NCBI GenBank assembly: GCA_030950375.1
Contig: JAUZRN010000011.1
Location: 90,001-144,853 of the forward strand
Length of the DNA stretch: 54,853 nt
Reading direction: 5' to 3'
Source: Rhodothermus sp.
GTDB taxonomy: Bacteria > Bacteroidota > Rhodothermia > Rhodothermales > Rhodothermaceae
Shown here: positions 1 to 54,853 of the stretch, piece after piece
Position numbering within the stretch: the stretch's first letter is position 1
How the letters are laid out: the number at the start of each line of letters is the position of its first letter
Made by a program: the position numbers and the translations under genes
The notes under the pieces: generated by a model
What the model was told of the DNA's origin: nothing
Database searches by the model: none
The model's input: the letters and a program-made list of their open reading frames with translations, nothing else

Positions 1-157
1 CAAAATGCACTCAGGAAATCTGGGGGTCGATAATGCACAATGCCTCCCGCAGATATCCCGGAATCCCTTCACAAGCGCAACCGTGAGCAGCTGTTCGTTA
101 ATGCTGCCAGCAGAGTATCGTGGCGCCAAGTGTGAAAAATTGGTTTTTATGACAAAT

Positions 158-191
158 TAAGATTGATTAGTATTAAATACGATTTATCTTA
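158..191. promoter_or_regulatory. AT-rich inverted repeats upstream of the NO-reductase-like operon
   Basis: An outer inverted repeat TAAGAT...ATCTTA (158-163 and 186-191) encloses a nearly concentric 11-bp palindrome GTATTAAATAC (170-180). It lies 32 bp before the first gene of the haem-copper operon. The inner palindrome resembles, but is one base shorter than, the GTATTTAAATAC core of Rrf2/NsrR nitric-oxide-sensing repressor sites. That it is an operator, and of which regulator, is inference. In bases 1-157 I see no supportable gene. Confidence 0.4.
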
Positions 192-222
192 TCCATGGTG
201 TTCATCGAAAACTGTAGGAGCC

Positions 223-381
223 ATGGAAACGCGCTCACCCCAACCGACGCCCTGGCCACAGCAACTCTACGATAATCCCTGGCTGCTGGCCGGGGCCGCC
301 ATCGTGTTTTTTGTGCTTTCCTACATCGTCTGGGGAGTGATTGATCTGCTCACTATCCCAACAGGAGGGACGACGCCATGA
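223..381 (+). CDS. Small single-helix subunit of haem-copper oxidoreductase
   Basis: A 52-residue protein with one transmembrane helix at about residues 19-41 and a tryptophan-rich N-terminus. It resembles the short subunit IIa that packs beside subunits I and II in B-type (ba3) haem-copper oxidases. The ATG at 223 follows a TAGGAG sequence at short spacing; an in-frame ATG at 163 would add 20 residues without family likeness and would overlap the upstream palindromes. Its stop overlaps the subunit II start (ATGA, 378-381), so the two are translationally coupled. Identification rests on size, topology and position, since such subunits have little sequence signature. Confidence 0.7.
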   Translation: METRSPQPTPWPQQLYDNPWLLAGAAIVFFVLSYIVWGVIDLLTIPTGGTTP

Positions 382-917
382 GCTCGCCACTAAAACCCCT
401 GGAAGGAAACTGGTGGGCCATTCCCGCCAGTCGACACGAAAAGATCTGGCTCTGGATCAGCGTGGTATGGGGCCTGATTCTTTTTGGCTGGATGGTCGGA
501 TGGAGCTTTTTCGGTGCGCAGAACCAGCATGGCCCTACCTACCGCATTGAGCCGGCCGCCTATCGGGCCAAGCTTGCCGCCTACCGCGAAGTCAGCACGG
601 TGACCGAACAAGGTCTGCGCCCTGCGGGCGAGGACGTATACATCGCGGCCATGCGGTACGGCTTCGATGGTCTGCCGGTGATCCTGAAGGCCGGCAAAAC
701 TTATCGGCTGCACCTGACCAGTTACGATGTACAGCACGGGCTTTCCATTCGGCCTGAACACGCGCTCAGTAAGCAGGTCACGTTCCAGTTACTGCCTGGT
801 TATGAGTGGGTGATCCCCATGCGTTTCGATGAGCCGGGCGTCTATCACGTGGTCTGCAACGAGTTCTGCGGCATCGGGCATCGCACCATGCATGGAATCT
901 TTATCGTGGAGGAATGA
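378..917 (+). CDS. Haem-copper oxidoreductase subunit II (CuA)
   Basis: A 179-residue protein with one N-terminal transmembrane helix (about 24-46) followed by a periplasmic cupredoxin domain. The binuclear CuA ligands are all present: His120, Cys160, Glu162, Cys164, His168 and Met171 (CNEFCGIGHRTM). It would accept electrons from cytochrome c or a copper protein and pass them to the haem of subunit I. The short length and single helix fit B-type enzymes rather than aa3 subunit II. Cotranscribed with the genes at 223 and 921; the gap to subunit I is 3 nt. Confidence 0.93.
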   Translation: MSSPLKPLEGNWWAIPASRHEKIWLWISVVWGLILFGWMVGWSFFGAQNQHGPTYRIEPAAYRAKLAAYREVSTVTEQGLRPAGEDVYIAAMRYGFDGLPVILKAGKTYRLHLTSYDVQHGLSIRPEHALSKQVTFQLLPGYEWVIPMRFDEPGVYHVVCNEFCGIGHRTMHGIFIVEE

Positions 918-920
918 GCT

Positions 921-2633
921 ATGGCTGGCCTGCTACTATCGGGAACCTATGATGCTGAAGGCTTCCGGACGTGCTCGGTCACGGGCCTTCGCATTCATCG
1001 GGACGTGGAACGCTACGTGAAGCTGTTTGCCCTCACGGCTGTCGTGGCGCTGCTGATCGGTGGCCTCTCGGCCATCTTTGTTGCCCTCACGCGCTGGGAG
1101 GTGATTGGTCTGGCCGATCCTCCGGCCTTTTACAAGTGGCTCAGCATCCATGCCTGGAATCTGTTGATTTTCTGGATGGTCTTTATGGAAGTGGCCATCC
1201 TGTACATTGGCGGACCGTTAGTGCTGGGCCGGCCGCTTCCAACACCCAAGCTGGCCGGGGTTGGCTACTTTCTCATGTTGGGGGCGGCCTTGATGATCAA
1301 TCATGCCATTGCCACCACGGAAGCCCCCGACAGTGCGCCGCTGCTAACTTCGTACGCCCCGCTGCCCTCGCCGCCCCTGTTTTATCTCGGGGTGATTCTG
1401 TTTATCCTGGGGGTTATCATTGCGGCGCTGCCGTTCTTTATTACAATCTGGCAGGAAAAGCAGGAACATCCCCATCGGACGCTTCCACTGGTCAGCTTCG
1501 GGGCGTTCATTACGTCCATCATCGCTCTGGAAGCCCTGCTCGGAGGACTGATCACCTACATTCCCACGTTCCTCTGGCGCATCGGGGTAGTGGAACACAT
1601 CGATGCCGCCTGGTACCGACAGATGTACTGGATTATCGGTCATGGAAGTCAGCAGATTAATCTGGCGGCCATGATCACAGTCTGGTACTTCCTGACGCAT
1701 GTAGTAGGCGGGGCCGAGGTGGTCAGCGAAAAGCTATCGCGGACGGCTTTCATTCTGTATCTGTTCTTCATCAACATGGGAGCAGCCCATCATCTGCTAG
1801 CCGATCCGGGCGTCCATATGAGCTGGAAGCACTGGAACACATCTTATGCCGTCTATGGCGCCGTGCTGGCCAGCATGATTCACGCTTTTGCCATCCCGGC
1901 CGGCCTGGAAGCCGGACGTCGCAAGCGTGGATTTGGACGTCAGGGCCTCTTTGGCTGGCTCTGGTCAGCGCCCTGGGGCAACCCGGTCTTTTCCGCCACT
2001 GTGCTGGGAATCATCATGTTTGGTTTTATCGGCGGCATTTCGGGTGTGGTGATGGGGCAAACGCAGCTGAACCTGACCTGGCACAACACGCTGGGCGTGC
2101 CCGGCCATTTTCATGGAACTGTCGTGCTGGGGACCACGCTGACCTTCATGGCCCTGGTGTACTTTGCCCTGCCGGTCCTGTTCAATCGGGACCTGGCTTT
2201 CAAACCACTGGCCCGCATTCAACCCTACGTCTATGCCCTGACGATGGGATTGGCCACTATTATGATGATCTACCTGGGCGTGCTCTATGGTGTGCCCCGG
2301 CGGCATCCATCGGTGATGAGTTTTCCGGGTACCGATTTCAGCTTCGCCGCTGCTTCGCCTCTGTTCGCTATCTTCGGAGTGGCGGCCATCCTGGCCCTCA
2401 TCGCCGGCGCCAGCTTTCTGCTGGTGGCTGTGGGATCGCTGCTTTTCGGGAAGCGGATTGACAACCCGGCCCTGGTAATGCCCCCGTTAATTTCCGGCGG
2501 AAGCGATGACAAGCCAATTCATACGTACTCGATGCAGGGCACGCTTACGTTGACGCTCATTTTCTTGGCGGTCTTTGCCGCCATCTACATCGTAAACTGG
2601 TATCTGCTGGGTCGCTTGTGGGCCATCGGCTAA
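921..2633 (+). CDS. Haem-copper oxidoreductase subunit I lacking the active-site tyrosine (probable NO reductase, eNOR-like)
   Basis: A 570-residue polytopic membrane protein. Haem and copper ligands are visible: His77 (low-spin haem), His241, His290 and His291 (CuB), and the HxH pair His396/His398. In oxygen reductases the CuB helix reads HPxVY, with a tyrosine cross-linked to the first histidine. Here it reads HGSQQ, so Gln245 replaces the tyrosine. Oxygen reduction needs that tyrosine, whereas several NO-reducing families derived from oxidases have lost it. From memory, an eNOR enzyme with CuA was purified from Rhodothermus marinus. The gene sits in an operon with CuA subunit II. Membership in the superfamily is certain; NO reduction is inference. 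Confidence 0.9.
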   Translation: MAGLLLSGTYDAEGFRTCSVTGLRIHRDVERYVKLFALTAVVALLIGGLSAIFVALTRWEVIGLADPPAFYKWLSIHAWNLLIFWMVFMEVAILYIGGPLVLGRPLPTPKLAGVGYFLMLGAALMINHAIATTEAPDSAPLLTSYAPLPSPPLFYLGVILFILGVIIAALPFFITIWQEKQEHPHRTLPLVSFGAFITSIIALEALLGGLITYIPTFLWRIGVVEHIDAAWYRQMYWIIGHGSQQINLAAMITVWYFLTHVVGGAEVVSEKLSRTAFILYLFFINMGAAHHLLADPGVHMSWKHWNTSYAVYGAVLASMIHAFAIPAGLEAGRRKRGFGRQGLFGWLWSAPWGNPVFSATVLGIIMFGFIGGISGVVMGQTQLNLTWHNTLGVPGHFHGTVVLGTTLTFMALVYFALPVLFNRDLAFKPLARIQPYVYALTMGLATIMMIYLGVLYGVPRRHPSVMSFPGTDFSFAAASPLFAIFGVAAILALIAGASFLLVAVGSLLFGKRIDNPALVMPPLISGGSDDKPIHTYSMQGTLTLTLIFLAVFAAIYIVNWYLLGRLWAIG

Positions 2634-2653
2634 AAGCATGCAGGGAGATAGGC

Positions 2654-3436
2654 ATGAAAGAGCTGGCCCTGAAAAATCATAAGCGTGCTCACCTTCGTAA
2701 CGGGGCGGTCGAGTCCCCGTCGATCCTGCCGGCAGGATGGCGGGGGCTCGGCCGGGGGCAGCAACTCTGGCGCTTCATCAAGAGCATTTATTACGCCAGC
2801 AGTCCAGGTTGGCAGTTGCTTAAAAGCGGTGCGCTGTTTTTCTTTGGATTCTTCTGCTGGGCTGTCGGGAATCTGCTGCACGCGTACCTGCCCGAGGTCT
2901 ACTGGCCCCACCTGCTGACCGTGTATGGTGCGTTGCTTTTCTGGTTTGGGCCCCTGACGCATCTGGTTTTTGTGCCCCGTCTGATACCCTGGCTGCGTCG
3001 CCAGCGTCAGCATCGCTTCCTTCACTGGCTGGGCGGTCACTTTACCGTGACGATGTTTACCCTGTTTTTTACCATGGTGGCGTGGCTCAGCCTGGACCCA
3101 CCAGACTTTATGGTGCTGGACGTTGAGGGACGCCTGCACCACACGGCAGTCGTTCAGGCCACTGCAGAACCTGCGGCCCAGCTTCCGGACTTGAATTGTC
3201 AGCGCGCAGAGGGACAGATCACCTGCTTGCTGACGCACGTACCGGACGCCGTCGCACGCGTTGAGGTCACCTCGGGAACCCATCGGCTGCTGCAACTCGA
3301 ACGACCGACCGTCGCCTTTACGCTTTCGGAGCAGGAGCTGGCCGAGGTGCTGGGACAACGTGAGTTTCGCGTGACGCTCTATGACCGCCAGGGACGCCCG
3401 CTACGCGAGTTTGTACGCACTACAGCATTTCTCTAA
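2654..3436 (+). CDS. Membrane protein of unknown function in the NO-reductase-like operon
   Basis: A 260-residue protein I do not recognise. About 50 N-terminal cytoplasmic residues are followed by three predicted helices (about 57-79, 86-108, 122-146) and a soluble domain of some 110 residues rich in beta-prone segments, with two cysteines in NCQRAEGQITC. Start at 2654 was chosen because AGGGAGAT lies just upstream; an ATG at 2618 would overlap subunit I. It is 20 nt after subunit I and in the same direction, so it is probably an accessory or assembly protein of that complex. It converges with the Fur-type gene. Confidence 0.75.
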   Translation: MKELALKNHKRAHLRNGAVESPSILPAGWRGLGRGQQLWRFIKSIYYASSPGWQLLKSGALFFFGFFCWAVGNLLHAYLPEVYWPHLLTVYGALLFWFGPLTHLVFVPRLIPWLRRQRQHRFLHWLGGHFTVTMFTLFFTMVAWLSLDPPDFMVLDVEGRLHHTAVVQATAEPAAQLPDLNCQRAEGQITCLLTHVPDAVARVEVTSGTHRLLQLERPTVAFTLSEQELAEVLGQREFRVTLYDRQGRPLREFVRTTAFL

Positions 3437-3455
3437 GGCGAAAGGGACCCCCTCC

Positions 3456-3986
3456 TCAGCCCGATTTCTCACCACTGTCCTGAAAGGCCTCCTTTGAGAC
3501 CGAAGTGCGAACCTCTCGGCCGGCAGGCGGACGGTTCGGACAATTCTCACGTCGGCAGTGTCCATAGAAATTCAGGGAATGGTGGTGAATGTCAAACTGA
3601 TAGATGTCTGCCACCATTTCCTGAATACTCTGAATACGAGGATCGCAGAACTCGAATAGCTCTCCACAATCCAGGCAGATAAGATGGTCATGCTGCCAGT
3701 AGCTGTAGGCCCGCTCGTACTTGGCCTGATTGCCGCCAAACTGATGCTTGACTACCAGATCGCATTCAAGCAGTAATTCCAGGGTGTTATAAACCGTGGC
3801 CCGACTTACCCGGGCTCCCTTCTGCTGGAGTCGCAGGTACAGCTCGTCGGCATCAACGTGATCCTTCGTTGAATAGATCGCTTCCAGCACGGCAAACCGT
3901 TCCGGTGTCTGTCGCTGTCCACGCTGCTTCAGAAACGCCCGGAAGATATTTTTGACCTCTTCGAGCTGTTGCGGAGAAATCGACAT
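3456..3986 (-). CDS. Fur family transcriptional regulator
   Basis: A 176-residue winged-helix repressor of the Fur/PerR/Zur family. The N-terminal DNA-binding domain (about 10-85) contains the recognition helix VSRATVYNTLELL. The dimerisation domain has the histidine-rich HDHLICLDCG metal site (Cys104, Cys107) and a second pair, Cys144 and Cys149, which together form the usual structural zinc site. Residues after 152 form a longer, polar tail than in most relatives. Sequence alone does not settle whether it senses iron, peroxide or zinc. It lies 21 nt downstream of tmk on the same strand and is probably cotranscribed. Confidence 0.92.
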   Translation of the reverse strand: MSISPQQLEEVKNIFRAFLKQRGQRQTPERFAVLEAIYSTKDHVDADELYLRLQQKGARVSRATVYNTLELLLECDLVVKHQFGGNQAKYERAYSYWQHDHLICLDCGELFEFCDPRIQSIQEMVADIYQFDIHHHSLNFYGHCRRENCPNRPPAGREVRTSVSKEAFQDSGEKSG

Positions 3987-4007
3987 GATTCGCGGCGCTT
4001 CAGATGC

Positions 4008-4664
4008 TCAACGTTTGGAAGAAGAACCGCTGCCTGAAGAGCGGGTTCCGCTATTCTGGAGAAGGCGTTGCACATCTGCCCATATCGTTTCGTGAATCGT
4101 CTCGATACGCGCCGTTGCATCCAGGCGCAGAATGCGTTCCGGCTCTTCGGCAGCCAGACGCGCATACGTGGCACGCACGCGCTCGAAAAAGGCAACATCT
4201 GCCTGCTCCATACGATCCAGCTTGGTGCTGCGACGGCGGCGATTCAGGGCTATCTCAAGCGGCACATCCAGCCAGTAGGTGCGATGCGGCGTGAATCCTG
4301 CCGTCACCCGCAGGTTAAAGTCCCGGAGCCAGTCCAGCTCGACTATCTGGCGTCCACCGCCCTGGTAGGCCGTCGTAGAATCGTAGAATCGATCGCACAG
4401 CACAATATAGCCGGCCTGCAGAGCGGGACGGATGCGCTGTATCACCAGCTGACGACGGGCTGCTGAAAACAACAACAATTCGGCAAAGGGCTCAATGTCC
4501 AGGCCCGGATCAAGCAGTAGCTGACGAATATGTTCGGACAACTCTGTACCGCCTGGCTCGCGCACCAACAGCGTGCAATAACCGGCGGCTTCCAACCGTT
4601 CAGCCAACAGACGCGCCTGGGTGCTTTTTCCACACCCATCAATTCCTTCGAAGCTGATCAGCAT
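4008..4664 (-). CDS. tmk: Thymidylate kinase
   Basis: A 218-residue cytoplasmic kinase that phosphorylates dTMP to dTDP. The P-loop GIDGCGKST is at residues 7-15, the substrate-binding DRFYDST segment is near residue 90, and an arginine-rich LID (NRRRRSTKLDRME) follows. Length is typical. The C-terminus is a serine/glycine-rich tail. It is first in a likely two-gene unit with the Fur-type regulator. The 200-nt gap to the divergent TPR gene should hold its promoter, but I see no clear consensus there. Confidence 0.95.
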   Translation of the reverse strand: MLISFEGIDGCGKSTQARLLAERLEAAGYCTLLVREPGGTELSEHIRQLLLDPGLDIEPFAELLLFSAARRQLVIQRIRPALQAGYIVLCDRFYDSTTAYQGGGRQIVELDWLRDFNLRVTAGFTPHRTYWLDVPLEIALNRRRRSTKLDRMEQADVAFFERVRATYARLAAEEPERILRLDATARIETIHETIWADVQRLLQNSGTRSSGSGSSSKR

Positions 4665-4864
4665 AGGCTTAGTTTTTTCAGTTTTTCTGACGATACTAAA
4701 GACCGCAGCAGGCCGACTCGAAGTTCTTGCAAATTGTTATGCTGACGCTTAAACTGAGAGGCGCAGCACGTTGGGGGCGAACATTTTCGGGCGGTCTGCT
4801 TTAATAGGTTGGCCGGGACACCACAGGGGCGATCCCGGAAATAGACTGAAAGCCTTCGGCGCCT

Positions 4865-6262
4865 ATGAGCTTCTTCGATTTTGGTTTCGACGATGCCGAT
4901 GACGCACTGGACCCCAGCCACATCGAACAACTGGTAGCGGCTTACGAAGCGCAGGGGGCCTCGGCATATTTCGATTCGGACGCCCTGGAAGAAATTGCTA
5001 CGTATTACTACGAGCACGGCCGTTTTGAAGAAGCGCTGGGTGTGATCGATCATCTGCTGACGCTGCACCCTGCCGCATCAGATGCCTGGATGCGTCGAGG
5101 CATCTTGCTCAGTCACCTGGGCCGGCATGAAGAGGCGCTGGAAGCCTATGAGCGTGCTCTGACATTGAACCCCACCGACTCGGAAACGCTTGTCAATCTG
5201 GGCATTACGCTGGATAATCTGGGCCGCTTTGAAGACGCGCTGGCAGCCTACGAGCGTGCGCTCCAGATCGATCCGCTGAACGACGAGATCTTTTACAACC
5301 GAGGAATCACGCTGGAGCGTATGGACCGTCTGGAAGAGGCGGTTGAAGCCCTGGAAGAGGCTGCACGGCTCAACCCCGATCATCCCGAGGTCTGGTATGA
5401 ACTGGGCTATTGTTACGATCGACTTGGGGACGACGAACGCAGCTTAGCTTGTTACGACCGGCACCTGGAGCTGGACCCCTATTCGGCCGATGCCTGGTAC
5501 AACCGGGGAATTGTGCTTAACCGCATGGGGCGTTACCGTGAGGCCGTCGAGTCATACGATTATGCCATTGCTATCCAGGACGACTTCGGGTCGGCCTACT
5601 ATAACCGGGGCAATGCGTTGACGAACCTGGGTGACCTGCGGGGCGCCATTGAAAGCTACCAGAAAGTGCTGGAAATTGAGGGCGGAGATGCACCCACCTT
5701 CTACAACATCGCTCTGGCCTACGAAGAGCTGCAGGAATATGAAACGGCCATTCGCTACTTCCAGCACGCGCTCGAAGAAGATCCGGCCTATGCAGAAGCC
5801 TGGTATGGTCTGGGGTATTGCTACGATGCCCTGGAGCGCTTTGAGGAGGCTGTTGCCTGCATGGAACGAGCTGTCACGCTGAAACCGGAAAGCAGTGAAT
5901 TCTGGTACGCTAAAGCGGATTGCGAATACAATGCCCGGCGCCTGCAGGATGCCCTTGAGTCCTACCGTCGCGTAATCGAACTGGATCCCCAAAACCGTGA
6001 TGCGTGGCTGGACTATGCCGAGACGCTGCTCGAGGCGGGTTATGCCGAAGAGGCGCTGGCAGCCTATCGTAAGGCGTTGACGCTTAACCCGGATGCCCGC
6101 GCGTACATTCGTCAGGCCCGGGCCTTACTGGCGCTGGGACGTTCTGAGGAAGGCCTCCGCTCCCTGAAAATGGCTCTCCGGTTGGATCCGTCGGCGCAGG
6201 ATGAGCTTCCGGATCTATACCGGGATGCCTCCATTCGGCGGCAGCTCGGCCTGGATGGTTAA
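4865..6262 (+). CDS. Tetratricopeptide repeat protein
   Basis: A 465-residue, acidic, apparently cytoplasmic protein without a signal peptide, built almost wholly from about twelve 34-residue TPR units (for example NLGITLDNLGRFEDALAAYE) starting near residue 40. TPR arrays bind partner proteins; the partner is unknown. Several units contain a YNRG or YELGYCY signature, giving the array an internal higher-order periodicity. The DUF368 transporter gene starts 16 nt later and is probably cotranscribed. Long TPR proteins of this sort are widespread in Bacteroidota and usually have no assigned role. Confidence 0.9.
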   Translation: MSFFDFGFDDADDALDPSHIEQLVAAYEAQGASAYFDSDALEEIATYYYEHGRFEEALGVIDHLLTLHPAASDAWMRRGILLSHLGRHEEALEAYERALTLNPTDSETLVNLGITLDNLGRFEDALAAYERALQIDPLNDEIFYNRGITLERMDRLEEAVEALEEAARLNPDHPEVWYELGYCYDRLGDDERSLACYDRHLELDPYSADAWYNRGIVLNRMGRYREAVESYDYAIAIQDDFGSAYYNRGNALTNLGDLRGAIESYQKVLEIEGGDAPTFYNIALAYEELQEYETAIRYFQHALEEDPAYAEAWYGLGYCYDALERFEEAVACMERAVTLKPESSEFWYAKADCEYNARRLQDALESYRRVIELDPQNRDAWLDYAETLLEAGYAEEALAAYRKALTLNPDARAYIRQARALLALGRSEEGLRSLKMALRLDPSAQDELPDLYRDASIRRQLGLDG

Positions 6263-6277
6263 GCTCCGCTCGATCAC

Positions 6278-7174
6278 ATGCGATCGTCGCTACGTACCGT
6301 TCTCCGCTCTTTCCTGGCCGGGCTGTTGATGGGCACGGCCGACGTAATCCCCGGTGTCAGCGGCGGTACCATGGCTCTGGTGGTAGGCATCTACGAGCAG
6401 CTTGTGGCGGCCGTCCACCAGGTTTTTCAGGCATTGGTGCTGGCCGTTCGCGGTCGTCTGCTTGACGGCTGGCAGCACTTCCGACGGATTCCGTGGCCTT
6501 TCTTGCTGCCACTCGGATTGGGCATTGCCACGGCCATTCTCAGCGCAGCCCGGCTGATCCTGCACCTGCTCGCCACATATCCGGTGCAGATGCGCGGTCT
6601 GTTCTTCGGCCTGATTGCCGGCTCTCTCCTGCTTCCCTGGCTACGTCTGCAGCAACGCACGCTCCGCGAAGGCCTGCTGGCGCTCGGCGGTGCCCTCTTT
6701 GCTTTCCTCGTGGTAGGCATTCCACCTCGCGTGGTACCCGACCCGGCACTCTGGCAGGTCTTCGGAGCCGCTGCGATAGCCATCTGCGCCATGATCCTGC
6801 CCGGCGTCAGTGGCGCCTTCCTGTTGCTCGTGCTGGGCCTCTACGAGCCTACCCTGCGTGCACTCACGGAATACGATCTGCTTTACCTGCTAATCTTTGC
6901 CCTGGGGGCCGCAACTGGACTGGGGCTATTTTCCCGGGTGCTACATTATCTAATCCGGCACCACCATGATGCGACGATGGCTGTGCTGGTGGGGTTGATG
7001 GCTGGCTCGCTTCGGGCGCTCTGGCCCTGGATGGATGAAATGCGCCGCCTGCAATGGCCCGATACCTCTGATCCTGTAGGAAGTGTATTGCTCCTGGCTC
7101 TGGGAGGCCTGCTGATTGTTGGCGCACTGACGTGGTGGGAGCGGCGCCGGACTTTTCACTCGGCCAACCGCTGA
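6278..7174 (+). CDS. DUF368 family membrane protein, probable undecaprenyl-phosphate translocase
   Basis: A 298-residue protein with about eight hydrophobic helices and two DUF368 hallmark motifs: ADVIPGVSGGTMALVVGIYE near residue 22 and a duplicated ILPGVSGAFLLLVLGLYE near residue 172. The family (PopT) was recently shown in other bacteria to return undecaprenyl phosphate across the membrane for cell-wall synthesis; that role here is by homology. It follows the TPR gene by 16 nt. The gene ends convergently 2 nt from the next stop, and both stops lie inside a small palindrome (CGCTGAGTTCAGCG). Confidence 0.9.
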   Translation: MRSSLRTVLRSFLAGLLMGTADVIPGVSGGTMALVVGIYEQLVAAVHQVFQALVLAVRGRLLDGWQHFRRIPWPFLLPLGLGIATAILSAARLILHLLATYPVQMRGLFFGLIAGSLLLPWLRLQQRTLREGLLALGGALFAFLVVGIPPRVVPDPALWQVFGAAAIAICAMILPGVSGAFLLLVLGLYEPTLRALTEYDLLYLLIFALGAATGLGLFSRVLHYLIRHHHDATMAVLVGLMAGSLRALWPWMDEMRRLQWPDTSDPVGSVLLLALGGLLIVGALTWWERRRTFHSANR

Positions 7175-7176
7175 GT

Positions 7177-8850
7177 TCAGCGTACCCGTACCACCGGCTG
7201 CATGTCGATGAAGGTTTCGCCTTCGGCCTGCACCAGATAAAGGCCTGGAGCCCAGTTGCCACGTAGCGTGAGCTGCACAGGGTGGGCCGGAGCTACCTCG
7301 CCCTGGAAGACAAGCTGTACCACACGCCCCAGCAGATCCAGCAATTGTACCCGAACACGCTGCGGCCGATCTACCCGAAGCCAGAGCTGTGTCGTCGAAC
7401 GCCAGGGATGTGGCACCGGTACCGAAAGCCCCACCGGTGGTCTGTCAGGTAACGGATCGTAATCCGTAGCCATCCCCCCGTCTGGTCGCAGCACGAATAG
7501 TCCCTCCCCGATGCTGCTGACCAGCACGATACCATCCGGCAGAAACGGATACACGCCCCAGGCCCCGACAAATTGAACTGGATTGCCCCACAGATACGTA
7601 TCGAAAAAGCCGATCTCCACCGGCTGCTCCCGATTCGATATGTCCAGCACCCGAAGTCCTGCCGAATAATTCGCCTGAAAGAGCAGGTTGCCGCGTACGA
7701 ACAGGTTGTGATCAATGACCGACGTGGTCGCCTGGTACTCAGCTACCAGACGCGGTTTATCCAGATCGGACAAGTCGAAAATCAGCGTCCGCGTGCGCGG
7801 AGGAGCCGGCTGCAATCCGTTCTGATAGGCCCGCCATCCCTGCACTTCATCCAGCTCATCACCCAGATAGAAATAACGATGCGCCTCGTCGAGCCAGCCC
7901 TGATGTGCGTAGGCCACGCCGGAATAGGTGAGGGTGGCCACCTCCTGCACGTTTGTCTTGTCTGTCACATCCAGAATACCGATCCCCGTCTCATCAGCGC
8001 CGATGCAAATTTCGCGGCCCTGATAATCCGGATCGGGGCCCTGATACACCACACACTGCGCGTCGTGCGTGTAGCCTGGTCCTACACGCCCACCCAGCAG
8101 AGACTTGAAGCATCCGGCAAAGCGGGGATGCTGTGGGTCCGTCAGGTCCACCGCATGATAGCCGAAGTCACAGTACGCCAGCGAATCGGGATGCTCTCCC
8201 ACACCTACCGCATAGGCAAAACCGGTTGCTTCGTTCACCACCACGTTGTGGGCCGTGCCAAAGCCAAGATAGTGTGCCACCGGCTCCAGCAAGGTAGGAA
8301 TCCGGGTAAGCGTCCGAAGCTGCCTCAGATCAAACACCTGTAACCCGTGCCCGACATTATGATCGCTTACCACCAGCGCATAGGGGCCATAGGTTTTTAC
8401 GTCGCGCCAGAGGCTTGCTTTTCCATGTACTATACGGTCAGGCTGTATCTTGTGTGATTGGTTCCGCGAGGGCTCGGGCAAAAACGCCACCAGGCGTGGC
8501 TGCACCGGATCGGTCACGTCGACAACCGACACGCCGTTACTCAACCCTACCAGCGCATAGCGGCGACCGGTCTCTGGATCCACCCAGCCCCAGATATCAT
8601 TAGCCACGACGTCCGTTGTATCGTCCTGCGTCCAATCGCTATCCAGAGCAGCCAGCGGCAGAAAAGACAGCAGCGTGACACTGTTGCAGGCAAATCCAGC
8701 CGCCTGTCCATCCACACATGCCACTGCCTGCCCTGTTACGGGTAACAGGGGATGCTGAACCGTCTGCGCCAGGGCCACGATCGGCAAAAGTCCGAGAAGT
8801 CCTATCTTTGGCGGGAGGCGCATATAGCAAAATACGAAATTCTCTTGCAT
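7177..8850 (-). CDS. Secreted choice-of-anchor B / LVIVD-repeat protein with T9SS sorting tail
   Basis: A 557-residue protein. The N-terminus is a signal peptide ending ALA-Q. The body carries LVIVD-like beta-propeller repeats (WGWVDPETGRRYALVGLSNGV, then VFDLRQL and VLDISNREQPVEIGFFDT) and a conserved HDAQCVVYQGPD segment. The last 80 residues (PVPHPW..., QLLDLLGRVV..., GLYLVQAEGE) match a type A C-terminal sorting domain of the Por/type IX system, which exports cargo to the cell surface. Two starts are possible: 8850, with an AAGGA sequence upstream, and 8823, which begins directly with the signal peptide. Substrate unknown. Confidence 0.87.
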   Translation of the reverse strand: MQENFVFCYMRLPPKIGLLGLLPIVALAQTVQHPLLPVTGQAVACVDGQAAGFACNSVTLLSFLPLAALDSDWTQDDTTDVVANDIWGWVDPETGRRYALVGLSNGVSVVDVTDPVQPRLVAFLPEPSRNQSHKIQPDRIVHGKASLWRDVKTYGPYALVVSDHNVGHGLQVFDLRQLRTLTRIPTLLEPVAHYLGFGTAHNVVVNEATGFAYAVGVGEHPDSLAYCDFGYHAVDLTDPQHPRFAGCFKSLLGGRVGPGYTHDAQCVVYQGPDPDYQGREICIGADETGIGILDVTDKTNVQEVATLTYSGVAYAHQGWLDEAHRYFYLGDELDEVQGWRAYQNGLQPAPPRTRTLIFDLSDLDKPRLVAEYQATTSVIDHNLFVRGNLLFQANYSAGLRVLDISNREQPVEIGFFDTYLWGNPVQFVGAWGVYPFLPDGIVLVSSIGEGLFVLRPDGGMATDYDPLPDRPPVGLSVPVPHPWRSTTQLWLRVDRPQRVRVQLLDLLGRVVQLVFQGEVAPAHPVQLTLRGNWAPGLYLVQAEGETFIDMQPVVRVR

Positions 8851-8921
8851 TTTCCTTCATGACCTCAAAAAATCGCTGATTGTTTTAGCTTTACAAAGCG
8901 CAAAATTCATCCAGAAGGTCC

Positions 8922-9707
8922 ATGGATTTACAGAATCGCGTCGTTTTCATTACCGGAGCCTCTTCCGGAATTGGTTGGGCCTGTGCGGAGGCGTTTGCCC
9001 GCCTCGGTGCCCGGTTGCTGCTCTGTGCCCGGCGGCTGGAGCGGTTACAACACCTGGCTGAACACCTGCAGCGCACCTACAGGGTCGACGTCCACTTCTT
9101 CGCGCTGGACGTGCGCGAGGCCGCGGCGGTGCAGCAAGCTATAGAAAATCTTCCGGAAACCTGGCAGGCTATTGAAGTGCTGGTCAATAATGCCGGTCTG
9201 GCGCGCGCGCTCGATCCGGTCTATGCCAACCAGATCGAAGACATCGACCTGATGGTGGATACCAACATCAAGGGCCTGCTCTACGTCACGCGAGCGGTGG
9301 TTCCTGGCATGCTGGCTCGGGGCCGTGGCCATGTGATCAACATTGGCTCAACTGCTGGTCACGAAGTCTATCCGGGCGGAACGGTTTACTGTGCCACCAA
9401 GCATGCTGTGGGTGCCATCACCCGTGGGCTGAAGCTGGATCTGCACGGTACCCCGATTCGGGTTTCGACGGTCGACCCGGGGATGGTTGGCGAGACGGAA
9501 TTCAGCCTGGTGCGCTTTGCAGGCGATGCCAAACGGGCCGCCCGTGTCTATGAGGGCACCCGTCCCCTGACACCAGCCGACGTGGCCGAAGCCGTGGTCT
9601 GGTGCGCTACCCGACCGCCTCATGTCAACGTTGCTGAGGTTATCTTGATGCCAACGGATCAATCCTCGGCGACTCTGATTGCACGACGTGCGCATGCGTC
9701 GCCATAG
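8922..9707 (+). CDS. Short-chain dehydrogenase/reductase (YdfG-like)
   Basis: A 261-residue cytoplasmic oxidoreductase with a Rossmann fold. The classical SDR features are TGASSGIG (11-18), NNAG (89-92), catalytic Ser143, Tyr156 and Lys160 (YCATK). CARR after the second strand favours NADP(H). It resembles the YdfG group, which oxidises serine and 3-hydroxy acids, but the real substrate cannot be read from sequence. Its 3' end overlaps the following lipoprotein gene by 14 nt. It is divergent from the LVIVD gene, with a 71-99 nt AT-rich promoter region between them depending on which LVIVD start is used. Confidence 0.92.
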   Translation: MDLQNRVVFITGASSGIGWACAEAFARLGARLLLCARRLERLQHLAEHLQRTYRVDVHFFALDVREAAAVQQAIENLPETWQAIEVLVNNAGLARALDPVYANQIEDIDLMVDTNIKGLLYVTRAVVPGMLARGRGHVINIGSTAGHEVYPGGTVYCATKHAVGAITRGLKLDLHGTPIRVSTVDPGMVGETEFSLVRFAGDAKRAARVYEGTRPLTPADVAEAVVWCATRPPHVNVAEVILMPTDQSSATLIARRAHASP

Positions 9708-10326
9708 TTACGGTCTGCTGCTGCTCGTGTGCAGCCTACTGGCAAGCGGCTGCCTCACGCAACGGACGCTGGTCGAGCAACAGGCAGCTCGAATTGCCCA
9801 GCTACAGGACTCACTGGCCGTCCTGCATGATTCACTGGCTTTTTACGACTACATCGATTCCGGCCGCTACGACCAGGATATGCGCATGCTGCGCGAAATG
9901 CTTGACCGCCTGCGCTATGAACTGGCTGTTTGCCAGGACGGTGGGCTGCGTCTGGCCGTCGAGCTGGCCGACGATCTGTTTGCTCCGGCCAGCGCCACGC
10001 TGACCGACCAGGGACGAAAGCGGTTGGATGCGCTGGTAGAACGACTACAACGGTTTCCAGACCACCGAATTCGCATTGAAGGCTATGCCGACAGCGTGCC
10101 GATTGGTGACCGTCTGAAAGACCGCTTCCCAAGTAACTGGGAGCTGGCGGCTGCACGAGCAGCCGCTGTAGCCCGATACTTCATCGGGACTCATGGCATC
10201 GATCCAGAACGTATTGAGGTAGTTTCCTATGGTCCCACGCGCCCGATTGGCCCTAACAACACGGCCGAAGGCCGCCGACTCAACCGTCGCGTGGTCATTC
10301 GGGCGCTTCCCAATAAGTCGCCGTAG
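9694..10326 (+). CDS. OmpA-family peptidoglycan-associated lipoprotein
   Basis: A 210-residue outer-membrane lipoprotein. The signal peptide ends in the lipobox LASGC (Cys20). A short coiled coil with a heptad-like repeat (RIAQLQDSLAVLHDSLAFY) follows, then a C-terminal OmpA domain from about residue 95 with the peptidoglycan-binding pattern (ASATLTDQGRKRLDALVERL, GYADSVP, NWELAAARAAAVARYF, NRRVVI). The ATG at 9694 gives the signal peptide directly; an upstream TTG at 9679 is less likely. It overlaps the SDR gene and probably tethers the outer membrane to the wall. Confidence 0.92.
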   Translation: MRRHSYGLLLLVCSLLASGCLTQRTLVEQQAARIAQLQDSLAVLHDSLAFYDYIDSGRYDQDMRMLREMLDRLRYELAVCQDGGLRLAVELADDLFAPASATLTDQGRKRLDALVERLQRFPDHRIRIEGYADSVPIGDRLKDRFPSNWELAAARAAAVARYFIGTHGIDPERIEVVSYGPTRPIGPNNTAEGRRLNRRVVIRALPNKSP

Positions 10327-10330
10327 TCCT

Positions 10331-11116
10331 TCACACACGTCGGCCGATAAATCCCAGCATACGTCCCGTCCGTCCCTGCTCAGCCCGATAGGAAAAGAAC
10401 TGTGCAGTACAGGCGGCCGTGTCCTGGGGGGCCACTTCGATATGCGTCTCCGGAATGCCCACTTGCTGCAAGCGCCGTACAACGGCCTGCTTCAGGTCGA
10501 CATGAGGACGGGGCCACTCCGGCCGTCGGTGCACGACCTCCGGCTCAAACTGCGCGGCTACTTCTTCGCCTACCTCAAAGTGTGTTAGCCCAATGCAGGG
10601 GCTCACGTACGCCCATATCGAATCTGGACGTGCCTCCAGCTCTTGCATAGCCGCTACAGTCGCCGCCACAACGCCACCCACCGTACCCCGCCAGCCGGCA
10701 TGACAGGCAGCCAGCACTCGATGCGCTGGATCGTATAGCAGCACCACAGCACAGTCGGCTGCTGTAATGCCCAGTATCAGATGATCTGCCTTTGTCACCA
10801 GGGCATCGTAGCCCGGATACAAGCCGGACGCGTGCACTACCCGCACTTTCGCTCCGTGCACCTGTCCGGCCAGCGTGAGCCGTTCCACTTCAAAGCCCAC
10901 AGCCTCAGCCAGCCGCCGTCGGTTCTCCTGCACATGCTCCGGCCGATCGCCCGTGCTCATCCCAAGATTCAGCGTAGCAAAGGGAGCCAAGCTAACCCCA
11001 CCATGCCGCAGACTAAACCCTGCAAGTAGCTCAGGGAAATACTCGGTAAAAGCCGGCCGAAGCCAGCAGACGGTTTCCGTAGTTGAGCCTTGAGCGATCG
11101 ACGTTGCTTGCGACAT
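10331..11116 (-). CDS. pgeF: Laccase-domain purine nucleoside phosphorylase / peptidoglycan editing factor
   Basis: A 261-residue cytoplasmic member of the YfiH/YlmD (PgeF) family. The zinc/copper-site residues are present in GQVHGAKVRVVHA, ITAADCAVVLLYD and the signature CHAGWRGTVGGV. Family members cleave purine nucleosides; the E. coli homologue also prevents misincorporation of serine into the peptidoglycan stem. It ends 4 nt from the OmpA-family gene (convergent) and diverges from tenA across an 89-nt region with three palindromes. Length and motifs are typical. Confidence 0.92.
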   Translation of the reverse strand: MSQATSIAQGSTTETVCWLRPAFTEYFPELLAGFSLRHGGVSLAPFATLNLGMSTGDRPEHVQENRRRLAEAVGFEVERLTLAGQVHGAKVRVVHASGLYPGYDALVTKADHLILGITAADCAVVLLYDPAHRVLAACHAGWRGTVGGVVAATVAAMQELEARPDSIWAYVSPCIGLTHFEVGEEVAAQFEPEVVHRRPEWPRPHVDLKQAVVRRLQQVGIPETHIEVAPQDTAACTAQFFSYRAEQGRTGRMLGFIGRRV

Positions 11117-11199
11117 CGATGTTACCGGCTTGTTTCAGGAGCAGGATTCCGTCCGACATTGTCGGCGTATAAAACGACAGCAAAAATCAGAAATTCTGA
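11113..11199. promoter_or_regulatory. Three palindromes in the pgeF/tenA divergent promoter region
   Basis: The sequence shows ACATCGATGT (11113-11122, overlapping the pgeF start), CCGACATTGTCGG (11153-11165) and TCAGAAATTCTGA (11187-11199). The last two are perfect 13-bp dyads whose centres are 34 bp apart, about three helical turns. They differ in sequence, so they may serve different proteins. A regulatory role is inference. No TPP riboswitch motif is visible before tenA. Confidence 0.35.
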
Positions 11200-11205
11200 A
11201 GACCC

Positions 11206-11916
11206 ATGTCCGCAGAAATCAAGCTACCCGACTTTCCGCTGGCACCGCCTTCCAGCCTGTTCGCCCGCTTACGCCAGGCGGTTGCTGAAGACTGGCTGGC
11301 CTACACACAACATCCCTTCGTGCAACAACTGGGTGCGGGGACCTTGCCCGAGGCTGCCTTCCGCCACTACCTGATTCAGGACTATCGGTTTCTGATACAC
11401 TTTGCACGGGCCTGGGCACTGGCCCTGGTCAAAGCCGACACGCTCGAAGATATGCGCCATGCGGCCGACACGATCACGGCCATCTTGCACGATGAAATGC
11501 AACTACATGTGCGCACCTGCAGCCGCTGGGGACTGAGCGAAGCCGAACTGGAAGATGCCCCCGAAGCCCGGGCCAACCTGGCTTACACACGCTACGTGTT
11601 GGAACGAGGCTTTTCAGGGGATGTGCTCGACCTACAGGTGGCCCTGGCTCCTTGCATTGTCGGATATGCCGAAATCGGTCGGGCACTCCATGCTCGGTTT
11701 GCCGAAACGCTGCCGCAGAATCCCTACCGCGACTGGATCGAAACCTATGCTGGCGAAGCCTATCAGCAGGTAGCCCAACATGCCATTTTGCAATTGGATC
11801 GACTGGCCACCCGCCGCCTGACCGAGGCACGTTTTCCCGAACTGGTGGAAACCTTCCGTCAGGCCACACGCCTGGAGATCGCCTTCTGGGAGATGAGTCT
11901 GTCACAGCAATTGTAA
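11206..11916 (+). CDS. tenA: TenA-family thiaminase II
   Basis: A 236-residue all-helical cytoplasmic enzyme of the TenA family, which hydrolyses aminomethyl-HMP to salvage the pyrimidine half of thiamin. The characteristic elements are QHPFVQQLGAGTLPEAAFRH at the N-terminus, QDYRFL (about residue 65), the catalytic cysteine in ALAPCIVGYAEIG (about 150) and YAGEAYQQ near residue 185. No thiamin genes or TPP riboswitch are close by, so it probably works as a stand-alone salvage step. The ATG at 11206 follows a GAAGA sequence. Confidence 0.92.
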   Translation: MSAEIKLPDFPLAPPSSLFARLRQAVAEDWLAYTQHPFVQQLGAGTLPEAAFRHYLIQDYRFLIHFARAWALALVKADTLEDMRHAADTITAILHDEMQLHVRTCSRWGLSEAELEDAPEARANLAYTRYVLERGFSGDVLDLQVALAPCIVGYAEIGRALHARFAETLPQNPYRDWIETYAGEAYQQVAQHAILQLDRLATRRLTEARFPELVETFRQATRLEIAFWEMSLSQQL

Positions 11917-11986
11917 TCATGCTTGCAAACCGGGAGGTCAGATCGTATACTCCAGCGACCCCCTGTCACCTAATCCCGACAATATC

Positions 11987-12187
11987 ATGGCTGGGTTCGG
12001 ACAGCTCCTGCGTAACTGGGTGTTTTATACCGTGACTTTTCTCATCTTCGGTGGCATAGGGGCCGGAGTGACCAACCTGCTTTTCGAATGGGTCGTCGGG
12101 CGTCCGTTCGATCCGGTGCTTTATGCCGTCATCTTTGGGGGTACAGGCTGGATCGCCTGCCAGCAGGTGGCATCACGCGCCTCCTGA
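11987..12187 (+). CDS. Small membrane protein of unknown function
   Basis: A 66-residue protein with two hydrophobic segments (about 11-33 and 44-60, the second ending in an unusual GGTGWIACQQ). I recognise no family. It lies between tenA (70 nt upstream) and the outer-membrane protein gene (36 nt downstream) on the same strand. Coding status is supported by high-GC codon use, a plausible ATG and a clean pair of helices, but not by homology. Confidence 0.6.
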   Translation: MAGFGQLLRNWVFYTVTFLIFGGIGAGVTNLLFEWVVGRPFDPVLYAVIFGGTGWIACQQVASRAS

Positions 12188-12223
12188 AGTTTTCCGACAA
12201 AAACAGGTCAGCAGGTACAGGCC

Positions 12224-12988
12224 ATGCGGTACACGCACAGGCTATTTGTATTCCTGATACTTATGGTATGGTCGGCTTATGCCCAAACGCCGGCATTGAC
12301 CACCGATCGGCCGGGTATTGGTGTAGGTTCGGGCGTCGTTCCCCGTGCAACCTTGCAATTTGAAGGTGGCTTTGCCTACGAGCGGGCGCCGCACTTTAAT
12401 GGCTACAGCTTCGGCCAAACACTCGTGCGTTATGGGCTAACTCCGCTGGTGGAGCTCCGTATGGGGTTCCCATCCTACCGGATCGAGCACTATCGGCGCA
12501 ATGTGGAGCAGACAGGATTCGAGGACCCTCTGGTAGGCTTTAAAGTAGCGCTGCGCGGCAGCGCGAATCTACGGGTTCCTTCGATGGCGATCTTGTTCGA
12601 GCTGCGCCTGCCTGTAGGCAACCGGGACTTTCAGGCACCCTCCACACAACCCATCGCCACGCTGGCGCTTGACTGGCCGTTGTTCCCCCAGCTTAGCCTT
12701 TCTTCCAACGGTACCGTTATGAGTTACTGGATTGCAGGCCGCCGCACCGATGAGGGACTGCTAACAGTTACGCTGAACGTCACGTTATCGGAGGTGTTGC
12801 CTTCGACAGTCTACTTCGGCTATGCCCAACGGTTTATCCCGGGCCAGAATCAACACTACCTGGAAAGTGGACTGGCATTGCTGCTCACACCGGACCTTCA
12901 ATTTGATATAAACAGCGGAATTGGGCTGCATCAACAGGGGCATTATTTTATCGGGGCCGGGCTGGTTCGACGTTTCTGGTTTCGATGA
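12224..12988 (+). CDS. Outer-membrane beta-barrel protein, phenol MetA-pathway type transporter
   Basis: A 254-residue protein with a signal peptide cleaved after SAYA (residue 20), followed by TTDRPGIGVGSGVVPRATLQFEGGFAYE, the start pattern of the MetA-pathway/alpha-amylase-like outer-membrane family (PF13557). Alternating hydrophobic strands and a terminal RRFWFR aromatic strand fit a small beta-barrel. Substrate is unknown. Its stop overlaps the aroE start (ATGA, 12985-12988), an unusual coupling of an envelope protein to a shikimate enzyme. Confidence 0.82.
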   Translation: MRYTHRLFVFLILMVWSAYAQTPALTTDRPGIGVGSGVVPRATLQFEGGFAYERAPHFNGYSFGQTLVRYGLTPLVELRMGFPSYRIEHYRRNVEQTGFEDPLVGFKVALRGSANLRVPSMAILFELRLPVGNRDFQAPSTQPIATLALDWPLFPQLSLSSNGTVMSYWIAGRRTDEGLLTVTLNVTLSEVLPSTVYFGYAQRFIPGQNQHYLESGLALLLTPDLQFDINSGIGLHQQGHYFIGAGLVRRFWFR

Positions 12989-13878
12989 AGCCTTCTATCG
13001 AAATTACGATTCGGGCCACCACACGCCCCATTGTTCTACTGGGGGATCCAGTAGCGCATTCCTTTTCGCCCCTCATCCACAATACAGGATTTCGGATTCA
13101 GCGTCTGGATTACGTTTATCTGGCCTGCCGCGTCTCTCGTGGGGCATTACCTGACGCCGTAGCCGGGCTACGAGCGCTTGGCTTTGCAGGTGCCAATGTA
13201 ACGATTCCACACAAAGAAGCGATGCTGGCCCTAGTAGATCAGTGTACCCCACGCGCCCAGGCTATAGGCGCAATCAACACGGTGATCTGCCATACCGATG
13301 CGCAGGGTGCTGTAACGCTCACTGGCGACAATACGGACGTTATAGGATTTCTGGAGCCACTGCGTCCACTGGCAGATCGCCTGACCGGCGCCGAAATGGT
13401 GGTGCTGGGAGCCGGTGGTGCGGCCCGTGCCGTTGTGTATGCCCTTCTTACGGAGTTCCGGCCATCGCGCCTGACAATTGTAGCTCGCACACGCACACGG
13501 GCAGAAATGCTGGCCATCAATCTTGCGGCCTGCGACATACGTCAGGCGTTGCAGATTGTCTCCTGGAACGAAGCAACTCCGGTTATCCGGCGTGCCCGCC
13601 TGATCGTGAATGCCACACCGTTAGGCATGCATCCGCATGTTGAGGTTTCCCCCTGGCCCCGGCCCAGCGATTTTTCGCCGGGACAGATCGTCTACGATCT
13701 GGTATACAATCCGGTACAAACGCGCCTGTTGCGTGAAGCCGCTGATCGAGGCGCCCTGACCATCGACGGACTGACCATGCTGATCGGCCAGGCGGCCGCT
13801 GCCTACCAACAGTGGACCGGACAGGAGCTCCCGCGCCAGGCGGTTCAGGCGGCGCTGCAACCCCTGCTTCAGGGCTGA
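12985..13878 (+). CDS. aroE: Shikimate dehydrogenase
   Basis: A 297-residue cytoplasmic enzyme reducing 3-dehydroshikimate to shikimate with NADPH. The shikimate pocket shows HSFSP (Ser26, Ser28) and the catalytic lysine in NVTIPHKEAM (Lys77), with the paired aspartate in GDNTDVIGF. The nucleotide-binding loop is GAGGAARAV followed by ARTRTRAE. Length is slightly above average. The first codons overlap the preceding gene, and the last 10 nt overlap the convergent pcm gene. Confidence 0.95.
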   Translation: MKPSIEITIRATTRPIVLLGDPVAHSFSPLIHNTGFRIQRLDYVYLACRVSRGALPDAVAGLRALGFAGANVTIPHKEAMLALVDQCTPRAQAIGAINTVICHTDAQGAVTLTGDNTDVIGFLEPLRPLADRLTGAEMVVLGAGGAARAVVYALLTEFRPSRLTIVARTRTRAEMLAINLAACDIRQALQIVSWNEATPVIRRARLIVNATPLGMHPHVEVSPWPRPSDFSPGQIVYDLVYNPVQTRLLREAADRGALTIDGLTMLIGQAAAAYQQWTGQELPRQAVQAALQPLLQG

Positions 13879-14552
13879 CGCCGCTGCATCTTGTCGCTTT
13901 CGCGCACCAGTGGGACGAATCGAAAAAGGTGCAGCATTTCGGTTTCGTAGGTACCGGGACCGGTGCAACGCACGCGCATCATGCGTTGTTGATGAGCGCC
14001 ACCGACCGGAATGACCAGCCGTCCACCGGGACGATCGTTTTCGGGGAGGCGTAGCTGCTCGCGCAGTGCCGTCGGAATTTCAGTGGCACCGGCCGTTACC
14101 ACGATCCCATCGAACGGCGCAAAGGCCGGCCATCCCAGCGAGCCATCACCGTAGCGGGCCACCACTCGATAGCCCAGGGCCTCCAGACGCATCACAGCCC
14201 GTTCCAGCAACGGTCGATGCCGTTCAATGGTAAACACACGGGCCCCCAGCGCACACAGGATAGCGGCCTGGTAGCCGCTACCTGTACCGATCTCCAGCAC
14301 CCGATCGCCCGGCCGCACCTCCAGCAGTTGCGTCTGATAGGCCACGGTAAAAGGCTGCGAAATGGTCTGCTTCAGACCAATAGGCAACGCCACATCGTCG
14401 TAGGCCCGCGCGCGCAGGGCGGGCTCCACAAACAGGTGACGAGGTACCCGGGCGATGGCCGCCAGCACGCGCTCGTCCTGGATGCCCTTCTCACGCAGCG
14501 CCTCCACCAGCCGAAGACGCCGCCGTCGGTACAGGGGATCGTCTTCCATCAT
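13869..14552 (-). CDS. pcm: Protein-L-isoaspartate O-methyltransferase
   Basis: A 227-residue SAM-dependent repair enzyme that methylates isoaspartyl residues in aged proteins, useful in a thermophile. Motif I VLEIGTGSGYQAAIL, the preceding TISQPFTVAYQTQLL and the later FDGIVVTAGATEIP and GGRLVIPVG are all present. Its start overlaps the cdaA stop (ATGA, 14549-14552), so the order folP-cdaA-pcm is probably one transcript. The 3' end overlaps aroE by 10 nt. Confidence 0.95.
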   Translation of the reverse strand: MMEDDPLYRRRRLRLVEALREKGIQDERVLAAIARVPRHLFVEPALRARAYDDVALPIGLKQTISQPFTVAYQTQLLEVRPGDRVLEIGTGSGYQAAILCALGARVFTIERHRPLLERAVMRLEALGYRVVARYGDGSLGWPAFAPFDGIVVTAGATEIPTALREQLRLPENDRPGGRLVIPVGGAHQQRMMRVRCTGPGTYETEMLHLFRFVPLVRESDKMQRRQP

Positions 14553-15352
14553 GACGTCAGATCTACAGACGGTTCTTCTTCGACGGCCGGGCGCGCCTCC
14601 AGCGCTTCCATTAACAACGTACGCAACTCAGCAGCCGTCAGATTAGAAATCAGCTCTCCTTGCTGTGCCACTGAAATCGTTCCGGTCTCTTCCGAGACCA
14701 CCACCACAAACGCATCCGTCTGCTCAGTCAACCCGACGGCTGCCCGATGCCGTAACCCCAGATGGGGACTCAGTTTCATACTCGTCGATACCGGCAAAAT
14801 ACACCGAGCTGCGGCAACCACCTGATTTCGGATAATGACGGCTCCGTCGTGTAGCGGATTCTTGTCGTAGAAAATGGTCAGCAACAACTCACGGGAAATC
14901 CGGGCATTCAACACTGTACCGGTCTCAATATAATGACGCAATCCGGTTGAGCGTTCAAAGGCAATGAGTGCCCCGATGTGTAGCCGGCTCATCTCAGCTA
15001 CAGCGGCACAGACCTCCTGGATCATTTCCTCCCGGACGGGCGCCGCAACAAAGCGTCGCAGAAAAGGCGTCTGGGCCACCATCACCAGCAACCGCCGAAT
15101 CTCAGGTTGAAACAAAATGATCACGGCCAGCACAGCCACTTCGCTGAGAGCTCCGAAAAAACGGCGTAGCATGGTCATATCAAGCGCTGTCACAATCACC
15201 TGCAACAGGTAGATGGCCATGACGCCCAGAAAAATCTGCACGGCCAGGGTGCCACGCATCAGCTGGTAGAGCTTGTAAAGCACATAGGCCACCAGGCCGA
15301 TTTCCAGTAGATCAACCAGCCGTATCGGAATGATCCAGTGAATGAGCGTCAC
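14549..15352 (-). CDS. cdaA: Diadenylate cyclase (CdaA-type)
   Basis: A 267-residue membrane enzyme that makes the second messenger c-di-AMP from two ATP. Three N-terminal helices (about 13-80) precede the DAC domain, with the catalytic DGA at 169-171 and RHR at 201-203. It sits downstream of folP with a 15-nt gap and overlaps pcm. c-di-AMP commonly controls potassium uptake, and a Ktr system is encoded about 7 kb away (21979-24062); a regulatory link here is inference. Confidence 0.95.
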   Translation of the reverse strand: MTLIHWIIPIRLVDLLEIGLVAYVLYKLYQLMRGTLAVQIFLGVMAIYLLQVIVTALDMTMLRRFFGALSEVAVLAVIILFQPEIRRLLVMVAQTPFLRRFVAAPVREEMIQEVCAAVAEMSRLHIGALIAFERSTGLRHYIETGTVLNARISRELLLTIFYDKNPLHDGAVIIRNQVVAAARCILPVSTSMKLSPHLGLRHRAAVGLTEQTDAFVVVVSEETGTISVAQQGELISNLTAAELRTLLMEALEARPAVEEEPSVDLTS

Positions 15353-15367
15353 GGCGTGTGCAGGTTT

Positions 15368-16306
15368 TCAGCTGGTTCGTAGCGACTCAACGCGCGGTTG
15401 GGCCAGCGTGGCAGCCAGCAGTCGCAGCATCTCAACGGTAGGTTTTACATCGTGCGTTCGCACCAGGGTGGCCCCCCGCAGCACGGCTATCGCGGTTACT
15501 CCCAGCGTGCCGTAGAGCCGCCCTTCAGGTGGAACGGGTTGCTCAGGCGTCCCCAACACCTGACCGATTGTGCTTTTGCGGGAGATGCCCACCAGCACCG
15601 GATATCCCAGGCTCAATAGTGCATCGACATTGTTGATCAGCTGCAAATTTTCTGCCGCGGTTTTCCCGAATCCAAATCCCGGATCAAGCACCACCTGGCC
15701 TGCCCCAGCGGCACATGCCCGAGCTACCGCGTCTGCCAGCGCAGCACGCACCTCGGCCACCACGTTGTCGTAATGCAATTCGTGCGGCATCTCGCCCGGA
15801 CGTCCGACCGAGTGCATGAGAATGAGCGGCGCCCCGTAGTGTGCGGCCACCTCGGCCATTTCCGGATAAAGCCGCAGTCCAGTCTGGTCGTTGATCACGT
15901 GTGCCCCAGCCTCCAGTGCATCTCGGGCTACTTCCGGCTTGTACGTATCTACCGAGATAATCGCCTCGGGAAATCGCTCGACAATCGCCTCGATCACTGG
16001 CAGAATGCGTCGCCGCTCTTCATCAGGAGGGACCGGTTCGGCACCGCGTCCATAGGTGCGTCCACGCGGCCGTGTCGATTCGCCCCCTATATCAATGAGA
16101 GCTGCCCCTTCTTTCAGCATGGTCTCTGTCCGGCGCAGCGCAGCGTCCACCGTCTGATACCGACCACCATCCCAGAACGAATCGGGCGTCACGTTCAAAA
16201 TGCCCATCACATGCGCTCCACCGGGCAAGCCGGGACGGCAGTCCAGCAACCGTCCTCGACAATTCAACACAAATCGATCGGGATCGAACGCGTCAGGATG
16301 CCACAT
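15368..16306 (-). CDS. folP: Dihydropteroate synthase
   Basis: A 312-residue TIM-barrel enzyme of folate synthesis that joins p-aminobenzoate to the pterin diphosphate. Signatures are MGILNVTPDSFWDGG, IDIGGESTRPRG, ISVDTYKPEVA, INDQTG, LILMHSVG, LDPGFGFGKT and VGISRKST. I chose the ATG at 16306; a TTG at 16345 would add 13 residues. First gene of the folP-cdaA-pcm unit, divergent from the GH3-like gene about 100 nt away. Confidence 0.94.
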   Translation of the reverse strand: MWHPDAFDPDRFVLNCRGRLLDCRPGLPGGAHVMGILNVTPDSFWDGGRYQTVDAALRRTETMLKEGAALIDIGGESTRPRGRTYGRGAEPVPPDEERRRILPVIEAIVERFPEAIISVDTYKPEVARDALEAGAHVINDQTGLRLYPEMAEVAAHYGAPLILMHSVGRPGEMPHELHYDNVVAEVRAALADAVARACAAGAGQVVLDPGFGFGKTAAENLQLINNVDALLSLGYPVLVGISRKSTIGQVLGTPEQPVPPEGRLYGTLGVTAIAVLRGATLVRTHDVKPTVEMLRLLAATLAQPRVESLRTS

Positions 16307-16409
16307 GTCAACGCAGAGGTCTGGGGAACACGGAATATACTGCAACGTAGCGCCGCTCGTGCGATTTTTTTCGCGAAAAGTCTATCGGACGTTCCAACCG
16401 GAAGCCTTT

Positions 16410-17981
16410 ATGCGTACTGCCCGCCTACTGCAATGGTTGCCGTTGTTTCGCCGCCATCAACGCTTCATCCAGGATCCAGCGGGCACACAGGCACGGCTGC
16501 TGCGCCGCCTGTTGCGGCGCGCCGCTTCCACCGAGTGGGGCCAACGTTACGGGTTTGCCGAGCTGGCCCGTGCCCACGACGTCGTAAAGGCCTACCAGAG
16601 CCGGGTACCGCTGCACACGTATGACGACCTGCGTGCCGATGTGACGCGTATGCGGCGCGGGGAACCGAACATCTGCTGGCCGGGCCGTATACGTCACTTT
16701 GCCATCTCCAGCGGTACAGCCTCCGAGGGCACACTCATCCCGGTCAGCTACGAGATGCTGCGGGCTAACCGCCGCTTCAGTATTGAAGTAGGGCTGAACT
16801 ATCTCCTGCAGTCCGGCCGCGGGAGCTTTCTCAGGGGCTACCATTTGACCCTGCCAGGCCGGGCTGACGAAGATCCTCGCTATCCAGGCACGTGGGCCGG
16901 AGAAATCAGCGGTCTGGTAGCCCGCTATGCTCCATGGTACGTGCGCCTTTGCTATCAGGCCGTTCCCACTCGACTCCTGATGCTGCCCAATTGGGAAGAA
17001 AAGCTGCGCGCTATCGCCCGGCACACCGCGCAGAAAGATGTCCGTCTGGTGGTTATGGCACCTACCTGGGGGGTGGTCTTGTTCAAAGCCCTGCTTGAAG
17101 AAGCCCGGCGGCAGCGAGGCGAAGCGGTAACGACCGTCCGCGAGGTCTGGCCCAACCTCCAGGTATTTATTTCAGGAGGTGTGGCGCTCAGCTCATATCG
17201 CACCCTGCTGGAAGAAATGATCGGAGATCCAGCGCCGGACTTTGTCGAAACTTATGGAGCTTCGGAGGGCTTTTTCGCTTTCCAGTCCACGCTTGAGGAT
17301 CCGGCCATGCTGCTGCATCTGGACAACGGCATCTTCTATGAATTTGTCCCGCTGGAAGCCCGTAACCACCCGAACCCTCCCCGCCACACGATTGCCACAG
17401 TTGAGCCCGGTGTGCGCTATGCGCTTTACGTAACCACCTGCAGCGGACTCTGGAGCTATGCCATGCGCGACGTGGTGCGTTTCACGCAGACCGACCCGCC
17501 CAAGCTGGTGGTCGTCGGGCGCACCGGCGAGATGCTCGACCTCTACGGCGAAGCCGTCTTTGGCGACGAAGCTCGCGCCGCACTCGAAGAAGCCTGTCAA
17601 CGCACCGGGGCCCGCGTGCGTGATTACCACATTGCCCCCCGCCCAGCCACTCGCAATCGGTTACCCACGCATCAGTGGTTAATTGAGTTCGAGCGCCCAC
17701 CCGAGCATCTGCCGACCTTTGCAGCGATCATCGATACCTACCTGCAACGCATCAACCGGCACTACCAGATTCGCCGCGAAGCACGGGCGTTCGACCAGCC
17801 GGAGATTATTGTGTTGCCCGCCGGCAGCTTCCTGAACTGGATGCGGCAACACCGAAAACGACTCAGCGGCCAGAGCAAAATCCCGCGCATGCGTCCGGAT
17901 CGGAGCCTGGCTGATGCGCTTTTGGCGCAATGTGCGAATTTTGCATCTTCAACGGAAACCTCGGCGGATTCTTCTGCATAA
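16410..17981 (+). CDS. GH3 family adenylating enzyme
   Basis: A 523-residue protein of the GH3 (auxin-responsive promoter) superfamily. In plants these acyl-adenylate enzymes conjugate amino acids to jasmonate, auxin or benzoate; the bacterial substrates are not known. Visible motifs are the ATP-binding ISSGTASEGTLIPVS (about 107-121), the middle ETYGASEGFFAFQ and the YAMRDVVRFT...GRTGEMLDLYGE region, matching family order. The ATG at 16410 gives the family's N-terminus; earlier in-frame codons run through the folP promoter. It is monocistronic, ahead of the sigma factor gene. Confidence 0.85.
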   Translation: MRTARLLQWLPLFRRHQRFIQDPAGTQARLLRRLLRRAASTEWGQRYGFAELARAHDVVKAYQSRVPLHTYDDLRADVTRMRRGEPNICWPGRIRHFAISSGTASEGTLIPVSYEMLRANRRFSIEVGLNYLLQSGRGSFLRGYHLTLPGRADEDPRYPGTWAGEISGLVARYAPWYVRLCYQAVPTRLLMLPNWEEKLRAIARHTAQKDVRLVVMAPTWGVVLFKALLEEARRQRGEAVTTVREVWPNLQVFISGGVALSSYRTLLEEMIGDPAPDFVETYGASEGFFAFQSTLEDPAMLLHLDNGIFYEFVPLEARNHPNPPRHTIATVEPGVRYALYVTTCSGLWSYAMRDVVRFTQTDPPKLVVVGRTGEMLDLYGEAVFGDEARAALEEACQRTGARVRDYHIAPRPATRNRLPTHQWLIEFERPPEHLPTFAAIIDTYLQRINRHYQIRREARAFDQPEIIVLPAGSFLNWMRQHRKRLSGQSKIPRMRPDRSLADALLAQCANFASSTETSADSSA

Positions 17982-18019
17982 GGATAGGCGCTTTGCCTGA
18001 GGGCCAATAACCCGATCAT

Positions 18020-18123
18020 AATGGATTGGGAACAAGCGGTTGGTGCCTGCGTGAAGGGGCTGCTGCCGTGTGGACGGAGGAGCGCCTACCGTTATGCACA
18101 CAGCCTTCCACCAACCGGCCATT
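18020..18123 (+). ncRNA. Long rod-like hairpin upstream of the sigma factor gene
   Basis: Between the GH3 stop and the sigma-factor ATG the sequence can fold into one bulged rod. Paired blocks are AATGG/CCATT (18020-18024 with 18119-18123), CGGTTGGTG/CACCAACCG (18037-18045 with 18109-18117), GAAGG/CCTTC, CTG/CAG, TGTG/CACA and an apical ACGGAGG/CCTaCCGT with an AGCG loop. There is no T tract, so it is not a usual terminator. It could be a 5' leader controlling the sigma gene, or a separate small RNA; the rod with internal loops recalls 6S RNA in shape only. Transcription is unproven. Confidence 0.4.
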
Positions 18124-18158
18124 CGTAGAGACCTGTCATCAAACCCAGTAGAAGCGCT

Positions 18159-18998
18159 ATGTACGTCCCGCGCCAGCAACGCATGTTGGATCAGTACCTC
18201 CAGGAGATCGGGAAAATCCCGTTATTGACCCCGGAGGAGGAGGTCGAACTGGCACGGCGCATCAAGCAGGGAGACGAAGAAGCATTGCACAAGCTGACCC
18301 GTGCGAATCTTCGGTTTGTTGTCTCGGTAGCCAAAAAGTATCAGGGACAGGGGCTGAGCCTGGCCGACCTGATCAATGAGGGCAACTATGGCCTGATCAA
18401 GGCAGCCCAGCGCTTTGACGAGACGCGCGGCTTCAAGTTTATCTCCTATGCTGTCTGGTGGATTCGTCAGGCGATCTTGCAGGCACTTGCTGAACAGAGC
18501 CGCGTGGTGCGTTTGCCCCTGAATCGGATTGGGACCATCTCCAAAATCCGCAAGGTAAGTGCCCGACTGGCCCAGGAGCACGAACGAGCCCCCAGCGCCG
18601 AAGAGCTGGCTGAAGAGCTTAACATTGACGTCGAGAAGATTCGCGAGGCGCTCCAGCATACGGGGCGAGCCCTTTCGATGGACGCTCCCTTCACCGACGA
18701 CGACGATAACAGCCTGCTCGACGTCCTGCCCAACGAGGAGGATACGGCTCCGGATGAAGGCCTCATGGAAGAGTCACTTAAGATCGACATCGAGCGTGCC
18801 CTCTCCACGTTGCATCCGCGTGAAGCCGAGATCATTCGTCTGTACTTTGGCATCGGCCGCGAACATCCGCTGACGCTGGAAGAGATCGGCCAGCGCTTTG
18901 GGTTGACGCGCGAGCGAGTACGCCAGATCAAGGAAAAGGCGCTCCGTAAACTTCGCCAGAAACACCGCCGCGAAGAACTGCAGATTCACGTTGGCTGA
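18159..18998 (+). CDS. rpoD: Primary-type RNA polymerase sigma factor (sigma-70, RpoD/SigA)
   Basis: A 279-residue sigma factor without region 1.1, the short form usual in Bacteroidota. Region 1.2 ([20 protein letters not shown]), region 2 with the -10 recognition helix ([17 protein letters not shown]), region 3 ([12 protein letters not shown]...) and region 4.2 ([20 protein letters not shown]) are complete. A DDDD stretch lies in the linker before region 4. Preceded by a structured leader (18020-18123) and followed by a strong terminator. Monocistronic. Confidence 0.96.
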
Positions 18999-19026
18999 GC
19001 GATCAACCGTCCCGGATGCGAAAACG

Positions 19027-19055
19027 GGCGTCTCCTGCGAGACGCCTCTTTTTTT
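19027..19055 (+). terminator. Rho-independent terminator of rpoD
   Basis: Perfect 8-bp stem GGCGTCTC/GAGACGCC with a CTGC loop, followed by TCTTTTTTT, 28 nt after the rpoD stop codon. Confidence 0.93.
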
Positions 19056-19069
19056 ATCACGACGCCGAT

Positions 19070-21982
19070 TCAGAAAGGTACGGCAGCCCGGATACGATAG
19101 TATACCTCACGGCGCGCTCCTGCCACCTTCGGACGAAGCGGTAGTGCCCAACCGAGCGCATGGGTCAACACCAGGGGCCCCAGTTGCAATGCGTTTTTCA
19201 CCTCTATCCCGGTTCCCAGCTGTTCGGTATCCATGCCTGCCCGCACGATGGCGCCATCAGCAAAAAAGGCCAGTGCCGTCGCTCCCAGCCGTACCATTCC
19301 CAGCAACCGGGTCTGTAGATCTGGAAGTAGCAATGTGCGATACTCTACCGAGCCGAACAGCACGGTACGCCCGACGGTCAGCCATCGATAGCCACGTACG
19401 CGTTCGTGTGCTGCCGGCGCCAGCCCTTCAATTTCCACACCTGGCATCACCAGATGCACTGCATCAGCACGGGAAAGTCCTGGATAATCCTGAGGCAGGC
19501 TGCGTCCCCGCTGCACCTGCAGCCGCCCATAGGTCAGCAGTCGATGGGATCTCACCACCGACCAGATACGATAGGCAGCCACATCCAGCCGTGCAAATTG
19601 TAGATTAGCCCCCAGGGTGGGAACGGCTCCCTGTAGCCGCACCTGCACCCCTTCACCATCAAGCGGATGCACTGCACCGTACCGATAGGGCCGACGTCGC
19701 TCCAGGCGTATCTTAACCGTTATGTCCAGTTGTCGCCCTTCCTCGGGAGGCGACAGCGCTCCCCGCAAGCGCTCCGGATGGCGTGGCCAGAGTGGCCGGC
19801 GGTCCCGGTAGCGCAGATATACCCTCAACTGGCGTCGGCCGTAGGGGCGTGCTGTAAACCTGCGTGCCACCCCTACGATCCCCCCTGTTTGCACCTCCAC
19901 CAATGTGCCGTTGTCATATGATACCACAGCGCCAATCATTCGATAGACAGCACCGCCGATCTCTCCCCATCGACGTCGCGAGAGATAGCCGATCCATCCC
20001 ATGCTATAGCGGAGCTGCGTGGCTGCAATCATTCCGCCGGCCACTATCGTGTGATACCCCAGTGGTTCCAGCCAAGCCGTAAAGCCTCCTACACCTGCCC
20101 CCAGCGCTCCCAGATAGTAAGGCAACGCCAAGGAAGCCGCATGGGTCAGGTTGGCCCAGGGACGATATGGTCTGGGCATAGACACCGACACCGAACGCTT
20201 CACCAGCGTGTCAAGCATCTGCCGTGACGGCGCCAGATGCTGTGTCCAAGCCCGATAAGACTCGGGCACCACGACGGGCTGATCTGCTGCCCGCCGCCGG
20301 GCATCCACCAGCCGTACCATCTCACCGTACTTGGACTGCGTGACCGCGATGGCCAATCGCCCTTCTGGAAAGCCAGGCGACGGCGGTAACCAGGCCAGCA
20401 CCCGCGCGCCAGCCACCAACCGGGTCACTCGCCTCACCTGGCGCGCGGTCAGATCCAGCACGAACACGTTCGGCACCCCATCGCGCAGCGACGTGAATGC
20501 CAGCCACCGTCCCTCAGGATGCCATACAGGTCCTCGATCATCATATCGACCGTCGGTCAGGGCCATCAGGCTGTCCGTATCGGGCTTCCAGAGTACCAGA
20601 TCACGTCGTACCCCTTCGACAAAGCGATCAAAGACGAGCGCCTGACCGTCGGGATGCCAGCGTACCGTACTGATCTGCATCGGCTCCTGAAAGGTGTCGA
20701 GCTGTCGGACGACCCCCGTTTCCAGATGCAGCACCTGCAAGTGGGACCTGCCTTTGGCAACGGTCACAAAGGCCAGACGCCGCCCGTCTGGGGCAAATGT
20801 GGGGGAAAAGGCCCGGCCTCCGCGCGTGAGTCGTCGCCGTGTGCGTCCATCGGCCGACACCAACCACAGGTCGTACACCTTCCCGCCTTCCGGTCCGCGT
20901 TCCCGACGGGCAAAGGCAAGCCAACGGCCATCTGGGCTCCAGGCGACAGGTGGACGAATATCCCCTTCTGCGATGCGCCGCCAGCGTCCGGGCCGACCCA
21001 CATAGAGCGTACGTACCGGACGCGCCATCGACGGCAACCCCAGCACCGCCCAGCGTTTCGCATCCGGGCTCAGAGCCAGATCGTCCACATAAGTGACAGG
21101 CACTGTCAGCGTATCGCCCCGAAGCGAGTCGGGCATTTCCATCTGACCGGCAATTGTATGGTAAAGCACGTTCACATGCCGCCGCCAGCGCTCATAAAAG
21201 GCACGGTACGACAAGCCGGTAACCCTCCGAAACGCTTCATAAAAGTCGTGTACGGCAAACCTTCCGAGCCGTCGCGTACGGTGCCTCAGGATGCGACGCA
21301 ACGTCGAATCGCCCCACTGCCAGGCCAGCCAGCGCGTCTGCGCATGCCCTACGGCATAGAGCAGCCGCCCATTCCAGCGCGAGCGGCCATCCTCATAGGA
21401 AAGCGCCCCATCCAGTACGGCCATACGTAGCCAGCGTTCGCCACGCTGTGCATTCCAGGTCTCTGCAGTGTACTGCGCCACCCCTTCCGTCCAGAAACGT
21501 GGAAGTGGCCGTCCCAGCAGCAGATTCAGCCAGCCCGGCGTGCTGCGTACAGCCTGATAGTGAAACAGATGCGCCAGCTCATGCGGCACCACCCGCTCCA
21601 GCCAGGAAGTAGTACCCGTCCAGGCCTCCGGGTTGTTGCCGTATATCCAGAGACAGCTGTAGCCTTCCCCCAGCGGCACGGCCAACCCATTGGCAATGTC
21701 GTCTGCGTCGGAAAGATACAGCCGGGGTTTTCCCTGCAGGGAACGGCCAAACCAGGTGGCCAGCGCCGCGTGACTCCGTTCGGCAATGGCAGCCACGCGA
21801 CTGGCCACTGTATCCAGATGCGCGGGATAGATGATACGGAAATGTGCTGTTTCGATCTCCTGCCAGTAACGCCCACCTGGTCCACCCCCCAGCAGATTGA
21901 AACACTGGCCCTGGGCCGATGGGGCCAGTAGGCTCAGCCATAACCCGATGCCAACATAACGGACTATGTAGTGCCTGCTCAC
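19070..21982 (-). CDS. Secreted metalloprotease-like protein with TolB-type propeller and C-terminal barrel
   Basis: A 970-residue protein. A signal peptide ending SAQG-Q is followed by a gluzincin-type peptidase MA domain with HELAH (His134, Glu135, His138) and the downstream glutamate in WTEGVAQY (Glu166). Residues about 290-560 carry WD40/TolB-like blades (WSPDGRWLAFARRE, FAPDGRRLAFVTVA, WHPEGRWLAFTSLR). The last 350 residues look like outer-membrane beta-strands and end in aromatic AAVPF. The start is GTG, overlapping the ktrA stop (GTGA, 21979-21982). It is probably a cell-surface protease, with substrate unknown; the link to potassium uptake is positional only. Confidence 0.85.
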   Translation of the reverse strand: MSRHYIVRYVGIGLWLSLLAPSAQGQCFNLLGGGPGGRYWQEIETAHFRIIYPAHLDTVASRVAAIAERSHAALATWFGRSLQGKPRLYLSDADDIANGLAVPLGEGYSCLWIYGNNPEAWTGTTSWLERVVPHELAHLFHYQAVRSTPGWLNLLLGRPLPRFWTEGVAQYTAETWNAQRGERWLRMAVLDGALSYEDGRSRWNGRLLYAVGHAQTRWLAWQWGDSTLRRILRHRTRRLGRFAVHDFYEAFRRVTGLSYRAFYERWRRHVNVLYHTIAGQMEMPDSLRGDTLTVPVTYVDDLALSPDAKRWAVLGLPSMARPVRTLYVGRPGRWRRIAEGDIRPPVAWSPDGRWLAFARRERGPEGGKVYDLWLVSADGRTRRRLTRGGRAFSPTFAPDGRRLAFVTVAKGRSHLQVLHLETGVVRQLDTFQEPMQISTVRWHPDGQALVFDRFVEGVRRDLVLWKPDTDSLMALTDGRYDDRGPVWHPEGRWLAFTSLRDGVPNVFVLDLTARQVRRVTRLVAGARVLAWLPPSPGFPEGRLAIAVTQSKYGEMVRLVDARRRAADQPVVVPESYRAWTQHLAPSRQMLDTLVKRSVSVSMPRPYRPWANLTHAASLALPYYLGALGAGVGGFTAWLEPLGYHTIVAGGMIAATQLRYSMGWIGYLSRRRWGEIGGAVYRMIGAVVSYDNGTLVEVQTGGIVGVARRFTARPYGRRQLRVYLRYRDRRPLWPRHPERLRGALSPPEEGRQLDITVKIRLERRRPYRYGAVHPLDGEGVQVRLQGAVPTLGANLQFARLDVAAYRIWSVVRSHRLLTYGRLQVQRGRSLPQDYPGLSRADAVHLVMPGVEIEGLAPAAHERVRGYRWLTVGRTVLFGSVEYRTLLLPDLQTRLLGMVRLGATALAFFADGAIVRAGMDTEQLGTGIEVKNALQLGPLVLTHALGWALPLRPKVAGARREVYYRIRAAVPF

Positions 21983-22635
21983 TTCAAACGGGCCACGCGT
22001 TCCAGGTCCTCTTCTTTACCGGCCACAAAAAGTGTGTCGGTATCGCGCAGCGGCACATCAGGATCCGGCGGAATGCGTATCTGGTCGCTGAGCACGTCAC
22101 GCACGGCAATGACGGAAAGCCCATAGCGCTGGCGTAGCTCAAGCTGACGCAGCGTCTTGCCTTCCCAGTCGTCAGGCACGGCCATCTCCTGAATACCAAA
22201 GCCCGCCCCGATACGAAAATAGTTCAGCAATGCCCGTCCGGAAAGCCGGCTGGCCAGGTTCAGGGCCGACTCCCGCTCTGGAAAGATCGTTTCGGTCACC
22301 CCCAGGCGGTTCATCACGCGGGCATGATCACGCGAAATGACTTTCACGTAGATTTCTCCCACCCCCAGATCGCGCAAAACAAGCGTCGAAAGGACACTGG
22401 CCGTAATGTCGTCGCCCGTTGAGATGATTCCGACGTCCACTTCGCGGACCCCCAGACGTTCAAGCGTTTCCAGATCGCGGCCGTCGCAAACAACAGCCCG
22501 CGTTACATGGGGGGCCACGCGATCAACCGCCCGCTCATTCAGGTCGATCGCCAGCACCTCGTTGCCTTCGGCGTAGAGGGCTTCGGCCACGCTGGAGCCA
22601 AAATTACCCAGCCCGATTACCACAAAGCGTTTCAT
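21979..22635 (-). CDS. ktrA: Potassium uptake regulatory subunit (KtrA/TrkA, RCK domains)
   Basis: A 218-residue cytoplasmic protein with an N-terminal RCK/TrkA-N domain (VIGLGNFGSSVAEAL, acidic Asp31 at the end of strand 2 for nucleotide binding) and a C-terminal TrkA-C domain from about residue 140. It gates the KtrB channel in response to ATP/ADP and, in many bacteria, c-di-AMP bound to the C-terminal domain. It overlaps ktrB by 4 nt (ATGA, 22632-22635). Confidence 0.94.
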   Translation of the reverse strand: MKRFVVIGLGNFGSSVAEALYAEGNEVLAIDLNERAVDRVAPHVTRAVVCDGRDLETLERLGVREVDVGIISTGDDITASVLSTLVLRDLGVGEIYVKVISRDHARVMNRLGVTETIFPERESALNLASRLSGRALLNYFRIGAGFGIQEMAVPDDWEGKTLRQLELRQRYGLSVIAVRDVLSDQIRIPPDPDVPLRDTDTLFVAGKEEDLERVARLK

Positions 22636-24062
22636 CCGACCACCACGTCTTCGTAAGCATAGCGAAACTGGGGAGTGCGATGCCGTCGCATGGTCAACGC
22701 TGCGGCAAACGTCAGCGGTCCCACACGCCCGATAAACATCAACAGAATGATGATCCAGCGTCCGACCGTCGAGAGCGACGGCGTTACGCCCATAGATAGC
22801 CCCACCGTTCCAAAGGCGCTGTATGCTTCAAAAAGATATTTCAGAAAACTGCCGGGTGCTGTGACGCCGTGCTCAATCTCAGTAGCCGTCAGGACAAAGC
22901 TTCCGAGCATCAGCACAGCTATCGCCACCACAAACAATCCAACAGCCCGCTGCACCACTTCATGGGGTACCGAACGACTCCAGCAGCTCGGAATCTCCTG
23001 CCCCCGTAGCCGGGAAATGGCCAGCAGCACCAGCAATGCCAGCGTGGTGGTCTTGATACCCCCGGCCGTCGAACCCGGCGATCCCCCTACGAACATGAGC
23101 AAAATGGTCAGAAAGTTCGTCTGCTCGGTAGCCTCCCCATAGTCGATCGTGTTGAACCCGGCTGTGCGCGCCGTCACACTCATGAACAGACCGTTGAGCA
23201 ACCGTGCCGGAATAGACATGCTGGCCAGCGTAGCCTTCCACTCAAAAAACACAAAAAACACGCCGCCCATAGCCAGTAGGAATCCCGTCGTGGTCAACAC
23301 CAGACGAGAGTGCAGTGAAAGTCGGAAGCGTCGCCGGGCCCGAATGGAACGACGCCACAGGTACAGCTCCTCAAGGGTTAGAAATCCCAGCCCTCCGATG
23401 ATGATCAGTAGCATGATGACGGGTAGCACGACCGGATTCGTGCGGAATCCGACCAACGAGTCGGAAAACGTCGAGAAGCCCGCGTTGCAGAAAGCACTGA
23501 TTGCGTGGAAAAGGGCTGGCCAGAAGGCGTCCCGCCAGCCCAGTTCAGGCCAGAAGCCCAGGTAAAGCAGCAGTGTCCCGGCCGCCTCAATGAGGAAAGT
23601 GAAGCGCACTACGTCGCGAGCCAATTGCCGATAATTGATGTGGGGGGCTGCCTCAACCACACCCGCTGCCAGCGCCTGTTGTCGTAGCGACAGCCGTCGT
23701 CCCAGCGCGACGATCAGTACGGTGGTGAACGTAATGATCCCCAGACCGCCCAGCTGGATAAGCAACAGGAGAAATGCCTGTCCCCAGGGCGTAAAGTACG
23801 TCGCCGTATCGACGACCACCAATCCTGTTACGCAGACGGCGCTGGTCGCGGTAAACAGCGCATCCAGCCACGACAGTGAGGCACCGGTATACAGGCCAGG
23901 TAACGTCTTGAGTCCCAGTGTGCCGAGAAGAATCAACAACAAAAAGGAGCCTACAAATAGCTGTGGGGGCGACAGACGACGCCAGAAGCTTTCGCGCGAA
24001 GAGCTCCACGCCAAATGCACCGGTGCATGTCGCCTAAACCATTTCAGGCCGATCATAGACAC
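22632..24062 (-). CDS. ktrB: Potassium transporter KtrB/TrkH family
   Basis: A 476-residue membrane protein made of four M1-P-M2 units. Selectivity-filter segments are visible as TSAVCVTGLVVVDT, HAISAFCNAGFSTFSDS, TARTAGFNTIDYG and EAYSAFGTVGLSMGVT, each with the conserved glycine. GGSPGSTAGGIKTTT forms the gating loop of the third unit. It partners the KtrA gene immediately downstream. The upstream degenerate-GGDEF gene is 69 nt away on the same strand. Confidence 0.94.
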   Translation of the reverse strand: MSMIGLKWFRRHAPVHLAWSSSRESFWRRLSPPQLFVGSFLLLILLGTLGLKTLPGLYTGASLSWLDALFTATSAVCVTGLVVVDTATYFTPWGQAFLLLLIQLGGLGIITFTTVLIVALGRRLSLRQQALAAGVVEAAPHINYRQLARDVVRFTFLIEAAGTLLLYLGFWPELGWRDAFWPALFHAISAFCNAGFSTFSDSLVGFRTNPVVLPVIMLLIIIGGLGFLTLEELYLWRRSIRARRRFRLSLHSRLVLTTTGFLLAMGGVFFVFFEWKATLASMSIPARLLNGLFMSVTARTAGFNTIDYGEATEQTNFLTILLMFVGGSPGSTAGGIKTTTLALLVLLAISRLRGQEIPSCWSRSVPHEVVQRAVGLFVVAIAVLMLGSFVLTATEIEHGVTAPGSFLKYLFEAYSAFGTVGLSMGVTPSLSTVGRWIIILLMFIGRVGPLTFAAALTMRRHRTPQFRYAYEDVVVG

Positions 24063-24131
24063 GTCCTCAACGAATCGGAATCGCTGTCCAGGAAGGCCTG
24101 GAAAAGTTCGGAAAAGCCAGATTCATAGGCC

Positions 24132-25421
24132 TCACTCCAGAATCGTACAGGTGCCGGTCTCATAGGCTTCACGGAGCGCCTCGGTGGCGTCGGCCCGAAA
24201 CTGTTCCGGTGACTGATGCCGTTCCTGGAGCACGGCCACGCCAATGCTTACGCCTCCTTCAAGCCATCCGCCCGTCTCAGCCAGTTGCGCCTGCAAACGT
24301 GCTGCCCAAGCTTCGACCTCAGGCACCGGTGCCCGATAGAACACCCCGTAGGTCAGTTCGCCAAAGCGCTCCACCCGCTGATCCGGAGCACTTTCCTGTA
24401 AAGTTCGCTTCAGGGTTTGTTCGGCGGCCGCCAGCGCTACCGGGCCTTCGGCGGCAATGGCGTCAGCCCGATTCAGATGGACCAGCGCCAGCGCCAGCGG
24501 TTCACGGGAGCGTCGTGCTCGTTCCATCTCTTCCGCAATGATTTCGCGGCGCGGACGATATGCCTGGACCGCTGCCTTCCTGTGTGACTGCTGCAGCTCC
24601 AACACGGTAGCCAGCAACCGTCCAAACTCGACCAGCAGCGTTGAGGCCGACAGCCGATCAAATCGTCCGGGCTCCGATGCATCGGCCAGCAAAAAGTAAA
24701 GCGCCCCCTCACGCGTAAAAGGAATGGGCGCGAGCGCCAGTTCGGCTACACGAGGGGGCACGTCGGTGTAATATCCAAGCGCCTCATAGAGCTCCCCGGA
24801 TACTTCGCGGAGCGAGACCGGCCGATCGACCATGCTGGGCACCAGCAACGGAACCGCGGCCGAGAACGTACCCGTACGCCGCACCCCCGCTATGGCACTG
24901 CTGCTCCCCAGTACTCGATACTCCAGTGATACGTCTTCCTGCACCAGCAGCACAACTGTCTGCGCCTCCAGCGCCGCCCGTAATGCTGCCAGACAATGCG
25001 TCAGCACTGGATCTGGAGCCTCCTCCAGAGAAGAAGCTGGATCGGCCTCCGAATGCGCTCGCGTCGCTTCTGATGCTTCCGGGGCCGTCTCTGGCATCGC
25101 CTTTTCTTCCGAAGGCGCGCTTTCTGGCGCTGCTGAAGGCGTCGATGCTTCCCCGACGGGTTGCGCTTTGGACGAACGACTTTTCGGACGCGGACGAATT
25201 TCCAAAATCCCCAACGACTGCAACTCTTCCTCTGGTGAGGCCGGCGGAGGCGGCACCGTAAACACCGGCTTTCGACGCCGCCGATGCAACCAACCCATCA
25301 GCGCCACCAGCAACAGAACCAGCAGCAAGACGGCCCCGGCCACATAGAGCCACGGCTGGGACAGTACAAATCCCAGCAGTAACTCTACCATTGAAAGCAG
25401 CCAGAGCATCGCCTGTATCAT
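24132..25421 (-). CDS. Membrane-anchored protein with degenerate GGDEF-like domain
   Basis: A 429-residue protein. Two N-terminal helices (about 2-20 and 25-45) and an RRRRK stop are followed by a proline/alanine/glutamate-rich linker (about 55-140), a GAF-like middle region, and a C-terminal domain related to diguanylate cyclases: the region RFGELTYGVFY occupies the GG[DE]EF site and GGVSIGVAVL is the later conserved SIGVA strand. The catalytic signature is lost, so it is probably a sensor or scaffold, not a cyclase. The ATG at 25421 lies just downstream of a good promoter (25452-25483); an ATG at 25448 would sit at the expected transcription start. Confidence 0.65.
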   Translation of the reverse strand: MIQAMLWLLSMVELLLGFVLSQPWLYVAGAVLLLVLLLVALMGWLHRRRRKPVFTVPPPPASPEEELQSLGILEIRPRPKSRSSKAQPVGEASTPSAAPESAPSEEKAMPETAPEASEATRAHSEADPASSLEEAPDPVLTHCLAALRAALEAQTVVLLVQEDVSLEYRVLGSSSAIAGVRRTGTFSAAVPLLVPSMVDRPVSLREVSGELYEALGYYTDVPPRVAELALAPIPFTREGALYFLLADASEPGRFDRLSASTLLVEFGRLLATVLELQQSHRKAAVQAYRPRREIIAEEMERARRSREPLALALVHLNRADAIAAEGPVALAAAEQTLKRTLQESAPDQRVERFGELTYGVFYRAPVPEVEAWAARLQAQLAETGGWLEGGVSIGVAVLQERHQSPEQFRADATEALREAYETGTCTILE

Positions 25422-25451
25422 AGAAATTTGCCCTTTTAAAGGCGACATAAA

Positions 25452-25483
25452 CAAAAATACGTTGAGCGCCACAAATGTTGCAA
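25452..25483 (-). promoter_or_regulatory. Bacteroidota-type promoter for the 24132-25421 gene
   Basis: On the minus strand TTG (25481-25483) is separated by 21 bp from TATTTTTG (25452-25459), an exact TAnnTTTG minus-7 element. Transcription would begin near 25445, which favours the start codon at 25421. Confidence 0.6.
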
Positions 25484-25506
25484 TTTATTTATTGCACCTG
25501 GAGGGA

Positions 25507-26697
25507 TTAATGCCCACCGGTATGCAATGGTTGCTCCAGTTCGATCGTCTCCACAGCCTCAGGCCAGGGAATTTCAGGGAGCCGAAACGGCAGCTCTTCG
25601 TCGGGCGGTATTGGATTAGGCTCAGCCCAGAGAACCCCTCGCGGCGTTTCAACAATAACGTAGTCACCGGCACGTCCTCGCACGTATGTACCATCAAGCG
25701 GCACTTTCCCGTACGGAGTGTCGAGTACATATCTGGGGATGGCAAAGCCCGTCGTACGCCCCTGCAGCGCCCGCATAATGGCCATGCCTTTCTCAATAGG
25801 CGTGCGAAAGTGTGCCGTTCCTCCGATAAGCTGGGCCTGGTACAGGTAATAAGGACGCACCCGCATACGCACCAACCCTTCGCAGAGCATCTTCATCGTC
25901 TCGACATCGTCGTTGATGCCCCGGAGCAGCACGGTCTGGTTGCCCACCGGGATACCAGCACGTAGCAAGCGATCAATCGCTTCTGCCGCATCAGAAGTGA
26001 GCTCTTTAGGATGGTTGAAGTGCGTGTTGATCCACAGCGGGTGATAACGCGCCAGCAGACGGCATAGCTCCGGGGTAATCCGGTAGGGTAGTTTAACCGG
26101 CATCCGAGTACCGATGCGGATGATTTCGACGTGGGGGATAGCCCGCAGTCGGTCTAAAATCCAGCCCAGGTTCGACTCGCTCAGGGTAAGTGGATCCCCG
26201 CCGGTCAGCAGCACATCCCGAATCTCGGCATGCGCGGCAATGTAATCGATGGCAGCCTGCAACTCAGCCCTGCGCATCATGAAGGCAGCGTCCCCCACCA
26301 TGCGCTTGCGCAGGCAATAGCGACAATAGATGGCACATTCGCTGGTCACGCAAAAAGCCACCCGATCCCGATAGTTATGGATCAGATTTTTAACAGGAGA
26401 ATGGGCGACTTCTTCGAGCGGATCCATCAGACCAATCAGGTCGGGCGCCAGTTCTTCCAGACACGGCACTACCTGCCGGCGAATGGGACAGGCGGGATCT
26501 TCTGGATCCATCAAACGGGCATAATACGGGGTGATATTCCAGCGAAATACGCCTCGGGTTGCTTCAATCGCCTGTCGCTCTTCGTCGGTGAGTCGAATCC
26601 ACCGGTCCAGTTCTTCCGCCGAGCGAATACGGTGGCGCATCTGCCACCGCCAGTCCCGCCACTGAGGATGGGTTGGATCGAAAGGAGGGCAGACCAT
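25507..26697 (-). CDS. KamA-family radical SAM aminomutase, substrate uncertain
   Basis: A 396-residue enzyme of the lysine 2,3-aminomutase family. The 4Fe-4S site is Cys121, Cys125, Cys128 (CAIYCRYC), the SAM motif GGDP is at 167-169 and the PLP lysine is Lys331 (LDTPYGKVP). Compared with lysine 2,3-aminomutase, the Asp that holds the substrate side-chain amine in YVCD is Gln289 here (YQAQ), while the second Asp is kept (Asp326). The C-terminal cysteine cluster of the classical enzyme is absent. It is therefore probably a PLP/radical aminomutase, but lysine is doubtful. It follows the ATP-grasp ligase gene by 33 nt, suggesting a two-step pathway. Confidence 0.88.
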   Translation of the reverse strand: MVCPPFDPTHPQWRDWRWQMRHRIRSAEELDRWIRLTDEERQAIEATRGVFRWNITPYYARLMDPEDPACPIRRQVVPCLEELAPDLIGLMDPLEEVAHSPVKNLIHNYRDRVAFCVTSECAIYCRYCLRKRMVGDAAFMMRRAELQAAIDYIAAHAEIRDVLLTGGDPLTLSESNLGWILDRLRAIPHVEIIRIGTRMPVKLPYRITPELCRLLARYHPLWINTHFNHPKELTSDAAEAIDRLLRAGIPVGNQTVLLRGINDDVETMKMLCEGLVRMRVRPYYLYQAQLIGGTAHFRTPIEKGMAIMRALQGRTTGFAIPRYVLDTPYGKVPLDGTYVRGRAGDYVIVETPRGVLWAEPNPIPPDEELPFRLPEIPWPEAVETIELEQPLHTGGH

Positions 26698-26730
26698 GCG
26701 CTATCATCCCCGCTTTTCCAGAACCATGCT

Positions 26731-27723
26731 TCAGGTCAGGCCCAGACGCCGAAGGCCACGTTGCAGGATTTCGGCCAGGAAGTCCACATAGGGCCGCTGC
26801 ATCAATTCCGCAAGGATAGCAAACGTTCCATCCGGCGCAAATGTCGGCAGGGGATTGATCTCCAGGAACCACGGTTTCCCTTCGGGATCCACCCGGAAAT
26901 CCAGGCGAGCAAAGTCGCGGCACTGAAGCTTTTCATAGACACGCACGGCCAGCTGCTGCAGGCAACGCTCCAGCTCGTCCGTCAGCGGAACATATGGTGC
27001 CGGTTCCAGCTCGGACGTTGTGGTCATCCCCCGATGCGCCAGCGCGTGCAGCCCGATGCCTGTGGTGGCTTCAACGGCCCGCTGCAATACCGGGAGGGGT
27101 TCAGGCGGGTCGTTGCCGACAACCGCCACGGTAAACTCGCTGCCTTCAATGAAGGGCTCAACGATAACCTCCTGGCGATAGGCCTTGGTCAGACGCGCCA
27201 CCTGTTCCCGTAGCGCGTCCAGCGTATGCACCTTGGAAGCAGCCGTAATGCCCTTTGAAGATCCTTCGTAACGCGGTTTTACGAATAGCGGAAAAGGTCC
27301 GGGCAGATCCCGGGCATCAACCGACTCCGGACCAGCATAGGTCCGATAAGGCGGTGTAGGCACGCCGATGACCGCAACCAGATCTTTGGTCCAGGCCTTG
27401 TCAAGGCTGAGCGAAAGCGTCAGCGGATCGGAGCCGATATAGGGGATACCGGCCATCTCGAACAGCATGGGCGCATAGGCCTCACGGTTGCGTCCACGGG
27501 CACCTTCGGCGATGCTGATGCCGCAATCAAGGTGCAGATCCGGCAGCTCAAGCAGCAGATCGTAAGCCGTACCAATCCGTATGGGCTTGTGCCCCAGCCG
27601 GCGAATGGCTGCTGCTAATAGATCAACCGTCTCCGGGGGTTCGTTTTCGGCATCGGCATCCGGCGGTTCGCCGACCTCCCAAGGATAGTCGTCAAACAGA
27701 TCGTAGACGATCCCAATGCGCAT
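26731..27723 (-). CDS. D-alanine--D-alanine ligase-like ATP-grasp enzyme
   Basis: A 330-residue ATP-grasp ligase. N-terminal MRIGIVYDLFDDYPWE, the PLFVKPRYEGSSKGI ATP-binding segment (about 140-154), VIVEPFIEGSEFTVAVVG and the metal-binding C-terminal FARLDFRVDPEGKPWFLEINPLPTF are present. It differs from Ddl in the N-terminal half and stands next to an aminomutase gene rather than cell-wall genes, so it may ligate a beta-amino acid made by its neighbour. The ATG at 27723 was chosen because the domain begins there. Confidence 0.85.
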   Translation of the reverse strand: MRIGIVYDLFDDYPWEVGEPPDADAENEPPETVDLLAAAIRRLGHKPIRIGTAYDLLLELPDLHLDCGISIAEGARGRNREAYAPMLFEMAGIPYIGSDPLTLSLSLDKAWTKDLVAVIGVPTPPYRTYAGPESVDARDLPGPFPLFVKPRYEGSSKGITAASKVHTLDALREQVARLTKAYRQEVIVEPFIEGSEFTVAVVGNDPPEPLPVLQRAVEATTGIGLHALAHRGMTTTSELEPAPYVPLTDELERCLQQLAVRVYEKLQCRDFARLDFRVDPEGKPWFLEINPLPTFAPDGTFAILAELMQRPYVDFLAEILQRGLRRLGLT

Positions 27724-27834
27724 CAGACCATTGGTATGCATTGCCCGTGTGTTCAAAGACGCCACACTACGCACCGGTTGATTTTTGGCTCCCGACGGAT
27801 GAGCCCAAAATTTGCACCATTCGGTTCTTTCCTA

Positions 27835-27864
27835 TTGAATTCTTTATGGGAATTTTTATTTTTG
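27835..27864 (+). promoter_or_regulatory. Bacteroidota-type promoter for the FadL-like gene
   Basis: TTG (27835-27837), 19-bp spacer, TATTTTTG (27857-27864), an exact TAnnTTTG element. Transcription would start near 27871, before the ATG at 27900, which rules out the longer reading frame from 27741. Confidence 0.65.
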
Positions 27865-27899
27865 GGACTAAACAAACGTTCACCTGGCCTGAGTACACC

Positions 27900-29315
27900 A
27901 TGCGCACGTCAAGATGGCCCATGCTTCCGTGGACGCGGAAGCGTTTCCTTGCAGGAATCTGCTGCTTCCTGCTCAGCCTGCCGGTCTTCGGGCAGGGTTT
28001 TTCGCTGAATCCGCCGGGTACCTGTACACTTGGACGCGGAGGCACCGGGGTTGCCCAGCCCTGTGCAGATGGTTCGGCCATCGCTCTCAATCCAGCTGGC
28101 CTGGCGCTCTTACACCGGGGAGCTATTGCCTCTGGCGCCACACTCTACCTGAGCCGAGGTAGCTTTACGGACGACTATACCCAGCAAGAAACGCGCCTGG
28201 ATGAAAAGCCGGTACTGGTCCCGCACCTGTTTGCAGGTGTTCGGACTACTTCTAAGCTGGTCGTCGGCTTCGGGGCCTATACCCCCTATGGCCTGGAGAT
28301 TCGATGGCCGCGGACGTTTGCGGGCAGCTTTGTCAGCTACCAAACCCGTGTGCAGACAACTTATCTGCAACCGACGGTGGCCTACCGGCTCTCCCGTCGT
28401 GTATTGATAGGAGCCGGGCCGATCCTGGCGGTCAGCACCATTGGGCTCTGGCAACAGCTCGACCTGGCCCAGCAGGAGGCCCTGCCCGGTGTGCCTTTTG
28501 CCGCGCTGGGCATTCCGCTCGGTACTTCGTTTGCCAACGTAAAAATGGAAAGCGACGAAGCTTATGGGCTTGGCGGCCACGTCGGCATGCTCTTCCAGGT
28601 AACCGACCGGTTTCGCATTGGACTGCGCTATCTGAGCGCCATCAAGCTGAACTATACGGGCACCATCCGCTTCAGTCCGCTTTCGACCGGTATCGTGATT
28701 CCGGCACAAGTTGAACTAAGTGGTCAGACGATTCCGGCCGGCACACCGCTCGACGTGGTGCTGGCCAGCCTGGGTCTGTTTGGCCCCCAGGGACCACTGG
28801 CTGACCGCGAAGCCGAAAGCGAGCTCACGATGCCAGCACAGTTTGCCGCGGGTTTCAGCTGGCAGGCTACTCCCGAGCTGACGCTGCTTTTCGACTACCA
28901 GTGGACCGGCTGGAGCACCTTCGAGCGGCTCACCATCCGACCCCAAGGTGGCAACCCCATCGTGCGGATTCAGGATTACCGAAACACGTACACGCTTCGG
29001 ACCGGCCTGCTTTTCCAGGCCAGTTCCATCCTCGAAATACGTCTGGGCTACATCTATGCGCAGGGAGCAGCTCCCTCGAAAACGGTAACTCCCCTACTTC
29101 CCGAAGCTAACCGGAATCTGATCACACTGGGCACTGGCTGGCGGTTGGGCCACGGTGTGACGCTGGACATAGCCTATCAGTACGTGCGGCAGGACGATCG
29201 GCGCGGTCGCGTCGTTGATCCAGCGCCAGGCACCGAACCGACACCGGCCCTCAACAGCGGCCTGTATCAGATCAGCGCCCATGTGGCCTCAGTGACCGTT
29301 AGCGTTTTGCTTTAA
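27900..29315 (+). CDS. OmpP1/FadL/TodX family outer-membrane transporter
   Basis: A 471-residue barrel protein. The signal peptide is cleaved near VFGQG-F; the mature start GFSLNPPGTCTLGRGGTGVAQPCADGSAIALNPAGLA matches the FadL N-terminal plug/hatch with the NPAG motif. Strand-rich remainder ends in VASVTVSVLL. FadL proteins pass hydrophobic molecules such as fatty acids across the outer membrane. The start is set by the promoter at 27835-27864. The SGNH lipoprotein gene follows after 28 nt and could supply fatty acids by ester hydrolysis. Confidence 0.9.
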   Translation: MRTSRWPMLPWTRKRFLAGICCFLLSLPVFGQGFSLNPPGTCTLGRGGTGVAQPCADGSAIALNPAGLALLHRGAIASGATLYLSRGSFTDDYTQQETRLDEKPVLVPHLFAGVRTTSKLVVGFGAYTPYGLEIRWPRTFAGSFVSYQTRVQTTYLQPTVAYRLSRRVLIGAGPILAVSTIGLWQQLDLAQQEALPGVPFAALGIPLGTSFANVKMESDEAYGLGGHVGMLFQVTDRFRIGLRYLSAIKLNYTGTIRFSPLSTGIVIPAQVELSGQTIPAGTPLDVVLASLGLFGPQGPLADREAESELTMPAQFAAGFSWQATPELTLLFDYQWTGWSTFERLTIRPQGGNPIVRIQDYRNTYTLRTGLLFQASSILEIRLGYIYAQGAAPSKTVTPLLPEANRNLITLGTGWRLGHGVTLDIAYQYVRQDDRRGRVVDPAPGTEPTPALNSGLYQISAHVASVTVSVLL

Positions 29316-29343
29316 TCTCGGACCATCCTGACGGCAATCAACC

Positions 29344-30525
29344 ATGAATCGCTATCGCTGGCATATGACGCTTCGACCGCTACACTGGGGACTGCTTGGC
29401 CTGCTTCTGCTGGTTCTCGGATGCCAGGATGAAGGCTTATTGCCTCCGGAGCCTACCGGTGGGGCCCTGTTTGCGCGCTACGTAGCCATCGGCAACAGCA
29501 TCACTGCTGGTTATCAATCCGGTGGCATCAACGCTACCCTGCAGCAACAGGCCTACCCTGTGTTGCTTGCAAAGGCCATGGGCACTCCCTTCAATCTGCC
29601 CCTCTTGCGCAACCCAGGCTGCCCACCACCGCTGGTTAACCTCCTCACGGGTGAACGTTTGGGCGGATTGCCCGGTGACTTCTGTGCCTACCGACAGGTG
29701 CCTCCTCCCCGCATCATTAACAATGTGGCTGTGCCCGGCGCTAAAGTGATCGACGTGCTCACCAACCTGGGCGAGGGCACTTCAGCCAACACGCTAACGC
29801 TGCTACTCCTGGGGGGCCGCACCCAGCTCGAGGCCGCGGCCGAGGCACGTCCAACGTTTGTATCTGTCTGGATCGGCAACAACGACGTGCTCGGCGCAGC
29901 GATTGCGGGCAACACCGCCCTCATCACGCCACTTGAGGCCTTTCAGCAACGCTACACGCAGATGTTGAACAAACTGCAGGCAATGGGCGTGCAGGGCGGC
30001 TTGTTGATCGGTGTGGCGAACGTGACGGTCATTCCGCATTTTTCGCCAGGCATTGCCTATGCGCAGGCCGAACAGGCAGGCGCTTTTCCCCCAACCTTCG
30101 ACGTGGCCGATAACTGCGCCACCACAGGCGCCACCACCCTGGTACCTTTCTCGTATGCCTTTGGCGAACTGCTGGCCGCCGCGATGCAGGGCCAGTCCGT
30201 TACGCTCGACTGCGTCAACGATCCCCGAATGCTCTCTCCGGCGGAGACAAGTACGCTCGTCCAGACCGTCGAGCAATACAATACTTTCATCCAGCAACAG
30301 GCTGACCGGCTGGGCTGGGCCTACGTAGACCCGAACGTGAAACTACAGGAGCTCAAAAGTCAGGGGCAGATCCCTGTATTCCCCAATGTAACCGCCGAAG
30401 AGCCTTTTGGCCCTTACTTTAGCTTGGACGGCGTGCATCCCAGCACCGCCGCCCACCGACTGGTAGCTCAGGAAGCGGCTGCCGCCATCAACGCCGTTTA
30501 CGGGACCAACCTGCAGATACAGTAA
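29344..30525 (+). CDS. SGNH/GDSL-type hydrolase lipoprotein
   Basis: A 393-residue lipoprotein with lipobox LVLGC (Cys27). The SGNH blocks are present: nucleophile in AIGNSITAGYQ (Ser52), a glycine block at PGAKVIDVLTN, WIGNNDVLG, and the Asp/His dyad in SLDGVHPSTAAH near residue 367. It is probably an envelope-bound esterase or lipase. It is paired with the FadL-like porin upstream (28 nt), so ester hydrolysis and uptake of the product may be linked. A strong terminator follows. Confidence 0.9.
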   Translation: MNRYRWHMTLRPLHWGLLGLLLLVLGCQDEGLLPPEPTGGALFARYVAIGNSITAGYQSGGINATLQQQAYPVLLAKAMGTPFNLPLLRNPGCPPPLVNLLTGERLGGLPGDFCAYRQVPPPRIINNVAVPGAKVIDVLTNLGEGTSANTLTLLLLGGRTQLEAAAEARPTFVSVWIGNNDVLGAAIAGNTALITPLEAFQQRYTQMLNKLQAMGVQGGLLIGVANVTVIPHFSPGIAYAQAEQAGAFPPTFDVADNCATTGATTLVPFSYAFGELLAAAMQGQSVTLDCVNDPRMLSPAETSTLVQTVEQYNTFIQQQADRLGWAYVDPNVKLQELKSQGQIPVFPNVTAEEPFGPYFSLDGVHPSTAAHRLVAQEAAAAINAVYGTNLQIQ

Positions 30526-30558
30526 ATGCCGGTTTCCCGGACGTGCCGATACTCTCCC

Positions 30559-30583
30559 GGCCCCTTCAGGGGCCTTTTTTTTT
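30559..30583 (+). terminator. Rho-independent terminator of the fadL-like/SGNH unit
   Basis: GGCCCC TTCA GGGGCC hairpin (30559-30574) followed by nine T residues, 33 nt after the SGNH stop. Confidence 0.93.
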
Positions 30584-30676
30584 GGTAGCGGTTCTTTAAC
30601 CGAACCGTTTCATTTGCCGAACGCTTCAGCGCGTAACTTAAGCTCGCTTTCCCCCAAACCCACCCCGTGATCCCCC

Positions 30677-31618
30677 ATGCTGCAACGTCGTGTTGTTGGC
30701 GTGGTCGGTACCGGCCATGTCGGCGTAGCTGCGGCCTATGCGTTGTTCATCAAAGGATTGGCCAGTGAACTGATCCTGATCGACAAAGACACACGCCGCG
30801 CGGAGGGCGAGGCCATGGACCTGATGCACGGCCAGTCCCTGGTGGGTAGTATGACCGTACGCGCAGGCACCTACACTGATCTGAAAGAGGCACAGCTTGT
30901 GATTATCAGTGCAGGCGTGGCACAGCGTCCCGGCGAAAGCCGTCTGGCTCTGCTCAACCGCAACGCTGAAGTCTTTCGGGAAATTATCGACGAGCTGGAT
31001 CGCCATGCCCCCCATGCGATTCTGATTATTGCAACGAATCCGGTAGACATCCTTACCTACGTGGCTCAGGAACTCAGCAGACGACCGGCCGCGCACATTA
31101 TTGGAACCGGCACGTTACTCGATACAGCCCGTTTCCGGGCGCTGCTGGGTCAGTACTACGGCGTGGATCCCCGGTCGGTCCATGCCTACATTCTGGGCGA
31201 GCACGGCGACTCGGAAGTGGCCATCTGGAGTCAGGTAGCCATTGGCGGCCAGCGTATTTTGAACCGTACCGTGCTTGGCCGGCCGTTCGACCAGGAGCGT
31301 ATGCAACAGATCTTTGAAGAAGCCCGCCGGGCAGCCTATGAAATCATCGACCGCAAGGGCTACACCAACACAGCCATCGGGGTCGTGATCGCACGCCTCG
31401 TCGAGGCCATCCTCGACGACGAAAAGAGCGTGCTGCCGGTAAGTGTCCGCCTCACCGGCGAATATGGCATCCAAAACGTGTGCCTGAGCATTCCCTGCGT
31501 GATCGGCCTGCAGGGCATTGAAGGCCGCGTACTACCCGAATTAAGCCCGGATGAGCTGAACGGCCTGCGGCACTCGGCCGAAATCCTGCAACAATCGTTG
31601 CACGCGCTTTCGCTATAG
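30677..31618 (+). CDS. ldh: L-lactate dehydrogenase
   Basis: A 313-residue NAD-dependent enzyme. The Rossmann motif GTGHVG (11-16) and Asp36 bind NAD. In the specificity loop AQRPGESR, Gln83 marks lactate dehydrogenases (malate dehydrogenases have Arg here), Arg84 and Arg89 are the usual loop arginines, and the catalytic histidine is in LGEHGDSE. IGTGTLLDTARF is also LDH-like. It interconverts pyruvate and lactate. Monocistronic, convergent with the DUF1028 gene. Confidence 0.9.
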   Translation: MLQRRVVGVVGTGHVGVAAAYALFIKGLASELILIDKDTRRAEGEAMDLMHGQSLVGSMTVRAGTYTDLKEAQLVIISAGVAQRPGESRLALLNRNAEVFREIIDELDRHAPHAILIIATNPVDILTYVAQELSRRPAAHIIGTGTLLDTARFRALLGQYYGVDPRSVHAYILGEHGDSEVAIWSQVAIGGQRILNRTVLGRPFDQERMQQIFEEARRAAYEIIDRKGYTNTAIGVVIARLVEAILDDEKSVLPVSVRLTGEYGIQNVCLSIPCVIGLQGIEGRVLPELSPDELNGLRHSAEILQQSLHALSL

Positions 31619-31757
31619 GCTGGCAGCAATGACCAGGCCTTTCTATGAATTCCTTGCCTCTTCCAGGTATTGCGGAGTTTTTCACTCCACGGGGAACAGG
31701 CGTTCCCTCATGCCCGGACCAAGGATGTAAAGGGAGAGTGCGCCCAGCTTTTCCAGC

Positions 31758-32822
31758 TCACTGGTGACGAGGTACCCAGTGGCCTTCACGATAAACCTGG
31801 CGGATGTGCTCCAGCATTACCCGATCAATTTTAAGCGTATCGCCGGCGGCCAGGTCTACGGCTTCAACTGCCGGAATGCGCATGTCATAGTTTTCCCATC
31901 CCATGAAATCGATCAGGATGCGCTGGAAGGTGGTATCGACCACGCCATTGATCGGACCATCGTAAAAGCCCCGATCTCTCCAGATCTGCTGCAGCTCGCG
32001 GGCAATCTCTGGTGTTACGGGAATCAAGTCTTCAGGTCGTCCAGGTGAAAAATACAACTTATTTAGCTCGTACAGACGGATCAGCTCGTCGATAGGCCGG
32101 GGGTGATCATAAACAGAGAGGTCGATGTAGTTGTCGAGGCCGTCGTAGCCGGCCCCTTCGCGCACAACAAGCAAGGCGGCACTCTGCTGGCCCCGTCGGT
32201 CGCCCCCGGCTTCCTGACCGGCTTTGAGCGCGGCCAGCAGGCGCTCGGCCAGTGGTCCTTTCGTCTCTTCGAAAGCCCGCGCCATCGCTATGACGGTTGC
32301 TTCGGAAACCAGGATGTTACCCTGCGCCGTGTAACCATACCCTGTAACCACGTGCCCTGGCGTGGCAGCCCTGGCTTCCCCTGAACGCTGGCCAACGCGT
32401 CCGCCAGCCCACGGGAAACACTCGGTGCCCGTCCAGCTAACCGCATTCCCGTGGGCATCTACCATCCCTACCTGGCGGAGCTGGCGGCCTTCATCCTGGC
32501 GCAGCACTATGCGCAGGGCTTCCTCGGCCGTAGCCCCGTTCGCCATCAGCTCCAGCCCCTTCAGCGCATAGTCCAGCTCGGCAAAACTCTGCGTGGCCAC
32601 CGCCCCAACGCCTGCCCGGGCCCACGGAACAATCGGCCGCACATTAGGAAATTTTGACTGCACCGCTACGCCCAGCTCACCCGTCTCCGGATCATATCCC
32701 ACAATCGAAAACGTCGCCACCAGCGGTGTCCGGTCGCCCGCCGACTGTACGGGTATCAGCATGAAGGCAAGCGCGCTCAGCAATATCCCGGATAGTCGTA
32801 GCCTGTCGCGCACACGCATCAT
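31758..32822 (-). CDS. Secreted DUF1028 (Ntn-hydrolase-like) protein
   Basis: A 354-residue protein. A signal peptide (about 1-28) precedes the DUF1028 domain, recognisable from ATFSIVGYDPETGELGVAVQSKF and WTGTECFPWAGG. The family has an Ntn-hydrolase fold and is often found with amino-acid or peptide utilisation genes; its activity is not established. The C-terminal part (about 255-354, LYFSPGRPEDLIPVTPE... and IDFMGWENYD) matches the extra putative peptidoglycan-binding tail seen in longer family members. Single gene between convergent ldh and a divergent DUF4159 gene. Confidence 0.85.
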   Translation of the reverse strand: MMRVRDRLRLSGILLSALAFMLIPVQSAGDRTPLVATFSIVGYDPETGELGVAVQSKFPNVRPIVPWARAGVGAVATQSFAELDYALKGLELMANGATAEEALRIVLRQDEGRQLRQVGMVDAHGNAVSWTGTECFPWAGGRVGQRSGEARAATPGHVVTGYGYTAQGNILVSEATVIAMARAFEETKGPLAERLLAALKAGQEAGGDRRGQQSAALLVVREGAGYDGLDNYIDLSVYDHPRPIDELIRLYELNKLYFSPGRPEDLIPVTPEIARELQQIWRDRGFYDGPINGVVDTTFQRILIDFMGWENYDMRIPAVEAVDLAAGDTLKIDRVMLEHIRQVYREGHWVPRHQ

Positions 32823-32879
32823 GGCGTCATTTTTGCTTTAAAAACAAGCGGTTAGTCTCCCCAATACAAAAGATCGGGG

Positions 32880-32911
32880 TTTGCCCATAAAAAGTCCAGC
32901 GTCAAACTTTG
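32880..32911 (+). promoter_or_regulatory. Candidate promoter for the DUF4159 gene
   Basis: TTTG (32880-32883), 20-bp spacer, AAACTTTG (32904-32911), which matches TAnnTTTG except at the first base. The expected start is about 40 nt before the ATG at 32959. Confidence 0.4.
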
Positions 32912-32958
32912 GCGATGCCGCTGCGTTGGTGATCTGAACGTAAACTTCGCTTGCCGTC

Positions 32959-33636
32959 ATGCAACGTACGCTGTTACTGCTGGGACTCACGCTGGGGCTG
33001 GTATCTTCCCTTCGGGCGCAGGAAGACTATACGTTTCGCATTGCGGCTGTCAAGTACGGAGGTGGTGGCGACTGGTATCAGGCCGTCTCCCCCCTACCTA
33101 ATCTGCTACGCTACGTGCGTGCGCACACCCATATCGACGTAGCTCCCCAGGCCGATGTGGTCGAATTGAGCAGTGATCGGATTTTTAACTATCCTTTTCT
33201 ATTCCTGACCGGACATGGCAACATCGTGCTCACCGACGATGAAGCCCGCCGACTCCGTCGCTATCTGGAAAATGGTGGCTTTCTCTACATCGACGACGAT
33301 TACGGGCTCGATCCGTACATCCGTCGTGAGATGAAAAAAGTCTTCCCGGAGCAGGAGTTTGTCGAACTGCCCTTTAGTCATCCGATCTATCACATTCACT
33401 TCGACTTTCCTAATGGACTGCCCAAAATCCACGAACACGACGGCAAGCCCCCCCAGGGCTTTGGTCTGTTCCACAATGGCCAACTGGTGGTCTTCTACAC
33501 CTATGAAACGAACATCAGCGACGGCTGGGAGGCACCGTCGGTGCACGGCGATCCGCCGGAGAAGCGGGAAGCAGCACTGCGCATGGGCACCAACATTCTC
33601 GTCTATGCCCTGACCCGACTCCAACCACCAACCTGA
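32959..33636 (+). CDS. Secreted DUF4159 protein
   Basis: A 225-residue protein. The signal peptide ends LRA-Q (residue 20). The rest is a DUF4159 domain with VKYGGGGDWYQAVSPLPNLLRYV, FPFLFLTGHG-like NYPFLFLTGHGNIVLTDDEA and GGFLYIDDDYGLDPY. The fold resembles a class I glutamine amidotransferase-like flavodoxin sandwich without the catalytic residues. Function unknown. The next gene begins 10 nt after its stop behind a strong AGGAGGAG site, so both are probably cotranscribed. Confidence 0.88.
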   Translation: MQRTLLLLGLTLGLVSSLRAQEDYTFRIAAVKYGGGGDWYQAVSPLPNLLRYVRAHTHIDVAPQADVVELSSDRIFNYPFLFLTGHGNIVLTDDEARRLRRYLENGGFLYIDDDYGLDPYIRREMKKVFPEQEFVELPFSHPIYHIHFDFPNGLPKIHEHDGKPPQGFGLFHNGQLVVFYTYETNISDGWEAPSVHGDPPEKREAALRMGTNILVYALTRLQPPT

Positions 33637-33646
33637 GGAGGAGCTT

Positions 33647-33973
33647 ATGCGGATCGGACTGGTGCTATTGCTGACGGTTGCTGGTGTGTTGTATCTGTAC
33701 AACCCAAAACCTCAAGCCTTTCAGGAATACGTGCAAAATCAAGTCGCTGCACACCCGCAGCAAGAGCTGGGAGGCTCGGTCATCGGTCGGGCCTTTGCGG
33801 GAACCAGTGCCGAGCTGGCGGCCGTGCTTTCCCGAAAGGCCGCACGTCGCGATAACTACTACTTCTGGAGCATTTACACCGTCGATCCCGATGGTGACGA
33901 TGGCGAGCAGGACTACTGGCGGTTTCTGGGCATTGGCGGGCAGTTCTTTCTGATTGAGCGTCCCAAACGCTGA
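33647..33973 (+). CDS. DUF4359-like small secreted or membrane-anchored protein
   Basis: A 108-residue protein with one N-terminal hydrophobic segment (about 3-17) ending YNPKPQAF, then a small soluble domain with YYFWSIYTVD and a terminal FLGIGGQFFLIERPKR. This pattern resembles DUF4359. The start has a near-perfect Shine-Dalgarno sequence (AGGAGGAG). Role unknown; second gene of the DUF4159 unit. Confidence 0.7.
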   Translation: MRIGLVLLLTVAGVLYLYNPKPQAFQEYVQNQVAAHPQQELGGSVIGRAFAGTSAELAAVLSRKAARRDNYYFWSIYTVDPDGDDGEQDYWRFLGIGGQFFLIERPKR

Positions 33974-34060
33974 CGCAATTTTTCGTACCGGGGCTCCCCA
34001 ACCGGCTCGGTATTTTTTGTATTTTGCCGGCGGGCCCCTGGACCATCACCGAGACGAACC

Positions 34061-35368
34061 ATGTCGGTACTGGAAACGCAGGATCCAGAAGTTTTTCAGG
34101 CAATCCAGAAGGAAGTCGAGCGCCAGAACAACGGGTTGGAACTGATCGCTTCGGAGAATTTCGTGTCGCGGGCTGTGCTGGAGGCCATGGGTTCTCCCCT
34201 GACGAACAAGTATGCCGAGGGCCTGCCCGGGAAGCGTTATTACGGTGGGTGTGAGTACGTGGACCTTGTAGAAGAGCTGGCAAGGGAGCGCGCCCGTAAA
34301 CTTTTCCGATGCGAATGGGTCAACGTGCAGCCTCACTCAGGGGCACAGGCCAATGCGGCGGTATATCTGGCCACGCTCAAGCCCGGCGATACCTTTCTGG
34401 GGCTCGACCTGGCGCACGGCGGCCACCTGACGCATGGCAGCCCGGTCAATTTCTCCGGCATGCTTTACCATGCAGAATACTATGGGGTCGAAAAAGATGG
34501 ACCACTGGCAGGCCGCATCGACATGGATAAGGTGCGCGACAAGGCTCGTAAGGTGCGGCCCAAGCTCATTTCTATCGGAGCCAGTGCCTACCCGCGCGAT
34601 TTCGACTACAAAGCCTTTCGAGAAATTGCCGACGAGGTGGGCGCGCTGCTGTGGATGGATATGGCGCATACAGCCGGCTTAATTGCAGCGGGGGTGCTGA
34701 ACGATCCGATGCCTTATGCCCACATCGTCACTACCACCACGCACAAGACGCTGCGGGGCCCCCGCGGCGGGATGATTCTGATCGGACGCGATTTCGACAA
34801 CCCGTTCGGTATCCGGGCGCCCAAAAGTGGTCGGCTCAAAAAAATGAGCGAAGTGCTGGACTCGGCCGTTTTCCCGGGCACGCAGGGAGGGCCACTCATG
34901 CACGTAATCGCCGCAAAGGCCGTCTCCTTGGGCGAGGCCCTCAAGCCGGCGTTCAAGACCTACGCCGCGCAGGTCGTGCGCAACGCCAAGGCGATGGCCG
35001 AAGCCTTCCTGGAGCGCGGCTACCATCTGGTCTCCGGCGGCACCGACAATCACCTGGTCCTGATTGACCTGCGCAACAAAGGGTTGACCGGCAAAGAAGC
35101 AGAAACTTTACTGGGCGAGGCGGGCATCACCGTTAACAAGAATATGGTGCCTTACGACGACAAAAGCCCCTTTGTCACCAGCGGTATTCGTATCGGAACG
35201 CCGGCCATGACGACCCGGGGTTTCAAGGAAGAAGAATTTCGTCAGGTAGTGGACTGGATCGATCAGGTACTCACGCACCCGCGCGACGAAGCGCTGCGGC
35301 GTCGGATCCGGCAGGAGGTAGAGGCGCTATGCCGACAGTTTCCACTGTACGACTTCGTGGTCGCCTGA
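34061..35368 (+). CDS. glyA: Serine hydroxymethyltransferase
   Basis: A 435-residue PLP enzyme interconverting serine and glycine while charging tetrahydrofolate. The PLP lysine is Lys229 in [14 protein letters not shown]. Other family blocks are [36 protein letters not shown] in the N-terminus, [11 protein letters not shown] and [14 protein letters not shown]. Length is typical. A T-rich stretch (TATTTTTTGTATTTTG, near 34011) upstream may be its promoter. Confidence 0.97.
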
Positions 35369-35457
35369 AGCGGAACGCATGGGCCTGTTTGGGGTTTTCA
35401 GAGCGACAAAGTCTTTGAAGACAGGCCCCTGAGGGCCAGAATTGCTACAAGGCGGCA

Positions 35458-36066
35458 ATGGCAGAGCGTACCCTGAGCCCGTCGGCTTATGCCGACCTGG
35501 TTGACCTCGGGCGTCGGTTATATGCCCGCGCGCTGGTGCGCCGCGAGCAGGAACCTATCACCGATCCGCGCGGCCAGCCCATCGGTTGGCTGCTGGACAC
35601 CCGGATTCCGATGCTGGAAGGAAATACCTTTCGGGAAGTTGGTTGTGTGCTGGCCGAGCGGATACGTGCCCGCGGGCTGCGGCAGATCGCTGGCTTTGGG
35701 TTTGGTGCCTACGCCCTGGTTTGCGCTGTTCTCTCGGCCCCGCCGCCGCCCGGGGCCCCGGAGCTGCGCGGTGGATTCGTCCGCGAGCAGCGCAAGCCCT
35801 ACGGCCGCCATCGGCTGGTTGAGGGCCCCCTGCGCCGCGAAGAGCCCGTGGTGCTGGTAGACGACATCCTCAACAGTGGTCGAAGTGCAGCCCGCGCTAT
35901 AGCACTGCTACGAAGCGACGGCTTTCAGGTGGATGGCGTATTGACGCTGTTCAATTTTACCTGGAGCAATGGCCGCGCACGCCTGGAAGCCGAAGGGCTC
36001 TGGGTCGATTCCCTGTTGGATCTAAACCTGCGGGATGGACCTCGAAGTGCATCGGACTCCCTGTAG
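35458..36066 (+). CDS. Phosphoribosyltransferase family protein (orotate-type)
   Basis: A 202-residue protein with the type I PRTase PRPP loop VVLVDDILNSGRSAARAI near residue 138 and a preceding flexible loop VREQRKPYGRHRLVEG that matches the orotate phosphoribosyltransferase hood. The N-terminus (LVDLGRRLYARALVRREQEPITDPRGQPIGWLLDTR) resembles the OPRTase-related regulatory or salvage group rather than true PyrE. The substrate base is uncertain. The preceding 89 nt contain an 8-bp inverted repeat, GGGCCTGT/ACAGGCCC. Confidence 0.82.
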   Translation: MAERTLSPSAYADLVDLGRRLYARALVRREQEPITDPRGQPIGWLLDTRIPMLEGNTFREVGCVLAERIRARGLRQIAGFGFGAYALVCAVLSAPPPPGAPELRGGFVREQRKPYGRHRLVEGPLRREEPVVLVDDILNSGRSAARAIALLRSDGFQVDGVLTLFNFTWSNGRARLEAEGLWVDSLLDLNLRDGPRSASDSL

Positions 36067-36096
36067 GTTCGATGCGCGTCTGTGCTGGAGACTACC

Positions 36097-36972
36097 ATGA
36101 AACTGTTTGGAGCACGTAGTTCATCTTCGGCCACCACCTCTCCGCTTCCTCCGGCGCAAGGAGACGGCGCGCCCGCGCCGTCTGCAGCGGAGACCGATAT
36201 GGCCGAAATGTCATTTCTGGATCATCTGGAAGAACTGCGCTGGCGCTTAATTAAAGGACTGGCTGGCGTACTGGCCGCCACAATCCTCAGCAGCTTTTTC
36301 AGCAAGTGGATCATTGACCATATCTTGCTGGGCCCTACCCGTCCCAGCTTCATTATGTACCGAATCTTTGGACTGGACGCCAAGCCGCTGGAGCTGCTCA
36401 ACCGCACCATCACCGGACAGTTCTTTGCTCATATTGGCACGATCCTGTTTGTGGGCATCATTATCGGCTCGCCCGTCCTCATCTATCAGATCTGGAAGTT
36501 TATCGAGCCCGGACTGTACCCTCACGAAAAGCAGGGCATGCGCTTTGCTGCCGTCTTTGCCACAGGCTTCTTTATCCTGGGCGTACTTTTTGGCTACCTG
36601 GTGATCACTCCGCTGGCCCTGCAGTTTTTTGCCAACTATACTATTTCTGAGCAAATCCTTAACCAGTTCGATATCACAAAGTACTTCAACATGATAACCA
36701 TGTGGGCCTTCGGGGTGGGTCTGCTGTTTGAGCTTCCCGTGGTGGTGTACTTTCTGGCCAAGATGGGCCTGATCAACGGCGACACGTTGCGGAAAGGACG
36801 CCGATACGCGCTGGTCATTGCCCTGATACTGGGAGCCCTGTTCACTCCACCCGATCCGATTTCGCAGGTGCTGGTGGGAGTTCCGCTTTTATTACTCTAT
36901 GAATTGTCGATACATATAGCAGCTTTTGTGAGTCGGCGGCGCGAAGAGGAGCTACGCCGTGCACTTTACTAA
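36097..36972 (+). CDS. tatC: Sec-independent protein translocase TatC
   Basis: A 291-residue inner-membrane protein with six helices, the receptor for twin-arginine signal peptides. The N-terminal MSFLDHLEELRWRLIK and the later FIEPGLYPHEKQGMRF and FGVGLLFELPVVVYFLAKMG are diagnostic. About 35 extra low-complexity residues precede the conserved start. The ATG at 36097, 6 nt after GGAG, is preferred over a GTG at 36082. The S41 protease gene follows 12 nt after the stop. Confidence 0.95.
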   Translation: MKLFGARSSSSATTSPLPPAQGDGAPAPSAAETDMAEMSFLDHLEELRWRLIKGLAGVLAATILSSFFSKWIIDHILLGPTRPSFIMYRIFGLDAKPLELLNRTITGQFFAHIGTILFVGIIIGSPVLIYQIWKFIEPGLYPHEKQGMRFAAVFATGFFILGVLFGYLVITPLALQFFANYTISEQILNQFDITKYFNMITMWAFGVGLLFELPVVVYFLAKMGLINGDTLRKGRRYALVIALILGALFTPPDPISQVLVGVPLLLLYELSIHIAAFVSRRREEELRRALY

Positions 36973-36984
36973 CTGCCTACAGAG

Positions 36985-38646
36985 ATGGCTGCATCTAAAC
37001 GTCGGAAGCTCCGTCTGTTACTTGTCCTGGTAGCGGGGCTGAGTATTGGTCTTGCCGTCCCGAATAACGACACTTTTTTTGCCCTCCAGAAGCATTTCCG
37101 CATCTTTGGGGCGCTGTACGAAACGCTGGTCACCGATTACATTGATCCCATTGATCCGGGCCAGCTTATGCGGACGGGGATCGATGCCATGCTGGCCGAG
37201 CTGGACCCCTACACCTCGTTTTTTGACGAAGCAGACCGCGGGGAGATTGAACTGCTGACACGTGGACGTTATGGGGGTGTGGGGCTGAATGTGGGCATTC
37301 GCAACGGCAGACTTACGGTGCTGGCTCCTATCGAAGGCGCTGCCGGCTATCGCCAGGGCATTCGCACGGGCGACATCATTACGCACATCGACGGTCAGCC
37401 CACCGACGGTCTCTCCCTGAAAACGGTGCGTCAGATGTTGCGTGGCCAGCCAGGCACCACAGTAACCCTGACTATCGAACGCGAAGGGGAGCCTTTGCCG
37501 CTGCAATTTGTGCTGACGCGTGAAGAGGTGCAGCTCAAAAACGTCACCTATGTGGGCTTCCTGAACGACGACACAAGCGAAGGACTGGGTTACATCCGAC
37601 TGGAACGCTTTGCCCTGGGCGCTGGCGAAGAGGTGCGGCAGGCCATCGAACAACTGCGAGCAGCTGCCCCCCTGCGAGGCCTGGTACTTGACCTACGGAA
37701 CAATCCAGGCGGCTTGTTGGAGGCAGCCGTCGAAGTGGCCAGCCTGTTCGTACCGCAGGGAGCACCGATCGTCTCGACGCGAGGCCGCACACCGGATCGC
37801 ACCCGCGTCTACCGTAATGAGTCGGCGCCCCTGTATCCCGAGCTGCCGTTAGTGGTGCTGGTCAATGAGCTCAGTGCTTCGGCCAGTGAGATTGTCGCCG
37901 GAGCCATTCAAGATCTGGATCGCGGCCTGATTGTCGGGACCAACACCTACGGCAAAGGGCTGGTGCAGATCATCCGTCCCCTTCCGTACAATACCGCACT
38001 CAAACTAACTACCGCCGCCTATTATACGCCCAGTGGACGGAGCATTCAGGCCATCGACTATAGCCGGCACGACGGGCGTGGCCGGCTTGTACCCGACTCG
38101 CTGCGGAACATCTTCTACACTCGTAACGGTCGCATCGTGCGTGATGGCCATGGCATTGAGCCCGATGTGGTGGTTACCCCTCCAGAACCTGGTCCGTTAG
38201 AGACCGCATTGCGTCGACAGGCCGCCTTTTTTTTCTTTGCGAATTACTATGTAGCGCAGCATCCATCTCCCCCCACTCCGGACGTTCACGTAGACGAACA
38301 CATGCTGCAGGAATTCCGCGCCTGGCTGAACGCCCGGCATTTCGACTATCAGATTGCCGCTGAGCACACCCTGGCCACACTGCAGACGCAACTGGAGGCG
38401 GCCCGCTACACCCAGGCCCTGGAGGCCTTACAGACAGTTCGTTCTGCTCTGGAACGCGCCAAAAAGGCGGCTTTTGAGCGCGAAGCTGAAGCACTCCGCC
38501 GTCAGATCCGGCAGGAATTATTGACCCGCTATCTGCCTCCGGAAGCGCGTATGCGGTATCTGCTGGCCGACGACCCGGTCGTGCAGCGAGCGGCTGCCCT
38601 GCTTCGCGACACCCAGACCTACGCGGCCTTGCTTGCTCCAAACTGA
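36985..38646 (+). CDS. C-terminal processing peptidase (S41 family, CtpA-like)
   Basis: A 553-residue periplasmic serine protease. An N-terminal signal-anchor (about 8-25) is followed by a PDZ domain (about 92-180) and the catalytic domain. The Ser/Lys dyad is Ser299 (NELSASASE) and Lys324 (TYGKGLVQ), with Gln328 two turns on. A C-terminal helical extension (about 410-553) with repeated Ala/Arg/Glu segments is longer than in minimal CtpA. It lies between tatC and a TSUP permease; its stop overlaps the next start by 1 nt (TGATG). Confidence 0.94.
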   Translation: MAASKRRKLRLLLVLVAGLSIGLAVPNNDTFFALQKHFRIFGALYETLVTDYIDPIDPGQLMRTGIDAMLAELDPYTSFFDEADRGEIELLTRGRYGGVGLNVGIRNGRLTVLAPIEGAAGYRQGIRTGDIITHIDGQPTDGLSLKTVRQMLRGQPGTTVTLTIEREGEPLPLQFVLTREEVQLKNVTYVGFLNDDTSEGLGYIRLERFALGAGEEVRQAIEQLRAAAPLRGLVLDLRNNPGGLLEAAVEVASLFVPQGAPIVSTRGRTPDRTRVYRNESAPLYPELPLVVLVNELSASASEIVAGAIQDLDRGLIVGTNTYGKGLVQIIRPLPYNTALKLTTAAYYTPSGRSIQAIDYSRHDGRGRLVPDSLRNIFYTRNGRIVRDGHGIEPDVVVTPPEPGPLETALRRQAAFFFFANYYVAQHPSPPTPDVHVDEHMLQEFRAWLNARHFDYQIAAEHTLATLQTQLEAARYTQALEALQTVRSALERAKKAAFEREAEALRRQIRQELLTRYLPPEARMRYLLADDPVVQRAAALLRDTQTYAALLAPN

Positions 38647-39479
38647 TGCAACCAACCTATCTGCTCCTCCTGTCGGGTATCGGACTGCTGGGAGGCTTCC
38701 TGGCCGGCCTCGTCGGTGTAGGAGGCGGAATCGTCTTTGCACCCGTACTCTTCTTCTATTTCCAGGCCATCGGTGTGCCGGCTTCGGTGGTTACGCCACT
38801 GACGCTGGGTACGAGTCTGTTCTGTACGCTGCTCGCTTCTCTCAGCAGTGCCTGGTTTCAGTATCGGAGACAGGCTGTTGTGGCGACCGTTGCCCTGGGG
38901 GCTGGTCTGTTCAGCGCCCTCTCTATCACGCTCACCACCCGCTACGTCACCACCCAGCCCTGGTACAATGGCACAGCCTTTCGCCTGGTTTTCGGATTCG
39001 TACTACTATCGGTGGCCTTGCGCATGCTCCGTGGTAAGGAACGCAATCCAGGCGTCGCTGCCACCTTTCACCTGCGGTGGTCCGTGCTGGCAGGCGCCGG
39101 CACCGTGGCCGGTACTGTGGCGGCCGCAGCCGGCGTAGGCGGCGGCATCATCCTGGTTCCCCTTTACCATCGGCTGCTGGGACTGCCCATGCACCGGGCA
39201 GTTGGAACCTCCAGTGCCACAATCGTGCTCATTTCGCTGGCAGGCATTCTGAGCTATGCCCTGTCGGCGCCTGCTACCTCGCCCGGTATGCCCACGCTGG
39301 GACATGTGGACGTATTGCACGGCCTGCTCCTGGCCGTACCGGCCACTATCAGCGCCCGCTTTGGAGTGCAGACGGCCCACCGACTTCGTACCATCTGGCT
39401 ACGCCGCGCTTTTGCCGTGCTGGCCCTCTTTGTCGCCGGCCGCCTGCTCCTGCAGGCGCTCAGCCAGATCGTCGGGTAA
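38646..39479 (+). CDS. TSUP family permease (TauE/SafE)
   Basis: A 277-residue protein with about eight helices in two repeats, each starting with the family glycine motif: GFLAGLVGVGGGIVFAPVLF and GTVAAAAGVGGGIILVPLYH. TauE/SafE members export or import sulfite, sulfoacetate and similar organic sulfur anions, but direction and substrate cannot be assigned. It is translationally coupled to the S41 protease. About 110 nt of apparently empty sequence separates it from the convergent ADH gene. Confidence 0.9.
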   Translation: MQPTYLLLLSGIGLLGGFLAGLVGVGGGIVFAPVLFFYFQAIGVPASVVTPLTLGTSLFCTLLASLSSAWFQYRRQAVVATVALGAGLFSALSITLTTRYVTTQPWYNGTAFRLVFGFVLLSVALRMLRGKERNPGVAATFHLRWSVLAGAGTVAGTVAAAAGVGGGIILVPLYHRLLGLPMHRAVGTSSATIVLISLAGILSYALSAPATSPGMPTLGHVDVLHGLLLAVPATISARFGVQTAHRLRTIWLRRAFAVLALFVAGRLLLQALSQIVG

Positions 39480-39593
39480 GCCTGCGTCTCATCAGCGGTT
39501 GCATCGAAAGGACGTTTTGACCAGCCATCATCTAAAGCCCGCCCGCTGATTTCGTCTCGGGAAGTCTAAGCCACCGTTCGCCTTGCTTGACCG

Positions 39594-40610
39594 CTACGCC
39601 ATTACCAGTACAGCAGCACCTTGTAGCTGCCCCTCGCGAAGTTGCCGAAGCGCTTCGTTGGCCTCCTCCAGGGGAAAACAGCTCACCTCGGTGCGCACAG
39701 GAATGGTAGGCGCAAGCTTCAGAAACTCTTCCCCATCCTGGCGTGTCAGGTTGGCTACCGAACGGATCACTCGTTCTTCCCACAGTAGCCGATAGGGAAA
39801 CGACGGGATATCGCTCATGTGAATGCCGCCGCATACCACTACCCCACCTCTGTCTACTGACCGCAGCGCCTCGACCACCAGCGCGCCCACCGGCGCAAAG
39901 ATCAGAGCGGCATCAAGCAACTCGGGCGGCCGCTCGGTCGAAGCACCCGCCCAGACGGCGCCCAGCTTGCGGGCAAACTCCTGCGCGGCCACGTCGCCAG
40001 GACGGGTGAACGCATAGACCTGCTGTCCTCGCGCTACAGCCACCTGGATGATCAGGTGCGCAGCAGCCCCGAAGCCATAGAGCCCCAAGCGCTCAATGTG
40101 CGGTCCGGCCAGCCGATAGGTACGGTAGCCGATCAACCCTGCGCATAGCAACGGTGCGGCATGCGGGGCATCGTACACCCTCTCGGGTAACGGGTAGCAG
40201 TAGTCGGCCCGAGCCGTAGTAAATTCAGCAAAGCCCCCGTCACGCGTGTATCCTGTAAAACGGGCGTTCGGACACAGGTTTTCTTGCCCCCGACGGCAAT
40301 AGCGGCAGGCACCGCACGTCTCGGCCAACCAGGGCACCCCCACGCGATCCCCTTCCCGAAAGCGGGTTACACCTTCGCCTCGACGCACTATCCGGCCCAC
40401 GATCTGATGGCCCAGAATAAGCGGCAACTTTGGTTCGGGCAGCTCACCATCCACAATGTGCAGGTCGGTACGACATACCCCGCAGGCTTCCACGCGCAGC
40501 AGAACCTCACCGGGAGCCGGCTCAGGCACCGGAAGCGTTCGCATCACCAGGGGTTGGCCGGGCGCTTCCAGTATCATGGCCCGCATGGTCGCAGGAATCG
40601 CTTGCTTCAT
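39594..40610 (-). CDS. Zinc-dependent alcohol dehydrogenase
   Basis: A 338-residue medium-chain dehydrogenase. Catalytic zinc ligands lie in EACGVCRTDLH and LILGHQIVG; structural zinc cysteines are in ETCGACRYCRRGQENLC; the cofactor loop is GLYGFGAAAHL. It resembles AdhA/AdhP-type enzymes. Last in a minus-strand chain: its start overlaps the methyltransferase stop (40607-40610). Substrate is not evident from context. Confidence 0.9.
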   Translation of the reverse strand: MKQAIPATMRAMILEAPGQPLVMRTLPVPEPAPGEVLLRVEACGVCRTDLHIVDGELPEPKLPLILGHQIVGRIVRRGEGVTRFREGDRVGVPWLAETCGACRYCRRGQENLCPNARFTGYTRDGGFAEFTTARADYCYPLPERVYDAPHAAPLLCAGLIGYRTYRLAGPHIERLGLYGFGAAAHLIIQVAVARGQQVYAFTRPGDVAAQEFARKLGAVWAGASTERPPELLDAALIFAPVGALVVEALRSVDRGGVVVCGGIHMSDIPSFPYRLLWEERVIRSVANLTRQDGEEFLKLAPTIPVRTEVSCFPLEEANEALRQLREGQLQGAAVLVMA

Positions 40611-41239
40611 GGCCGACTCATCTCGTCACGTTGAAAGCAAGCGTACAGATAGGGTTGTTCTACGCCACCGGGCGTGACATGGTGCTCCTGACTATGGCGC
40701 ACCAGTCGGAAACCCGGCCCTATCGTACGCACCAGGGTGTCCAGATCATACCGCACAACCGGCAACCCGCTACAGGTCGGCGGCGCCTCAGGCGCAAACG
40801 TTGCCAGGATTACAAAACCGCCGGGCCGAAGCGCAGTGCGCAACTGCTCCAGGTAACGCGCTCGGTCTGCCATATCAACCAGAAAGTGAAATACGGCCCG
40901 GTCATGCCAGAGATCGTAGGCGGTTGCCGGAAGGGACACCTCCGTAATGTCGGCAGTAATCCAGGTAACCCGTTCAGCCTGCTGTCCCAGACGGGCCCGT
41001 GCCTGTGCCAGTGCCGTGGCCGACAGATCCAACACCGTAATCGCCTCGAAACCCAGCGCCAGCAGATCATCGACTAGCGTCGAAGCTCCCCCTCCAACAT
41101 CCAGGATCCGCGCACTTCGGGACAGGTCTAACGCTCGAATAAAGGTCAGGGACGTATCGAGATGAGGCCGATACCAGCCTACGCGCTCTATCGGCCGCGT
41201 TGTATAGATGCGTTCCCAGTGTGCCCGCCGGTCTTTCAT
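40607..41239 (-). CDS. Class I SAM-dependent methyltransferase
   Basis: A 210-residue cytoplasmic protein with a methyltransferase 12/25 domain. The SAM motif I is ARILDVGGGASTLVDDLL, followed by ITVLDLSATALAQAR and WITADITEV. YDLWHDRAVFHFLVD is the motif of thiopurine/tellurite-type relatives. It overlaps the trehalase stop and the ADH start by 4 nt each, so it is translated from the same message. Substrate unknown. Confidence 0.88.
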   Translation of the reverse strand: MKDRRAHWERIYTTRPIERVGWYRPHLDTSLTFIRALDLSRSARILDVGGGASTLVDDLLALGFEAITVLDLSATALAQARARLGQQAERVTWITADITEVSLPATAYDLWHDRAVFHFLVDMADRARYLEQLRTALRPGGFVILATFAPEAPPTCSGLPVVRYDLDTLVRTIGPGFRLVRHSQEHHVTPGGVEQPYLYACFQRDEMSRP

Positions 41240-42831
41240 CGCTGTTGCATCTGGGCCAGTAGCTCAATGAAGACCGCATTCGTCCATCCAAAGCCGATTT
41301 CGTTCGACGTATAGCCGTAGCGTAACGCCACATCAGATCGGCGTTGGATGACGTCGTATTTCTCCAGGATCACACCGGTTCGCTCAAAATCTTCCACAAT
41401 CATCGAAACGAACTTGGCCGTAAGTCGGTCGGCCGCTTCATCGTAGCCGTAGCGCCGAAGGCCTTCGACTGCGATCAGATAGAGCGGCGCCCATCCATAG
41501 GGTGCGTCCCACTGACTGCCACTGATGCGCGCGCTGGTGAGCAGTCCGCCAGGAGCCTCCAGCAGGTACAGGTTGGCTGCCACGCGAGCCGCCTGTTCCG
41601 GTGAGGCCATACCGACCCAGAGCGGGTAGAACGTGGTCGCAAACACATAGTCGCTGCGACGGCCCGTCCGAAAGTTGTAATCAAAGTACAGCCCGCGTTC
41701 GGGATCCCACAGGTAACGATTCACACGTTCACGCCGCGCCTCCGCCCGCGCGCGCCACCTGGCGGCAGCGACCGTATCGCCCAGAATTTCGTGCATACGC
41801 GCAGCATCCATTTCCATCCGATACAGCAGGGCATTCAGTCCTACCGGAGCATAGTGAATGATATCCACGCTGAACGGCCCGAAGCGATTGGACGGATCGA
41901 AGCCTGATTCCCGCATGGAGCGGTCGCCTTTGTAAAAAAGTGGCGTCAGAGAATCTGCCTGAGCCACGTAGTAGAGTGATTTGTCGTAAGCCTCCACCTC
42001 CTGCGTGCGGTAGTATTCACGGACACGGTCGTAGTGCGTACGGCCCTGCGCATCGCGCTCGCCAGCGACCACCTCCGGTGCCGGCCCTTCCCCCAGATCA
42101 TAGTACCGGGAAAGCCCTGTCTCGCCGGCCAGATGAGGCGGCGTGGTCCAGTAGGCATAGTAGCGCTCAATGAGCGGGATAGCTGCGGCCAGCCAGTCGC
42201 GATCATGGGTGTGTTCATAAACGGCCAGTACCATCGCCGTCAGAAAAGGCGGCTGGGAGCGCGTCAGGTAATAGGTTCGATTGGCGTTAAGCACCTTTCC
42301 ATAATGATGCACCTGGTAAAGGTGGTTGTCCGTCATGGCTCTGGCCAGATCGATCCGCCCGTCACGGAGCAGTCCGACAACGATGAAGTAGCTATCCCAA
42401 CCGTACATTTCATTGAAGCGGCCACCTGGTACGACGTACGGCTCTGGCAGGTAGAGCAGACCGTGTGGATGGATCTTGTCTAACTGGGCCACCGGATCCT
42501 CGGGCAACACGCGCAGCTCAATCTGTTGCAGCACCGAATCAGGCAGCTCCTGCCGAAGCCGGTCCCATACCGCTGCGGAATCCTCGGTGGCCGCGATGTA
42601 AAGCGGCCAGGGCATGCCGGGCTCGTGTTCGATCTTGGGATCCTGTACGGCCGCCAGCAGATCGCGATGTGAACGCGTCAGCACGTCCCAGCTCTGACGG
42701 ATGTAGGCCCGCACGGCCTCGATACGCTCGGCCGAAGGCAACGGCACATAGCAGGCTGCTCGGTCCTGCGCCTGAACCGGAAGTGCCAGGGCAGCCCCCA
42801 GCATCAACAACCAGCAGATGCGCACGCGCAT
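41236..42831 (-). CDS. treA: Periplasmic trehalase (GH37)
   Basis: A 531-residue secreted enzyme that splits trehalose into two glucose. Signal peptide ends VQAQ (about residue 22). Both trehalase signatures are present: PGGRFNEMYGWDSYF and QWDAPYGWAP. The catalytic acid is probably in ESGFDPSNRFG and the base in SNEIGFGWTN. Rhodothermus marinus is known to have a periplasmic trehalase matching this description. It overlaps the methyltransferase by 4 nt and follows the S10 peptidase by 24 nt. Confidence 0.94.
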   Translation of the reverse strand: MRVRICWLLMLGAALALPVQAQDRAACYVPLPSAERIEAVRAYIRQSWDVLTRSHRDLLAAVQDPKIEHEPGMPWPLYIAATEDSAAVWDRLRQELPDSVLQQIELRVLPEDPVAQLDKIHPHGLLYLPEPYVVPGGRFNEMYGWDSYFIVVGLLRDGRIDLARAMTDNHLYQVHHYGKVLNANRTYYLTRSQPPFLTAMVLAVYEHTHDRDWLAAAIPLIERYYAYWTTPPHLAGETGLSRYYDLGEGPAPEVVAGERDAQGRTHYDRVREYYRTQEVEAYDKSLYYVAQADSLTPLFYKGDRSMRESGFDPSNRFGPFSVDIIHYAPVGLNALLYRMEMDAARMHEILGDTVAAARWRARAEARRERVNRYLWDPERGLYFDYNFRTGRRSDYVFATTFYPLWVGMASPEQAARVAANLYLLEAPGGLLTSARISGSQWDAPYGWAPLYLIAVEGLRRYGYDEAADRLTAKFVSMIVEDFERTGVILEKYDVIQRRSDVALRYGYTSNEIGFGWTNAVFIELLAQMQQR

Positions 42832-42855
42832 GGCTTGCTCCGAGTTGGTTGTAAG

Positions 42856-44337
42856 TCAGTAGCGTGCTGGCCTCCGGGCAGCCTCCAGGGCCCTCCGGAT
42901 AAAGGCCCGTAGATCGTCGTTCGCAGTGGCCAGATCTTCGTCGCGCAGATACATCATGTGGCCGCTTCGATAGCCTTTGAAAAAGAGTCGATCACGAAGT
43001 TTACCACTTGGATCCAGTTGCCACATGGTGTATTTGGCCGCGAAATAATCGGTCCCACCATCAAAATAGCCGGCTTGAATGAGCACGTGCAGATAGGGAT
43101 TCTGCGCCATGGCCCGCCGGAGCTGCTCGCCGGTCTCATTGCCCTCACGGTTCCAGGGACGAACCGGACCGAAAATCCAGTATTCCAGCTCCGTCCGAAA
43201 ACCCAGCACCTCCCGCAGGTAATAGTTGATGGCTGGCGTGAAGGCATGATTCCAGGCGCTGAGGGCCGGGTCATGATCAAAGCGCTCACCGGCTGCCTGC
43301 CGATCAACACCCCGGTAGCGGGAATCCAACCGGCCGATGGTGAGCCCCTCATCCCGCAGCAATTCCTTCCAGAACACGTTGCGGGGGACGGCCAGGTTAT
43401 ACTGCAGCACCACCTGCTCGGAAATGCCTGCATAGGTGGCTACCTGTCGGGCAATCTCGCGGCGGCGTTCCGGCACCAGAAAGCCGCCCCGCACCAGAGC
43501 TGGCAGATATTCCTCCACGGTGAACGTTTCTACTTCCGGAAGCAACTCCTCCAGATCGCGTTGTTGCAGTTCGGGCGTCAGCTTTCGGTGATACCAGGCA
43601 GCGGCCGCATAGTAGGGTAGCAGCAGTGCCTGTCCCACCGGGCCGTCCCGCTCAAGGCCCAGGCCCGTGGGCGAGACCAGGATTACGCCGTTCAGATACA
43701 TCCAGTGGCGTTCCTGGAGCACACCGGCCAGCCCGGCCACCCGCGTCGTGCCATAGCTTTCGCCGATCAGAAATTTGGGTGAGCGCCAGCGTCCATGCCG
43801 ATTCACCCAGGCCACAATCCAGTCGGCCAGATAGGCGATATCTTCATTCACGCCGAAGAACTGCCGGCGATCAACCGTATCGCTTAAAATCCGCGAAAAG
43901 CCGGTATTGACCGGATCCACATAGACAATATCGGCCACATCGAGAATAGAATGCGGATTCTCCTCGATACCGTATGGCTGCACCGGGAAGCCTTCCGGAT
44001 CGATACGCACGCGACGCGGACCGGTATAACCGAGGTGCATCCAGACCGAGGCGGATCCAGGCCCCCCATTGAACGAAAAAATCAGCGGCCGCAGCGAACG
44101 ATCCTGCACGTCCTCACGCTCATAGTACACATAGAACATCGTAGCAATCGGCCGTCCCCACCGGTCCCAGACCGGCTGCATGCCCGCCTCGGCCCGATAG
44201 GGAATCCGCTGTCCTTTGACGGTGACCGTGTGGCGCGTAACCACAGTGGTATCGATCGGTGGCTGCCGCAGCTGGGCTTCAGCGGTCCACGCCTGCGACA
44301 GGATTGCTATCAACCCGAACGCCACCCTGCGCTTCAT
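42856..44337 (-). CDS. Secreted S10 family serine carboxypeptidase-like protein
   Basis: A 493-residue alpha/beta-hydrolase with a signal peptide ending AEA-Q (residue 21). Peptidase S10 motifs are present: oxyanion region FSFNGGPGSASVWMHLGYTGPRR, nucleophile LIGESYGTTRVAG, and a C-terminal histidine in YRSGHMMYLR. S10 enzymes remove C-terminal residues from peptides at acid pH. First gene of the chain running to the ADH at 39594. It is divergent from the cold-shock gene across 279 nt, which I read as two promoters plus leaders, with no other gene. Confidence 0.92.
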   Translation of the reverse strand: MKRRVAFGLIAILSQAWTAEAQLRQPPIDTTVVTRHTVTVKGQRIPYRAEAGMQPVWDRWGRPIATMFYVYYEREDVQDRSLRPLIFSFNGGPGSASVWMHLGYTGPRRVRIDPEGFPVQPYGIEENPHSILDVADIVYVDPVNTGFSRILSDTVDRRQFFGVNEDIAYLADWIVAWVNRHGRWRSPKFLIGESYGTTRVAGLAGVLQERHWMYLNGVILVSPTGLGLERDGPVGQALLLPYYAAAAWYHRKLTPELQQRDLEELLPEVETFTVEEYLPALVRGGFLVPERRREIARQVATYAGISEQVVLQYNLAVPRNVFWKELLRDEGLTIGRLDSRYRGVDRQAAGERFDHDPALSAWNHAFTPAINYYLREVLGFRTELEYWIFGPVRPWNREGNETGEQLRRAMAQNPYLHVLIQAGYFDGGTDYFAAKYTMWQLDPSGKLRDRLFFKGYRSGHMMYLRDEDLATANDDLRAFIRRALEAARRPARY

Positions 44338-44616
44338 AGTCCAGCCTTCCTCTTGTTTGAATTGTTCAGCGCTTACTACGGGTCAATATCCAAAGGCCCA
44401 AGCTTTTCCGCAATGCCTCGGCACACTCCCGGCTATCGGGCCAAAATTTTTTTGCTTCCATCGGAACCCTTGCGCTGGCCATCCGTTGTGCACATCGTTA
44501 ACGTTACTTTACACGACGTCACCTCCTGCAGTTTAGCCGTTTCCGGGTTGCTCTTCTTCAGGGTAGAACGGTTTTCGGTGCCAGGCTGCGCGAGGCGACC
44601 CAATACCCAAGGTATC

Positions 44617-44847
44617 ATGGCTCAACGAGGACGCGTCAAGTGGTTCAACATTGACAAAGGCTATGGCTTTATTGAACCCAACGACGGCAGCAAGGACGTA
44701 TTCGTCCACCGTAACAACGTACCCGGTCTTGGCTGGGACGAAGGGCTTCGCGAAGGCGAAGAGGTCTCCTATGAAGTCGAGCACACGCCCAAAGGGCTTA
44801 GCGCGATGAACGTCGAACGCCTTTCACGGTCGTCCGAACTGTTCTGA
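44617..44847 (+). CDS. csp: Cold-shock domain protein
   Basis: A 76-residue OB-fold nucleic-acid chaperone. RNP1 KGYGFIEP and RNP2 DVFVHRNNV are intact. The loop after RNP2 (PGLGWDEGLREGEEVSYEVE) is a little longer than in E. coli CspA. The ATG at 44617 follows AAGG. The long gap upstream would allow the long 5' untranslated leader typical of cold-shock genes, but I cannot show one. Followed by a strong terminator. Confidence 0.94.
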   Translation: MAQRGRVKWFNIDKGYGFIEPNDGSKDVFVHRNNVPGLGWDEGLREGEEVSYEVEHTPKGLSAMNVERLSRSSELF

Positions 44848-44870
44848 ACACGCCGCTAAGGCGTAACGAT

Positions 44871-44906
44871 AAACGCCCGGTCTCCAAAGGCCGGGCGTTT
44901 TGTTTT
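44871..44906 (+). terminator. Rho-independent terminator of the cold-shock gene
   Basis: Perfect 10-bp stem AAACGCCCGG/CCGGGCGTTT (44871-44880 with 44891-44900), ten-base loop, then TGTTTT. Confidence 0.9.
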
Positions 44907-45192
44907 GTCGCTGGATCTGTTCTGGCTATCTAACGGACGGCCGCTCGTCGAAGGGCGTCGTATCACCTCATTCATCAATGAAGAAGAGCAGGCAGTCCAA
45001 CTGGACAAGATCGTACCGTTCCTGCTGGAGACGCGCCCGAAAGAACTGAGGGCCATTCATGTATCGGTGAAGAACTTTGCCGCCCATGTGGAGGTGGACG
45101 ATCGGATCGTAACGGGCCAGAACTCGGCCTCGGCCGAAGGCGTAGGCCGGGCTCTGGTCGAAGTGCTCTACCGCCTGCAGATACCGGCCTGA
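44905..45192 (+). pseudogene. C-terminal remnant of a DJ-1/PfpI-type glutamine amidotransferase-like protein
   Basis: The 95-codon frame contains SNGRPLVEGRRITSFINEEE, IVPFLLETRPKEL, NFAAHVEVDDRIVTGQNSAS and a closing LVEVL helix. These correspond to the last 85 or so residues of type 1 glutamine amidotransferase-like (DJ-1/PfpI/HchA) proteins. The N-terminal two-thirds, including the catalytic cysteine elbow, is missing, and the frame begins at a TTG right on the cold-shock terminator. It is most simply a beheaded gene left by a deletion or by insertion of the cold-shock cassette. Expression as a short protein is possible but unlikely, since no ribosome site is visible. Confidence 0.75.
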
Positions 45193-45219
45193 GCGCCGGT
45201 CCGCTATACCCCGGCAAAC

Positions 45220-45245
45220 GCCGGATGCACCACTCCGGCCTTTTT
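45220..45245 (+). terminator. Possible terminator after the DJ-1 remnant
   Basis: GCCGGA (45220-45225), eight-base loop, TCCGGC (45234-45239), C and five T residues. A short stem; probably the original terminator of the truncated gene. Confidence 0.55.
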
Positions 45246-45329
45246 AATCAAATGCCGAACACGAGAGAATCCCACAGCCGCGGCCAGCGTTCGCCTACAG
45301 TAACGTCCGACAAACCCCCAACGCCGGCT

Positions 45330-45719
45330 ATGGAAGAACCCGCCTTTGTGCCCGCCTACAACCGTCCAAAAAAGCCGGGCATCTGGATGAACCTTGACAA
45401 CACGGTGTCCATCTACCACGTGGTGGGACCCGACGACACCTTCGAGGAAGCGGCCCAGGCCCTTTTTGCCCTGCTGCGCGAAGCGCAGGAACGCTTTCCG
45501 GACTGGCCGCGACTGCTCTTCATCGACATCATCGGCCACGAGGGCGAGCGGGCAGGCTTTGACGACGACTTCTTCGAGTTTCAGCAAGAGTTCCTGTTTT
45601 CGACACTGGCGCCGTTTGTAACCGCCCTCGACACCCCGCTGACCGGCCCCCTACTCAACCCGGCCCCCCAGCGCAACGACCTGCCGGATCGCCTGGTGAT
45701 CAGGACGCCTCAAGACTAA
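45330..45719 (+). CDS. Hypothetical protein
   Basis: A 129-residue acidic soluble protein I do not recognise. It contains GIWMNLDNTVSIYHVVGPDD, a helix EEAAQALFALLREAQERF, and LLFIDIIGHEGERAGFDDDF followed by FEFQQEFLFSTLAPFVTALDTPL. It looks like a compact alpha/beta fold without signal peptide. I chose the ATG at 45330, where the ordered sequence begins; in-frame ATGs at 45225 and 45252 would add a low-complexity leader. The module 1 element lies 50 nt downstream. Confidence 0.65.
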   Translation: MEEPAFVPAYNRPKKPGIWMNLDNTVSIYHVVGPDDTFEEAAQALFALLREAQERFPDWPRLLFIDIIGHEGERAGFDDDFFEFQQEFLFSTLAPFVTALDTPLTGPLLNPAPQRNDLPDRLVIRTPQD

Positions 45720-45768
45720 CCGTCGCTCCTCAATCACTTGTATTCATACCTCAACAGGGCAATCTCTC

Positions 45769-45800
45769 TTGACAAGATCTTTTTTTTAGGTTAGACGTGT
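45769..45800 (+). promoter_or_regulatory. Module 1 upstream element: TTGACA plus T8 tract
   Basis: TTGACA (45769-45774), five bases, eight T residues (45780-45787), then AGGTTAGACG, 65 nt from TTGACA to the peptide ATG. The same layout recurs at 48026 and 49556 before the other two peptide genes. TTGACA suggests a minus-35 element, and the T run would sit in the spacer, where slippage would change promoter spacing. The minus-10 position is not clear. Confidence 0.55.
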
Positions 45801-45833
45801 CGGTTTTTTACTCCCATCCAACCCGGTAGCGCC

Positions 45834-46094
45834 ATGGTACTACACAAGTTGCTGCGATGGCTGCCTGCATGCAATGCCTTCTTCTTTGCAGTCATTCTCT
45901 CCGGCAGCCTGATCTTACTGGACCCGTCCCCGGCCTGGGCCGCTAAATGCAGAGCGGAAGTAACCTGTGGAGACGGCGCTAAAGTATCCTGCGAAGCGTC
46001 GGGTCCTAATTCACAATGCGAAGCAAGCCAGAGAGATGGTGAAGTTTGCTGCTACGACGGGGATGGCTGGTCCCATGGCTTTTGCCGTGAGTAG
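45834..46094 (+). CDS. Small secreted cysteine-rich protein, module 1
   Basis: An 86-residue protein with a signal peptide (basic HKLLR, hydrophobic core about 12-29, cleavage near AWAA-K). The mature part of some 49 residues has seven cysteines (39, 45, 53, 62, 72, 73, 84), including a CC pair, and is rich in Gly, Asp and Ser. I know no family. It lies before a beta-propeller gene and a DsbA-like gene, so it is presumably exported and disulfide-bonded. Its cysteine spacing differs from the peptides of modules 2 and 3. Confidence 0.75.
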   Translation: MVLHKLLRWLPACNAFFFAVILSGSLILLDPSPAWAAKCRAEVTCGDGAKVSCEASGPNSQCEASQRDGEVCCYDGDGWSHGFCRE

Positions 46095-46107
46095 GTGAAA
46101 CGTAGTC

Positions 46108-46141
46108 GGGGGATAGCAGCTTGTCTCTGCTATCCCCCTTT
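46108..46141 (+). terminator. Strong hairpin between peptide 1 and its propeller gene (attenuator or processing site)
   Basis: A perfect 12-bp stem GGGGGATAGCAG/CTGCTATCCCCC with a seven-base CTTGTCT loop, followed by only three T residues. It sits 13 nt after the peptide stop and 19 nt before the propeller ATG. It would allow partial termination or protect the upstream mRNA, giving more peptide than propeller. Confidence 0.6.
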
Positions 46142-46160
46142 GAATCGCCGCAAAAGCGCC

Positions 46161-47216
46161 ATGAAACCCCTGACAGGCTTCCTCCTGCTTCTATTCACTG
46201 CTTCTCAGACTGCGCAGGCCCAAGAGATTCCTTACATCGATCTGTACCCAGACACAGCGCTTACCGTACTGGGCCCGCATTTTTACCTCGACAAAGTCGT
46301 GGCCATTACCTATGCACCGACGCATGGATACTTCATTGGGGACGACGAGCTGAGTCAGATTGCCTGGACAAACCGCCAGTTCCAGCTAATACGTGCGTTA
46401 GGCAAACCCGGAGAAGGTCCAGAAGATTTGATGGGCGTATCCTCCCTTTATCTATGGGGAGATACCCTGTTGGTAGGCACAGGTGGGGTTATCAAAAAAT
46501 TTTTGTTGCCCGATTTTGTATACCTTGATCGTTATCTCATTCGTAGTCGATGCGCGCATTGCGTTCACGTTACGCCTTACGGGATTGTACAAACCGTTGT
46601 CAGCTCCAAAGATCCTATTCGGTTGTATGATCTCCATGGACGTCTTTTGCGTCGCTTCGGACGTATACTGGAACCTGAGCATCCTTCTTCTGCTTTCTTT
46701 AATTTTCGCGCTGGCGTTTTTATAACAGAATCGCAAGACATTATTGCCATTCCGCGCCTGCATCCCCAGATCGAGCGGTACACTTTCGAAGGCAAGATGC
46801 AGGAGATTTTCACGCTAAACCAGCTCCCACTCCTGGCCCGGCTTTTTCAAGAAGCCTGGGATCGCACCCAGGAACTGCAACGCAAACAGCCTTACATGCT
46901 CGCACAGCTCTGGGGGGATGCGGCCTATGCAAAAGGCTGGCTCTATCTGACCGTAGCGATGCAGTGGCCCGATGCCCCTCACATTCAGCATGTGTTGGTC
47001 GTGCGGGTTACGCGTGAACGAATGCAGCTATCGCATATTCTGCGCCTTCACCGTGACCAGACACCGCTTCAGATGGGTCTCCTTGAAGCGGATCATATAG
47101 ATGAGGTATCTCTATCTGCTCGCCTCATCGAAGTCATTCCTCAAACGGGCAAACTGCTGGCCCGGATGTTTCCGGAAGATCTGCTCTACGTCTACACGCT
47201 TCCCGAACAGCCATGA
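46161..47216 (+). CDS. Secreted six-bladed beta-propeller protein, module 1
   Basis: A 351-residue protein with a signal peptide ending AQAQ (about residue 21). The blade motif ALGKPGEGPEDLMG matches the GxGEGPxE(F/L) hallmark of Bacteroidota 6-bladed propellers (PF17170). A CxxC pair (RCAHC) lies in the middle. It is more diverged from the propellers of modules 2 and 3 than they are from each other. A stretch near 46480-46740 is noticeably AT-richer than the flanks. Its stop overlaps the DsbA-like start (ATGA, 47213-47216). Function unknown; propellers usually bind ligands or proteins. Confidence 0.82.
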   Translation: MKPLTGFLLLLFTASQTAQAQEIPYIDLYPDTALTVLGPHFYLDKVVAITYAPTHGYFIGDDELSQIAWTNRQFQLIRALGKPGEGPEDLMGVSSLYLWGDTLLVGTGGVIKKFLLPDFVYLDRYLIRSRCAHCVHVTPYGIVQTVVSSKDPIRLYDLHGRLLRRFGRILEPEHPSSAFFNFRAGVFITESQDIIAIPRLHPQIERYTFEGKMQEIFTLNQLPLLARLFQEAWDRTQELQRKQPYMLAQLWGDAAYAKGWLYLTVAMQWPDAPHIQHVLVVRVTRERMQLSHILRLHRDQTPLQMGLLEADHIDEVSLSARLIEVIPQTGKLLARMFPEDLLYVYTLPEQP

Positions 47217-47902
47217 AGGCCGAACGCCTGCAACTGATCTTCTCCGGCATTCTGGCCGGATGCGCCCTGATTATCACCGGCGCCGTGCTGTACCGACTCC
47301 TGGCTACGCCGGAGGCCCCATCTCCACCTTCTTTCCCTGAAGACTTTGAAACGCTGCCCGCGTTACCGGATTCCCTCTGGGAACCGCTCCTCCAGGGCGG
47401 CCATCGGGTCGGCGCAGCGGAGCCCCAAGTAATTCTGGTGGAATTTCTGGATTACCGGTGTGCCTACTGCCGCCAGATACACCCGACGCTGGAAGCTCTG
47501 CTGGAGGCATATCCCGACCTGCAGATTATCTACCGGCACTATCCGCTGAACCTCAACCGCTCAGCAGCGGCCGCCCGCATTGCCCTCTGCGCCGACGCGC
47601 AGGGGTGGTTCGAACGCATGCACACCCGTCTTCTTACCGCCCAGAAACTGGATGTAGAAAGCTTGCTCTACGATCGCACGGCCTCCGAACGGGCCACCTT
47701 CGATTCGTGCCTGTATGGCAGGGATTCTCCTGTAGACTCCCTGCTGTTGCAGGACATCGCGCTGGCGCGGCGGGTAGGCGTGACCGGCACGCCCACGTTC
47801 TTTTTGAACGGACGCCGCGTGCCGGTAGGCGTTCCGGCCTCCCGACTTCGGGATTACGTCCACCAGGCGCTGCAGCGCGAAAGCCGCCCAGCGCAGCGCT
47901 GA
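47213..47902 (+). CDS. Membrane-anchored DsbA-like thiol oxidoreductase
   Basis: A 229-residue protein with an N-terminal anchor helix (about 8-30), a proline-rich linker and a thioredoxin-fold domain with an inserted helical segment, as in DsbA/DsbG. The active site is Cys83-Ala-Tyr-Cys86 and the cis-proline is Pro194 (TGTPTF). Extra cysteines at 126 and 166 may form a second pair. It is translationally coupled to the module 1 propeller gene and is the only oxidoreductase in the cluster, so it may oxidise or isomerise the cysteine-rich peptides. Confidence 0.9.
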   Translation: MKAERLQLIFSGILAGCALIITGAVLYRLLATPEAPSPPSFPEDFETLPALPDSLWEPLLQGGHRVGAAEPQVILVEFLDYRCAYCRQIHPTLEALLEAYPDLQIIYRHYPLNLNRSAAAARIALCADAQGWFERMHTRLLTAQKLDVESLLYDRTASERATFDSCLYGRDSPVDSLLLQDIALARRVGVTGTPTFFLNGRRVPVGVPASRLRDYVHQALQRESRPAQR

Positions 47903-47927
47903 ATCCCTTCGGCCCTCTTCCTACACA

Positions 47928-47988
47928 CCGGCCAACCTTTCCGACTGATCTGGAGCCCTCCCTTATCTCCAGACCGCCTTCAGAACTA
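47928..47988 (+). pseudogene. Decayed fragment of a cysteine-rich peptide gene
   Basis: The bases CCGGCCAACCTTTCC...GATCTGGAGCCCTCCC...CTCCAGACCGC parallel the module 3 peptide gene at about 49703-49752 (CCGGTCAACCTTTCA...GATCTGGAATCCCTCCC...CTCCAGATCGC). They are offset by single-base indels, and the cysteine codon is lost. No open frame is kept. I read it as the relic of another peptide gene between modules 1 and 2. Beyond 47988 similarity is too weak to claim. Confidence 0.45.
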
Positions 47989-48025
47989 AATGCCCATACC
48001 CATGTGTAAGACGGCACATCCCTTC

Positions 48026-48060
48026 TTGACATAATACTTTTTTTTTGTAGGTTACATGCC
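48026..48060 (+). promoter_or_regulatory. Module 2 upstream element: TTGACA plus T9 tract
   Basis: TTGACA (48026-48031), six bases, nine T residues (48038-48046), then GTAGGTTACATG. Same arrangement as at 45769 and 49556. TAGGTTA occurs after the T run both here and in module 1. Confidence 0.55.
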
Positions 48061-48119
48061 GACTTCTGTCTATCAGCCATTCTACCGAAAAAGCCATGAA
48101 GGTCTGACTTCTTCAATGG

Positions 48120-48386
48120 ATGGTACTTCTTGCATTGCCCTTAATTTTTTCTGCCAACAACCCCAACACCATGGTTCCACTGGAGCCGGCTGCGCCCTGT
48201 CTTCAGACCGCGCAAGCCATTGCCAGATCTTCAGGGACTGGATTGTGCGAAATTCTGTGTCTTCCTATCTGGGAGCCCTGGTATGACGGGCCGGATCGCT
48301 ATGGATGTAACAGTGGTGGAAGTGCAATCTGCCAGGGGATTCTGAAAGATCTGGAATGTCCGGGATGCGTAGGCGGTCCGGAATAA
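48120..48386 (+). CDS. Small secreted cysteine-rich protein, module 2 (start disrupted by in-frame TGA)
   Basis: From the ATG at 48120 the product has 88 residues with seven cysteines (27, 43, 47, 63, 71, 80, 83) and ends CPGCVGGPE. Spacing is C-x15-C-x3-C-x15-C-x7-C-x8-C-x2-C, nearly identical to module 3. An ATG at 48096 in the same frame would give a better signal peptide of the same length as module 3 (MKV, stop, LLQWMVLLALPLIFSA), but its fourth codon is TGA. Either the gene is damaged, or translation restarts at 48120 with a weak signal lacking positive charge, or the base is an error. The last 22 nt overlap the propeller gene. Confidence 0.65.
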   Translation: MVLLALPLIFSANNPNTMVPLEPAAPCLQTAQAIARSSGTGLCEILCLPIWEPWYDGPDRYGCNSGGSAICQGILKDLECPGCVGGPE

Positions 48387-49471
48387 CGCTATTGCTGGGG
48401 TTACTGGGACTGGTAGGAAATAGCTGGCCCGGTCCACTGTCTGCCCAGCAGCCACTGATCGGGGCACAACGGCGATTGCAGCTTGTGCCTCAGGCCCCGA
48501 TTCCATTGCAAGGTACACGTATTGGCGACGTAGAAGAAGTGGTGGCGCATCCAACGCGCCCCCTGTTTTTTGTAATCGACCGCCGACCACCCGGTGTGTA
48601 CAGCTTCGATCATCGGGGACGTTTTGTCCAGCGCTTTGGCAGGCAAGGCGAAGGCCCCCATGAATTTCTGGGGCGGTTACGGGTGGCAGCCTGGCAGGAC
48701 ACCCTGCTGATCCTGGACGGACTGCGTCGTCGGGTGGTTGCCTACCAGGTGGCTACCGGCGCTCCCCTGGCGCTTACCCGACTACCCAGTCCACTGCCGG
48801 CAGCCGTGCAACACTGGAAGCTCTATCGGGAACACCTGATCTTCTACTGGTCCGGATCGCTTCGTCCCCCTCTCGTCGAAGTTTATGATCTGAAGCAGAG
48901 GGCTTTCACCTATGCGCTCCGGGAAAACCTTACCCCGGAGCATCAGATGCTTTTGCGCTATGTGCATAGCGGAGGATTGACCCTCCTGGGCGATTCCCTG
49001 GTACTGGCCATGCCGGCCGATCGGCCGGTGCTCTACTTTCTGGATCTGCGTTCCGGCACGCAGGGACGCTGGCGCTCGCTTTCCGACCCAGCCTTTCATG
49101 CACCGCCGCTTGAAAAGCCGCTTCCTGCCTATGACTTCGAAGAGTGGGTGGCCTACATTACGCGCCGCAGCAGCACCTGCGGGCTGTTCCTGCTCCAGAA
49201 TGGCTATCTCGTCGTTCAGTTAGAGCACGGTACCCGTGAGGAAGCCCGCTGGCTCCGGCTGATCATTCTGGATCCCACTACCCGCCAGGAAATCGACCGC
49301 ATTACGTTCCCGGCTGCCCTGCGGCAACAATATCAGTTGCTCCATCGAAGTGGCATCTTTCTGACAGCACAGGGCAACTGCCTCTACCTTCGGCGCTTTT
49401 TGGAGGAGCAGGACCGCTGGGCGCTCTGGCCCTGGTGCCTGGAGCCCATCCCTTCCAGCAACTCCCCTTGA
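48365..49471 (+). CDS. Secreted six-bladed beta-propeller protein, module 2
   Basis: A 368-residue protein with a signal peptide (RRR then a leucine-rich core, cleavage near LSAQ). The hallmark is FGRQGEGPHEFLG. Blades and the segments STCGLFLLQNGYLVVQLE and FLEEQDRWALWPWCLEP are shared with the module 3 propeller, the two being roughly half identical by eye. The start lies inside the peptide gene, the ATG being formed with the last Cys codon TGC. An ATG 9 nt earlier is also possible. Confidence 0.82.
   Translation: MRRRSGITLLLGLLGLVGNSWPGPLSAQQPLIGAQRRLQLVPQAPIPLQGTRIGDVEEVVAHPTRPLFFVIDRRPPGVYSFDHRGRFVQRFGRQGEGPHEFLGRLRVAAWQDTLLILDGLRRRVVAYQVATGAPLALTRLPSPLPAAVQHWKLYREHLIFYWSGSLRPPLVEVYDLKQRAFTYALRENLTPEHQMLLRYVHSGGLTLLGDSLVLAMPADRPVLYFLDLRSGTQGRWRSLSDPAFHAPPLEKPLPAYDFEEWVAYITRRSSTCGLFLLQNGYLVVQLEHGTREEARWLRLIILDPTTRQEIDRITFPAALRQQYQLLHRSGIFLTAQGNCLYLRRFLEEQDRWALWPWCLEPIPSSNSP
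49401..49447 (+). repeat. 47-bp block identical to 50961-51007
   Basis: Both copies encode the C-terminal LEEQDRWALWPWCLEP region of the module 2 and 3 propellers and are identical in every base, including silent positions. The rest of the two genes is clearly diverged. This suggests recent gene conversion or a constrained sequence. Confidence 0.85.
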
Positions 49472-49555
49472 ACTCGACCAACACTCACATACCCGAACCA
49501 CCTACCGCTCCGCGTTTCCCCGCCTGCCCCTGCATCCGAACATCCTCACCAAGAC

Positions 49556-49582
49556 TTGACAACAAGTTTTTTTTTAACATAC
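49556..49582 (+). promoter_or_regulatory. Module 3 upstream element: TTGACA plus T9 tract
   Basis: TTGACA (49556-49561), five bases, nine T residues (49567-49575), then AACATACG, 82 nt from TTGACA to the peptide ATG at 49638. Third member of the set at 45769 and 48026. Confidence 0.55.
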
Positions 49583-49637
49583 GCAGCGAAGTTTCTTCAG
49601 CAATGCACTTTCCCGGTAACCAATCCGACAGGATATC

Positions 49638-49925
49638 ATGATTGGACACATAGCACGAGCGGCGCTGATCTTGAGCATACCACTGATGCTTTCCGCCCCC
49701 TCGCCGGTCAACCTTTCAGCCGATCTGGAATCCCTCCCCTGCCTCCAGATCGCTCAACAACTGGCTCAGACAGCCCGCATCGATCTATGTGAGCTTGGAT
49801 GTATGGAAATCTGGGAAAATCGATGGGAACCTGCGGGTGCCGTGTGCTATCGGACGAAAGATCAGATCTGTGTAGCTTTGCTCATGGAGTTAGGCTGTCC
49901 ACCATGCAATGGAGGACCCGAATAA
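49638..49925 (+). CDS. Small secreted cysteine-rich protein, module 3
   Basis: A 95-residue protein with a signal peptide (core ALILSIPLMLSA, residues 9-20) and seven mature cysteines (35, 51, 55, 70, 78, 87, 90) ending CPPCNGGPE. Cysteine spacing matches the module 2 peptide to within one residue. Other shared features are the PCLQ start, the LCE(L/I)xC pair followed by (E/P)IWE, and the GGPE end. This is the intact model for the family, which I do not recognise. An odd number of cysteines implies one free thiol or a covalent partner. Its 3' end overlaps the propeller gene by 22 nt. Confidence 0.78.
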   Translation: MIGHIARAALILSIPLMLSAPSPVNLSADLESLPCLQIAQQLAQTARIDLCELGCMEIWENRWEPAGAVCYRTKDQICVALLMELGCPPCNGGPE

Positions 49926-51022
49926 TCAGCGCCCTTATCCTGCTCCTGCCCGGAACAGGCGGCGGTCTTGTTTGCTTTTCGCTTGCTCAACAGTTGACAT
50001 TGGTGGGGGCACAACAGCGTTTTCAGCTCGTATCGCGGTCTCCCATTATAGTCCATGAAAAGCTTGTCGGAGACGTTTTTGATATCGCCTCCCATCCAAC
50101 ACAACCTTTATTCTTTGTGGTTGATCGCCAGCCTCCGGGTGTCTTTGTCCTAACAGCAAACGGACGTTTTCTGAGAAGCTATGGCCGTCAGGGGGAAGGC
50201 CCCGGCGAGTTTCTGGGGCCGCCGTCTGTTACCGTTTGGGGCGACACCCTACTCGTCCTCGATCCTGCACGCAATCGGTTAGAGGCCTATCGAGTGACTA
50301 CGGGCCAGCTACTTACGTTCAGCATGTTGCCCCAGAATCTTCCTGGTTTCCAGCACTGGATCCTTCACAGCAATCATCTGGTCCTCTATTTGTCAGGCCG
50401 GCTTCACGCCGCCCTGGTTGAGGTTTATGATTTCTCGCGACGTCGATATACCCATACGCTTTCCCTCCCCAAGCTTACCCCAGAGCACGACCTGCTATTA
50501 AGCTACATAGGTAGTGGTGGACTGGCTCTGCTGGGTGATTCCTTGGTACTGGCTACTCCGGCTGACCGACCTACCCTTTATTTCCTAAACCTACGTACAG
50601 GCCAGCAGGGAATATGGCTCACGCTCCAGGATCCCGACTTTCGCGTTCAATCGGCCCCTGATCTCGAAAAACTGCTACGCCAGGGCCGGTGGCGTGCTTA
50701 CCAGAAGCAATGGGTCGGCTACCTCACCTCCAATAGCCGTACCTGTGGGCTGTTTGTGCTCGACAATGGACTGCTGGCCGTGCAGCTGGAATATGGACCG
50801 GACCAGCAAAACCGCTGGCTCCGGCTTATCGTTATCGACCTCGCTACACGCCAGGAAATTGACCGCATCACGCTACCCGTCACCGTACGGCAACAGTATG
50901 GCTTGATGGAGTCCATCTTTCGTACTGCGCAGGGGCTATGTCTGTACATTGAGCGCTTTCTGGAGGAGCAGGACCGCTGGGCGCTCTGGCCCTGGTGCCT
51001 GGAGCCCTATTCCCGTCTCTGA
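49904..51022 (+). CDS. Secreted six-bladed beta-propeller protein, module 3
   Basis: A 372-residue protein with a signal peptide (RTRIISALILLLPG core, cleavage near SLAQ). It contains YGRQGEGPGEFLG, STPxxADRP-like ATPADRPTLYFLNL, and the same three conserved cysteines in the C-terminal third as module 2 (RTCGLF, GLCLYI, PWCLEP). The start is set by its correspondence with module 2: the ATG uses the last Cys codon of the peptide gene and gives the same 22-nt overlap. The 258 nt after its stop show no gene or clear terminator. Confidence 0.82.
   Translation: MQWRTRIISALILLLPGTGGGLVCFSLAQQLTLVGAQQRFQLVSRSPIIVHEKLVGDVFDIASHPTQPLFFVVDRQPPGVFVLTANGRFLRSYGRQGEGPGEFLGPPSVTVWGDTLLVLDPARNRLEAYRVTTGQLLTFSMLPQNLPGFQHWILHSNHLVLYLSGRLHAALVEVYDFSRRRYTHTLSLPKLTPEHDLLLSYIGSGGLALLGDSLVLATPADRPTLYFLNLRTGQQGIWLTLQDPDFRVQSAPDLEKLLRQGRWRAYQKQWVGYLTSNSRTCGLFVLDNGLLAVQLEYGPDQQNRWLRLIVIDLATRQEIDRITLPVTVRQQYGLMESIFRTAQGLCLYIERFLEEQDRWALWPWCLEPYSRL
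50961..51007 (+). repeat. Second copy of the 47-bp propeller block
   Basis: Identical to 49401-49447; see that entry. Confidence 0.85.
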
Positions 51023-51280
51023 CCCTCGCTGAGCACAATCGCTCAACCCAACCAGAGGCAAGCCTTTCCCCTTCAAAACAATTTGTCCTGACCGCGTTTG
51101 CCCTTTCCTGCAGTGCTGAACTGCCCTACGGTCAGTAGCTTCCCTTTTCCCTTGCACTCCAGCGCAGGATGTTGTAAGCTTAGGTCGCCGGCTGTTAGCG
51201 TTCCTGCAAATGCCTCATTGAGCTCGGGCCACAAGGTAGCCCGATAGGTTACAGGCCAGACGGTTGCGCAACCCACCCCC

Positions 51281-52456
51281 ATGCGAAAGCAATTTGCAGT
51301 CAGCCGATGTCATATACGAACCGTGGTCGTTGTTTATCACCCGGACTATCTGAAATATTGCTTTGGTCCCGAACATCCGTTTAGCCCTCTTCGACTGGAG
51401 ATGCTCTGGACGTTGCTGGAAGCCCTGGACGGCCGCCCCATGCCCATCACCCCTGCTGAAGCCACTCGCGACGAAATACTTCAGGTGCACATCGAAGCCT
51501 ATGTTGCTCGTGTGGAAGCTGCCAGCCAGGGTGAACCGGTACCCGACGCTCAGGCCTTCGGCCTGGATACTCCGGACGTCCCGGTTTTTCCCGACATGGA
51601 CTATGCTGCCCGTATTCAGGCCGGCGGTACGTTACATGGCGCCCGCCTGATCGCCCGAGGACAGGCAACTACCGTGCTGCAGCTTGGTGGAGGATTCCAC
51701 CACGCTTACCCGGACCACGCTTCGGGCTTTTGCATCTATAACGACCTGGCGCTTGCCATCCAAGCCCTGAACGAAGCCGGACTGCGTGTGGCCTATATCG
51801 ACCTCGACGTTCATCATGCCGATGGCGTGCAGGCTATATACTATCAGGACGATACGGTGCTGACCATCAGCCTCCACGAAAGCGGCCAGTACCTTTTCCC
51901 CGGAACGGGCTCTGTCGATGAAATCGGTGAAGGACGCGGCCAGGGCTTTTCGCTGAACGTACCGTTGCAGCCTTTTACCGAAGACGAAAGTTACCTGGAG
52001 GTGTTTGAGCGCGTTGTGCCCCATGCCCTGACCATGTTTCGCCCCGATGTACTTGTCGTCCAGTGCGGTGCCGACGCCCACTTTCAGGATCCGCTGGCCG
52101 ATCTGCTACTGTCGACACAGGCCTATGCCCGACTTTTTCAGCGCCTCAAAGCACTGGCCGACGAACACACCGGCGGCCGCGCGCTCTTCACACTGGGCGG
52201 CGGCTACGACTTCGATGCCACGGTGCGCGTCTGGGCCTTGCTCTATCTCACGCTGCAGGGTCGCTCTCTGCCAGAACGTCTGCCATCGGCCTGGCGTCTC
52301 CACTGGGAGCAGCGGCTGGCACGCCCCCTTACCTCCACCCTGCACGACTCCGCCCATCCCCTGAAACCCTCCCCCAAACGCCGCCGCCAGATCGCGCTTC
52401 AGAACCTGCACACCGCCCAACGCCTCATGGACACCATCACTTACTACTGGTACTGA
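51281..52456 (+). CDS. Histone deacetylase-superfamily protein (AcuC-like)
   Basis: A 391-residue zinc amidohydrolase. The family pattern is complete: [14 protein letters not shown] near the N-terminus, the tandem histidines in [23 protein letters not shown], zinc ligands in [12 protein letters not shown], and [13 protein letters not shown]. The GGGYD loop lies further on. Bacterial members deacetylate proteins (AcuC acts on acetyl-CoA synthetase) or polyamines; no acetoin genes are near. The first 12 residues are weakly conserved, so the start could be later. Confidence 0.92.
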
Positions 52457-52472
52457 AAAAACCAGGCATGCC

Positions 52473-53351
52473 ATGACCAGGCGCCCTCTCCTCGGTGGCC
52501 TTGAAGCCGGCGGCACCAAGTTCGTCTGCGCCGTGGGCACCGGCCCGGACGACCTCCGCGCTATTGAACGCTTCCCCACCACCACCCCCGAAGAAACGCT
52601 CCAGCGCGTCATCGACTTTTTCCAGAAACAACCCGAGCCGATCGCCGCGCTGGGCATCGGCTCGTTCGGCCCTGTCGATCCCGATCCGGCCTCGCCCACC
52701 TATGGCTACATTACAACTACCCCGAAGCCCGGATGGGCCCATACCGACATGGCCGGCACGCTCCGCCGCGCCCTGAACGTGCCCGTGGCCTTCGACACCG
52801 ACGTGAACGCTGCCGCCCTGGGCGAGCATCGCTGGGGTGCCGGCCGCGGCCTGCATACGTTCATCTATCTGACGATCGGCACCGGCATCGGCGGCGGGGC
52901 TATCGTGAACGGCCGGCGCCATCACGGCCACCAGCACCCTGAAATGGGGCACCTGCTCATCCCGCGCCTGCCCGACGACACGCGCCCCGGCACCTGCCCG
53001 TTCCATGGAGACTGCCTCGAAGGCCTGGCCTCCGGTCCGGCCATCGCCGCCCGGTGGGGCCGACCCACCCCGGAACTGCCACCCGACCATCCAGCCTGGG
53101 ACGAAGTGGCCCACTACCTGGCCTTCGGCCTGGCAAACCTGATCCTGACGCTCTCGCCGCAGCGCCTGATTCTGGGCGGTGGTGTCATGCACCAGCAACA
53201 CCTGTTTCCGCGCCTTCGCCAGCAGGTAGCCGCCTGCCTCAACGACTACGTACAACTGCCGGACCTCGACACGTTCATCGTCCCGCCGGCCCTCGGCGAC
53301 CGCGCCGGCGTCCTGGGCGCCCTGGCCCTGGCCGAAGAAGTGCTCACTTGA
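52473..53351 (+). CDS. ROK family sugar kinase, fructokinase-like
   Basis: A 292-residue cytoplasmic kinase. The ATP motif [15 protein letters not shown] is at residues 8-22; [15 protein letters not shown] holds the catalytic Asp; the zinc/sugar motif [11 protein letters not shown] followed by [19 protein letters not shown] is the variant seen in ROK fructokinases. Glucose or mannose remain possible substrates. It starts 16 nt after the deacetylase gene. Third-position GC is very high, which produces long antisense open frames. Confidence 0.9.
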
Positions 53352-53374
53352 AAGGACCTTTCCTCCGCTGCCCA

Positions 53375-54493
53375 TTATTGCTTGAGCACCACCCGATAGC
53401 GCCCGATCAACCGACGCCCCGGCTCGTCCGACAAGCGAATGTAAAGATGAAACGCCTCGTCCCGCCCCAACACCAATCCAGGCAACGCTAAAGGTTGCTG
53501 CCATTGACCTGAAGTGGCAACAATAACACCATACGGCTCCACTTTCCGGTCGTCCCAGCCCCGCCTCTCAAAATAAAGCGGCCTCAAGTTGAAAAAATGC
53601 GCCAGCACCAGCGTGTCCCCCACAAAAAACACGCGCTTCATGAATGAACTCTGTAACATCAGGTCGTTGAACCGCTCCCGGTCGTTTACTGCCAGCTCCG
53701 CCCGCATCGCTTCCGGAGGAGTTCGCCAGGCAGGATGGTGCAGCGCTATCCGCCGGATCAATTGTCCCTCCCGCTCTCCCAGAACGTATAGTTGCAACTC
53801 CGGCGCCAGCTCATAGACCACTGCGGCCAACCGCTGCGATGGCAGGACATCCACCGCGGCACGGCGCGGCACATAGTCGCCCTCCTGGTAGATCAGAGGA
53901 TATTCGCCAAACCGATAAACAACGCGCGTCAACCCCGTGTCGACCACCGAAAAAGCATGGGTTCCCGGACAGGCCGGCTCAAACCATGACGCGCACGGCT
54001 CATCAATAGCCCCGGAAGGTATTACAATGTGTGCTGCATCTAATGAACGAAACCCCGAATTGAGCCAGTATCCCTCCGGCAGTTGGGGACGATCGATAAA
54101 ACGTCCTGCCCGGCTAAAGCGACTGACCCGACTGTACTCCTGCTGCACATAGACCAGATCACCATGGACCAGCACCTGAGCAACCCGGTAAAGCGTGCCC
54201 GGCTCCTCCGTACCCGGCCGGCCGATAACCTGCACCGGTCGTCCCAGACTGTCAAAGACCACCACCCTCCGTAACCGGAGATCAGGCACATACAATCGGA
54301 ACGGCTGCCATTCCACCTCAACCCATAGAAACTCCCCCAGAAACAACGTATCTGGCTCCTCGAGCCGAAGCGTGTCAACCAAAACCAGCTCGGCCCGAAG
54401 CGCGGTGGGCTTTTCTGCACCACAACCGCACAAAAGGACCCCGGTGACCCCAATCCACAGCCACCGGAGCCCTTTAGTAATACTCCACGCCAC
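53375..54493 (-). CDS. Six-bladed beta-propeller lipoprotein (solitary)
   Basis: A 372-residue protein with lipobox LLCGC (Cys24). Six-bladed propeller character is seen in LRLRRVVVFDSLGRPVQVIG, VSRFSRAGRFIDRPQLP and the C-terminal YLxIRLSDEPGRRLIGRY. It lacks the GEGPxE motif in clean form, the corresponding site reading GRPGTEEPGTL. Unlike the three modules nearby it is lipid-anchored and has no cysteine-rich peptide gene next to it. A disulfide pair may exist in EPCASWFEPACPG. Function unknown. Confidence 0.78.
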   Translation of the reverse strand: MAWSITKGLRWLWIGVTGVLLCGCGAEKPTALRAELVLVDTLRLEEPDTLFLGEFLWVEVEWQPFRLYVPDLRLRRVVVFDSLGRPVQVIGRPGTEEPGTLYRVAQVLVHGDLVYVQQEYSRVSRFSRAGRFIDRPQLPEGYWLNSGFRSLDAAHIVIPSGAIDEPCASWFEPACPGTHAFSVVDTGLTRVVYRFGEYPLIYQEGDYVPRRAAVDVLPSQRLAAVVYELAPELQLYVLGEREGQLIRRIALHHPAWRTPPEAMRAELAVNDRERFNDLMLQSSFMKRVFFVGDTLVLAHFFNLRPLYFERRGWDDRKVEPYGVIVATSGQWQQPLALPGLVLGRDEAFHLYIRLSDEPGRRLIGRYRVVLKQ

Positions 54494-54509
54494 AGCTTAT
54501 CTGTCTGGT

Positions 54510-54836
54510 TTATATAGGAGCAGTGACGTCGGAACGCTTTGCTGGCGGAATCCCTGCCCTATACTCTCTAAAGAGGATATAGCTTAGATCTATAAACAAT
54601 ACCATCAGCAAGATATAAGACCATATAGGGAAATCATGTACCGTAAGCACACGCAATGCGAAGACAAATATTGCTAATAAAAGCGTCTCCGCTATAAGAA
54701 AGATAGGTAGAGATAGCGGGCGAGAACGAATATCACCGCGCACTTTACGGCCTAATAAATACACCAACCATCCTATTAGTGGAGATACTGCAAGGATTAT
54801 CACTTCTGGAACTATATTCCATACAACATAGGCCAT
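54510..54836 (-). CDS. Small hypothetical membrane protein
   Basis: A 108-residue protein with three hydrophobic segments (about 7-28, 44-63, 70-88), positive loops and a polar C-terminus. I recognise no family. Base composition is clearly more AT-rich than the rest of the window, with many A/T-ending codons. Only 17 nt remain upstream, so the true start may lie outside the window. Confidence 0.6.
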   Translation of the reverse strand: MAYVVWNIVPEVIILAVSPLIGWLVYLLGRKVRGDIRSRPLSLPIFLIAETLLLAIFVFALRVLTVHDFPIWSYILLMVLFIDLSYILFREYRAGIPPAKRSDVTAPI

Positions 54837-54853
54837 AAATGCACTTGCAAATA

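Follow-up and report, generated by a model that had tools for sequence, protein, structure and literature searches.

A Predicted eNOR-Type Nitric Oxide Reductase with Gln at the Tyrosine Site in a Rhodothermus Genome

Described relatives of the enzyme

Reduction of O2 by the heme-copper oxidases requires a fourth electron from a cross-linked Tyr residue, whereas reduction of NO does not. In the C-type (cbb3) oxidases, this Tyr comes from helix VII, where it is located six residues before the first CuB-binding His. The reference for the eNOR family of nitric oxide reductases (NORs) is said to be Hemp and Gennis 2008, and the characterized eNOR of Murali 2024 reportedly came from Rhodothermus marinus. 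A Gln residue at the Tyr site distinguishes eNOR from other NORs (PMC8756737), and eNOR is listed as biochemically characterized, with a reference to Murali 2024 and the organism unstated, in a paper that also relates cNOR and qNOR to the C-type branch (PMC11388526). The eNOR family is already described, and the enzyme discussed here represents ordinary biology, correctly recognized and already known.

The window, a 54,853-nucleotide stretch of a Rhodothermus sp. contig, carries a gene that very probably encodes subunit I of an eNOR-type nitric oxide reductase, its activity being predicted. It shares with the described eNORs the Gln at the Tyr site, the six His ligands, a CuA-containing subunit II encoded upstream, and the linkage to NirK, and it belongs to a clade with haloarchaeal and Chloroflexota members; the genus is represented in the published eNOR tree by R. 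profundi. Apart from a downstream gene for a protein with three transmembrane (TM) helices and an Ig-like domain, which is shared with haloarchaeal loci and for which no description was found, there is no substantial difference. With the ba3 oxidase of Thermus thermophilus, the enzyme shares the fold (Z score of about 32, 26 to 27% identity), the metal ligands, the CuA subunit II, a small IIa subunit, and part of the K-path. However, it has Q245 in place of the cross-linked Tyr, Q244 in place of Val, N247 in place of Trp, and H321 in place of Thr, and it falls into a separate clade. The reaction predicted here is the same as in cNOR and qNOR, but those enzymes use cytochrome c or quinol modules, whereas the partner of the window enzyme is a CuA domain.

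Catalytic subunit and its place among heme-copper enzymes

The subunit I gene (positions 921 to 2633, forward strand) is a single frame of 570 amino acids with no internal stops, assigned as the heme-copper catalytic subunit from its match to Pfam COX1 (E value of 3e-53), alignments, the tree, and a structural model. Its best match among solved structures is the T. thermophilus ba3 oxidase (E value of 7e-39 in the PDB alignment). The CuB helix reads W-I-I-G-H241-G-S-Q244-Q245-I-N; within its H241-G-S-Q244-Q245 motif (positions 1641 to 1655, forward strand), Q245 is aligned with the Tyr of the ba3 GHPIVY motif and thus occupies the position of the cross-linked Tyr.

The alignment of 139 relatives comprises 89 eNOR-type (Gln) sequences and 50 oxygen reductases (Tyr). 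The CuB ligands are H241 and the helix-VII residues H290 and H291 (positions 1788 to 1793, forward strand), the latter two being invariant in all 139 rows. The H396-F-H398 motif (positions 2106 to 2114, forward strand) contributes the high-spin heme ligand, H396, which is kept in 139 of 139 rows, and one of the two low-spin heme ligands, H77 and H398; H398 is found in 85 of the 89 eNOR-type rows and is replaced by Lys in 4 Thermus rows. An earlier note, made from this DNA alone, had reported that all heme and CuB histidines were present and that HGSQQ carried Gln245 instead of Tyr; all six histidines were found, and the ba3 alignment bears out the numbering of residues 241 to 245. The AlphaFold model of subunit I (pLDDT of 84, pTM of 0.86) superimposes on subunit I of both ba3 and aa3 oxidases with Z scores of about 32, a match that shows the fold and not the function.

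Five further genomes of its genus carry the gene, with 89 to 98% identity and the same motif; it is missing from one close relative (referred to here as G002). A sequencing error or a pseudogene is ruled out, as these orthologs retain both the motif and the frame. The identity is 95% to the ortholog in the genome taken as that of the R. marinus type strain (G004). The link between eNOR and Rhodothermus drawn in the earlier note holds with respect to the genus, all of whose genomes but one have the gene, and to the inclusion of R. profundi in the eNOR tree.

The Tyr-site column of the alignment separates the two groups with no exceptions: each of the 89 eNOR-type rows has Gln there, and each of the 50 oxygen reductases has Tyr. 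Among the Gln-type rows, residues Q244, Q245, N247, N285, N306, Y309, and H321 never vary; in the oxidases, they are absent or variable. A scan of species genomes yielded 80 named eNOR loci, which include members of haloarchaea, Thermus, Chloroflexota, Verrucomicrobiota, Myxococcota, and Planctomycetota. In phylogenetic trees, the Gln-type rows form a single clade with respect to the B- and A-type oxidases (SH-aLRT support of 99 and 100 in two trees), which adjoins the B-types, and the window sequence groups with its own genus. Forcing the Rhodothermus rows to join the B-types lowers the log-likelihood by 419 units (AU test, P = 1.3e-67), so that grouping inside the oxygen-reducing B-types, named in the earlier note as the outcome that would speak against eNOR, is rejected, as is a B-type oxidase with an odd residue. 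The Gln column, the single clade, the AU test, and the NirK and NosZ context described below support that note's reading of the gene as a likely eNOR-type NO reductase.

The ba3 oxidases are the best structural and sequence matches, and one could imagine an unusual B-type oxygen reductase that has lost its helix-VI Tyr and has an active-site Tyr supplied by a different helix, like the helix-VII Tyr of the C-types. In the eNOR-type alignment, Tyr occupies neither the helix-VI site nor the position used by the C-types on helix VII, the latter of which reads I284 (six residues before H290) or N285 (six before H291), with N285 being invariant. Helix VIII contains the invariant Tyr309 and a Tyr312 found in 85 of 89 rows, both eNOR-specific and at about the depth of the active site. 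An active-site Tyr, which the earlier note had named as a second outcome against eNOR if it came from another helix, is thus absent from these two sites, but Tyr309 or Tyr312 might conceivably serve as one. Given the separate clade, the rejected grouping with the B-types, the strong linkage to NirK, and the presence in the host of Tyr-bearing A- and B-type oxidases, an oxygen reductase of this kind is very improbable. Still less probable is that the enzyme belongs to one of the other B-derived NOR types (sNOR, gNOR, bNOR, or nNOR). These enzymes are likewise relatives of B-type oxidases with cupredoxin subunits (PMC11388526), and the tree contains no named rows for them, so that they are set apart by the Gln criterion only. 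However, that residue is said to separate eNOR from other NORs, and the window's clade contains the named eNOR carriers, that is, haloarchaea, Chloroflexota, and Rhodothermus.

With the gene assigned to eNOR, its likely annotation is misleading. The nearest annotated homologs, which are located on plasmids, are labeled "cbb3-type" or "b(o/a)3-type cytochrome-c oxidase," just as had been anticipated for automatic annotation of this gene. Judging by the sequence, such an annotation of the window gene is almost certainly wrong, the enzyme almost certainly being one that turns NO into N2O. As standard annotation files eNOR as cytochrome oxidase, counts of NO reduction and N2O production in such genomes come out too low, and recognition of the Gln marker corrects this misfiling.

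Operon neighbors and predicted mechanism

Subunit I is directly preceded by two genes on the same strand; upstream context was read to the start of the window, which is preceded by about 5 kb of masked sequence (N). The first, at positions of about 226 to 381 (forward strand; the open reading frame starts with METRSPQ, and its longest version starts at 163), encodes a small protein with a single TM helix that resembles subunit IIa of the ba3 oxidase. It has no matches in Pfam; most eNOR loci have a counterpart ahead of the subunit II gene, with E values from 2e-33 to 4e-3. The second (positions 378 to 917, forward strand) encodes subunit II, which consists of one TM helix and a CuA cupredoxin domain (Pfam ID PF00116, E value of 4e-5). 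Its CuA motif, CNEFCGIGHRTM, is complete, in agreement with the claim that a CuA subunit II adjoins subunit I, and locus comparison finds a CuA motif beside 89 of 89 eNOR-type rows.

The downstream gene (positions 2654 to 3436, forward strand) encodes a protein with three TM helices and, at its C terminus, an Ig/FnIII-like domain in which two Cys residues are invariant. Its frame is open from a GTG codon at 2618 (272 codons from 2618 to 3436), with the first ATG at 2654. The protein encoded by 2654 to 3436 has no matches in Pfam; in fold searches, its model (pLDDT of 84.5) retrieves chiefly Ig/FnIII-like domains over about 90 columns, with no function named. This gene is found in 39 of the 80 named eNOR loci, directly after eNOR in Rhodothermota and either directly after it or about 1 kb farther on in haloarchaea, and, with the exception of one deletion scar, is confined to genomes that have eNOR. 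Its product might tentatively be considered an undescribed fourth component of eNOR in the Rhodothermota/haloarchaeal branch, either a subunit or a dedicated assembly factor, e.g., for CuA.

In the predicted mechanism, a soluble donor (cytochrome c or cupredoxin) would pass electrons to the CuA center of subunit II, from where they would move to the low-spin heme (H77, H398) and the pair formed by the high-spin heme (H396) and CuB (H241, H290, H291), where the reaction 2 NO + 2 e- + 2 H+ -> N2O + H2O would take place. Because NO reduction takes only two electrons, which would be held by Fe and Cu, a redox-active Tyr would be dispensable, and Gln245 could stand in its place. The alignment shows that the K-path-like residues Tyr256 and Ser318 are retained, with His321 in place of Thr and Ile or Val in place of Tyr at position 252; protons might be delivered through these K-path-like residues. 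NirK encoded in the same genome would make NO from nitrite, and the clade II NosZ would remove N2O.

Denitrification genes and possible role

The host genome (3.03 Mb, 99.6% complete) encodes three COX1-family proteins, namely, an A-type and a B-type, both with Tyr, and eNOR. No cNOR, qNOR, or other second NOR is found among its COX1-family genes, which, at this completeness, indicates that the genome has no cNOR or qNOR. Profile searches with curated cutoffs reveal NirK (389 bits; cutoff of 296) and a Sec-dependent clade II NosZ (875 bits; cutoff of 625) but no NarG (best score of 23 bits) and no NapA over the cutoff in this genome. The host also encodes a 767-aa molybdopterin oxidoreductase (G000:C18:8102-10222) that scores 249 bits against NapA, below the cutoff.

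Among 60 related genomes, NirK is found over the cutoff in 9 of the 10 that have eNOR and in 9 of the 50 that do not (Fisher P = 2.8e-5, uncorrected for kinship), a P value that overstates independence, as 6 of the 10 eNOR genomes come from one genus. In three other genera (g4, g13, and g30), those genomes that carry eNOR also encode NirK, and the remaining members of each genus lack both. NirK (250 bits or more) is located no farther than 6 kb from eNOR in at least 16 of the 80 named loci, against an expectation of about 0.3, and in one related genome (G047), it is the divergent neighbor of the eNOR operon. An eNOR-NirK operon has been described in Ardenticatena (PMC4653789). One NirK-positive genome without eNOR (G008) has an apparent cNOR NorB beside NirK, as judged by eye from the sequence and its neighbors. 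On a single contig of a Bacteroidota metagenome-assembled genome (JAJCYR010000091.1), an eNOR locus with NirK occurs twice (L050 and L051), in apparently identical copies about 114 kb apart and in opposite orientations, possibly a duplication or an assembly artifact.

The type strain of R. marinus has been described as an obligate aerobe that does not reduce nitrate (PMC3035238), which makes a respiratory role of eNOR no more than possible and suggests that this organism either draws on nitrite or NO from outside or uses the enzyme for detoxification. It is possible that eNOR serves detoxification or microoxic use. The view that the enzyme is an NO reductase by mechanism, with NO detoxification or mixed microoxic use and not energy-conserving denitrification as its job, concerns its role rather than its identity and overlaps the eNOR reading preferred here. 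It appears possible but somewhat doubtful, as the obligately aerobic life style, the absence of NarG and of NapA over the cutoff, and the natural deletion of the operon in a relative have to be set against the nitrite-to-N2 path formed by NirK and NosZ in the same genome and the conservation of the K-path-like residues.

The deletion is seen in G002, which lacks eNOR, has no third COX1-family gene, and keeps NirK and NosZ. Alignment with G004 shows that about 2.96 kb is missing between flanks that are 96 to 98% identical (around 4315 to 4676 in the G002 locus L183 versus 5925 to 8888 in the G004 locus L184); the missing segment comprises all three subunit genes (small subunit, II, and I) together with the front half of the downstream gene, up to residue 144 of its protein. 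This clean loss, with NirK and NosZ retained, shows that eNOR is not essential. Most Rhodothermus genomes retain an intact operon, and together with this near relative they offer a natural comparison for studying the role of the enzyme in a described obligate aerobe.

The eNORs of haloarchaea and Rhodothermota, at about 60 to 65% identity, intermix in one strongly supported clade, which suggests a possible transfer between halophiles. NirK of R. marinus has likewise been reported among archaeal NirK proteins (PMC4770552).

Thermus brockianus YIM 77927 carries a Gln-type homolog from the branch with Lys in place of H398, yet this strain has been scored as lacking nor genes, with an inferred endpoint of NO (PMC9270275). 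Accordingly, the Gln mark alone may be no guarantee of a working NO reductase. The Gln-type homologs of T. brockianus, T. composti, and a T. thermophilus plasmid (L115, L122, and L170, respectively) have GHFK where GHFH is found elsewhere, the Lys replacing the second His of this motif, a low-spin heme ligand. In T. thermophilus, the neighbors of the eNOR-type gene encode a cytochrome P460, a multicopper oxidase, an Rrf2 regulator, and a DUF542 protein.

What the first reader, a model, noticed from the sequence alone, without database searches (positions are those of the whole stretch)
45769..51022. Three tandem modules of cysteine-rich secreted peptide plus six-bladed propeller, with one DsbA-like enzyme
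Each module has the same order: TTGACA/T-tract element, small secreted seven-cysteine protein, secreted propeller. Module 1 adds a membrane-anchored CAYC oxidoreductase by ATGA overlap. Modules 2 and 3 share cysteine spacing and CPxCxGGPE ends. The set looks like a dedicated export, folding and binding system for disulfide peptides. It could serve as a toxin/partner pair, signal, adhesin or metal binder. I know of no described system like it, though small secreted peptides beside 6-bladed propellers occur in gut Bacteroidota.
Basis: partly seen in the sequence, partly recalled or inferred. Interest (0 to 1): 0.85.

Follow-up and report, generated by a model that had tools for sequence, protein, structure and literature searches.

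The report
Paired secreted peptide and propeller genes
A hot-spring bacterium (Rhodothermus) carries dozens of gene pairs, each making a small cysteine-rich exported protein and its own propeller-shaped exported partner; the pairing recurs in distant bacteria, matches no system I could find described, and its function is unknown.

Summary
The three modules are real, but they are a small sample of a larger system. The window's Rhodothermus genome has about 40 six-bladed propeller genes, and roughly two dozen directly follow a small signal-peptide-bearing cysteine-rich ORF. Across seven Rhodothermus genomes, 53 of 116 propellers have such a neighbour, against 0 of 113 control genes. Peptide orthologues keep their cysteines and mostly show dN/dS of 0.07-0.38. 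Nine peptide classes map onto propeller clades with the minimum possible number of changes, so pairs are co-inherited. One class recurs in other Rhodothermia families and in Gemmatimonadota, there also with a TonB-dependent receptor. The DsbA-like gene belongs to module-1-type loci; another class has a membrane-anchored CxxS protein instead. The TTGACA/T-tract element is specific to some classes; its T-run varies from 7 to 43 and differs between orthologues, suggesting a slippage-prone promoter spacer. Corrections: module 2's peptide has an in-frame TGA at codon 4, and a close relative has deleted most of it while keeping the propeller. The 'dedicated disulfide system' reading holds only for some classes. 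Most likely these are cognate exported peptide/propeller binding pairs, used for recognition or antagonism, or for ligand capture. No binding or activity was tested.

The parts
45769..45787 (+). TTGACA-N5-T8 element of module 1, a probable promoter with its T-run in the spacer
45834..46094 (+). Module 1 peptide, 86 aa: signal-like N-terminus, 7 mature Cys, ends RE
   Evidence: orthologue L100 with w 0.14
46161..47216 (+). Module 1 exported propeller, 351 aa from ATG 46161; family member by profile, no Pfam hit
47213..47902 (+). Membrane-anchored DsbA-like protein, CAYC, overlapping the propeller gene by ATGA; kept in all four module-1-type loci
48026..48046 (+). TTGACA-N6-T9 element of module 2
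48096..48386 (+). Module 2 peptide frame: ATG 48096, in-frame TGA at 48105, possible restart at ATG 48120; 7 Cys, CVGGPE end; probably decayed
48356..49471 (+). Module 2 exported six-bladed propeller (PF17170), 371 aa
49556..49575 (+). TTGACA-N5-T9 element of module 3; 8 T in the G006 orthologue
49638..49925 (+). Module 3 peptide, 95 aa, 7 Cys, CNGGPE end; 93% identical in G006, w 0.36
49904..51022 (+). Module 3 exported six-bladed propeller (PF17170), 372 aa; AlphaFold2 pTM 0.72, NHL-like fold
53375..54493 (-). Fourth propeller of the same family (lipobox-like N-terminus), no peptide upstream

Best explanation
Each module encodes a cognate exported pair. The small cysteine-rich protein is sent through Sec, folded by disulfides (in module-1-type loci probably with the co-encoded DsbA-like enzyme), and bound by its own six-bladed propeller, which acts as receptor, carrier or protecting partner in the periplasm or at the outer surface. 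Pairs have multiplied and diversified like recognition or antagonism loci, and some classes sit behind promoters whose spacer contains a slippage-prone T-run, so expression may vary between cells. Shown: adjacency, co-inheritance, purifying selection, promoter association, T-run variation between orthologues. Inferred: export, disulfides, physical binding, cell-surface role, phase variation. Of the possible uses I favour recognition or antagonism (peptide as effector or ligand, propeller as receptor or immunity partner) slightly over ligand capture.
For: 53/116 propellers against 0/113 control genes have the peptide upstream (Fisher p about 1e-19). Reverse test: all nine 'CExDxC' peptide hits in the genome lie at propeller loci; the same class precedes propellers in other Rhodothermia and Gemmatimonadota. 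Nine classes need 8 changes on the propeller tree, the minimum; shuffled mean 37.9. Thirteen of 14 finite dN/dS values are 0.07-0.38. DsbA-like gene at all four module-1-type loci. Peptide broken but propeller intact in module 2 of G006 and at C47. T-runs differ in all four orthologous promoters compared and reach 43. Propeller counts in the genus run from 4 to 41.
Against: No binding, secretion, toxicity or expression data. More than half of the family's propellers have no recognised peptide. Peptide structure prediction failed (pLDDT 55). Only some propellers have a lipobox-like motif, so one location for all is not shown. Adjacency and co-inheritance fit a shared pathway as well as direct contact. 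A peptide can be intact beside an interrupted propeller (L087).
Confidence: 0.5

Rival explanations
1. Ligand-capture system: the peptide binds a metal or cofactor outside the cell and the propeller lipoprotein receives it for a TonB-dependent transporter, as BtuG and XusB propellers do for cobalamin and siderophores.
For: In Gemmatimonadota the same peptide class and propeller share an operon with a TonB-dependent receptor carrying CarboxypepD_reg and Plug domains. BtuG structures are among the fold matches. BtuG and XusB are surface propeller lipoproteins working with such transporters (PMC10404256; PMC13142918).
Against: No receptor lies beside the window modules. BtuG and XusB are seven-bladed and capture small molecules; the passages read do not pair them with a peptide. 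Some 40 paralogues in one genome is more than a nutrient route would need.
Confidence: 0.2
2. Two-subunit enzyme: the peptide is a disulfide-rich small subunit on a propeller large subunit, with the thioredoxin-fold protein as maturation factor, by analogy with methylamine dehydrogenase (MauA, MauB, MauD).
For: Same parts list: cysteine-rich small protein, propeller, anchored disulfide enzyme. The Mau comparison rests on my own knowledge.
Against: The Mau propeller is seven-bladed (own knowledge), this one is six-bladed and NHL-like. No tryptophan is conserved across peptide classes, so a tryptophan-derived cofactor is unlikely. Dozens of diverse pairs per genome do not look like one enzyme.
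Confidence: 0.08
3. The peptide is a client or regulator of an envelope disulfide pathway and the propeller a redox scaffold, as in NHLRC2 and SOQ1, which combine a thioredoxin-like domain with an NHL propeller.
For: Profile matches to NHLRC2 and SOQ1 propellers; the NHLRC2 structure has both domains (PMC6107167). DsbA-like or CxxS genes are linked to two peptide classes.
Against: Seven of nine classes have neither gene nearby. The CxxS family has no database match as a thioredoxin and no profile match to the DsbA set.
Confidence: 0.1

Closest known systems
PF17170 (DUF5128) six-bladed propellers, and the Bacteroides exported propeller BF0058 (PDB 4raa)
   Same: Propellers 2 and 3 match the family above its cut-off; 4raa is the top Foldseek match
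   Different: No function is given for that family; here each gene follows a cysteine-rich peptide gene
BtuG and XusB surface propeller lipoproteins with TonB-dependent transporters
   Same: Exported propeller, sometimes a lipoprotein, beside a TonB-dependent receptor in the Gemmatimonadota loci
   Different: Seven blades and small-molecule ligands; no receptor beside the window modules
NVEALA small secreted proteins (PF14055) of gut Bacteroidota
   Same: Small proteins with a hydrophobic N-terminus; from memory, some lie beside six-bladed propellers
   Different: No peptide matches PF14055 and no Rhodothermus genome searched has a hit
NHLRC2 / SOQ1 (thioredoxin-like plus NHL propeller)
   Same: NHL-type propeller combined with a thioredoxin-fold protein
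   Different: One fused protein there; separate genes plus a peptide here, and only in some classes
Methylamine dehydrogenase and its maturation genes
   Same: Disulfide-rich small subunit, propeller subunit, anchored thioredoxin-like enzyme (own knowledge)
   Different: Seven blades, tryptophan-derived cofactor, not a large paralogous family (own knowledge)

Membership tests
PF17170 six-bladed propeller | Match over the curated Pfam cut-off | tested here: met
   Propellers 2 and 3: 36.1 and 34.4 bits against 22.9. Propeller 1 has no Pfam hit but belongs by profile
PF17170 six-bladed propeller | Six-bladed, NHL-like fold | tested here: met
   AlphaFold2 model of propeller 3, pTM 0.72; best VIA matches are NHL domains, Z 19.8, and 4raa, Z 17.8. 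Blade number inferred from these matches
NVEALA (PF14055) | Match to PF14055 | tested here: not met
   No hit for window peptides at E up to 1 or for other genome peptides at E up to 5; no Rhodothermus genome searched has a hit, control Bacteroides positive
DsbA-like oxidoreductase (window 47213-47902) | DsbA/Thioredoxin_4 domain with a CxxC site | tested here: met
   PF13462 2.8e-19, PF01323 1.4e-14, CAYC; nearest solved chains include a copper-sensitivity suppressor protein
Thioredoxin fold (CxxS gene of the CExDxC class) | Database or profile match to thioredoxins | tested here: inconclusive
   Motif SxxCxx[SC]N and TPQ conserved, but no Pfam, NCBIfam or PDB match and none to the DsbA set
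BtuG/XusB-type capture system | TonB-dependent transporter encoded with the propeller | tested here: inconclusive
   Present in three Gemmatimonadota loci; none beside the window modules
Toxin-immunity pair | Peptide inhibits cells lacking the cognate propeller | not testable with these tools
   Needs expression and competition assays; no PADLOC match

The most novel reading that the evidence does not exclude
A previously undescribed polymorphic recognition or antagonism system of exported cysteine-rich peptides and cognate six-bladed propellers, spread over Rhodothermota and Gemmatimonadota, amplified to about 40 propeller loci per genome, and in part switched by slipped-strand changes in poly-T promoter spacers.
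Probability: 0.25. Interest if true: 0.9.

Novelty: categorically new. Interest (0 to 1): 0.77.

Why it matters
A gene pair repeated dozens of times in a 3-Mb genome, with strictly matched partners, purifying selection and its own promoter type, must do something important, yet neither the peptides nor the pairing appears in the databases and papers I could search. If the pairs recognise or attack neighbours, this would be a new class of exported peptide/partner system in little-studied phyla, with ready-made natural sets of matched pairs for testing specificity. A poly-T promoter spacer varying from 7 to 43 would be, as far as I know, an unreported switch in this group.

Tried and rejected
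Chance ORFs: rejected by 53/116 against 0/113 and by dN/dS. NVEALA membership: not met; I could not reach a Bacteroides genome to test NVEALA-propeller adjacency. Known anti-phage defence: no PADLOC match. One peptide superfamily: the CExDxC and GGPE profiles do not align. CxxS gene as a thioredoxin by profile: not supported. A first genome-wide scan with the 32-propeller alignment failed for lack of a conserved stretch, so the later scan leans on the GEGPGEF motif and misses propellers without it. Peptide 3 as a single-sequence AlphaFold2 job gave pLDDT 55 and says nothing on its fold. Control T-run at 30575: part of a terminator-like hairpin and not a pure T-run in relatives, so it is no length control. 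First reading of the Gemmatimonadota receptor loci as lacking a propeller: wrong, it lies further down the operon. Foldseek lists over a thousand matches for this propeller, so the absence of any family from the rows shown means nothing.

Full report
What is in the window. Each has a small ORF with a signal-like N-terminus and seven mature cysteines, followed by an exported propeller; peptide and propeller genes overlap in modules 2 and 3. Propellers 2 and 3 match PF17170; propeller 1 and a fourth propeller at 53375-54493 (-) belong by profile. Module 1 adds a DsbA-like protein with CAYC. The window peptides match no Pfam, NCBIfam or PADLOC family, and the CExDxC class described below matches no solved structure. 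Peptide 2 carries an in-frame TGA at codon 4 of its conserved-position start, noticed in the sequence and seen again by the profile search.

The genome. The window is part of a 3.03-Mb, 68-contig draft. The genus is Rhodothermus: two of its sister genomes match records named Rhodothermus sp. by contig number and length. A profile of the genome's own propellers finds 41 matches in it and 4 to 41 in six sister genomes. I fetched these places and asked, by fixed criteria, which propellers have a small secreted cysteine-rich ORF just upstream: 53 of 116 with enough upstream sequence, against 0 of 113 other genes from the same stretches (Fisher p about 1e-19). The criteria are strict and miss some visible cases, so the true share is higher. 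The count includes near-identical copies, so the p-value overstates the number of independent cases.

Selection. Of 14 orthologous or paralogous peptide pairs with a finite estimate, 13 have dN/dS between 0.07 and 0.38; one pair with nine changes gives 0.77; three more were saturated. Several pairs have dS above 1, so those values are approximate. Cysteines are nearly always kept while the residues between them change.

Co-inheritance. I grouped peptides into nine sequence classes and built a propeller tree of 61 rows. The classes need 8 changes on it, the least possible for nine labels, against a shuffled mean of 37.9. Peptide class and propeller clade are therefore inherited together. One class named for its signal peptide (LAT) falls into two propeller clades, and these carry two different mature peptides; L069 and L071 are 97.7% identical over 214 bases of upstream region and signal peptide and then part, and L083 and L086 share 140 identical bases that end just before different modules. 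This is a mosaic pattern, as if modules were exchanged behind shared 5' regions. Closely related copies make the labels cluster on any tree, so the weight lies in the exactness across deep clades.

Beyond the genus. The CExDxC peptide class was searched independently of propellers: all nine hits in the own genome are at propeller loci, and hits in two other families of the class and in Gemmatimonadota also precede propellers, with tandem peptide arrays in L296 and L297. In three Gemmatimonadota loci the order is peptide, TonB-dependent receptor, then propeller, with a lipoprotein between receptor and propeller in one. A few Aminicenantes loci have a possible pair. The GGPE class of modules 2 and 3 looks genus-specific (one weak outlier).

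Third components. The DsbA-like gene follows the propeller in all four module-1-type loci seen (window, L100, L117, L114), and a Gemmatimonadota locus with another cysteine-rich peptide (L218) also has one. In the CExDxC class, 13 of 14 loci with enough sequence have a different membrane-anchored gene with a CxxS or CxxC motif and TPQ; none of the 39 loci of the other eight named classes has it. I call that gene thioredoxin-like by motif only; no database or profile comparison confirms it.

Promoter. TTGACA-N-T7 occurs at seven distinct sites in the genome, all ahead of a pair. A looser form marks GGPE (6/6), SDG (4/4), DAGC (3/4) and DTC (2/3) loci but not LAT (0/8) or nearly any CExDxC locus (1/19). 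After the T-run many sites read TAGCTT, close to the Bacteroidota -7 element TAnnTTTG (own knowledge), so the run would lie in the promoter spacer. Orthologous promoters differ in run length in all four comparisons (7/9, 9/7, 10/9, 9/8), and one genome has 43 T. In seven genomes there are seven distinct T-runs of 12 or more; four are these promoters, two are terminator-like, one is unrelated. Most genomes are drafts or metagenome bins, so some run lengths may be assembly error.

Decay. In G006 the module 2 peptide is reduced to its last 26 residues while its propeller stays 95% identical. At contig C47 the peptide is frameshifted in the window's genome and intact in G006. The reverse also occurs: L087 has an intact peptide beside an interrupted propeller. 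Loss of the peptide with retention of the propeller is what a toxin/immunity or ligand/receptor pair would allow, but it is not proof.

Structure. AlphaFold2 gives a propeller for module 3 (pLDDT 74, pTM 0.72), closest to NHL domains (Z 19.8), DUF4221 (19.6) and BF0058 (17.8). The peptide model is not usable. No complex could be predicted here.

Peptide ends. Of 60 non-redundant peptides, 29 end in E, 8 in Q and 3 in D, across unrelated classes. Propellers can recognise chain ends in other settings (KLHDC E3 ligases, PMC11568203, title and abstract only), so the C-terminus is a candidate contact point. This is a suggestion only.

Verdict. The best reading is a large family of cognate exported peptide/propeller pairs; recognition or antagonism is slightly favoured over ligand capture. 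I found no description of it in a library of 5.39 million open-access papers, but subscription papers and preprints were not searched.

Noticed in passing
L153, promoter at G004:C1 about 1822944-1822998 (-): A run of 43 T between TTGACA and the peptide gene in a two-contig genome.
   Followed up: partly
L103, L104, L105 (G003 contig ends): A 2-kb module copy 99.7-99.9% identical at three contig ends: recent multiplication or an assembly overlap.
   Followed up: partly
L083 1-140 and L086 228-367: 140 identical bases upstream of two different peptide/propeller modules.
   Followed up: partly
L336, L337, L338 (Gemmatimonadota): TonB-dependent receptor between peptide and propeller; in L337 also a lipoprotein with an HPT motif after its cysteine, like the propellers' HPTxxN.
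   Followed up: partly
L296 (G152) and L297 (G103): Two or three tandem CExDxC peptides ahead of one propeller.
   Followed up: no
P0001-P0006 (alignment A7): Conserved membrane-anchored CxxS family with no match in Pfam, NCBIfam or PDB.
   Followed up: partly
window 53375-54493 (-): Lone lipoprotein-like propeller of the same family without a peptide.
   Followed up: no
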